Part shown: one piece after another, positions 1-36,972 of the stretch
Layout: each line of letters starts with the position of its first letter
Numbering within the stretch: the stretch's first letter is position 1
From: Solirubrobacterales bacterium
Lineage (GTDB): Bacteria; Actinomycetota; Thermoleophilia; Solirubrobacterales; Solirubrobacteraceae
Assembly: GCA_025964175.1 (NCBI GenBank)
Contig: JAOPZL010000370.1
Span: forward strand, 1 to 36,972
Direction: 5' to 3'
Length of the DNA: 36,972 bases
Notes under the pieces: model-generated
What the model saw: the letters and a program-made list of their open reading frames with translations, nothing else
Database searches by the model: none
What the model was told of the DNA's origin: nothing
Position numbers and translations under genes: made by a program

Positions 1-1
1 G

Positions 2-184
2 ATCGCCGGCACGTCGACGGAGTCCGTCGCCGACGCCATCAAGTCCGGCGTCGCCCGAGCCTCCAGCACCCTGCGCGGCGTCGACTGGTTCGAGGTCACC
101 TCGATCCGCGGCCACGTGGAGGACGGCGCCGTGGCGCACTTCCAGGTGCAGCTGAAGGTGGGCTTCAAGCTCGAGGACGGCTGA
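2..184 (+). CDS. Dodecin family protein (3' end only, truncated by window edge)
   Basis: Open frame from base 2: IAGTSTESVADAIKSGVARASSTLRGVDWFEVTSIRGHVEDGAVAHFQVQLKVGFKLEDG*, typical dodecin C-terminal half. Confidence 0.85.
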   Translation: MAGTSTESVADAIKSGVARASSTLRGVDWFEVTSIRGHVEDGAVAHFQVQLKVGFKLEDG

Positions 185-248
185 AGCCCCAGGAGACGGC
201 CGCCAACGTCGCGGCAAGGCATCGGGCGGTCGTGAGGCCGCCACCAAC

Positions 249-293
249 AGAGCATGGAGTTTGTGCCGCTGAGCGGGACACATTCCATGCTCT
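249..293. other. Strong imperfect hairpin (unassigned element)
   Basis: Perfect 10-bp arms agagcatgga (249-258) / tccatgctct (284-293) enclosing a second stem tgtg-ccgc / gcgg-(ga)-caca. Confidence 0.6.
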
Positions 294-363
294 CTTGAAA
301 CCTGCCCGGCGGCGGCTCCGGCCGCGCCTTCGGCGGGGCGAGCAGGCCTCCGACCCAAGAAAC

Positions 364-396
364 GACGAAAGCCCAGTAGAGGCCCGGGCTTTCGTC
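364..396 (-). terminator. Terminator hairpin downstream of tRNA-Gly
   Basis: 11-bp perfect stem gacgaaagccc (364-374) / gggctttcgtc (386-396), just 3' of the minus-strand tRNA, followed on that strand by gtttctt. Confidence 0.75.
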
Positions 397-398
397 AG

Positions 399-469
399 AG
401 CGGGATACGGGAATCGAACCCGTCTCTCGAGCTTGGGAAGCTCGCGTTCTACCGATGAACTAATCCCGC
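399..469 (-). tRNA. tRNA-Gly (anticodon CCC)
   Basis: Reverse complement GCGGGATTAGTTCATCGGTAGAACGCGAGCTTCCCAAGCTCGAGAGACGGGTTCGATTCCCGTATCCCGCT: 7-bp acceptor stem, GGTTCGATTCC T-arm, anticodon loop TTCCCAA. Confidence 0.93.
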
Positions 470-515
470 AGTGGATGGCATCCTAGCGGCAAACCAGCGA
501 CTACCCTGAGCCGGG

Positions 516-1064
516 ATGAAGCGCTCCGCCGTTCCCCTCGTCGCGGTCCTCGCGGTGGCCGCCCTGGTCGGGCTGCTGATCTACGGAGTGGTGTCGCGGG
601 CCGAGAACAAGACGCTCGACGAGGCGGTGGGCACGGGGCAGCGGCCGTCCGCTCCGGCGCGCATGCTGCCCGTGCTCGGCCAGACCGGCAAGACCGACTC
701 GCTCGCCGCCCTCAAGGGCAAGGTCGTCGTGCTGAACTTCTGGGCCTCCTGGTGTGACCCGTGCAAGGCCGAGGCGCCTGAGCTCGAGCGCGCGCAGAAG
801 CGGCTGCAGAAGGACGGCTCCGGCACCGTGCTCGGCGTCACCTACCGCGACGCCTCCAACGACTCGCTGAAGTTCGTCAAGGACTTCGGCCTGACCTACC
901 CGTCGATCCGCGACGTCGACGGCAAGCTCGCCCAGGACTACGGGACGCGCGCGCTGCCCGAGACCTTCGTGATCGACCGTCAGGGCAAGGTCGTCGCGCT
1001 CTCGCGCGGGGAGGTCACCCAGAAGTTCCTCGATGCCGCCGTGACCGAGGCGCTGGCGAAGTGA
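516..1064 (+). CDS. TlpA/ResA-type thioredoxin-like disulfide reductase
   Basis: N-terminal TM anchor, thioredoxin motif [16 protein letters not shown], cis-Pro segment ALPETFVID. Confidence 0.9.
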
Positions 1065-1546
1065 GATCCCGCCTCGCACTGCTCGTCGGCCTGCTCGCCG
1101 CCGTCACCCTCGCGCTCGCCGCGCCCGCGGCGAGCCTCGCCGTCACCCCGCGCACCTCGCTCAACGACGTCGAGGACGAGGTCATGTGCGTCTCCTGCGG
1201 CATCCCGCTGAACATCGCCGACTCCCCGCAGGCCGACCGCGAGCGCGCGTTCATCAACGACCAGATCGCGCTCGGCAAGAGCAAGGCGCAGATCAAGCAG
1301 CTGATGGTCGCCGAGTACGGCAACCGGGTCATCGCCCAGCCCAACAGCAAGGGCTTCAACATCACGAACTGGCTGATCCCGCTCGTCGTCGTCGTCGTGC
1401 TGATCGCCGGGGTCGCGATCGTGCTGCCGCGCTGGCGCCGCACGGAGATCAGCGCCGAGCTCGCCGGGGACGACCCCGCGGACGTCCCCGAGCTGGACGA
1501 CGAGGAGCGCCGCCGGATCGACGAAGACCTCGCGCGCTACCGCTGA
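1061..1546 (+). CDS. CcmH/CycL family cytochrome c-type biogenesis protein
   Basis: Signal peptide, VMCVSCGIPLNIADSPQADRERAFINDQIALGKSKAQIKQLMVAEYGNRV, C-terminal TM. ATGA-type overlap with the upstream gene. Confidence 0.85.
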   Translation: MRSRLALLVGLLAAVTLALAAPAASLAVTPRTSLNDVEDEVMCVSCGIPLNIADSPQADRERAFINDQIALGKSKAQIKQLMVAEYGNRVIAQPNSKGFNITNWLIPLVVVVVLIAGVAIVLPRWRRTEISAELAGDDPADVPELDDEERRRIDEDLARYR

Positions 1547-1548
1547 CC

Positions 1549-2307
1549 ATGGTCCTCGCGCAGTCCTCAGGGGCGGACACGACCGTCCTCGCCGCGTTCG
1601 CGGTCGGGTTCGTCTCGTTCATCTCCCCGTGCGTGCTGCCGCTGGTGCCCGGCTACCTGTCGGCGGTCAGCGGCGTCAGCATCGCCGAGCTGCGCGAGGG
1701 CGACCACAAGACGTCCCGCGTGCTGTGGCCGGCGGTCATCTTCTGCCTCTCGTTCACGTTCATGTTCGTCGCCCTGGGCATGTCGGCCACCGGGCTGGGC
1801 CAGACGCTGAACGACCACCGCGAGACGTTCGACAAGATCGCCGGCGCGCTGATCGTGCTGATGGGCGTCTTCTTCCTCGCCTCGCCGTTCATCCCGCTGC
1901 TGAACCGCGAGTGGCGCCCCGACGCGCTCATCCGCCGCGCCGGCAGCGGCGGGCCGCTGATCGCCGGCGCCGCGTTCGCGTTCGCCTGGACCCCGTGCAT
2001 CGGCCCGACGCTCTCGTCGATCCTGATCGCCGCCTCGACGAGCGACTCGGTCGGCCACGGCGGCGTCCTGCTCGCGTTCTACTCCGCCGGCCTCGCGATC
2101 CCGTTCCTGCTGACCGCGCTGGCCTTCGACCGCATGACCGGCGCGTGGCGCTGGCTGCGCGACCACTACCTGATCATCACCGCGATCTCCGGCGCGATCC
2201 TGATCATCATGGGCATCCTGATCTACACCCAGGAGCTCACCCGCCTGAACACCGACGCCCAGAAGCTGCTCGGGCACCTCGGGCTGGACTTCATCTACTC
2301 GCTCTAG
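1549..2307 (+). CDS. CcdA-family cytochrome c biogenesis transmembrane protein
   Basis: MVLAQSSGADTTVLAAFAVGFVSFISPCVLPLVPGYLSAVSG... and FAFAWTPCIGPTLSSIL: paired Cys motifs and six-TM pattern of CcdA/DsbD. Confidence 0.92.
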   Translation: MVLAQSSGADTTVLAAFAVGFVSFISPCVLPLVPGYLSAVSGVSIAELREGDHKTSRVLWPAVIFCLSFTFMFVALGMSATGLGQTLNDHRETFDKIAGALIVLMGVFFLASPFIPLLNREWRPDALIRRAGSGGPLIAGAAFAFAWTPCIGPTLSSILIAASTSDSVGHGGVLLAFYSAGLAIPFLLTALAFDRMTGAWRWLRDHYLIITAISGAILIIMGILIYTQELTRLNTDAQKLLGHLGLDFIYSL

Positions 2308-2323
2308 CCGGGCGAGCCCGCCC

Positions 2324-3910
2324 TCACATCGAGTGCGGGGCGTCGACCCCGAGCAGGTCCAGCGCCCGCGCGATCGTGCGCTGGGCGGTGATCGAGAGAG
2401 CCACCCGGAAGTCCTCCACCTCGGAGCCGACGACGCGGCAGTCGCGGTAGAAGGCGGTGAACTCCTGCGCGAGCTCGAGCGCGTAGGTGGCGATGCGGTG
2501 CGGGGCGCGACGGTCGGAGGCCTCCGCCACCTCGGCCGGGAAGGCCAGCAGCTTCATGATCAGCGCGCGCTCGCCGGACTCCAGCGGCAGCGAGCGGTCG
2601 GCGAACCCGGCGTCGGCCTGCGTGCGCCCCGCCTTGTCGAGCACCGCCTGGATGCGTGCGTGGGCGTACTGCACGTAGTACACGGGGTTCTCGGCCGTCT
2701 TGCGCGAGGCGAGGTCGAGATCGAGCTCGATCGTCGTGTCGTGCGAGCGCTGCAGCAGGTACCAGCGCGTCGCGTCGACGCCGATCTCCTCCACGAGGTC
2801 GTCGAGCGTGACGATGTTGCCCGCGCGCTTGCTCATCTTGCCCTTGGGCAGGTTGACGAACTGCATGATCAGCAGCTCGAGCGTCTCCGGGTCCCCGCCG
2901 AGCGCCGCGTACGCCGCCTTCATCCGCTGGATGTAGCCGTGGTGGTCGGCGCCCCAGACGTCGACGAGCCGGTCGAAGCCGCGCTCGCGCTTGTCCTGGT
3001 GGTAGGCGATGTCGGAGGCGAAGTAGGTGTGCTCGCCGGTGGAGCGCACCAGCACGCGGTCCTTGTCGTCGCCGAAGTCGGTCGTGCGGCACCACAACGC
3101 GCCCTCGTGGCGGTACGTGTTGCCCTGGGCCTCGAGCACGGAGAACGCGTGCTCGACCTTCTCGGGGTGCAGCGAGCGCTCCGAGAACCAGACGTCCGTC
3201 GAGACGCGGAAGTGGGCCAGCGACGCCTTCGTCCGCGCCACCATCTCGTCGACCGCGCGGCGGCCCACCTCGTCGAGGGAGATCTCGCCGTCGTCCAGGC
3301 CGACGAGCTCCTTGACGTAGTCGCCCTGGTAGCCGCCCTCGGGGATCTCCTCGCCGAGGCGGCGCGCGCGGATCGACTCCGCGAAGCGCCGCACCTGGGA
3401 GCCGAAGTCGTTGACGTAGAACTCGCGCTCGACCTCGTGACCGTGGAAGGCGAGGATCCGGCTGAGCGCGTCGCCGTAGGCGGCGTTGCGCGCGTGGCCG
3501 ATGTGCATCGGGCCGGTCGGGTTGGCCGAGACGAACTCGACGTCGACCTTCTCGACCGCCGTCGCCCCGCCCCCGCCCCACTCCGGGCCCGCGTCGATCA
3601 CGTGGCGCAGCGCCTCCACGAACCAGGCGTCGCCGAGGAACAGGTTCAGGAAGCCGGGGCCCGCGACCTCGACGCGCGTCAGCTGCTCGCCGAGGCGGCC
3701 GCTGAGCTCGTCGCCGAGGCGGCCGGCGACGTCGCGCGGCGACGCCTTGAGCAGCGGCGCGAGCAGCATCGCCGCGTTCGTCGAGAGGTCGCCGAAGTCG
3801 GCCTGCTTGGGCCGCTCCAGCGTCGGCGACGATCGCGGCGGCGCGTCGGCCAGCGTCGTGGCGGCCTCGAGCACGGCGGCGTGGAGATCGGAGAGCGGAC
3901 CGTTGGACAT
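2324..3910 (-). CDS. argS: Arginine--tRNA ligase
   Basis: NPTGPMHIGHARNAAYGDALSRIL (HIGH), GKMSKRAGNIVTLDDL (KMSK), C-terminal DALR domain. Confidence 0.97.
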   Translation of the reverse strand: MSNGPLSDLHAAVLEAATTLADAPPRSSPTLERPKQADFGDLSTNAAMLLAPLLKASPRDVAGRLGDELSGRLGEQLTRVEVAGPGFLNLFLGDAWFVEALRHVIDAGPEWGGGGATAVEKVDVEFVSANPTGPMHIGHARNAAYGDALSRILAFHGHEVEREFYVNDFGSQVRRFAESIRARRLGEEIPEGGYQGDYVKELVGLDDGEISLDEVGRRAVDEMVARTKASLAHFRVSTDVWFSERSLHPEKVEHAFSVLEAQGNTYRHEGALWCRTTDFGDDKDRVLVRSTGEHTYFASDIAYHQDKRERGFDRLVDVWGADHHGYIQRMKAAYAALGGDPETLELLIMQFVNLPKGKMSKRAGNIVTLDDLVEEIGVDATRWYLLQRSHDTTIELDLDLASRKTAENPVYYVQYAHARIQAVLDKAGRTQADAGFADRSLPLESGERALIMKLLAFPAEVAEASDRRAPHRIATYALELAQEFTAFYRDCRVVGSEVEDFRVALSITAQRTIARALDLLGVDAPHSM

Positions 3911-3914
3911 GTGC

Positions 3915-4322
3915 CTACAGATGGTATGGCTCGTTGGCGAGGATCTTGTGCCCGCGCAGCAGCTGCTCGAGCAGCACCACGCGGGCGAGCTGGTGGGGCA
4001 GCGTCATCGGCCCCAGCGAGAAGCGGTGGTCGACCCCGTCGAGCTCCAGGCCGACCGGTCCGCCGATCACGAAGCACAGGTCGCGCCCGGATTGACGGCG
4101 GTCCTCGAGGAAGCGGCTGAACGCCATCGAGTCGAAGACCTCGCCTTCGCGATGCAGCAGCGAGACGAACGCGCGCTCCGGGATCCGCTTGGCGACCCGC
4201 TCGTCCTCGCGCACCTCGATCAGCTCCAGACGGGCGTGACGAGCCAGCAGTTTCTTGTAGTGCTGGACGTCATCCACGTATGGAGGGCGCAGCCGCCCGA
4301 CGGAAACGACGATGAGCCTCAC
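3915..4322 (-). CDS. rlmH: 23S rRNA (pseudouridine1915-N3)-methyltransferase RlmH
   Basis: SPOUT fold signature FVIGGPVGLELDGVDHRFSLGPMTLPHQLARVVLLEQLLRGHKILANEPYH. GTG start at 4322 (VRLIVVSVG) preferred over the track's 4343. Confidence 0.93.
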   Translation of the reverse strand: MRLIVVSVGRLRPPYVDDVQHYKKLLARHARLELIEVREDERVAKRIPERAFVSLLHREGEVFDSMAFSRFLEDRRQSGRDLCFVIGGPVGLELDGVDHRFSLGPMTLPHQLARVVLLEQLLRGHKILANEPYHL

Positions 4323-4341
4323 GACGTGGGATGCTAAGGCC
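4323..4341. promoter_or_regulatory. Divergent promoter region of rlmH / DUF3467 gene with overlapping -10 elements
   Basis: Minus strand TAGCAT (4336-4331) lies 8 nt before GTG 4322; plus strand GATGCT (4330-4335) lies 6 nt before ATG 4342. Confidence 0.45.
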
Positions 4342-4647
4342 ATGGCAGGAGACGACCAGGGCCCTCAGCGGCACATCAACATCCAGTTCTCCCCGGAGAT
4401 CATGGCGGGTGTCTACTCGAACTTCGCGAACGTCAGTCACTCCGACTACGAGTTCACGATCACGTTCGCTCGCGTCGACCACGAGGTCGAGGACGACGAG
4501 ATCCCCGGCGTGGTCGTCTCGCGGGTGAACCTCTCTCCGCGCTTCATGCGCGAGCTGATCGACGCGATGGAGGACAACTACTCCAAGTGGCAGACCCGAG
4601 AGGGGATCAAGAACCTCCCGGAGTTCGGCGGGGAGCAGCCGACCTAG
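4342..4647 (+). CDS. DUF3467 domain-containing protein
   Basis: RHINIQFSPEIMAGVYSNFANVSHSDYEFTITFARVDHE...VSRVNLSPRFMRELIDAMEDNYSKW matches the short DUF3467 pattern. Confidence 0.8.
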   Translation: MAGDDQGPQRHINIQFSPEIMAGVYSNFANVSHSDYEFTITFARVDHEVEDDEIPGVVVSRVNLSPRFMRELIDAMEDNYSKWQTREGIKNLPEFGGEQPT

Positions 4648-4701
4648 AGCGGTTGTCGACGGCGCTCAACCGTGCCGTCGCGGAGGCCGATATGAGGGGG
4701 G

Positions 4702-6891
4702 ATGGCTTCCTTCCCCCGGTCCGTGCGAGCGCTCCTCGCATTCGCGGCGTTGCTGCTGGCGGCGCAGGTCCTGCGTGCCGCGGGGATCCTCCCGGGCCCC
4801 GACTGGCTGTACGACGACGTGCTCCCGACGGTGGTGCCGCTGATCGCCGCCGCGATCGCCGCCGTCGCCGCGTCGCGCCGCCGGCGCAGCATCCTGATCG
4901 CGGTCGGCATCGCCGGGTGGGCGACGGCGAACCTCCTGTGGACCTTCGCCTTGGGGCGCACGAGCGCCTTCCTGGCGCTCATCCTCTTCCTGCCGCTGTA
5001 CGGCATGGTCCTCGCCACGGTCGTCCTCGACGTCCTGGAGCGGGTTCCGCGGTTGGGGCGCGACGGCGCGATCGACCTCCTCGGGGGCATGCTCGCGGTC
5101 GCCGCACTGGGATTCGGGTTGATGTTCCCGCTTGCCCCGCACGCCACGGCGACGGAGCTCACGTTCCCCGTCTTCGGCGTCGTCGGGCTGGCGCTGGTCG
5201 TCGGCGCGTTCGCGGCCGTCGGGTGGTCGCGCCAGCCGGACTGGCTGGCCGCGGTGGCCGGGTTCGCCGCGATGTCCGCCGGCGACCTCCTGTGGGCCGT
5301 CGACGATGACTCCAGCTGGCCCACGTCCCTCTGCACGACGCTCTGGTCCCTGGGTCTCGTCGCCATGGCCCTGATGCCGTGGCTGACCGACCGGCGCCCG
5401 GTTCGCCACTTCGCCGGGCTGACCTGGCCGTTCACCCTCTTCCTCGCCTGCGTCGCCCTGCTCGTGGCCGGTGACGTCACCCACGTCGCGCCGATCGCCC
5501 TGGCCTTCGCCGTCGCCTCGGTCCTCGTCACGACCTACCGCACCGTCCACACCTTCCGGGCGATGCGCCAGCTGCCGGAGACGCGGCGCCAGGCGCTGAC
5601 CGACGAGCTCACGGGGCTGACGAACCGCCGCAGCTTCCTGGACGCCACGGCGCGCCAGCTCTCCGAGCACCCGTTCGCGTCGGCCGCGGTCCTGATGCTC
5701 GACCTCGATCGCTTCAAGGAGCTCAACGACACCATGGGCCACGCGGCCGGCGACCGGCTGCTGGCCGAGCTCGGCCCGCGCCTGTCCTCCGGGCTGCGTC
5801 CCGGCGACACGCTGGCCCGCCTGGGCGGCGACGAGTTCGCCGTCCTGTGCCCGGGCGCCGACCCCGCCGGTGCGCGCCGGGTCGCGCGGCGGCTGCAGGA
5901 CGCGCTGGAGCAGCCGTTCGCCATCGGCGACCTGCTGATCCACGTCGACGCGTCGGTGGGGATCGCCGCCTACCCGCGCGACGGCGGCAGCGTCGAGGAG
6001 CTGCTGCAGCGCGCCGACGTCGCGATGTACCAGGCCAAGGGCGGCGGGACCGAGGTCGAGACCTACGACGCGTCGCGCGACGAGCACTCGCGCGACAAGC
6101 TCGCGCTGGCCGGCGAGCTGCGCCGCGCGCTGGACCGCGGCGACGGCCTCGAGCTGCACTACCAGCCGCAGGCCGACCTGCGCACGGACCGCGTGCTGGC
6201 GGTCGAGGCGCTCGTGCGCTGGCGCCACCCCGAGCGCGGGCTGCTGCCGCCGGGCGTGTTCCTCCCCGTCGCGGAGTCCGCGGGCCTGATGCGGCGCCTC
6301 GGCCGCGAGGTGCTGCGCCGGGCGATCGCCCAGGCCGCCGCCTGGCAGCGCAGCGGCGCCGGCGTCCCGGTCGCCGTCAACCTCGCCACCGCCGACCTCG
6401 TCGACGGCGGGCTGGCCACCGAGATCGCCCAGCTGCTGGACAACCACGAGCTCGACGGCTCCTGGCTGAAGCTCGAGATCACCGAGAACACGGTCATGGC
6501 CCAGCCCGAGCGCGTCACGGAGACGCTGGGGCAGCTGCGCTCGCTCGGCTGCCGCGTCTCGCTGGACGACTTCGGGACCGGCCACGCGTCGCTGGAGCAC
6601 CTGATGCGCCTGCCCGTCGACGAGCTGAAGATCGACCGGTCGTTCGTGACCGGGCTCGACGTCGACGATGCCGCGTCGCTGGCCCTCGTGCGGGCGCTGG
6701 CCCTGCTCGGGCGCGACCTGCACCTGACGGTCGTGGCCGAGGGCGTGGAGACCCCGCGGGCGTGGGGCCACCTGGTCGCCAGCGGGTGCGCGGTCGCCCA
6801 GGGCTTCCTGCTCGCCCGCCCCCTCCCAGCCCCCGAGTTGGAGGCCTGGCTGGCCTCGCGCCGGTCGGCGTGGGAGGAAGAAGCGGCCTGA
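4702..6891 (+). CDS. Membrane-anchored GGDEF-EAL cyclic-di-GMP turnover protein
   Basis: Several N-terminal TM helices; GGDEF domain with RPGDTLARLGGDEFAVL (intact I-site RxxD); EAL domain with EALVRWRHP, EITENTVM, LDDFGTGHASL, ELKIDRSFV, VVAEGVET, QGFLLARPLP. Confidence 0.95.
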   Translation: MASFPRSVRALLAFAALLLAAQVLRAAGILPGPDWLYDDVLPTVVPLIAAAIAAVAASRRRRSILIAVGIAGWATANLLWTFALGRTSAFLALILFLPLYGMVLATVVLDVLERVPRLGRDGAIDLLGGMLAVAALGFGLMFPLAPHATATELTFPVFGVVGLALVVGAFAAVGWSRQPDWLAAVAGFAAMSAGDLLWAVDDDSSWPTSLCTTLWSLGLVAMALMPWLTDRRPVRHFAGLTWPFTLFLACVALLVAGDVTHVAPIALAFAVASVLVTTYRTVHTFRAMRQLPETRRQALTDELTGLTNRRSFLDATARQLSEHPFASAAVLMLDLDRFKELNDTMGHAAGDRLLAELGPRLSSGLRPGDTLARLGGDEFAVLCPGADPAGARRVARRLQDALEQPFAIGDLLIHVDASVGIAAYPRDGGSVEELLQRADVAMYQAKGGGTEVETYDASRDEHSRDKLALAGELRRALDRGDGLELHYQPQADLRTDRVLAVEALVRWRHPERGLLPPGVFLPVAESAGLMRRLGREVLRRAIAQAAAWQRSGAGVPVAVNLATADLVDGGLATEIAQLLDNHELDGSWLKLEITENTVMAQPERVTETLGQLRSLGCRVSLDDFGTGHASLEHLMRLPVDELKIDRSFVTGLDVDDAASLALVRALALLGRDLHLTVVAEGVETPRAWGHLVASGCAVAQGFLLARPLPAPELEAWLASRRSAWEEEAA

Positions 6892-6915
6892 CGCGCGAAG
6901 ATGGAGGGCGTTCCC

Positions 6916-7647
6916 ATGCAGATCGCCCTCGTCTCCGACGTCCACGGCAACCGCCACGCCTTCAACGCGGTCCTCGACGACATCGCCACCACCGATGCCG
7001 CGGAGATCTGGTGCCTGGGCGACCTCGTCGGCTACGGCGCCGAGCCCGACGCCTGCGTCGAGCTCGCCCGCGACAACACCACGATCTGCCTGGCCGGCAA
7101 CCACGACCTCGCGGTGACCGGCGCGCTGTCGCTGGAGGAGTTCTCGCGCGGCGCGGAGATCGCGGCGCGGTGGACCCGCGACGTCATGGAGGAGGACAAC
7201 ATCGCCTGGCTGCGGCGGCTGCTGCCCCTGGACGTGGACCGCTCCGTCGGCCTCTACCACGCCTCGCCGCGGGATCCGATCTGGGAGTACGTCCTCTCCG
7301 CGCTGCTGGCCGAGCTCTGCCTCGACGTGCAGAGCCACCGCATCTGCATCGTCGGCCACTCCCACGTCGCGCTCTCGTTCGTGCGCCGGGAAGGCGAGCT
7401 GGCCACCGGCGAGCCGCGCCGCGCCGGCGACGAGCTCGACCTCTCCCAGGGCGAGTGGCTGCTGAACCCCGGGTCGGTCGGGCAGCCCCGCGACACCGAT
7501 CCGCGCGCTGCGTGGCTGCTGCTCGACCTGGATAGGCGCAACGGGGCGTGGCGGCGCGTGAAGTACGACGTCAAGGGCGCGCAGGCGGCCATCCGCGCGG
7601 CCCGTCTCCCCGACTCCCTGGCCGAGCGGCTCAGCTACGGTCAGTGA
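6916..7647 (+). CDS. Calcineurin-like metallophosphoesterase family protein
   Basis: MQIALVSDVHGNRHAFNAVL, WCLGDLVGYGAEP, CLAGNHDLAV, VGHSHVAL, LLNPGSVGQPRD; GGAGGG RBS upstream. Confidence 0.92.
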   Translation: MQIALVSDVHGNRHAFNAVLDDIATTDAAEIWCLGDLVGYGAEPDACVELARDNTTICLAGNHDLAVTGALSLEEFSRGAEIAARWTRDVMEEDNIAWLRRLLPLDVDRSVGLYHASPRDPIWEYVLSALLAELCLDVQSHRICIVGHSHVALSFVRREGELATGEPRRAGDELDLSQGEWLLNPGSVGQPRDTDPRAAWLLLDLDRRNGAWRRVKYDVKGAQAAIRAARLPDSLAERLSYGQ

Positions 7648-8225
7648 TCGTGCGCCGGTTGCTGCCACCGCTCCTCGCCCTGCTGCTCGGCGTCTCCTGC
7701 GCGTTCCTCGTGGCGTGCGGTGGGGCGAACTCGGCCGGCCTGATCCCCGCCAACCAGGCCTCCTCGATGACCAGTCAGCTCGACAAGATCGATGCCGCGG
7801 TGCGTCGCGGACGCTGCGCCGGAGTCGACAAGCAGGTGGCGACGCTCCAGAGCCAGGTCAACGCCCTCTCGCGCAAGGTCAACGCCCAGCTGCGCTCGCA
7901 GCTGCAGAAGGGCGTCCAGAACCTCAACGACATCGCCTTCGCCCAGTGCTCGGACAACGCGCAGGCGACGCAGACGACGCAGACGCAGACCCAGACGACG
8001 CCGACCCAGACGACCCAGACCGAGACGGTGACGACGCAGACCCAGACGGTCACCACGCCCCCGGAGACGACCCAGACCGTGCCCCCGGAGACACAGACGA
8101 CGACGATCCCGCCGACGACGACCCCGCCGACGCCCGACACCGGAGGCGGTGTCGGGATCCCCGACAACGGCACCGGCGGCACGGACACGAGCGGCGGCGC
8201 GGGCGGCGCCACCCCCATCCCATGA
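7644..8225 (+). CDS. Predicted lipoprotein with Thr/Gln/Pro-rich C-terminal tail
   Basis: GTG start; lipobox FLVAC-GG; helical middle; low-complexity TQTTQTQTQTTPTQTTQTETVTTQ... tail. Starts overlapping the stop of the upstream gene. Confidence 0.75.
   Translation: MIVRRLLPPLLALLLGVSCAFLVACGGANSAGLIPANQASSMTSQLDKIDAAVRRGRCAGVDKQVATLQSQVNALSRKVNAQLRSQLQKGVQNLNDIAFAQCSDNAQATQTTQTQTQTTPTQTTQTETVTTQTQTVTTPPETTQTVPPETQTTTIPPTTTPPTPDTGGGVGIPDNGTGGTDTSGGAGGATPIP
7966..8140 (+). repeat. Low-complexity CAGACGACG-like repeat tract encoding the TQ/TP-rich tail
   Basis: Repeated cagacgacg/cagacccagacg units visible directly in the sequence. Confidence 0.8.
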
Positions 8226-9469
8226 ACGACGGCATGGAGATCGCCGGGCGCTACCTGATCGAGCGCCGCCTCGGTCTCGGCGGGATGTCGACCGTGCACC
8301 TGGCCCTCGACACCCGGCTGGAGCGCCACGTCGCGGTCAAGCTGCTGGCCGAGCACCTCGCCGACGACCCGACGTTCGTCTCGCGCTTCCAGCGTGAGGC
8401 GCTGTCGGCGGCGCGGCTCGTGCACCCGAACATCGTGCAGGTCTTCGATTCCGGGCTGGACGCCGCGAGCGGGCGCCACTTCATCGTCATGGAGTACGTC
8501 CCCGGGCAGTCGGTCGCCGAGATCCTGCGCGAGCGGGATGCGCGGGATGGGCTGGGCGTCGAGGAGACCCTGGAGATCGTCGTGCAGGCCTGCCACGGCC
8601 TGGACTACGCGCACCGCATGGGCGTCGTGCACCGCGACGTCAAGCCGGGCAACCTGATGCGCACGCCCGACGGGATCATCAAGCTCGCCGACTTCGGGAT
8701 CGCCCGCGCCACCGATCAGTCCTCGATCACCCAGGTCGGCTCGGTGCTCGGCACCGCCGCCTACCTGTCGCCCGAGCAGGCAGCCGGCGAGGAGGCGGGT
8801 CCGCGCGCGGACCTCTACTCGCTGGGCGTCGTCACCTACCAGTGCCTCGCCGGGCGGCTGCCCTACGAGGCGGCGTCGCTGTCGGAGCTGGTGCTCAAGC
8901 AGCAGCGCGAGGCGCCCCAGCGGCTGGACAGCCTGCGTTCGGACATCCCGCCCGCGCTCGCCGCTTCGGTGGCCGCGGCGCTCTCGATCGACCAGCGCGG
9001 GCGCTACGCGTCCGCCCGCGAGATGGGCGAGGCGCTCGACCGCGCGGTCGACGCCGGCGATGCCGACCAGACGGCGGCGACGCGGATGCTGGACGAGCAG
9101 TCCCACTCGACGACCGTGCTCGCGTCCGAACCGTACGACCCGTACGGTTCGGCGGCGTACGACGTCCCGCCGGTGCAGCGCCGCCAGCCCGTCCAGCGCC
9201 GCCGCCAGCCGCCCCCCGGCGCGGCGCCCGCCGCCGTCGCGTACGACTCCGACACGCGCCGGCCGGCCGGCCGCAAGAAGGCGAACACGGGCCGGATCCT
9301 CGCCGTCATGCTGATCATCGTGCTGATCGCCGCGGGCGTCGGCATCGCGATCGTCTCCTCGATGAGCGACAGCCAGCGCATCCGGATCCGCAGCACGGTC
9401 TACGACTCGGTCACCCAGTCGGTGGACTCGATGAAGTCGCTGATCGACGACAACGCCAAGTCGGGCTAG
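8222..9469 (+). CDS. Ser/Thr protein kinase (PknB-like kinase domain, one C-terminal TM, no PASTA repeats)
   Basis: GRYLIERRLGLGGMSTVHLA, HVAVKLL, VVHRDVKPGNLM, KLADFGIAR, then Pro/Arg-rich linker and TM ILAVMLIIVLIAAGVGIAIVSS. Confidence 0.95.
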   Translation: MNDGMEIAGRYLIERRLGLGGMSTVHLALDTRLERHVAVKLLAEHLADDPTFVSRFQREALSAARLVHPNIVQVFDSGLDAASGRHFIVMEYVPGQSVAEILRERDARDGLGVEETLEIVVQACHGLDYAHRMGVVHRDVKPGNLMRTPDGIIKLADFGIARATDQSSITQVGSVLGTAAYLSPEQAAGEEAGPRADLYSLGVVTYQCLAGRLPYEAASLSELVLKQQREAPQRLDSLRSDIPPALAASVAAALSIDQRGRYASAREMGEALDRAVDAGDADQTAATRMLDEQSHSTTVLASEPYDPYGSAAYDVPPVQRRQPVQRRRQPPPGAAPAAVAYDSDTRRPAGRKKANTGRILAVMLIIVLIAAGVGIAIVSSMSDSQRIRIRSTVYDSVTQSVDSMKSLIDDNAKSG

Positions 9470-9499
9470 GTCCCCCGGCGCGAGACGAGAGAGGGTGCC

Positions 9500-11044
9500 G
9501 TGCGGCAGCTGACGAGTCTGGACGCGCAGTTCCTGGCCATCGAGACACCGAGGACCACGGGCCACGTGTCGGGCCTGGCCGTGCTGGACCCGTCGACCGC
9601 CCCGCGCGGGACACTGGAGATCGACGACCTCTGCCGGCTCGTCGGCGAGCGCCTGCCGCTGCTGCCGCCGATGCGCTGGAAGCTCGTGCAGGTCCCGCTC
9701 GGCCTCGACCACCCGTACTGGATCGAGGATGAGGACTTCGACCTCGACTTCCACCTGCGCGAGCTCGCGCTGCCACCCGGCGCCGATGACGCCAAGCTGG
9801 CCGAGCAGGTCGCCCGGCTCGTCGCGCGCCCGCTGGACCGGTCGCGGCCGCTGTGGGAGATCTACCTGATCCACGGGCTGCCCCGGGGCCGCGTCGCGAT
9901 GCTGACGAAGATCCACCACGCCATCGTCGACGGCGTCTCGGGCGCGGAGATCCTCTCGGCCCTGCTCGACGTCACGCCCGAGGGCCGCGACGTGCCGCCC
10001 GCCGCGCCGCCCACCCACGAGCGCCGCCCCAGCGACCTCTCGCTGCTGGGCCGCGCGATCGCCAACATCCCGCTGCAGCCGCTGCGTGCCCTGCGGGCCG
10101 CGCCGGCCACCCTCCCCTACCTCTCGGCGCTGCCCGGCGTCGGCGCCGTCCCCGGGATGGGCCTGCTCAGCAACATCGCCTCGCGCGTCGTCCCCGGCGC
10201 CGACCGCGACGTGCTCGAGTTCTCCAGCGCGCCCGTCCCGGTCACGCCGTTCTCCGGATCGGTCTCCGGCCACCGCCGCTTCGCCTTCGGCCACCTGTCG
10301 CTGCACACGGTCAAGACGATCAAGGACGACTTCGGCTTCACGGTCAACGACGTCGTCGTCGCCCTCTGCACGGGCGCGGTGCGGCGCTGGCTGATCGACC
10401 ACGACGCGCTGCCCCACGACCCGCTCGTCGCGATGGTCCCCGTCTCCGTGCGCACGCCGGAGCAGTTCGGCACGTTCGGCAACCGCGTCTCGGTGATGAC
10501 CGTGCCCATCCCGACGAACGAGCCGGACCCGCGCAAGCGCCTCGAGCGCACCCATGATGTGCTACTCGCGGCCAAGGACCGCCACCGGGCGCTGCCGGCG
10601 AACCTCCTGACCGACGCGACCCGGTTCATCCCGCCCGCGGTCGCCGCGCTCGCCGCGCGGACCACCCTGTCCGTCCTGGCCGGGTCCCGGGCCCCGGTCA
10701 ACCTCGTGATCTCCAACGTCCCGGGCGCGCGCGTCCCGGTGTACTGCGCCGGCGCGCGGCTGGAGGCGCACTACCCGGTATCGGTCATCGCCGACGGGAT
10801 CGGGCTGAACATCACGGTCATGAGCTACCTCGACCGCCTCGACTTCGGCCTCGTCGCCGACCGCGAGACGATCCCGGACCTGTGGTCGATGATGGACGGC
10901 CTGCGCGAGGAGCTCGAGGCGCTGACGCCCGCGGCGGTGGCTACGCCACGGTTCGCGAAAGACCCGGCGCCGCGCCGGAACGAAGCGCCGCCGCGGTCTG
11001 CGGGAGCGTCCCGGCGAGAATCGCCTCGCGCAGATCGGTCATGA
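9500..11044 (+). CDS. WS/DGAT (wax ester synthase/diacylglycerol O-acyltransferase) family protein
   Basis: MRQLTSLDAQFLAIETPRTTGHV and the HHxxxDG active site KIHHAIVDGVSGAEIL; C-terminal NLVISNVPGARVPVYCAGARLEAHYPVS. Confidence 0.93.
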   Translation: MRQLTSLDAQFLAIETPRTTGHVSGLAVLDPSTAPRGTLEIDDLCRLVGERLPLLPPMRWKLVQVPLGLDHPYWIEDEDFDLDFHLRELALPPGADDAKLAEQVARLVARPLDRSRPLWEIYLIHGLPRGRVAMLTKIHHAIVDGVSGAEILSALLDVTPEGRDVPPAAPPTHERRPSDLSLLGRAIANIPLQPLRALRAAPATLPYLSALPGVGAVPGMGLLSNIASRVVPGADRDVLEFSSAPVPVTPFSGSVSGHRRFAFGHLSLHTVKTIKDDFGFTVNDVVVALCTGAVRRWLIDHDALPHDPLVAMVPVSVRTPEQFGTFGNRVSVMTVPIPTNEPDPRKRLERTHDVLLAAKDRHRALPANLLTDATRFIPPAVAALAARTTLSVLAGSRAPVNLVISNVPGARVPVYCAGARLEAHYPVSVIADGIGLNITVMSYLDRLDFGLVADRETIPDLWSMMDGLREELEALTPAAVATPRFAKDPAPRRNEAPPRSAGASRRESPRADRS

Positions 11045-12158
11045 GCCGCTGCACGAACGCGAGGTTGTGCAGGGTGACCAGGCGCATGCCGGTCAGCTCC
11101 TTGGCCTTGAGCAGGTAGCGCAGGTAGCCGCGGGAGAACCCGGCCGAGCAGCACGGGCACGGGCAGTCCTCCATGATCGGCTCGTCGGCGTCCTTCCAGC
11201 GGGCGTTGGTGAGGTCGAAGCGCCAGCGCTTCTCGGGATCGGGGACCAGCGCCATGCCGTGGCGGGCGATCCGCGTCGGCATCGCGCAGTCGAAGTGGTC
11301 GATGCCGATCTCCACGCCGCGGATGAGGTCGTCGATCTCGCCGATGCCGAGCAGATGGCGCGGCTTCCCGGGCGCCACGCGGTCCAGCGTGTCGGTCGAC
11401 CACGCGCTGACCTCGTGCATCTGCGCCTTCGTCTCCCCCAGCGAGCCGCCGATGGCGACACCGTCGACCGCGCTGGTGGCGACCGCCTCGGTCGACTCGC
11501 GGCGCAGGTCCTCGTAGACGCCTCCCTGGACGATGCCGTAGACGAGCTGATCCTGCGGGCCGTTCTCCGCGTGCCAGTCCAGGCAGCGCGCCAGCCAGCG
11601 GTGCGTGCGCTCGGTCGAGCGGGCCGTGTAGTCGCGCGTGACGTGGAAGGGCGTGCACTCGTCGAAGACGAGCGCGAGGTCGGAGCCCAGCGCGGCCTGG
11701 ATCTCCATCGACGTCTCGGGGGCGAGGAACTTCTCGCTGCCGTCGATGTAGGAGCGGAAGCGCACGCCGGACTCGTCGATCGAGAGGATGGCGCCGGCCC
11801 GGTCGGAGCCCTGGGAGGCGCGCCCCTTGATCTCGTCGGCGACCGTGCCGTGGCCCATCGAGAAGACCTGGAAGCCGCCCGAGTCGGTGATGATCGGGCC
11901 GTCCCAGCGCATGAACTTGTGCAGCCCGCCGAAGTGGCGGACCCGCTCGTGGCCCGGGTCGAGGAAGAGGTGGAACGTGTTGCCGAGCACCATGTCGTAG
12001 CCGAGCTCGACGACGTCTCGGGGCTCCAGCGCCTTGACCACGCCCTTGGTCGCGAGCGGGACGAAGGCCGGCGTGCGGACCGTCCCGTGCGCGGTGTTCA
12101 GGATCCCGGCGCGGGCCTGGGACGCGGGATCGGTGGCCAGGATGTCCAGGGCGGGCAC
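10941..12158 (-). CDS. tgt: Queuine tRNA-ribosyltransferase
   Basis: VLGNTFHLFLDPGHE, DGPIITDSGGFQVFSMG, VYGIVQGGVYEDLR, HLLGIGEIDDL; Zn site CPCPCCSAGFSRGYLRYL. GTG start at 12158 preferred. Confidence 0.96.
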   Translation of the reverse strand: MPALDILATDPASQARAGILNTAHGTVRTPAFVPLATKGVVKALEPRDVVELGYDMVLGNTFHLFLDPGHERVRHFGGLHKFMRWDGPIITDSGGFQVFSMGHGTVADEIKGRASQGSDRAGAILSIDESGVRFRSYIDGSEKFLAPETSMEIQAALGSDLALVFDECTPFHVTRDYTARSTERTHRWLARCLDWHAENGPQDQLVYGIVQGGVYEDLRRESTEAVATSAVDGVAIGGSLGETKAQMHEVSAWSTDTLDRVAPGKPRHLLGIGEIDDLIRGVEIGIDHFDCAMPTRIARHGMALVPDPEKRWRFDLTNARWKDADEPIMEDCPCPCCSAGFSRGYLRYLLKAKELTGMRLVTLHNLAFVQRLMTDLREAILAGTLPQTAAALRSGAAPGLSRTVA

Positions 12159-12182
12159 GCGAGGATGGTAGAAGCTAGGATC

Positions 12183-12830
12183 GTGTTCGCCGCCATCGTC
12201 GACGTCAGCCATGTGGGCTATGCCGCCCTGTTCGCCCTCATCGCCGTCGAGTCGATGGGGATCCCCGTGCCCGGGGAGACCGCGCTCATCACCGGCGCGA
12301 TCCTCGCCAGCAAGGGCCAGCTGCAGATCGAGTGGGTGATCGTGCTGGCCGCCACGGCCGCGATCCTCGGCGACAACGTCGGCTACCTGATCGGCCGCCA
12401 CGGCGGTCGCCGGCTGCTGACGATGAACGGCCCGTTCCTGGCGACGCGGCAGCGCGTCCTGCGCGTCGGGGAGCCGTTCTTCGAGCGCCACGGGCCCAAG
12501 GCCGTCTTCCTCGGCCGCTTCACCGCCGGCCTGCGCATCTGGGCCGCGTGGCTGGCGGGGGCGACCCACATGCCGTGGAAGTCGTTCCTGCTCTACAACG
12601 CGCTCGGCGGCATCGTGTGGGCGACGGTCGTCGGCGTGCTCGCCTACGTCCTCGGCCACGCCGCGGAGAAGGCGATCGAGGTGGCGGGCGTGGTCGGGCT
12701 CGTCGGCGCGGTCGTCGTCGTGATCGGCGCGTTCGTCGTCCTGCGCCGTCGCCACGCCGCCCAGGAGGAGCGGTTGGAGGAGGAGGCCGACGCGGCGGAG
12801 GCCGCGGCGACCTCGGACCCCTCCCTCTAG
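12183..12830 (+). CDS. DedA/SNARE-associated family membrane protein
   Basis: ESMGIPVPGETALITGAILAS, GDNVGYLIGRHGGRRLL, FGLRIWAAWLAG-type core (actual FTAGLRIWAAWLAG). Start either GTG 12183 or ATG 12165 (same frame). Confidence 0.9.
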   Translation: MFAAIVDVSHVGYAALFALIAVESMGIPVPGETALITGAILASKGQLQIEWVIVLAATAAILGDNVGYLIGRHGGRRLLTMNGPFLATRQRVLRVGEPFFERHGPKAVFLGRFTAGLRIWAAWLAGATHMPWKSFLLYNALGGIVWATVVGVLAYVLGHAAEKAIEVAGVVGLVGAVVVVIGAFVVLRRRHAAQEERLEEEADAAEAAATSDPSL

Positions 12831-13297
12831 GAGCTCTGGGCCGAGCCGGGCAGGATCCGCTCCCACGTGTCGCCGAGCATGTCCTGCTCCTGGCGCGAGA
12901 GGTGGGAGAGGAAGTGGCGGCGCACGCCGTCCAGGTGCGTGGCGCGGGCGGCCGCGAGCTTGCCGCGGCCCTCGCCGGTGATCACGGCGAACGAGCCGCG
13001 CGCGTCGGAGTCACAGGCCTGGCGCTCGATGAGGCGGTCGCGCTCGAGGCGGTCGGCCAGCCGGGTCAGCCCGCTGCGCGAGAGCAGCACCTGGGTGGCG
13101 AGGTCGTGCATGCGCAGCCGTCCGCCCTCGGAGTCGCCCAGGAAGAGCAGCACCTCGTAGGAGGTGAGGCTGAGGCCGTGCTCGCGCTCGAGCTCGGCGT
13201 CCAGCGCCCTGACGAGGGTCTGATGGACGCGGAGCATGCCGCGCCACGCGCGCAGCTCGCGCGGCGTGAGGAGCGTGGGGAGGATGGACTCGGTCAC
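12827..13297 (-). CDS. MarR-family transcriptional regulator
   Basis: LTSYEVLLFLGDSEGGRLRMHDLATQVLLSRSGLTRLADRLERDRLIERQACDSDARGSFAVITGEGR: MarR wHTH plus wing. GTG start at 13297 preferred. Confidence 0.9.
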   Translation of the reverse strand: MTESILPTLLTPRELRAWRGMLRVHQTLVRALDAELEREHGLSLTSYEVLLFLGDSEGGRLRMHDLATQVLLSRSGLTRLADRLERDRLIERQACDSDARGSFAVITGEGRGKLAAARATHLDGVRRHFLSHLSRQEQDMLGDTWERILPGSAQSS

Positions 13298-13307
13298 GAC
13301 TCGACTT

Positions 13308-13319
13308 ATTGTACGCGCA
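13308..13319. promoter_or_regulatory. Possible -10 element and operator of the MarR gene
   Basis: Minus strand TACAAT (13313-13308) about 10 nt before the GTG start; overlaps imperfect dyad TTGTACGCGCAA. Confidence 0.35.
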
Positions 13320-13410
13320 ACGACCGGCGGGCGCCACGGACCTCTGGATCGCGGTTGAAGATCCGCCGTCGCAAGCTTCACGGGATCTTGACCTGCGCTT
13401 GAGCGGGGTG

Positions 13411-13511
13411 CCGCAGGATGCGTCCTGCGGATCCTCCCCCAGGACGCACCCGACGACGGCCCACCGGCTCCCCATACGACCCTGACCCAGTCCGGAGCCG
13501 GGGCCGTCGTC
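13411..13511. other. Structured intergenic region: small GC hairpin plus long bipartite hairpin (possible terminator or ncRNA)
   Basis: ccgcagga-tgcg-tcctgcgg (13411-13430) and gacgacggccc/gggccgtcgtc (13452-13462/13501-13511) with nested cggctcc/ggagccg (13465-13471/13494-13500). Confidence 0.55.
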
Positions 13512-13522
13512 CCTTCTTCTGC

Positions 13523-15013
13523 TCAGGCGAGCATCGTCTGGCCGGTCATCGCCTCGGGCTGGTCGAGCCCGAGCAGCTGCAGGACGGTGGGCGCCACGTC
13601 GGCGAGGATGCCCTCGTCGCGCAGCTCCACCCCGTCCAGCGTGACCACGAACGGCACCGGGTTGAGCGTGTGGGCGGTGTTGGGCGAGCCGTCCTCGTTG
13701 ATCATGAAGTCGGCGTTGCCGTGGTCGGCGGTGATAACGCACACGCCGCCGCGCGCCCGGACCGCCTCCACGATCTCCCCCAGGCAGCGATCGGCCGTCT
13801 GGACCGCCTCGACCGCCGCGGGGACGACGCCGGTGTGCCCGACCATGTCCGCGTTGGCGAAGTTGATGATCCCGAAGCCGAAGTCCTCCTGCGCCCAGGC
13901 CGAGACGAACGCCGCGGCCGCCTCGGGGCCGCTCATCGCCGGCTTGAAGTCGTAGGTCGGGACGTCGCGCGGCGAGGGGACCAGCTCGCGGCGCTCGCCC
14001 TCCTGCGGCTGCTCCTCGCCACCACCGAAGAAGTACGTCACGTGCGGGTACTTCTCCGTCTCGGCGACGTGCAGCTGGCGCAGCCCGGCCGAGGCGATCG
14101 TCACCGGCAGCGTGGTCGACGGACGGTGCGGCGGGAAGGCGATCGGGTACGGCCAGCCCTCGACGTACTCGGTGAGCGTCACGTAGCGCGACGGCTCGTG
14201 GGCCAGCGCCTCGGTGATCTGGCGCATCCGGTCCGGGCGGAAGTTGAAGGCGATGACCGTGTCCTGCGGACGGATGCGGGCCTCGGCGCCGACCGTCGTG
14301 GCGTCGATGAACTCGTCGGTCTCGCCGCGCTCGTACGCCTCGCGGGCCGCGTCGGACGCGTGCTCCACGTGGTGGGCGGCGGTGCCGTCGACCAACAGCG
14401 CGCGAGCGCGCTCGGTGCGCTCCTCGCGCCGGTCGCGGTCCATCGCGTAGTAGCGGCCGATGACGGTGCCGACCCGGGCGCCGTCGAAGCCCTCGACCCG
14501 CTCCAGGAAGGCGACGCCGCCCGAGGGCGAGGTGTCGCGGCCGTCGGTGAACGCGTGGATGACGAGGTCGGGGACGCCGACCTCCCGGCCCAGGGCGACG
14601 AGCGCCTGCAGGTGCTCCAGCGAGGAGTGCACGCCGCCGTCGGAGACGAGGCCGATCAGATGGACGCGCTCCGCGGACGCCAGCGCGTCGCGCAGCACGT
14701 CGTTGCCGGCCGGCGGGTCGCTGAGCAGCGCCTCGTCGATGCGCAGCAGGTCCTGCTTGACCACCGCGCCCGCGCCGAGGTTGAGATGACCGACCTCGGA
14801 GTTGCCCATCTGGCCGGGCGGCAGGCCGACGTCGGGGCCGCAGGTGCGCAGCTGGGCGTGTGGGTATCGCGCCCACAGCGCGTCCATGACCGGCGTGTCG
14901 GCGAGCGCGACCGCGTTGCCCGGGCCCTCGGGCGCGAGCGCCCAGCCGTCGAGGACGACGAGGCAGACCGCCGGGACCGGGAGCCCAGCGGTCGCGCTCG
15001 CGCTCTGCGCCAT
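13523..15013 (-). CDS. gpmI: 2,3-bisphosphoglycerate-independent phosphoglycerate mutase
   Basis: VCLVVLDGWALAPEGPGNAV, GQMGNSEVGHLNLGAG, VHAFTDGRDTSP-type (actual IHAFTDGRDTSPSGG), ADHGNADFMI. ATG at 15013. Confidence 0.96.
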   Translation of the reverse strand: MAQSASATAGLPVPAVCLVVLDGWALAPEGPGNAVALADTPVMDALWARYPHAQLRTCGPDVGLPPGQMGNSEVGHLNLGAGAVVKQDLLRIDEALLSDPPAGNDVLRDALASAERVHLIGLVSDGGVHSSLEHLQALVALGREVGVPDLVIHAFTDGRDTSPSGGVAFLERVEGFDGARVGTVIGRYYAMDRDRREERTERARALLVDGTAAHHVEHASDAAREAYERGETDEFIDATTVGAEARIRPQDTVIAFNFRPDRMRQITEALAHEPSRYVTLTEYVEGWPYPIAFPPHRPSTTLPVTIASAGLRQLHVAETEKYPHVTYFFGGGEEQPQEGERRELVPSPRDVPTYDFKPAMSGPEAAAAFVSAWAQEDFGFGIINFANADMVGHTGVVPAAVEAVQTADRCLGEIVEAVRARGGVCVITADHGNADFMINEDGSPNTAHTLNPVPFVVTLDGVELRDEGILADVAPTVLQLLGLDQPEAMTGQTMLA

Positions 15014-15018
15014 CGCGC

Positions 15019-15779
15019 TCAGCTCCGCGCGGCGTCGATGATCGCCGCGAACGACGCCGGATCCAGCGATGCCCCGCCGACGAGCGCGCCGTCGATGTCG
15101 GGCAACGCCAGCAGCTCCGCGGCGTTCTCGGGCTTGACCGAGCCGCCGTAGAGGATCCGCACCTGCTGGGCGGCGTCCTTGTCGAAGCCGGCCACCAGCG
15201 CACGCACGAAGGCGATCGCCTCCTGGGCCTGCTCGAGCGTGGCGACCTGCCCGGTGCCGATCGCCCAGATCGGCTCGTAGGCGATCGTGACCTCCGTCAA
15301 GCGGTCCACGGCCACCTTCTCCAGCGCCTCCTGCACCTGATGGCGCAGGGTGCGCTCGGTGTCTCCGGCCAGGCGCTGCTCCTCGGTCTCGCCGACGCAC
15401 AGCATCGGAGCGAGGCCGGCCTCCAGCGCGGCGGGCACCTTCAGCTGCAGCGCCCGGTCGGTCTCGCCGAAGTACTGGCGCCGCTCGGAATGGCCCAGCA
15501 GCGTGCCGTGGACGTCGAGCTCGGTCAGCATCGGCGCGGAGATCTCACCGGTGTAGGCGCCCGACGGGGCCTCGTGCATGTTCTGGGCGTAGATCGCCAG
15601 CTGCGATCCGCGCGTCGAGTCGACGACCGCCTGCAGCGCCGTGTACGGAACGCACAGGACGACCTCGAGGCCCTCGACGTCGGCGACGCGTGGCAGCAGG
15701 CCGGCGACGTACTCCTCGGCCTGGGCGATCGTCTTGTGCATCTTCCAGTTGCCGGCGATGACCGGGGTCCGACTGCTGC

Positions 15780-15783
<4 letters not shown>
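15019..15783 (-). CDS. tpiA: Triosephosphate isomerase
   Basis: PVIAGNWKMHKT, LLGHSERRQYFGE, VTIAYEPIWAIGTG, ILYGGSVKPENAAELL, DGALVGGASL. Confidence 0.97.
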
Positions 15784-18332
<2,549 letters not shown>

Positions 18333-18339
18333 GGGTGCG

Positions 18340-19284
18340 TCAGGACCGCTTGTCGGCCTTGGTGATGTCGCGATGGGCGACGTCCACGCGCACGTCCTCG
18401 CGGTCCTGATACCGCGCGCCGAGGTGCTCGGCGATCGCGACCGAGCGATGACGGCCGCCGGTGCAGCCGATCGCCACCATCAGGTGCGCCTTGCCCTCGG
18501 CCACGTACTGGGGCAGCAGGAAGTCCAGCAGCGGCTCGAGGTACCCGTAGAACGCGTCGAGCGAACCGCCCCGCCCGACGTAGGCCACCACGCGCTCGTC
18601 ACGCCCCGTGAGGGGCTTGAGCTCGGAGACGTAGTGCGGGTTGGGCAGGAAGCGGACGTCGAAGACGAGGTCGGCGTCGCGGGCCGGGCCGTACTTGAAC
18701 CCGAACGACGTGAAGGTCACCGCCAGACGGGTGGCCGCCTGGCGCGGCAGGAACTCCTCGGCGATGCGACGGCGCAGCGACGCGGCGCCCAGGCCCGTCG
18801 TGTCCATGACCACGTCCGCGCGCGAGCGTACGAGGTTCAGGACCGCGCGCTCCTCGGCGATCCCGGCGGTCACCGTGCCCTCGGGCGACAGCGGGTGGCG
18901 GCGGCGGGTCTCCTTGTAGCGCGTGACGAGCGTCGTCTCGTCGGCGTCGAGGAACAGGACGCGGTGGTAGAGGCCGAGCGCGGCGAGGTCGTCCAGGACG
19001 GCCGAGAGCGTCTCGAAGTAGGCGCCGCCGCGGACGTCGGAGACGACGGCGGCGTGCTCGACCTTGGAGCCCTCGTGGACGAACAGCTCGACGAGGCCGC
19101 GGATCATCTCGGGCGGGAGGTTGTCGACGCAGAAGTAGCCCGCGTCCTCGAAGACCGCCATCGCCGTCGACTTGCCGGCGCCCGAGAAGCCGGTGATCAC
19201 GACGAGATCCTGCAGCCGGGACCCGGCGAACGGGCGCGACCGGGCCGCTGCCTCGTCGTCTCGGGTGGTCGCCATGTCGTCCAT
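18340..19284 (-). CDS. rapZ: RapZ/YvcJ-family nucleotide-binding RNase adapter protein
   Basis: LVVITGFSGAGKSTAMAVFEDAGYFCVDNLPPEMI, FLDADETTLVTRYKETRRRHPL, IGCTGGRHRSVAIAEHL. Alternative start ATG 19275. Confidence 0.95.
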   Translation of the reverse strand: MDDMATTRDDEAAARSRPFAGSRLQDLVVITGFSGAGKSTAMAVFEDAGYFCVDNLPPEMIRGLVELFVHEGSKVEHAAVVSDVRGGAYFETLSAVLDDLAALGLYHRVLFLDADETTLVTRYKETRRRHPLSPEGTVTAGIAEERAVLNLVRSRADVVMDTTGLGAASLRRRIAEEFLPRQAATRLAVTFTSFGFKYGPARDADLVFDVRFLPNPHYVSELKPLTGRDERVVAYVGRGGSLDAFYGYLEPLLDFLLPQYVAEGKAHLMVAIGCTGGRHRSVAIAEHLGARYQDREDVRVDVAHRDITKADKRS

Positions 19285-19301
19285 TGTCCCCTACGCCCCC
19301 G

Positions 19302-21170
19302 TCAGATACCGGTCTTGTGCAGCGAGGTCCACAGCTCACGGGCCAGCTTGCCCGGCAGCCCGGGCACCGACTCCAGCTCCTCGCGCGACGCCGCCAGGAA
19401 CGCCTCGGGCGAGCCGAAGTGCTTGAGGATCGCGCGCTTGCGGGTCGGGCCGACGCCCGGGAGGTCGTCGAGGACCGAGGTCGTCATCGCCTTGTCGCGG
19501 CGGCCGCGGTGGTGGGTGATGGCGAAGCGGTGGGCCTCGTCGCGCACCCGCTGCAGCAGCTGCAGCTCCGGCGTGTCGTGGGACAGCACGAGCGGATCGC
19601 GCACGCCCGGCCGGAAGATCTCCTCGATCCGCTTGGCCAGCGAGATGACGGTCACGCCGCGGTCGATGAAGCCCTGCAGCTGCCCGACGCCGGCCGACAG
19701 CTGGCCCGGTCCGCCGTCGATGACGATCAGGTTGGGCAGCGTGGCGAACGAGGCGTCGTGCTCGGGGTCGTGCGGCGAGAGGTCCGCCTGGCGCTCCCAC
19801 TGCGCGATCCGGCGGCCGAGGACCTCGGCCATCGCCGCGAAGTCGTCGGGGACGCCCTCCTCGTTGCCGCGGATGCGGAAGCGGCGGTAGTCGCTCTTCT
19901 TCGGCGCGCCGCCCTCGAAGACGACCATCGACGCGACCTGGTGGGTGCCCATGAGGTTGGAGATGTCGTAGCACTCGATCCGCAGCGGGAGTGCGTCCAG
20001 GTCCAGCGCGGCCTGCAGGCCGTCGAGCGCGTCGACGCGCTGCTGGCGCCCGCGCTCGGTCTTCAGCTTCTCCTGGTCCAGCGCCAGCTTCGCGTTGCGC
20101 TCGGCGAGGTCGAGGATGCGGCGCTTGTCGCCGCGCTCGGGGACGCGGATCTCCACGCGGGTGCCGCGGCGCTCGCCCAGCGCGTCGCCGAGCGATGGGT
20201 CGATCGGCGTCTGGACGAGGATCTGCGGCGGGATCGACATCGCCTCCGCGTAGTACTGCAGGACGAACTCCTCGACGACCTCGTCCAGCTCGCGCTCGCC
20301 CTCGTTCGCGAGGTAGAACGACTGGCGGTCGGAGAGGACGCCGTCGCGGACCTGGAAGACCTGGGCGTTGGCGTCCGTGCCGTGCAGGGCGACGGCGACC
20401 GCGTCGACGTTGCCGATCGACTCGTTGGCCACCCGCTGGCGCTCGAGCAGCGACTTCACCGCGTTGAGCCGGTTGCGCTCCAGCGCGGCCTGCTCGTACT
20501 CCTGGTTGCGCGCCGCCTCGTGCATCTTCTCCTCGAGATCGCGCTCGATCTCGCGGTAGCGGCCCGACAGAAAGGCGATCACGCCGTTGATCGAGTCCAT
20601 GTAGCCGTCGCGCGAGATGTACTCCACGCAGGGCGCCCCGCAGCGCTTGATGTAGTAGTCCAGGCACGGCGAGCCCGTCCGCCGGCCCGGCTCCGGGCCC
20701 TGGCAGGAGCGGAACTGGAAGACCTTCCCGAGCAGGTCGAGCGTCCCGCGCACGCGCTTGGCGTTGGAGTACGGGCCGAAGTACATGCGGCTGCGGCGGT
20801 GGCGCTCACGGGTGAAGTACACCCGCGGGTACTCCTCGTCCATCGAGATCGCGATGAACGGATAGGACTTGTCGTCGCGCAGCCGGATGTTGAAGCGCGG
20901 CTGGTACTGCTTGATGAAGTTCTGCTCGACCAGCAGCGCCTCGGACTCGCTCGCGACGAGCAGGTACTCGACCGTGTCGATCGAGTCGGTCATCTCGACC
21001 GCGCCGCGGGTCACCGGGTTGGAGAAGTGCGAGCCGACGCGCTTCTTGATCGACTTGGCCTTCCCGACGTAGATGACCTTGCCCTTGTCGTCGTGGAACA
21101 GGTAGACCCCCGGCCCGTCGGGGAGGTGCTTGCGCTGCTCCTGTACGCGTGGAGATTGATGCCCGGCCAC
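19302..21170 (-). CDS. uvrC: UvrABC system protein C
   Basis: GIY-YIG domain GVYLFHDDKGKVIYVGKAKSIKKRVGSHF, UVR motif, IECYDISNLMGTH, LIVIDGGPGQLSAG, C-terminal HhH LDDLPGVGPTRKRAIL. GTG start. Confidence 0.97.
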   Translation of the reverse strand: MAGHQSPRVQEQRKHLPDGPGVYLFHDDKGKVIYVGKAKSIKKRVGSHFSNPVTRGAVEMTDSIDTVEYLLVASESEALLVEQNFIKQYQPRFNIRLRDDKSYPFIAISMDEEYPRVYFTRERHRRSRMYFGPYSNAKRVRGTLDLLGKVFQFRSCQGPEPGRRTGSPCLDYYIKRCGAPCVEYISRDGYMDSINGVIAFLSGRYREIERDLEEKMHEAARNQEYEQAALERNRLNAVKSLLERQRVANESIGNVDAVAVALHGTDANAQVFQVRDGVLSDRQSFYLANEGERELDEVVEEFVLQYYAEAMSIPPQILVQTPIDPSLGDALGERRGTRVEIRVPERGDKRRILDLAERNAKLALDQEKLKTERGRQQRVDALDGLQAALDLDALPLRIECYDISNLMGTHQVASMVVFEGGAPKKSDYRRFRIRGNEEGVPDDFAAMAEVLGRRIAQWERQADLSPHDPEHDASFATLPNLIVIDGGPGQLSAGVGQLQGFIDRGVTVISLAKRIEEIFRPGVRDPLVLSHDTPELQLLQRVRDEAHRFAITHHRGRRDKAMTTSVLDDLPGVGPTRKRAILKHFGSPEAFLAASREELESVPGLPGKLARELWTSLHKTGI

Positions 21171-21194
21171 CCCTCTCAGGCTAGAGGCGGGGTC

Positions 21195-21764
21195 TCAGCG
21201 CTCCAGGCGGCGGTCCACCCACTCCCCCAGCCCGCCGGCCGCGACCGAGACCTGATGCGCCACCTGGCCGACCGGTGAGCGATCGACGGGCAGCACGGCC
21301 GCATCGGGCGTGTCGCCCAGCGCGATGGCCCGCTCTCGCAGCTCCCCCTCGGAGACGACGAGCCGGTGGGCCCAGGCGGCGGCCGCGGTGGCCAGCTCGT
21401 CGTCGTGCTCGGCGCGGGCCAGGTGCTCGACGTAGTGGAGCAGGACGGTGGTGTGGTGGGCGTCGAGCACCGCCGCGCGCAGCGCCTGGTTGCGCTCCAG
21501 GAACGGTTCGCCGATGACGGCGATGGCGGTGCCCACCGTCGTGCCCAGGCCGCTCGCCGCGCCCCGCAGCGGGACGTCGCGCGTCGCGGCCAGGTCGGCG
21601 ATCGCCTCGGTCAGGGCCGTTGCGCTCTCGGCCCCGGAGCGCAACGGGGCCGCGGCGGCCGGGTCGTCGGGTTCGAGGCGGTCGGCGAGACGGTCCCAGC
21701 GATGGGCCAGCAGGTGGCCGGCCACGGCGAGCTCGCGCAGCGCGCGATGGGTGGCGGGATGCAT
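21195..21764 (-). CDS. Hypothetical alpha-helical protein
   Basis: 189-aa Ala/Leu/His-rich ORF with actinobacterial codon bias between uvrC and the RecQ-like gene; no family recognised. Confidence 0.6.
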   Translation of the reverse strand: MHPATHRALRELAVAGHLLAHRWDRLADRLEPDDPAAAAPLRSGAESATALTEAIADLAATRDVPLRGAASGLGTTVGTAIAVIGEPFLERNQALRAAVLDAHHTTVLLHYVEHLARAEHDDELATAAAAWAHRLVVSEGELRERAIALGDTPDAAVLPVDRSPVGQVAHQVSVAAGGLGEWVDRRLER

Positions 21765-21849
21765 GGACCGCCGCTACCCCCGCTGGCCAGACCTAGACCG
21801 GAGTGACCTCGCGGGTTTTCGCCATCGGCAGCGAGGATACGGTGCGTGC

Positions 21850-23469
21850 ATGGATGAGCGGATCGAACAGGTGGCGCGTGAGCGCCTCGGCTTCTCCGCG
21901 CTGCGACCCGGTCAGCGCGAGGCGGTGGAATCGTTGCTCGCGGGGCGCGACACGGTGGCGATCATGTCCACCGGATCGGGCAAGACGGCGATCTACCAGA
22001 TCGCCGGGCAGCTGATCGACGGCGCGACCGTCGTCGTCTCGCCGCTGATCGCCCTGCAGCGCGACCAGGTCGACGGCGAGGTCGACGCCGCGCTGCTGAA
22101 CTCCACGCTGTCACGGCGCGAGCGCGAGGAGGTCTTGGCCGAGGCGCTGGACGGCGACCTCGAGTACATCCTGCTCGCTCCCGAGCAGCTCGCCCGCGAG
22201 GAGGTCGTGCAGCGGCTGCGGCTGGCGAACGTCTCGCTCTTCGTGGTGGACGAGGCCCACTGCGTGAGCGAGTGGGGCCACGACTTCCGGCCCGACTACC
22301 TCGAGCTGGGCGACGTGATCGAGCGGCTCGGGCGCCCGACGGTGCTGGCGCTGACCGCGACCGCCTCGCCCCCGGTGCGCGACGACGTCGTGCGCATCCT
22401 CGGGTTGCGCGACCCGGAGCTGATCATCCGCGGCTTCGACCGCCCGAACATCTGGCTCGGCGTCGAGCACTACCGCGAGGACGAGGACAAGCACCGCGCG
22501 CTGCTGGACGCGGTCGTCGCCGCGCAGCCGCCGGGCATCGTCTACGTGGCGACGAAGAAGGGCGCCGAGCAGGTGGCGGAGGAGCTGGTGGCGCTGGGGG
22601 TCCGCGCCGCCGCCTACCACGGCGGACTGCCCGCCCGCGTGCGCGACGAGGTCCAGCACGCGTTCATGCACGACGAGGGGGTCGACGTCGTCGTGGCCAC
22701 GATCGCCTTCGGAATGGGCGTCGACAAGGCCAACGTGCGCTGGGTCTTCCACCACGACGCGAGCGCCTCGGTCGACGCCTACTACCAGGAGATCGGGCGC
22801 TCGGGGCGCGACGGATCGCCCGCGCGGGCGGTCCTGTTCTACCGGGCCGAGGACCTCGGCCTGCGGCGCTTCTTCGCCGCCGGGTCGGTCGACCGGTCGG
22901 CGATGGAGCGGGTGGCGCGGGCGCTGACGCTCGTCGGCGAGCCCGTCGATCCCGCGGTGATGCTCGACGACCTCGCGATGTCCAAGACGAAGCTCTCCAC
23001 CGCGATCCACCGGCTGCAGGGCGCGGGGTTCGTGGCGGTCGAGGAGGACGGGCGCGTGCTCGCCGTGGGCGGCGAGGACGCGCTGGAGGAAGCGGTCGAG
23101 CAGGCCGCGCGCGCCGAGGAGGACCGCCATGCCTTCGACCGCTCGCGCGTGGAGATGATGCGCGCGTACGCCGAGGAGCGACGCGGCTGCCGCCGGGCGT
23201 TCATCCTCGGGTACTTCGGCGAGGCATTCGAGCCGCCGTGCGGCACCTGCGACCTGTGCGACGCGGGGGTGGGCGCGGTCGAGTCCATCAGCGATGAGGC
23301 CTCGGCCTTTCGCGTCGGCGAGCGCGTCGAGCACCCCGACTGGGGCGAGGGCACCGTCGGGCGGATCGAGGGCGACCTCCTGACCGTCGTCTTCGACTCC
23401 GTCGGCTACAAGACGCTGGACGCCGGGCTCGTGGACGAGCGCGGGCTGCTGGCGCGGGTCCGGGCGTAG
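21850..23469 (+). CDS. RecQ-family ATP-dependent DNA helicase with a C-terminal UvrD/PcrA-like tudor (DUF3553-type) segment
   Basis: LGFSALRPGQREAVESLLAGRDTVAIMSTGSGKTAIYQI, VVDEAHCVSEWGHDFRPDY, AFGMGVDKANVRWVFH, QEIGRSGRDG; Zn-binding C...CGTCDLC; tail VGERVEHPDWGEGTVGRIEGDLLTVVFDSVGYKTLDAGL. Confidence 0.93.
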   Translation: MDERIEQVARERLGFSALRPGQREAVESLLAGRDTVAIMSTGSGKTAIYQIAGQLIDGATVVVSPLIALQRDQVDGEVDAALLNSTLSRREREEVLAEALDGDLEYILLAPEQLAREEVVQRLRLANVSLFVVDEAHCVSEWGHDFRPDYLELGDVIERLGRPTVLALTATASPPVRDDVVRILGLRDPELIIRGFDRPNIWLGVEHYREDEDKHRALLDAVVAAQPPGIVYVATKKGAEQVAEELVALGVRAAAYHGGLPARVRDEVQHAFMHDEGVDVVVATIAFGMGVDKANVRWVFHHDASASVDAYYQEIGRSGRDGSPARAVLFYRAEDLGLRRFFAAGSVDRSAMERVARALTLVGEPVDPAVMLDDLAMSKTKLSTAIHRLQGAGFVAVEEDGRVLAVGGEDALEEAVEQAARAEEDRHAFDRSRVEMMRAYAEERRGCRRAFILGYFGEAFEPPCGTCDLCDAGVGAVESISDEASAFRVGERVEHPDWGEGTVGRIEGDLLTVVFDSVGYKTLDAGLVDERGLLARVRA

Positions 23470-23485
23470 CGGGCGCCGGCCGCCG

Positions 23486-24976
23486 TCAGGCCGCTTCCGC
23501 TGCTCCGCGCACGAGGCGGGGGTGCGGCGCGGTCATGACCACGTCGCTGCCGGTGCCGGCCACCGACGCGAGGATCCCGCCCGGCGCAGGACGCGGCGTC
23601 GAGCCGGCGGCTGGACCGCGCCGGGTCAGCGACTCGATGACCACCCGGCCGCGGGCGATGTCGATGAGCTCGTCCAGCGCGACCGCGTCGGTGCCGGCCG
23701 TCGCGGCGCCCAGGGCGACGCGGATGTCGGAGGCGAGGTCGTCGGTGCCCAGCGACTCCGCGAGCTCGTCGTTGATCGCGATCACGACCTCGTCGACGGC
23801 GACCTCGGCCTCGTCGATCCAGACCGCGAAGCGCTCGGCGCTGATGCGGCCGACGCGACCGTGGTGGCCGAGCACGCGGGTGACCTCGCAGAGGACGGTG
23901 TCGGCGACCCGCTGCCCGTGGATCGTGTCGACGGCGGCGAGGTTGCCGACCGCGCACAGGACGACGGCTCCGCGCGAGTCCGCGCCGAGCGCGCCGCGCG
24001 CCGACTGCAGCCAGTAGCGGCGGTTGGCCGCACCGGTCAGGTCGTCGGTCTGGGAGAGGTGCTCGCGATCGACGACGGCGCGCATCAGCTCGCCCTCCGC
24101 TGGCGGCTGTGCATCGTGCGGCAGCGCGTGCGGCGCGACGTGGTCGAGGATCGTCGCGTCGACGCCGCAGCGCTCGAGGCCGACGTCGATCAGCGCGTGG
24201 TCGGGGTCGCCGCCGTGCAGCAGGCGATGGAGCTCGTTGGCCAGCTGGACGGCCGCGACGTGCGACGTCGGCGAGCTCAGCCCGCTCGGCCCGCCGTGGT
24301 GCAGCGCGATCGCCTCGGGCACGCCTTCGGGGAGGTTCCAGCGCTCGGCCAGCAGCGCGCCCGCCGTCGCGTGGTCGACCCCGAGGCGCTCGCGTTCGGC
24401 CAGCGGCCGCTCGGGCCCGTCGGGGTGGCGCTTGGCGATCGCCTCGCACGCCTCCTCGCCGAAGGCCAGCGGGAGGACGAGCTTGCCGATATCGTGCAGC
24501 AGCGCGGCGAGGTGCGGGACCTCGGTCGGCGCCCCGAGCCGGGCGGCGGCGGCCTGCGCGGCACCGGCGACGCCGAGCGCGTGCAGGTGCAGCTCGCCGC
24601 GTGACGCGTTGTTGCCCGGCGCGACCTCGATGAAGCGGTAGGTCGCGGTCTCCAGGGCGAGCTGGCGCAGCGCGCGACGGCCGACGAGCATCACCGCCTG
24701 GCGGATCGTGCGGGCCCGGATCGGATGGGAGCGCGCGGCCGAGTTGGCGTAGCGCAGCAGGTTGGCGGCGAACGTCGGGTCGGCCTCGAGCACGCGCACG
24801 AGATCGGCGGTCGTGGAATCGGCGTCGTCGAGCGCGTCGAGGACGCGGAGGACCGTGGCGTCCAGCACCGGCAGCTGGGCCAGCTCGTCGATCGCGGTGG
24901 TCAGGCGGCCTTCGACCTGGGGGTCGACGGCTTCGCGCCACCGCGCGCGTTCCGTTGCGCAAGTGATTGCCTCCAT
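23486..24976 (-). CDS. HDOD-domain protein with degenerate GGDEF domain
   Basis: VLDATVLRVLDALDDADSTTADLVRVLEADPTFAANLLRYANSA, HLAALLHDIGKLVLPLAFG; C-terminal QTDDLTGAANRRYWLQ...GRISAERFAVWIDEAE where GGDEF is replaced. ATG at 24976 chosen over the track's 25570. Confidence 0.85.
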   Translation of the reverse strand: MEAITCATERARWREAVDPQVEGRLTTAIDELAQLPVLDATVLRVLDALDDADSTTADLVRVLEADPTFAANLLRYANSAARSHPIRARTIRQAVMLVGRRALRQLALETATYRFIEVAPGNNASRGELHLHALGVAGAAQAAAARLGAPTEVPHLAALLHDIGKLVLPLAFGEEACEAIAKRHPDGPERPLAERERLGVDHATAGALLAERWNLPEGVPEAIALHHGGPSGLSSPTSHVAAVQLANELHRLLHGGDPDHALIDVGLERCGVDATILDHVAPHALPHDAQPPAEGELMRAVVDREHLSQTDDLTGAANRRYWLQSARGALGADSRGAVVLCAVGNLAAVDTIHGQRVADTVLCEVTRVLGHHGRVGRISAERFAVWIDEAEVAVDEVVIAINDELAESLGTDDLASDIRVALGAATAGTDAVALDELIDIARGRVVIESLTRRGPAAGSTPRPAPGGILASVAGTGSDVVMTAPHPRLVRGAAEAA

Positions 24977-25118
24977 GGCACGGATCGCTTCGACGCCGGG
25001 TTGCCCGCACGTGAGGACCCGATGCGCGAGTGGACGGATGGAGGAGTTTGGCGCCCATGTCGGTCGCCGCGTACCGGGCATGTGGGCGAGGCGGGATAGC
25101 GGCGGGGCGCCGCGGGAG

Positions 25119-25256
25119 CTACGGGCGCCGGCGGCGCAGGCGCGGCAGGAACCCGTCGCGGCTGAGCTGGTAGACCGGCAGGACCAGAGCGGCGATGGCC
25201 ACGACCACGACCGCGGAGGTCTCGACGGCCGAGGCGAGCACGGGAGCTTGCGCCAT
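25119..25256 (-). CDS. Small (45 aa) single-TM membrane protein, not in supplied ORF track
   Basis: MAQAPVLASAVETSAVVVVAIAALVLPVYQLSRDGFLPRLRRRRP*: one TM and an Arg-rich tail; TAGAGT six nt upstream of the ATG. Confidence 0.5.
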   Translation of the reverse strand: MAQAPVLASAVETSAVVVVAIAALVLPVYQLSRDGFLPRLRRRRP

Positions 25257-25394
25257 GCGCGGACTCTACCTGGCTGGGGCGGACCGGCGCGGCGGTCGCG
25301 GCGCTCAAGTTGCGCGCGGCGTGGCCGACTACCTGGACAGGCCGCCGCTCCATCCCGCTCCTCCTCCCCGGCGGCGGCCTTCCGTGCAATGTGC

Positions 25395-25426
25395 GGGCGC
25401 GATCGTCTCATCCCACGATCGCGCCC
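25395..25426 (-). terminator. Putative terminator hairpin downstream of the TadE-VanY-SLT gene
   Basis: 12-bp perfect stem gggcgcgatcgt (25395-25406) / acgatcgcgccc (25415-25426), 26 nt past the stop codon; weak U-tract. Confidence 0.6.
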
Positions 25427-25451
25427 CCGCACGCGCCTGCGCCGCGGCGGC

Positions 25452-26816
25452 TCATCGCACGAGCCGGATCGTGAGTCCCACCAGACCGGTCGCGTCACCG
25501 GCGCCGCCCAACAGACCGAGGATCGCGGCGACGTACGCGGTCGTCTCCGGGATCGCGGGCACGCACCCACACCGCAGGACCTCTCGCGGTCCCGCGTTGT
25601 AGGCGGCCAGCGCGAGCGGGACCGAGCCGAACTGGCGCAGCAGGTCCCGCATCAGATGCGCCTGAGCGTCGATCGCGGCGTCGGGATCCGTCGGGTCGGT
25701 CAACCCGTATGCCGCGGCGGTCCCGGGCATGAACTGCGCGATGCCGCGCGCGCCGGCCGGCGAGACCGCGAACGGGTTGAAGCCCGACTCCTGCTGGAGC
25801 TGCGCGGCCAGCAGCGTCGCCGAGACGTTCCAGCGCTGAGCCGCGCGCGAGAGCGCGCCGGCGTACTGCTCGGGCACGAACGCGGGCAGCGCCGATGAGC
25901 CGTCACCATCGCGACGACGCGCGAGCGCCGGGGCGCTGGAGGGGTTCAGCGTGTAGCCGAAGTGCCACGGCTCCCAGCCGTATCGCATGAGAAAGCCGAA
26001 TCTCGGGGCGTTCGCGGCCAGCCAGGCGTAGGCGGACGGTGGGCCGAGGTCGAGCTCGGTGGCGAGCCGATGGAGGGACTCACCGGGAGGGGCGACCCAC
26101 TTCGGGTCCGGATGCAGCGCCCACAGCCGGGCCTGCTCGGCGTTGGAGCGATAGGCCGAGGAGATCACGAGCTGGACGCCGTCCTCGGCGGCCGCCGCCA
26201 CCAGTCGATCGAACGCCCGGGCGACGTCCGGTCGCATCCGCTGTCCCTGCCGGGTCGCCATCGGCCCGGCGTACTCGTCGCCCCACGCCATCTGGGCGCC
26301 GGTGAGTCCCGCGGAGGGCACGACCTCGGCGTCGGCACTGGCGCGGACGTCGACCCGTGCCCGCGCACCGGCCACGGTGAGCGCCATCGGCTCGCCGACC
26401 TCGACGCGCACGAGCGTCGGCGCGATCGGGTCGGCGCCGGGGAACGACACCATCGCGGCGTGGGCTCCGTTCGCCCGTGCGACCGCCTCGCCGTCGCGGG
26501 CTGCCGCGGCCAGGTACGCCGCCCGGTCGAGGTGGCGCGGGTTGGGCATGCCGTCGATCAGCGCGGGCTCGAACAGCCGCGGCAGGAGCTCGTGCATCGT
26601 CCGGGCCGCCGCCAGCGCTCCGAGATCGGCCGCCCGCTGCTCGCGCCCGTGCGCCCCGACCCCCGACGCCAGCAGCCCCAACACCACCGCGGCGAACAGG
26701 ACCGCGCAGAGGATGGCGACGAGCAGCACGGCCGCCTGTCCCCGCTCGCCGGAGCGGCTGCGATGAGCGACCTGCGCGGCGGGCGGCGTCGCTCGCGCGT
26801 CGATCGTGGTCAGCAT
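25452..26816 (-). CDS. TadE/TadG-like N-terminal membrane segment fused to VanY-type D,D-carboxypeptidase and SLT lytic transglycosylase
   Basis: GERGQAAVLLVAILCAVLFAAVVLGLLASGVGAHGREQRAADLGALAAART; then VISSAYRSNAEQARLWAL...ESLHRLATELDLG...YGWEPWHFGY (VanY/LAS); then LLAAQLQQESGFNPFAVSPAGARGIAQFMPGTAAAYG...LALAAYNAGP (SLT). ATG at 26816. Confidence 0.85.
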   Translation of the reverse strand: MLTTIDARATPPAAQVAHRSRSGERGQAAVLLVAILCAVLFAAVVLGLLASGVGAHGREQRAADLGALAAARTMHELLPRLFEPALIDGMPNPRHLDRAAYLAAAARDGEAVARANGAHAAMVSFPGADPIAPTLVRVEVGEPMALTVAGARARVDVRASADAEVVPSAGLTGAQMAWGDEYAGPMATRQGQRMRPDVARAFDRLVAAAAEDGVQLVISSAYRSNAEQARLWALHPDPKWVAPPGESLHRLATELDLGPPSAYAWLAANAPRFGFLMRYGWEPWHFGYTLNPSSAPALARRRDGDGSSALPAFVPEQYAGALSRAAQRWNVSATLLAAQLQQESGFNPFAVSPAGARGIAQFMPGTAAAYGLTDPTDPDAAIDAQAHLMRDLLRQFGSVPLALAAYNAGPREVLRCGCVPAIPETTAYVAAILGLLGGAGDATGLVGLTIRLVR

Positions 26817-27520
26817 CACTGCTGCGCCAGCGCGGCGCGCAGGCTCGAGAGCGTCCCGGGCAGCGCGATGCCGGCCATCGCCAGCACGCGCGTCGTCAGC
26901 GATGGCGCCGGGTCCAGCCGCGCGGCGGTCGCCGCGGTCTCGGCCAGACGGTCGACCGCCAGCTCGACCAGATCGGCATCCGCGCCGTGGACGAGCACGA
27001 GGTCGCGCTCGGCGAGGACGACGTCCCACTCGGGACCCCGTGCGGCGAGGAGCCCGAGCATGCACGGCACGTCGGCGCTTGCGGCCTCTGCTCGACGCCA
27101 GGCCGCGACGGCGGCGGCCGCGTCGGCCGGGAGCGCCACCACGACGAGCCGCCCGCAGGCTCGAGCGCTCACGTCCCGGGCCACCAGCGACCTCGCGAGT
27201 CGGCGGGCAGCCGGAACCGCCGGCGCGCCCGCTGCCTGCTCGACCGCGTCGCCGCCCCAGAACGCCACCGTCGCCACCCCACGACGGGCGGCGGCGAGCG
27301 CGACGGCAGCTCCGTGCCCGCGTGCGCCGCGCCCGGTCGCCAGGAGCGCGACGGTCGAGGGCAGCGGTGCGCGCGCGGCACCGCGGGCCCTCGATGACCG
27401 TTGCCCACGCCCTTCGGGACGGTCGGTCGCTGTCGGCTGATGGGTGCTCGGCCCGCCATCGGCCGGATGCACGAACCATCCGGAGACCGCCTGCGCGACC
27501 TGCTGCGCCCGGCGACTCAT
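26816..27520 (-). CDS. Hypothetical protein, weakly CpaE/MinD-like with degenerate P-loop
   Basis: STVALLATGRGARGHGAAVALAAARRGVATVAFWGGD resembles a Rossmann/P-loop start lacking a Walker A Lys; ATG 27520 overlaps the upstream stop. Confidence 0.5.
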   Translation of the reverse strand: MSRRAQQVAQAVSGWFVHPADGGPSTHQPTATDRPEGRGQRSSRARGAARAPLPSTVALLATGRGARGHGAAVALAAARRGVATVAFWGGDAVEQAAGAPAVPAARRLARSLVARDVSARACGRLVVVALPADAAAAVAAWRRAEAASADVPCMLGLLAARGPEWDVVLAERDLVLVHGADADLVELAVDRLAETAATAARLDPAPSLTTRVLAMAGIALPGTLSSLRAALAQQ

Positions 27521-27987
27521 CCGGTCGACCGCGCCGCGGCAGACCCGAGGCGCGCAGGCTGTCGCTGGACCGTCGCCCGCATGGTCATGCCCGCGCCGCT
27601 CCACCGCGCGAGCGCATGCTGCCGCGCGGGCGTCGCGACCGCCGTCGCCGTCCACCGCGCCGGTCCGGGTGGGTCGACGGTCACCCTGACGCGGTCGGCG
27701 TGGACCGTGACGGCGACCCCGGAGTGCGCCCAACCCGGGAGGGCCGCGCGTGCGGCACGGGCCGGGTCTGCGCCTTGGAGGATGGCCACGGCGCCCGCTT
27801 CTGCCGCGTGGTCGGCGAGCTCGCGGGCCAGGCCCGTCGCCAGCAGCTGGGCCACGCCGATCACGACGGCGACCACGATGGGCAGCATCCCCACCAGCTC
27901 GGTCGTCGCCTGTCCTGCGCAGCCGCGCACGCATCCGCATGGGCGACGTCGCCCCACTGCGGCGTTCCCCGCCCCCACGGCCCTCAC
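27517..27987 (-). CDS. TadE-like pseudopilin family protein
   Basis: CAGQATTELVGMLPIVVAVVIGVAQLLATGLARELADHAAEAGAVA: class III prepilin-like G|QATTE motif and TM. Confidence 0.75.
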   Translation of the reverse strand: MRAVGAGNAAVGRRRPCGCVRGCAGQATTELVGMLPIVVAVVIGVAQLLATGLARELADHAAEAGAVAILQGADPARAARAALPGWAHSGVAVTVHADRVRVTVDPPGPARWTATAVATPARQHALARWSGAGMTMRATVQRQPARLGSAAARSTG

Positions 27988-28394
27988 GACGCACCCTGCG
28001 GGGCGAACCGCGCGCGCGTGCGGATCGACGCCAGATGCAGGTCCGCCACCACGCTCGGCACCACCAGCCGCAGGCTCACCGCGCCGTCGCCGACCACCCG
28101 CACCGCGACGCCGCGAGCCAACGCGTCCGGCAGCACCGCGCGCGCGGCCTGCGCCGGATCGCGGCCCAGCGCGGACGCTCGCGCGGCGGCGCGCGCGGCC
28201 GATCCCGACAGCCAGACGGCCTGCCCGGCGACGACCGCCTGCCAGGCCAGCAGCCCGAGCAGGACGATCAGGGGCAGGAGCGCGACGAGCTCGACGGCCG
28301 CCTGGCCAGACGCGCTCGCTCGGGCATCCGCGCGCCGGCCGCGCCTCGTCCGGGTCCGCGTCCAGCGCTCTCGGTTCGGGGTCGGTGGCGGCAT
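27984..28394 (-). CDS. TadE-like pseudopilin family protein
   Basis: ASGQAAVELVALLPLIVLLGLLAWQAVVAGQAVWLSGSAARAAARA: classic TadE G|QAAVE motif; GGGAGG RBS. Confidence 0.82.
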   Translation of the reverse strand: MPPPTPNRERWTRTRTRRGRRADARASASGQAAVELVALLPLIVLLGLLAWQAVVAGQAVWLSGSAARAAARASALGRDPAQAARAVLPDALARGVAVRVVGDGAVSLRLVVPSVVADLHLASIRTRARFAPQGAS

Positions 28395-28518
28395 GTCGAC
28401 ACCCTCCCGCGACTCATGTCACAGCGCAGCACCAGTCTGTGCCGAAACGGCGACGAGATCGCGACGACTTCGACACGCCCGGGGCAGCCCGCCGGAGGAC
28501 GGCGAGAAACCTCCGCCC

Positions 28519-28869
28519 CTAGTACTCCTTGGAGTGCCGCCAGACCCGGTACAGGCCGTAGCCCGACGCGCCGAGCAGCACGATCCAGAGCACGGTGCCC
28601 GGGCCGCTGTCGAAGAGCCGCGGGGAGCCCGCCAGGGTCAGGACGATCGCGCCCAGGGCGACGTACGCGATCAGCCGCCAGGTGTCGCCGAGCGAGTAGA
28701 CGTCCATGCGGTGCTCGCGGTACCAGCGCGACGCGAGCAGGGCGATCCCCGCCGTGATGATCACGAAGAGCACCGCACCGAAGAGGTTGGCCGCGGTCCC
28801 GCCGCCGGGCAGCGCGTAGACGCCCAGCGCGAGCAGCGCGACGATGCCGAAGTTGCGGACGTGCTTCAC
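28519..28869 (-). CDS. Small multi-TM membrane protein
   Basis: VKHVRNFGIVALLALGVYALPGGGTAANLFGAVLFVIITAGIALLASRWYREHRMDVYSLGDTWRLIAYVALGAIVL...; GTG start with TAGAGT 7 nt upstream. Confidence 0.7.
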   Translation of the reverse strand: MKHVRNFGIVALLALGVYALPGGGTAANLFGAVLFVIITAGIALLASRWYREHRMDVYSLGDTWRLIAYVALGAIVLTLAGSPRLFDSGPGTVLWIVLLGASGYGLYRVWRHSKEY

Positions 28870-28935
28870 GCCATCAACTCTAATGCCCCGACCGCCCATG
28901 ACCCGCGCGACGCGCGGGCCACCGACTCGACCGGC

Positions 28936-29802
28936 TCAACCGATGGACCGCTCCGCCTCGTGCGAGGCGGCGAGCCCGTGCTCCAGGGCGCCCAGCGTCG
29001 CGGCCTCGCGCGTGACCGCCTCGGCGGCGTCCGTGACGAAGGTCGCGTCCTCGGCCGGCTCGGGCGCGAAGCGGTAGCCGATGCCGAAGTGGGTGTGGAT
29101 GTAGCGCCACTCGGGCGAGGACCTCTCGAGCTTCTGGCGGAGCTTGCGGACGAAGACGTCGACCGACCGGTCGCCGCGAGCCATCGCGTAGCCCCAGACG
29201 CGCTGGTAGATCTCCTCGCGCTCGAGGACGCGCCCACGCGCGCTCGCCAGCAGCTCGATGAGCTCGAACTCGCGGCGGGTGAGGTCGATCGACCGGTCGG
29301 ACGCGAACGCCTGGAACTGGTCGGCGCGGATCTCGATCTCACCGGCGACGACCGGGGCGACGTCCACGCGCGCCTCGGCGCGACGGCGGCGGCGCACGAC
29401 GGACTCGACCCGGGCGATGACCTCTTCCGGATGGCACGGCTTGTTGATCCAGTCGTCGGCGCCCATCCGCAGGCCGCGCACGCGCTGGGCGACGGTGGAC
29501 TGACCGGTGACCACGACGACGCCGAGGCCGGGCAGGGCGGCGCAGGTGCGCTCGAGCCACTCCCAGGCGGTCGGTCCGAGGATCGCCAGGTCGACGACGA
29601 GCGCGCTCAGGCGCATGGCCACGAGCGCTTCGGACGAGAGCGGGCTGGCGAGCACGCGGTGCTCCCACCCGAGACGGTCGAGCCGCTTGCCCAGGACCTG
29701 CAGGAAACCGGTGTCGCGATCGAGGATCGCCAGGCGCAACGGTGCGCCGGCCGGACCCTCGTGTGCCGTCGCCGCGTTCACGGCGGGGGTGCCTTCGACC
29801 AT
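28936..29802 (-). CDS. OmpR/PhoB-family response regulator (receiver + winged helix)
   Basis: Receiver LRLAILDRDTGFL...LSALVVDLAILG...VVVVTGQST...WINKPCHPEEVIARV; wHTH LTRREFELIELLASARGRVLEREEIYQRVWG...RSVDVFVRKLRQKLE...IHTHFGIGYRF. ATG 29802 preferred. Confidence 0.92.
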   Translation of the reverse strand: MVEGTPAVNAATAHEGPAGAPLRLAILDRDTGFLQVLGKRLDRLGWEHRVLASPLSSEALVAMRLSALVVDLAILGPTAWEWLERTCAALPGLGVVVVTGQSTVAQRVRGLRMGADDWINKPCHPEEVIARVESVVRRRRRAEARVDVAPVVAGEIEIRADQFQAFASDRSIDLTRREFELIELLASARGRVLEREEIYQRVWGYAMARGDRSVDVFVRKLRQKLERSSPEWRYIHTHFGIGYRFAPEPAEDATFVTDAAEAVTREAATLGALEHGLAASHEAERSIG

Positions 29803-29853
29803 GCCAGGAGCATAGTCCCCCGTGCCGTCGGCCACACCATCCCGCGGGGCCTT

Positions 29854-29875
29854 CGTCACCGGATGTTCACAGGGA
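29854..29875 (-). promoter_or_regulatory. Candidate PHO box (two 11-bp-spaced units) upstream of the response regulator
   Basis: Plus strand CGTCACC (29854-29860) and GTTCACA (29865-29871), exact 11-nt period. Confidence 0.4.
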
Positions 29876-29896
29876 ACCGCCGGTCCGTGACGACGG

Positions 29897-30592
29897 TCAC
29901 AGAGTCGTCGGGTGCGAGGAGTCCGAGAACTCCCGGAACAGCCCGGTGACCACGAAGGCCGTCTGCTCGCCGATGTCCACGGCGTTGTCCCCCACCCGCT
30001 CCAGCGCCCGCGCGACGAGCACCATGTGCATGGCCCACTCGCGCGTGTCGGCGTCGTCGCCGATGCTCAGCGCGAGCTGGAAGATCTCGCGGTTGAGGCG
30101 GTTGATGTCGCGGTCCTGGCGCACCAGGTCGCGGGCCAGCTCCACGTCGCGGGTCGCGAACGCGGCCTTGCACTGCAGCGACTCGGAGCGGGCGAACTGG
30201 CCCATCTGGCGGATCTTCTCCAGGACCTCCGCGCGCACCGGCGGCTCGTGGCCGGCCAGCGGCACGAGCTTGGCGATGTTCACGCACTGGTCGCCCATCC
30301 GCTCCACGTGCTTGATCACGTGCAGCAGGGCGGCGAGCACGCGCAGGTCGCCCGCCACGGGCGCCTGCAGGGCCAGCAGCGACAGGATCCCCTGGTTGAC
30401 CTCGAGGTAGCGGCCGTCGAGGCGGTCGTCGTCGGCGATCACGAACGACGCGAGCTCGACGTCCTGGTGCATGACGGACTCCAGCGCGCGGTCCAGCTGC
30501 CCGATCACGAGGTCGATCCCGCCCAGTGCCGACTTCTCGAGCTCGGCCAGCTCGGTCTGGAAGTGCCTGCGGGTGTCGCCCATGCTGGCCAT
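29897..30592 (-). CDS. phoU: Phosphate-specific transport system accessory protein PhoU
   Basis: RRHFQTELAELEKSALGGIDLVIGQLDRALESVMHQD...ADDDRLDGRYLEVNQGILSLLALQAPVAGDLRVLAALLHVIKHVERMGDQCVNIAKL...LERVGDNAVDIGEQTAFVVTG. Confidence 0.96.
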   Translation of the reverse strand: MASMGDTRRHFQTELAELEKSALGGIDLVIGQLDRALESVMHQDVELASFVIADDDRLDGRYLEVNQGILSLLALQAPVAGDLRVLAALLHVIKHVERMGDQCVNIAKLVPLAGHEPPVRAEVLEKIRQMGQFARSESLQCKAAFATRDVELARDLVRQDRDINRLNREIFQLALSIGDDADTREWAMHMVLVARALERVGDNAVDIGEQTAFVVTGLFREFSDSSHPTTL

Positions 30593-30595
30593 GCC

Positions 30596-31462
30596 CTACC
30601 CGAACTTCCCGGTGACGTACTCCTCTGTGCGGGAGTCGGTCGGGTTGGTGAAGATCCGCGAGGTCGGTCCGATCTCGACCAGCTGCCCGTCGAGCATGAA
30701 CGCGGTCTGGTCGGCGACCCGTGCGGCCTGCTGCATGTTGTGGGTGACGATGACGATCGTCACGCGGGACTTCAGCTCCTGCACGAGCTCCTCGATCTTC
30801 AGCGTGGAGATCGGGTCCAGGGCCGACGCCGGCTCGTCCATGAGCAGGACGTCGGGCTCGACGGCGAGCGCCCGGGCGATGCATAGGCGCTGCTGCTGTC
30901 CGCCGGAGAGGCCGATGCCCGGCTTGCGCAGGCGGTCCTTGACCTCCTCCCACAGCCCGGCGTCGCGCAGCGCGCTCTCGACGTGGCCGGGGTCGACCTT
31001 GCGCGCCGTGAGGCGCAGCCCGGAGGCGACGTTGTCGAAGATCGACATCGTCGGGAACGGGTTGGGCTTCTGGAAGACCATCCCGATCGCCCGGCGGACG
31101 GCGACGACGTCCACCTTGGGGTCGTAGACGTCGAAGTCGTCGAGCTTGACGGCGCCCGAGGCCCGGGCGCCGGGGATCTCCTCGTGCATGCGGTTGATGC
31201 AGCGCACGACGGTCGACTTACCCGATCCCGACGGGCCGATCAGCGCGGTCGCCTGGTTGGGCGCGAACGTCAGCGACAGGTCCTTGATCGAGTGCTGGTC
31301 GCCGTACCAGGCGTTCAGCTTCTCGAGCGTGATCGTCCGCGCCTCCCGCTGCACCGGTTCCGTGGTCGCGGTGTGCGTCGCGGCGGATGCCAGCGACGGC
31401 GAGACGACTGGTTCGGTATGCGGCTCGTCCGTCACGGTGAGTGGTGTGGGGTCGGGGGTCAA
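30596..31462 (-). CDS. pstB: Phosphate ABC transporter ATP-binding protein PstB
   Basis: [64 protein letters not shown]; about 40-aa N-terminal extension. Confidence 0.97.
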
Positions 31463-32331
31463 GACAGTCGGCTCCTTCTCTGCACGAGGCGAGCGAGGAT
31501 GGTGAGGATCAGGATCATCGCAACGAGCGTCAGCGCGGCACCCCAGGCGATCTGCACGAGGCGGTCCTGGGCCTGCCCCACGTCCTGGAAGATGAGGGCG
31601 GGCAGCGAGTTCATGCGGTCGCCGAGGTTGAACGTCGTCGCGTTGACGATCGTCGCCGTGAACAGCAGCGGCGCGGTCTCACCCGCGGCACGGGCGATCG
31701 CGAGCAGGATGCCGGTGACCATGCCGGGCAGCGCCGTCGGGAGGACGATCTTGAAGATCACCTTCCAGCGGGGAGCGCCGAGCGCGTACGCGGCCTCGCG
31801 CAGCGTGTTCGGGACCAGCAGCAGGACGACCTCGGCCGAGCGCGTGACGACCGGGAGCATCAGCAGCGCCAGCGCGATCGCGCCCTTGTAGCCCGCGAAC
31901 GACGCCCCGCCGAAGTTCGTCACGACGAGGGTGATGTAGACGAACAGGCCGAAGACGATCGACGGGACGCCGGTCATCACGTCGATGAAGTAGCGCACGC
32001 CGGTGGCCAGCCACGACTGGCGGCCGTACTCGACGAGCCAGATCGCGACGCCGACGCCGATCGGGACCGCGACCGCGGTGGCGATCGCGACCATCTCGAT
32101 GGTGCCCAGGATGGCGCTCTTGATGCCGCCCGGATCGCCGAGGAACGAGCCGGTCGGATCGGTCGTGAAGAAGTCCCAGCTCCAGGCGCCGAGGCCTTCC
32201 TTCAGCAGGTAGTAGAGGATGAAGAACAGCGGGATCAGGGCGATCCCGGTGAACAGCGCGACGATCGCGCGGGCGCCGCGGTCGGCGCGCTTGCGCCGGC
32301 CGCTGACCGGTTGCAGGGAGACGCTGCTCAT
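31459..32331 (-). CDS. pstA: Phosphate ABC transporter permease PstA
   Basis: [91 protein letters not shown]. Confidence 0.96.
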
Positions 32332-32335
32332 GGGT

Positions 32336-33343
32336 TCAGCCCGCCATTCCCGCCGCCGGCTTGCTCGCCGCTCGCTGGCCGCGCGAGGCGCGGTTGACGA
32401 AGTAGCGGGCCAGGGCGTTGATCGCCAGGGTCAGGAGGAAGAGGACGAGGCCGGCGGCGATGAGCGCGGCCCGGTGGACCTTGTCGGAGGCCGCCTCGCC
32501 GAACTCGTTGGCGATCACGGCGGCGAGCGAGTAGCCCTGCGAGAAGATCGTCTTGCCGATCTCCGGGGCGTTGCCGATGACGATGGTCACCGCGATCGTC
32601 TCGCCGATCGCGCGGCCGAGGCCGAGCATCGCGCCGCCGGTGATGCCGCCCTTGGAGTAGGGCAGGACGGCCATGCGGATCATCTCCCAGCGCGTGGCGC
32701 CGAGGGCGAGGGCCGCCTCCTTGTTCTCGCGCGGGACGGTCGTCATGACCTCGCGCGAGATGGCGGAGACGATCGGGATGATCATGATCGCCAGGATGAG
32801 CCCGGCGATGAAGTAGTTGGGGCCCGAGACCGTCCCGCCGACGAAGGGGAGGAAGGCGAAGGTGTCGGAGAACCACTGCTCGGCCGGCTTGAGCTTGGGG
32901 ATCAGGAAGAAGAAGCCCCACAGGCCGTAGACCACGGACGGGACCGCGGCGAGCAGCTCGACGAGGATGGTCAGCGGGGCGCGCACGCGCGGCGAGGCCA
33001 GCTCGGTGATGTAGAGCGCGGTGGCGACGGCGATCGGGACGCCGATGACGAGGGCGATCGCCGAGGTGATCAGCGTGCCGACGAGCAGCGGCAGGGCGCC
33101 GTAGAGCGCCTGCGACGGCACCCACTCGCTGTTGAAGACGAACGAGAAGAAGCCGGTCTGGGCGAAGACCGGCCGTGAGTCGGCGATGAGGACCTCGAAG
33201 AAGTACGCGATCAGGAGGATCACGCCGATCGAGAGGGCGGTGAGGCCCCACTTCAGGATGCGGTCGAGCAGGCCGGAGCCCCGCGTCCGCTCGAGTGACG
33301 AGCGGCCGCGGGGGACCTGGAGGGTTTCCGGAGCGGAAGCCAT
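32336..33343 (-). CDS. pstC: Phosphate ABC transporter permease PstC
   Basis: ILVELLAAVPSVVYGLWGFFFLIPKL, IMIIPIVSAISREVMTTVPRENKEAALALGATRWEMIRMAVLPYSKGGITGGAMLGLGRAIGETIAVTIVIGN. Confidence 0.96.
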   Translation of the reverse strand: MASAPETLQVPRGRSSLERTRGSGLLDRILKWGLTALSIGVILLIAYFFEVLIADSRPVFAQTGFFSFVFNSEWVPSQALYGALPLLVGTLITSAIALVIGVPIAVATALYITELASPRVRAPLTILVELLAAVPSVVYGLWGFFFLIPKLKPAEQWFSDTFAFLPFVGGTVSGPNYFIAGLILAIMIIPIVSAISREVMTTVPRENKEAALALGATRWEMIRMAVLPYSKGGITGGAMLGLGRAIGETIAVTIVIGNAPEIGKTIFSQGYSLAAVIANEFGEAASDKVHRAALIAAGLVLFLLTLAINALARYFVNRASRGQRAASKPAAGMAG

Positions 33344-33349
33344 CAGTGG

Positions 33350-34480
33350 TTACGCGATCGCGCTCCCGTTGCACTGCAGGGCGTCGACCTCGGCCTGCGC
33401 CGAGCTCTTGATGCCGGCGGGCAGCGGCGCGTACTGCAGCTGCGTCGCGATCTGCTGGCCGTCGCCGAGGGCGTAGTCGAGCCAGCCCTTGACGCGCTTG
33501 GCCTGGTCGGCCTTCATGCCGGCCTTGCACATGTCCTGGTAGACGAGCAGGAACGTGACCGCCGAGATCGGGTAGGTCGACGCGCCCGGCGCGTTGATCG
33601 TGCTGAAGCGCAGGTCGGCCGGCGGCTTGGCGCCCTCGCCGGCGGCCGCGGTGGCCTCCAGCGTCGGCTCCACGAACTGGCCGCTCGCGTTCTTGATCGC
33701 GGCGGTGGTGAAGTTGTTCTGCAGCGCGTAGGCCTGCTCGACGTAGCCGACGGATCCGTCGTTCTGCTTCACGCAGCCGGCGACGCCGTCGTTGCCCTTG
33801 GCGCCCGTGCCGGTCGGCCACTTGACCGACTTGTCGACGCCCGGGCCGTTCTTCCAGGCCGGGGAGTAGTCGGCGAGGAACGCGGTGAAGTTCTTCGTCG
33901 TGCCCGACTCGTCGGAGCGGTGGCACACGGTGATGTCGGTGGACGGCAGGCTCGCGCCGCTGTTGAGCGCGGCGATGGCCGGGTCGTTCCACTTCGTGAT
34001 CTGGCCGAGGAAGATGTCGGCGACGGTCGCGCCGTCGAGCTTGAGGCCCTTGTCGACGCCGTCCACCTTGTAGGCGACGGTGACGGCGCCCAGGACGGTC
34101 GGGACGTGGACCGGAGCGCCCTTCTTCTTGGCCGCGGCCTCCTCCTCGTCGGTCATCGCGGCGTCGGAGGCGCCGAAGTCGACAGTGCCCTCGGTGAACT
34201 GGGCGATGCCGCCGCCCGAGCCGATGCCCTGGTAGTTGACCGTGGTGCCGGAGGCCTTCTTGTACTGGTTGGCCCACTCGGAGTAGACGGGCTGCGGGAA
34301 CGTGGCTCCCGCGCCGTTGATGGTGCCGCCGAGCTGGGCGGTGTCCGAGGCGGCGGCCGTGCCGCTGCCCGTGGAGCCGGAGGTGCTGCTGTTGCTCCCG
34401 CAGGCGGTCGCCCCGAGGGCGAGGGCGCCGCAGCAGGCGGCGGCGATGAGCTTGTGGTGCCTCACGTTCGTCCTTTTCAT
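33350..34480 (-). CDS. pstS: Phosphate ABC transporter substrate-binding lipoprotein PstS
   Basis: Lipobox LGATAC; INGAGATFPQPVYSEWANQYKKASGTTVNYQGIGSGGGIAQFTEGTVDFGASDAAMTDEE; VCHRSDESGTTKNFTAFL. Start ATG 34480 or 34489. Confidence 0.96.
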   Translation of the reverse strand: MKRTNVRHHKLIAAACCGALALGATACGSNSSTSGSTGSGTAAASDTAQLGGTINGAGATFPQPVYSEWANQYKKASGTTVNYQGIGSGGGIAQFTEGTVDFGASDAAMTDEEEAAAKKKGAPVHVPTVLGAVTVAYKVDGVDKGLKLDGATVADIFLGQITKWNDPAIAALNSGASLPSTDITVCHRSDESGTTKNFTAFLADYSPAWKNGPGVDKSVKWPTGTGAKGNDGVAGCVKQNDGSVGYVEQAYALQNNFTTAAIKNASGQFVEPTLEATAAAGEGAKPPADLRFSTINAPGASTYPISAVTFLLVYQDMCKAGMKADQAKRVKGWLDYALGDGQQIATQLQYAPLPAGIKSSAQAEVDALQCNGSAIA

Positions 34481-34531
34481 CGTTCGATCCATTCGTTCGA
34501 TGGAGGCTCGCAACGCATGACCCCCACCCTG

Positions 34532-34897
34532 TTACCGAGTCGTGGTCGACTTGTGAAAAGCGTGTGAAGACTCGACGACGGGCTCCGGCTTGAAGCGGTA
34601 GCCGAACCCGAAGTGCGTGTGGATGAACGCCTGCCCGGGGAGCGCGTTCTCGAGCTTCACGCGCAGCTTGTGCACGTACACGTCGACGGAGCGGTCACCG
34701 TTGCGCAGCTCGGCGTCCCAGGCGATCCGGTACAGGTCCTCACGCGGGACGATCCGCCCCTCGCGCGCGACGAGGGCGCTCAACAGGCGGTACTCGCGCA
34801 TCGACATCGTCACGACGTGACCGCCGGCGAGCACCAGCCCGTCGGTCGTGTGGATCTCCAGCTTCCCGGAGCGAAGAACATCGGTGGCCGCCTCCAT
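34532..34897 (-). CDS. Stand-alone OmpR/PhoB-type winged-helix DNA-binding protein (no receiver domain)
   Basis: MEAATDVLRSGKLEIHTTDGLVLAGGHVVTMSMREYRLLSALVAREGRIVPREDLYRIAWDAELRNGDRSVDVYVHKLRVKLENALPGQAFIHTHFGFGYRFKPEP: Trans_reg_C only. Upstream in-frame start 34942 also possible. Confidence 0.85.
   Translation of the reverse strand: MEAATDVLRSGKLEIHTTDGLVLAGGHVVTMSMREYRLLSALVAREGRIVPREDLYRIAWDAELRNGDRSVDVYVHKLRVKLENALPGQAFIHTHFGFGYRFKPEPVVESSHAFHKSTTTR
34552..34573 (-). promoter_or_regulatory. Candidate PHO box upstream of pstS (inside 3' end of the winged-helix gene)
   Basis: Plus strand tgtgaa at 34552 and 34563 (minus strand TTCACACGCTTTTCACA), exact 11-nt period. Confidence 0.5.
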
Positions 34898-34933
34898 GGG
34901 CCAAGACCCTCGCGCGCAGGAGGGCACCGATCC

Positions 34934-34977
34934 GTTACGCACCCGTGAAGCTGTTGTGAAGAACTCGTGTACGCCGC
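34934..34977 (+). promoter_or_regulatory. Candidate PHO-box array upstream of the DUF47 gene
   Basis: 11-nt-periodic units gttacgcaccc-gtgaagctgtt-gtgaagaactc-gtgtacgccgc, then 11 nt to a TAGCTT -10 (34989-34994), 6 nt, ATG 35001. Confidence 0.55.
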
Positions 34978-35000
34978 GGTGCGCGGTCTAGCTTTTCCCC

Positions 35001-35630
35001 ATGGGCCTCCTGCGGCGCGCGCCGCTCGACACCGAACTGCTCGACCTCGTCGAGGAATCGGGCCGCAACACCCAGCACACCGCGCTCCTGCTGCGCGACC
35101 TCGTGACCGACTACCCCGAGCGCGCCGACCTCGCCCGCGAGCTGTACCTGCGCGAGCAGGAGGGCGACCGGATCGCCCACGACATCATCCACCGGCTCAA
35201 CTCCAACGGGAACATGCGCGCCCCGTTCGACTCGCCCGACGGCTACGCGCTCGCCACCGCGCTGGACGACATCGTCGACTACGCCGAGGAGGCGGCCGAC
35301 CGGCTCGGCCTCTACGGCGTGGAGGCGCCGATGGAGCAGGCGGTCGGGATGGCCGACGTCCTCGTCGGCGCCACCGAGCACGTGGCCCGGGCGCTGCGCA
35401 CCATGCGCACCGGCGGCGACATCACCTCCGACCTCGTCGAGATCCACCGCCTCGAGAACGAGGGCGACCGCATCTCCCGCGAGGCCGTCGCCTCCCTCTT
35501 CGCCGACGGCATCGACCCGATGGTCGTCATCCGCTGGAAGGACGTCTTCGACTCGCTGGAGTGCTCGGTCGACTCCTGCGAGCGCGTCGCCCACCTGCTC
35601 GAGGGCATCGGGCTCAAGCAGCGGCGGTAG
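35001..35630 (+). CDS. DUF47 / PhoU-like family protein
   Basis: LLDLVEESGRNTQHTALLLRDLVTDY...ELYLREQEGDRIAHDIIHRLNSNGNMRAPFDSPDGYALATALDDIVDYAEEAADRL...IHRLENEGDRISREAVASLFADGIDPMVVIRWKDVFDSLECSVDSCERVAHLLEGI. Confidence 0.93.
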   Translation: MGLLRRAPLDTELLDLVEESGRNTQHTALLLRDLVTDYPERADLARELYLREQEGDRIAHDIIHRLNSNGNMRAPFDSPDGYALATALDDIVDYAEEAADRLGLYGVEAPMEQAVGMADVLVGATEHVARALRTMRTGGDITSDLVEIHRLENEGDRISREAVASLFADGIDPMVVIRWKDVFDSLECSVDSCERVAHLLEGIGLKQRR

Positions 35631-35712
35631 CGGTCAGGGGTGGAGCTCCTCCCCCGCCGGGGGTCGCGCACGCGCGGCTCGGCGGGAGCGGCGGGCGACG
35701 GCCGGCGGGCGC

Positions 35713-36129
35713 TCACGCGTCGACCAGGATCAGCACGCCCGTCGCCACCGAGAGCGCGACGCCGATCACGGTCAGGACGAGCACCATCTGCGCGTCCTGG
35801 GCGCGCCAGCGGCCGCCGATCACCGCCGACTCGACCTGCCGCTGGCGCCAGGTCCCGGCCAGGATGAAGAGGATCCCGTAGATCACGAAGCCGGCGCCGA
35901 GCAGCGCGTAGGCGAGGTGGCCGCCCGCGCCGTCGCTGAGCTCGGGGACGACCCGCCCGACGCCGACCCCGACGGCGAGCGACGCCAGGCCGGTCCGCCA
36001 CCAGGCCAGCTGGGTGCGCTCGTTGGCGAGGTGGGTGCGCCGCGTGGCGTCGCCCGTCTCCTCGCCCACCGGACGCGCGCAGGAGCTCAGCTCGCGATCG
36101 GCGTCACTTCCATCAGGGTCGCCCCGCAT
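35713..36129 (-). CDS. DUF202 (YidH-like) family membrane protein
   Basis: RRTHLANERTQLAWWRTGLASLAVGVGVGRVVPEL plus further TMs. Confidence 0.85.
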   Translation of the reverse strand: MRGDPDGSDADRELSSCARPVGEETGDATRRTHLANERTQLAWWRTGLASLAVGVGVGRVVPELSDGAGGHLAYALLGAGFVIYGILFILAGTWRQRQVESAVIGGRWRAQDAQMVLVLTVIGVALSVATGVLILVDA

Positions 36130-36482
36130 TGCCAGCAGAAGATCGCACCTCTGGAGTGCGGAGCGCCGCACGACCGGCAGGTCCCGGTCGTCGCGGTCTC
36201 CTCCAGGCGCAGCAGGCGCTCGATCTCGCCGAGCTCCCCGTCGACCACCTGCAGGGCCGCGGCGCGCTTGACGAGCACGTCGAGGCGGAAGTGGTCGCGG
36301 ATCGCCATCTCGTAGGCCAGGCCGCCGAGATCCCAGGTCTGGTCGGCGACCGCAGCGGCGAGCTCGTCGCGCCGGGCGCGCAGCTCGCTGGTCGCCTCGT
36401 CCTCCGATCCTGCCCCTGCCCACCCTGCCCCGTGGGTGGACGTGGTTGCGCGGCGCGCGCGAAGGTCATCGATGATGCTCAT
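36087..36482 (-). CDS. C-terminal zinc-ribbon protein
   Basis: MSIIDDLRARRATTS...ETATTGTCRSCGAPHSRGAIFCWQCGATLMEV: paired CxxC motifs; AGGAGG RBS. Confidence 0.75.
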   Translation of the reverse strand: MSIIDDLRARRATTSTHGAGWAGAGSEDEATSELRARRDELAAAVADQTWDLGGLAYEMAIRDHFRLDVLVKRAAALQVVDGELGEIERLLRLEETATTGTCRSCGAPHSRGAIFCWQCGATLMEVTPIAS

Positions 36483-36495
36483 GGCTTCTTCCTCC

Positions 36496-36972
36496 TCAGC
36501 CGATCGTGTCGAACGAGCCGCCGCCGGCGGGCGCCTTGTTGTCCTTCTCGGGGGCCTTGCCCGGCGTCCCGACCTCCTTGGGCAGCTTCGCCGACTTCTT
36601 GACGTAGTCGGCGCCCGAGGTCGTGTCGAGGCCCGAGACCGCGCTGCTCGTCTTGGTCGTCGCGGCATCGCTGGCGGCGGTCTTCGCCTTCGCCTTCCTG
36701 TCCGCCGCGCTGGACTTCCGCTTGGCCGTCGTCGCGCCCGGGTCGGCCGCCGCGGGCTGCACGGTCGTGGTGGCGGGCGTCGCCGACCCCGCCACGGCCC
36801 CGTCGACGCGGATGACCTGCGGCGCCGGAGTCGCGGCCGACCGGGAGCCGCCGTCGCCGGAGCGGCCGATCATCACGCCGATGGCGACCGCCAGCAGCAG
36901 GCAGGCGATCGTCGCCAGCGTCGCGGGCAGCGACCACGAGGGGCGCGGCGCGGAGCCGCCCGTCGTGGTCGT
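36496..36972 (-). CDS. Membrane-anchored Ala/Lys/Thr-rich protein (5' end beyond window)
   Basis: Open to window edge: TTTGGSAPRPSWSLPATLATIACLLLAVAIGVMIGRSGDGG... TM, then low-complexity tail ending KAPAGGGSFDTIG*. Confidence 0.65.
   Translation of the reverse strand, partial: TTTTGGSAPRPSWSLPATLATIACLLLAVAIGVMIGRSGDGGSRSAATPAPQVIRVDGAVAGSATPATTTVQPAAADPGATTAKRKSSAADRKAKAKTAASDAATTKTSSAVSGLDTTSGADYVKKSAKLPKEVGTPGKAPEKDNKAPAGGGSFDTIG

What the first reader, a model, noticed from the sequence alone, without database searches (positions are those of the whole stretch)
25452..26816. TadE-like membrane segment fused to two peptidoglycan hydrolases (VanY D,D-carboxypeptidase + SLT transglycosylase)
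Seen: one ORF carries (i) a TadE/TadG-like N-terminus, GERGQAAVLLVAIL...EQRAADLGALAAA, (ii) a VanY/LAS peptidase with SxHxxxxxxD (SLHRLATELD) and EPWHFGY, and (iii) an SLT lytic transglycosylase with catalytic Glu context QLQQESGFNPFAVSPAGARGIAQFMPG and AYNAGP. All catalytic motifs look intact. Known: VanY trims stem peptides, SLT cuts glycan strands, and TadE/G are pseudopilins of Tad/Flp systems. Inference: a self-contained dual cell-wall hydrolase presented by a pilus-type anchor, for example to open the wall for pilus passage or to remodel it. I do not know of this three-part arrangement being described.
Basis: partly seen in the sequence, partly recalled or inferred. Interest (0 to 1): 0.78.

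Follow-up and report, generated by a model that had tools for sequence, protein, structure and literature searches.

The report
Pilus-tip protein carrying wall-cutting enzymes
A conserved gene in a class of soil actinobacteria encodes what looks like the tip subunit of a Tad-type pilus carrying two cell-wall-cutting enzyme domains, which would give this pilus family a dedicated tool for crossing the cell wall, something a 2025 paper says had never been reported.

Summary
Window 26816..25452 (-) is one intact 454-aa ORF with a TadG-like N-terminus, VanY (M15) and SLT. It is not an artefact: the three-part protein is conserved in about 80 of 101 relatives (order Solirubrobacterales) and in a second lineage of the class, with catalytic residues (near-)invariant in 58 sequences. 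The N-terminus is more than an anchor. It has a hydrophilic leader, a conserved Gly|Gln prepilin-type junction, a long alpha helix and a beta sheet (pLDDT 94). It lacks the pilin Glu5, as tip-capping pilins do. Two Glu5-bearing TadE-type genes lie directly upstream in nearly every locus. The TadABC/RcpC genes sit elsewhere, beside the mraZ-fts cluster, with no TadE or Flp gene found there. The protein co-occurs with TadA, not with T4aP PilC. In sister lineages the same syntenic gene carries NlpC/P60 in place of VanY, so the cargo is swapped but stays a peptidoglycan hydrolase.

Best reading: the tip (TadE-TadE-TadG) complex of a Tad-type pilus or short pseudopilus opens the wall for its own filament. 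Own-wall opening, rather than attack on neighbours, is inferred; no activity was tested. A 2025 structure paper states that no peptidoglycan hydrolase was known for any Tad pilus. New variant of a known kind (modular Tad minor pilin).

The parts
25452..26816 (-). TadG-like pilin / VanY / SLT protein (F0), 454 aa
26739..26816 (-). Hydrophilic leader, residues 1-26, ending in Gly26 (G-1 in 57/58 homologues, Q+1 in 58/58, never Glu at +5, mostly Leu)
26316..26738 (-). Pilin-like module, residues 27-167: alpha1 of about 56 residues, second helix, three beta strands
   Evidence: pLDDT 94.4 for the module alone; no significant PDB fold match
25947..26261 (-). VanY/M15 domain, residues about 186-290 (H249, D256, E282, H285)
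25500..25886 (-). SLT lytic transglycosylase domain, residues about 311-439 (E343; AYNAG 405-409; CxC 416/418)
26816..27520 (-). Gene X, 234 aa, between TadE2 and F0; overlaps both; rapidly evolving, no family match
27517..27987 (-). TadE2: TadE-type pseudopilin with G|QATTE (Glu5)
27984..28394 (-). TadE1: TadE-type pseudopilin with G|QAAVE (Glu5)
28519..28899 (-). Small conserved membrane protein immediately upstream of the pilin unit (found in 16 of 20 loci compared)

Best explanation
The protein is a modular TadG-type minor pilin. Its pilin module is processed by a prepilin peptidase (inferred) and joins TadE1 and TadE2 as the tip complex of a Tad-type filament powered by the dispersed TadA/TadB/TadC/RcpC machinery. 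Its two enzymatic modules, a stem-peptide peptidase of the VanY/M15 fold and an SLT lytic transglycosylase, project outward from the membrane and cut the thick Gram-positive wall just ahead of, or around, the filament, so the pilus or short pseudopilus can cross it. Shown here: the architecture, intact catalytic residues, the pilin-like module, the conserved TadE-TadE-(X)-F0 unit, co-occurrence with one TadA lineage, and swapping of the peptidase module at the same locus. Inferred: processing, tip position, enzyme activity, and that the substrate is the cell's own wall.
For: (a) SLT and VanY domains well over cut-off, active sites conserved. (b) The N-terminal module has a leader, Gly-1, Gln+1, a long alpha1 and a beta sheet at high confidence. 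It has no Glu5; [quoted passage not shown] (c) Two Glu5 TadE-type genes lie upstream in nearly all loci, including a distant family with otherwise different genes. TadE/F/G form heterotrimeric tips with a large modular TadG-like subunit in Myxococcus Kil (PMC12075869) and, by prediction, in Caulobacter CpaJ/K/L (PMC12607857). (d) F0 co-occurs with TadA in good-quality genomes (56 both, 5 F0 only, 3 TadA only, 11 neither; Fisher p 2.6e-7) but not significantly with T4aP PilC (p 0.11). (e) The associated TadA lies beside mraZ-mraW-ftsI with TadB, TadC and RcpC in most F0-bearing genomes examined, on the other side of the TadA tree from a strongly supported Flp-type clade (98/97). (f) In family f5 genus g77 and family f11 the TadG-like gene at the same place (after the TadE pair, before uvrC) carries NlpC/P60 with or without SLT: different enzymes, same substrate class. 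(g) A prepilin peptidase is present in the own genome and 89 of 101 genomes searched. (h) A wall hydrolase aiding pilus extrusion has precedent in a monoderm: LytF in S. sanguinis (PMC13192262).
Against: The Tad Pfam match in this protein is below cut-off. The isolated pilin module has no significant PDB fold match and no PDB sequence match. F0 and the motor genes are unlinked. Some genomes have F0 without a detected TadA, including one of 98% completeness (G054), and G079 the reverse. No Flp major pilin was found by PF04964 in the own genome or most relatives, nor by motif near TadA in this order, so a long pilus may not exist. Co-occurrence counts are not corrected for phylogeny. No catalytic activity was tested.
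Confidence: 0.55

Rival explanations
1. The filament presents the hydrolases outward against neighbouring cells: a contact-dependent, Tad-delivered wall-attacking tip, in the manner of the Myxococcus Kil system.
For: Kil is a Tad system whose exchangeable tip complexes are essential for prey killing, and prey peptidoglycan is locally degraded at contact (PMC8460266). Here the cargo is swapped between peptidoglycan enzyme types.
Against: No immunity gene was recognised in the unit. F0 is single-copy and stably syntenic across a whole class, unlike typical fast-moving antagonism genes. A single conserved chemistry with invariant active sites looks more like housekeeping. Kil tips themselves carry no known hydrolase domain.
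Confidence: 0.15
2. F0 is a membrane-anchored wall-remodelling enzyme of growth or division that borrowed a Tad-type segment merely as an anchor; the TadE neighbours and TadA association are incidental.
For: The locus is not next to tadABC. The tad genes sit beside the mraZ/fts division cluster. TadE-type and TadG-type N-termini can serve as signal-anchors.
Against: Whole pilin-like module rather than one helix. Invariant Gly|Gln junction. TadE pair kept in every lineage with the module, including the NlpC/P60 versions. Loss tracks TadA but not PilC.
Confidence: 0.2
3. The device is a T2SS-like pseudopilus that clears wall for secretion or DNA uptake rather than building a surface pilus; regulation may follow phosphate supply, given the pst-phoU neighbourhood.
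For: No Flp major pilin detected, while Flp-type second Tad loci in the same genomes are detected. pst, phoU and a response regulator lie immediately upstream in most order members.
Against: A divergent major pilin encoded elsewhere cannot be excluded (KilP of Myxococcus was also missed at first). No secreted substrate or competence gene was linked. In the distant f5 family the pst neighbours are not conserved in the same position.
Confidence: 0.1

Closest known systems
KilN / KilLMN tip complexes of Myxococcus xanthus (TadEFG-like minor pilins; PMC12075869)
   Same: TadE-type, TadF-type and large modular TadG-like subunit; C-terminal cargo varies; motor genes in separate clusters
   Different: KilN4 cargo has no known enzymatic fold; here the cargo is two peptidoglycan hydrolases
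CpaL of Caulobacter / TadG with vWA domain (PMC12607857)
   Same: TadG-like pilin module fused to a bulky extracytoplasmic domain, predicted tip location with two other minor pilins
   Different: vWA mechanosensor/adhesin cargo instead of VanY+SLT; diderm host
Modular type IV pilins such as S. sanguinis PilB (PMC8179133)
   Same: Functional module grafted on a pilin for presentation at the tip; some predicted peptidase (S74, M26) grafts are listed there
   Different: T4aP pilin family (IPR012902), not Tad; VanY, NlpC/P60 or SLT grafts not found mentioned there
CwlT / VirB1-type dual hydrolases of Gram-positive conjugation (from general knowledge)
   Same: Single-TM anchored protein joining a glycan cutter with a peptide cutter so an envelope machine can cross the wall
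   Different: Part of T4SS; NlpC/P60+SLT rather than VanY+SLT in the window; no pilin module
NlpC/P60+SLT proteins of other actinobacteria found here outside the class (L218-L221)
   Same: Same two hydrolase types as the NlpC/P60 variant of F0
   Different: No Tad/pilin N-terminus; possibly flagellar (not established here)
LytF of S. sanguinis (PMC13192262)
   Same: Peptidoglycan hydrolase proposed to help a pilus leave a monoderm cell
   Different: Separate secreted enzyme for the competence pilus, not fused to a pilin

Membership tests
Tad minor pilin of the TadG kind | Class III-type leader ending in Gly followed by a hydrophobic alpha1 | tested here: met
   G-1 57/58, Q+1 58/58, hydrophobic stretch follows
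Tad minor pilin of the TadG kind | Pfam Tad/TadG-like model over its cut-off | tested here: inconclusive
   15.4 bits vs 22.3 in the window protein; 24.9-28.1 in homologues of the same architecture
Tad minor pilin of the TadG kind | Pilin-like fold (alpha1 plus beta sheet) | tested here: inconclusive
   Predicted alpha1, helix and three strands at pLDDT 94, but no significant PDB match
Tad minor pilin of the TadG kind | Encoded with TadE/TadF-type pseudopilins bearing Glu5 | tested here: met
   TadE1 and TadE2 directly upstream here and in nearly all loci
Tad minor pilin of the TadG kind | Genome encodes TadA motor, TadB/C platform, RcpC and prepilin peptidase | tested here: met
   Own genome: TadA on C14 and Peptidase_A24 on C96, with only a weak T2SSF (TadB/C-type) match (1.5e-4). 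Complete relatives: TadA, TadB, TadC, RcpC. RcpC in the own genome not seen (contig ends)
Canonical Flp/Tad pilus | Flp major pilin present | tested here: not met
   PF04964 finds none in the own genome and most relatives, while it finds Flp beside second Tad loci; no Flp by motif near TadA. Not filed as a canonical Flp pilus
VanY / peptidase M15B | Zn ligands HxxxxxxD and H, catalytic Glu | tested here: met
   H249, D256, E282, H285 invariant in 58 sequences; nearest folds LdcB and VanY
VanY D,D-carboxypeptidase activity | D,D-carboxypeptidase specificity | not testable with these tools
   Needs assay; L,D-carboxypeptidase or endopeptidase activity equally possible
SLT lytic transglycosylase (family 1) | Catalytic Glu in ES motif, GIAQ and AYNAG motifs | tested here: met
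   57-58 of 58 sequences; folds like Slt and MltD
CwlT/VirB1-type conjugation hydrolase | Encoded within a T4SS/conjugation module | tested here: not met
   Neighbours are pst-phoU, TadE pair, uvrC, rapZ in the lineages examined

The most novel reading that the evidence does not exclude
A Tad-family machine without Flp pilin works as a wall-piercing device: a short pseudopilus of TadE-type subunits, driven by TadA, pushes a tip armed with exchangeable dual peptidoglycan hydrolases (VanY+SLT, NlpC/P60+SLT, NlpC/P60) through the wall, the first case of an enzymatic, self-penetrating pilus tip.
Probability: 0.3. Interest if true: 0.86.

Novelty: new variant of a known kind. Interest (0 to 1): 0.72.

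Why it matters
How Tad pili get through peptidoglycan is openly unresolved: a 2025 structural study notes that no peptidoglycan hydrolase or lytic transglycosylase had been reported in association with any Tad pilus, and proposes recruitment of outside enzymes (PMC12307814). This protein offers a direct candidate answer in monoderm bacteria, with the enzymes fused to the filament's presumed tip subunit. It extends the new idea of exchangeable Tad tips from adhesion and predation to enzymatic wall opening. It is testable in a cultured, non-pathogenic organism (Solirubrobacter soli DSM 22325 carries the gene, L036).

Tried and rejected
Artefact/frameshift fusion: rejected (dozens of independent single-ORF homologues). 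Association with T4aP rather than Tad: not supported. Same architecture elsewhere in the phylum: not seen; outside the class the VanY-SLT profile finds only SLT, and the four NlpC/P60+SLT proteins read there lack a Tad N-terminus. Gene X as a TadZ/ParA-like ATPase: suggested by one homologue's GGCGAT stretch (L120), but no Pfam hit and no PDB profile hit of value, so left open. Fold search of the pilin module against PDB: nothing significant. A divergent Flp downstream of TadC in this order: not found; the hydrophobic stretch there is the TadC C-terminus. Paper searches for this fusion, and for Tad in this group, found no report.

Full report
OBSERVATION. The gene is real and intact. On the minus strand, 26816..25452 encodes 454 residues starting at an ATG that overlaps the stop of the previous gene. 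Pfam recognises SLT (79 bits) and VanY (60 bits); the Tad model matches residues 26-72 below its cut-off, but is over cut-off in several homologues with the same architecture. TIGR03816 (Rv3654c-type TadE-like) also hits the N-terminus, below cut-off. Substitutions concentrate at third codon positions. Structure prediction on a 50-sequence alignment gives three confident blocks joined by two low-confidence linkers: residues 25-167 (58-residue helix, second helix, three strands), VanY, and SLT. The first block alone is predicted at pLDDT 94. Foldseek finds LdcB/VanY and Slt/MltD as nearest solved folds for the enzymes, and nothing significant for the N-terminal block.

CONSERVATION. Searching 101 relatives, 90 have some match and 80 a strong one (E <= 1e-30). 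Across 299 genomes of the class, 110 match strongly, in the own order and in one further family, f5. In 397 genomes of the phylum, whole-length matches stay inside the class; other genomes show only SLT. Named records are mostly Solirubrobacterales and Thermoleophilaceae, including Solirubrobacter soli DSM 22325. In 58 aligned sequences the VanY ligands and catalytic residues are invariant, and the SLT residues nearly so.

THE N-TERMINUS IS A PILIN-LIKE MODULE. A hydrophilic leader ends in Gly26 (57/58), followed by Gln (58/58) and a hydrophobic helix. Position +5 is mostly Leu and never Glu. The two genes upstream, TadE1 and TadE2, have the same Gly|Gln junction and do have Glu5. A review of type 4 filaments states that tip complexes of minor pilins are capped by a subunit lacking Glu5 and that assembly starts from the tip (PMC10191384).

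THE UNIT AND ITS MACHINE. The order small membrane gene - TadE1 - TadE2 - X - F0 lies between pst-phoU and uvrC-rapZ in the own order, and TadE1 - TadE2 - F0 - uvrC - rapZ persists in the distant family f5. The motor genes are elsewhere: TadA, TadB, TadC and RcpC next to mraZ-mraW-ftsI in the own order and, TadA-B-C, in several f5 genomes. No TadE or Flp was found in that locus in the own order; in f5 a pilin-like gene follows TadC. This TadA set separates from an Flp-type TadA clade supported at 98/97 (the split of the set itself has 82/55). Genomes with a second, Flp-bearing Tad locus keep its own TadE there. F0 presence follows TadA (p 2.6e-7 in good genomes) and not PilC (p 0.11). Two of the three good genomes with TadA but no F0 belong to one genus (g25); the TadA of the one examined (G027, L144) is of the Flp clade, which explains the exception for it. 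These counts are not corrected for phylogeny, and G054 is an unexplained exception.

CARGO SWAP. Using the pilin module as a profile, I found at the same place (TadE pair upstream, uvrC downstream) a TadG-like protein with NlpC/P60+SLT in genome G146 (PF00877 63 bits, SLT 80 bits, Tad over cut-off) and, in family f11, TadG-like proteins with NlpC/P60 and a long hydrophobic C-terminus. Two f5 genomes (G205, G221) carry VanY without SLT. The constant element is a peptidase of peptidoglycan stem peptides. That argues that wall hydrolysis is the selected function, and that the M15 domain may act as an endopeptidase rather than a carboxypeptidase (inference).

MECHANISM. Most likely the TadE1-TadE2-F0 complex sits at the tip of a TadA-driven filament or short pseudopilus, and its enzymes open the thick wall for passage. 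Shown: sequence, synteny, co-occurrence, swap. Inferred: processing, tip location, activity, own-wall target. Flp was not found, so the structure may be a pseudopilus, or its major pilin may be too divergent; the Myxococcus major pilin KilP also lay outside the main cluster.

WHAT IS KNOWN. TadEFG-type tip complexes with modular TadG-like subunits were described in 2025 (PMC12075869, PMC12607857). Modular pilins in T4aP are widespread and include predicted peptidase grafts (PMC8179133). A wall hydrolase aiding pilus extrusion is known in a Streptococcus (PMC13192262). For Tad pili, none had been reported as of July 2025 (PMC12307814).

Noticed in passing
L133-L146, L179-L181, L185: The F0-linked tadA-tadB-tadC genes sit directly beside mraZ-mraW-ftsL-ftsI-murE (dcw cluster) across the class, a neighbourhood that may couple Tad function to wall synthesis or division.
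   Followed up: partly
L203/L209 (G146), L206/L210 (G218), L208/L211 (G262): Syntenic TadG-like proteins with NlpC/P60+SLT or NlpC/P60 plus a hydrophobic C-terminus instead of VanY+SLT.
   Followed up: yes
L212 (G205), L213 (G221): TadG-like + VanY without SLT at the same locus upstream of uvrC.
   Followed up: partly
window 26816-27520: Gene X between TadE2 and F0 evolves fast and has no family; one homologue (L120) has a MinD/TadZ-like GGCGAT stretch.
   Followed up: partly
L179, L180, L181, L185: In family f5 a pilin-like gene (GxxxxEY or similar, about 80 aa) follows tadC; possible major pilin lost or moved in the own order.
   Followed up: partly
L218-L221: Other actinobacteria have NlpC/P60+SLT dual hydrolases without a Tad N-terminus, starting MTxT..IASIQSRIAGIQG; possibly flagellar.
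   Followed up: partly
G059 C1:2101139-2113190; G033 C1:2696145-2697480: F0 is split: in G059 the two parts lie about 10 kb apart (an insertion or rearrangement), in G033 by a probable frameshift.
   Followed up: no
window 25500-25886: A CxC pair (C416, C418) after AYNAG is conserved in 55 of 58 homologues; possible disulfide or metal site.
   Followed up: no
L134:12104-16251: The Tad locus of G041 also holds an HD-GYP-type (HD_5) protein and a histidine kinase/response regulator pair upstream of RcpC.
   Followed up: no
L060: A MAG record titled Bifidobacterium breve carries a typical Solirubrobacterales F0 gene; likely mislabelled or contaminated.
   Followed up: no
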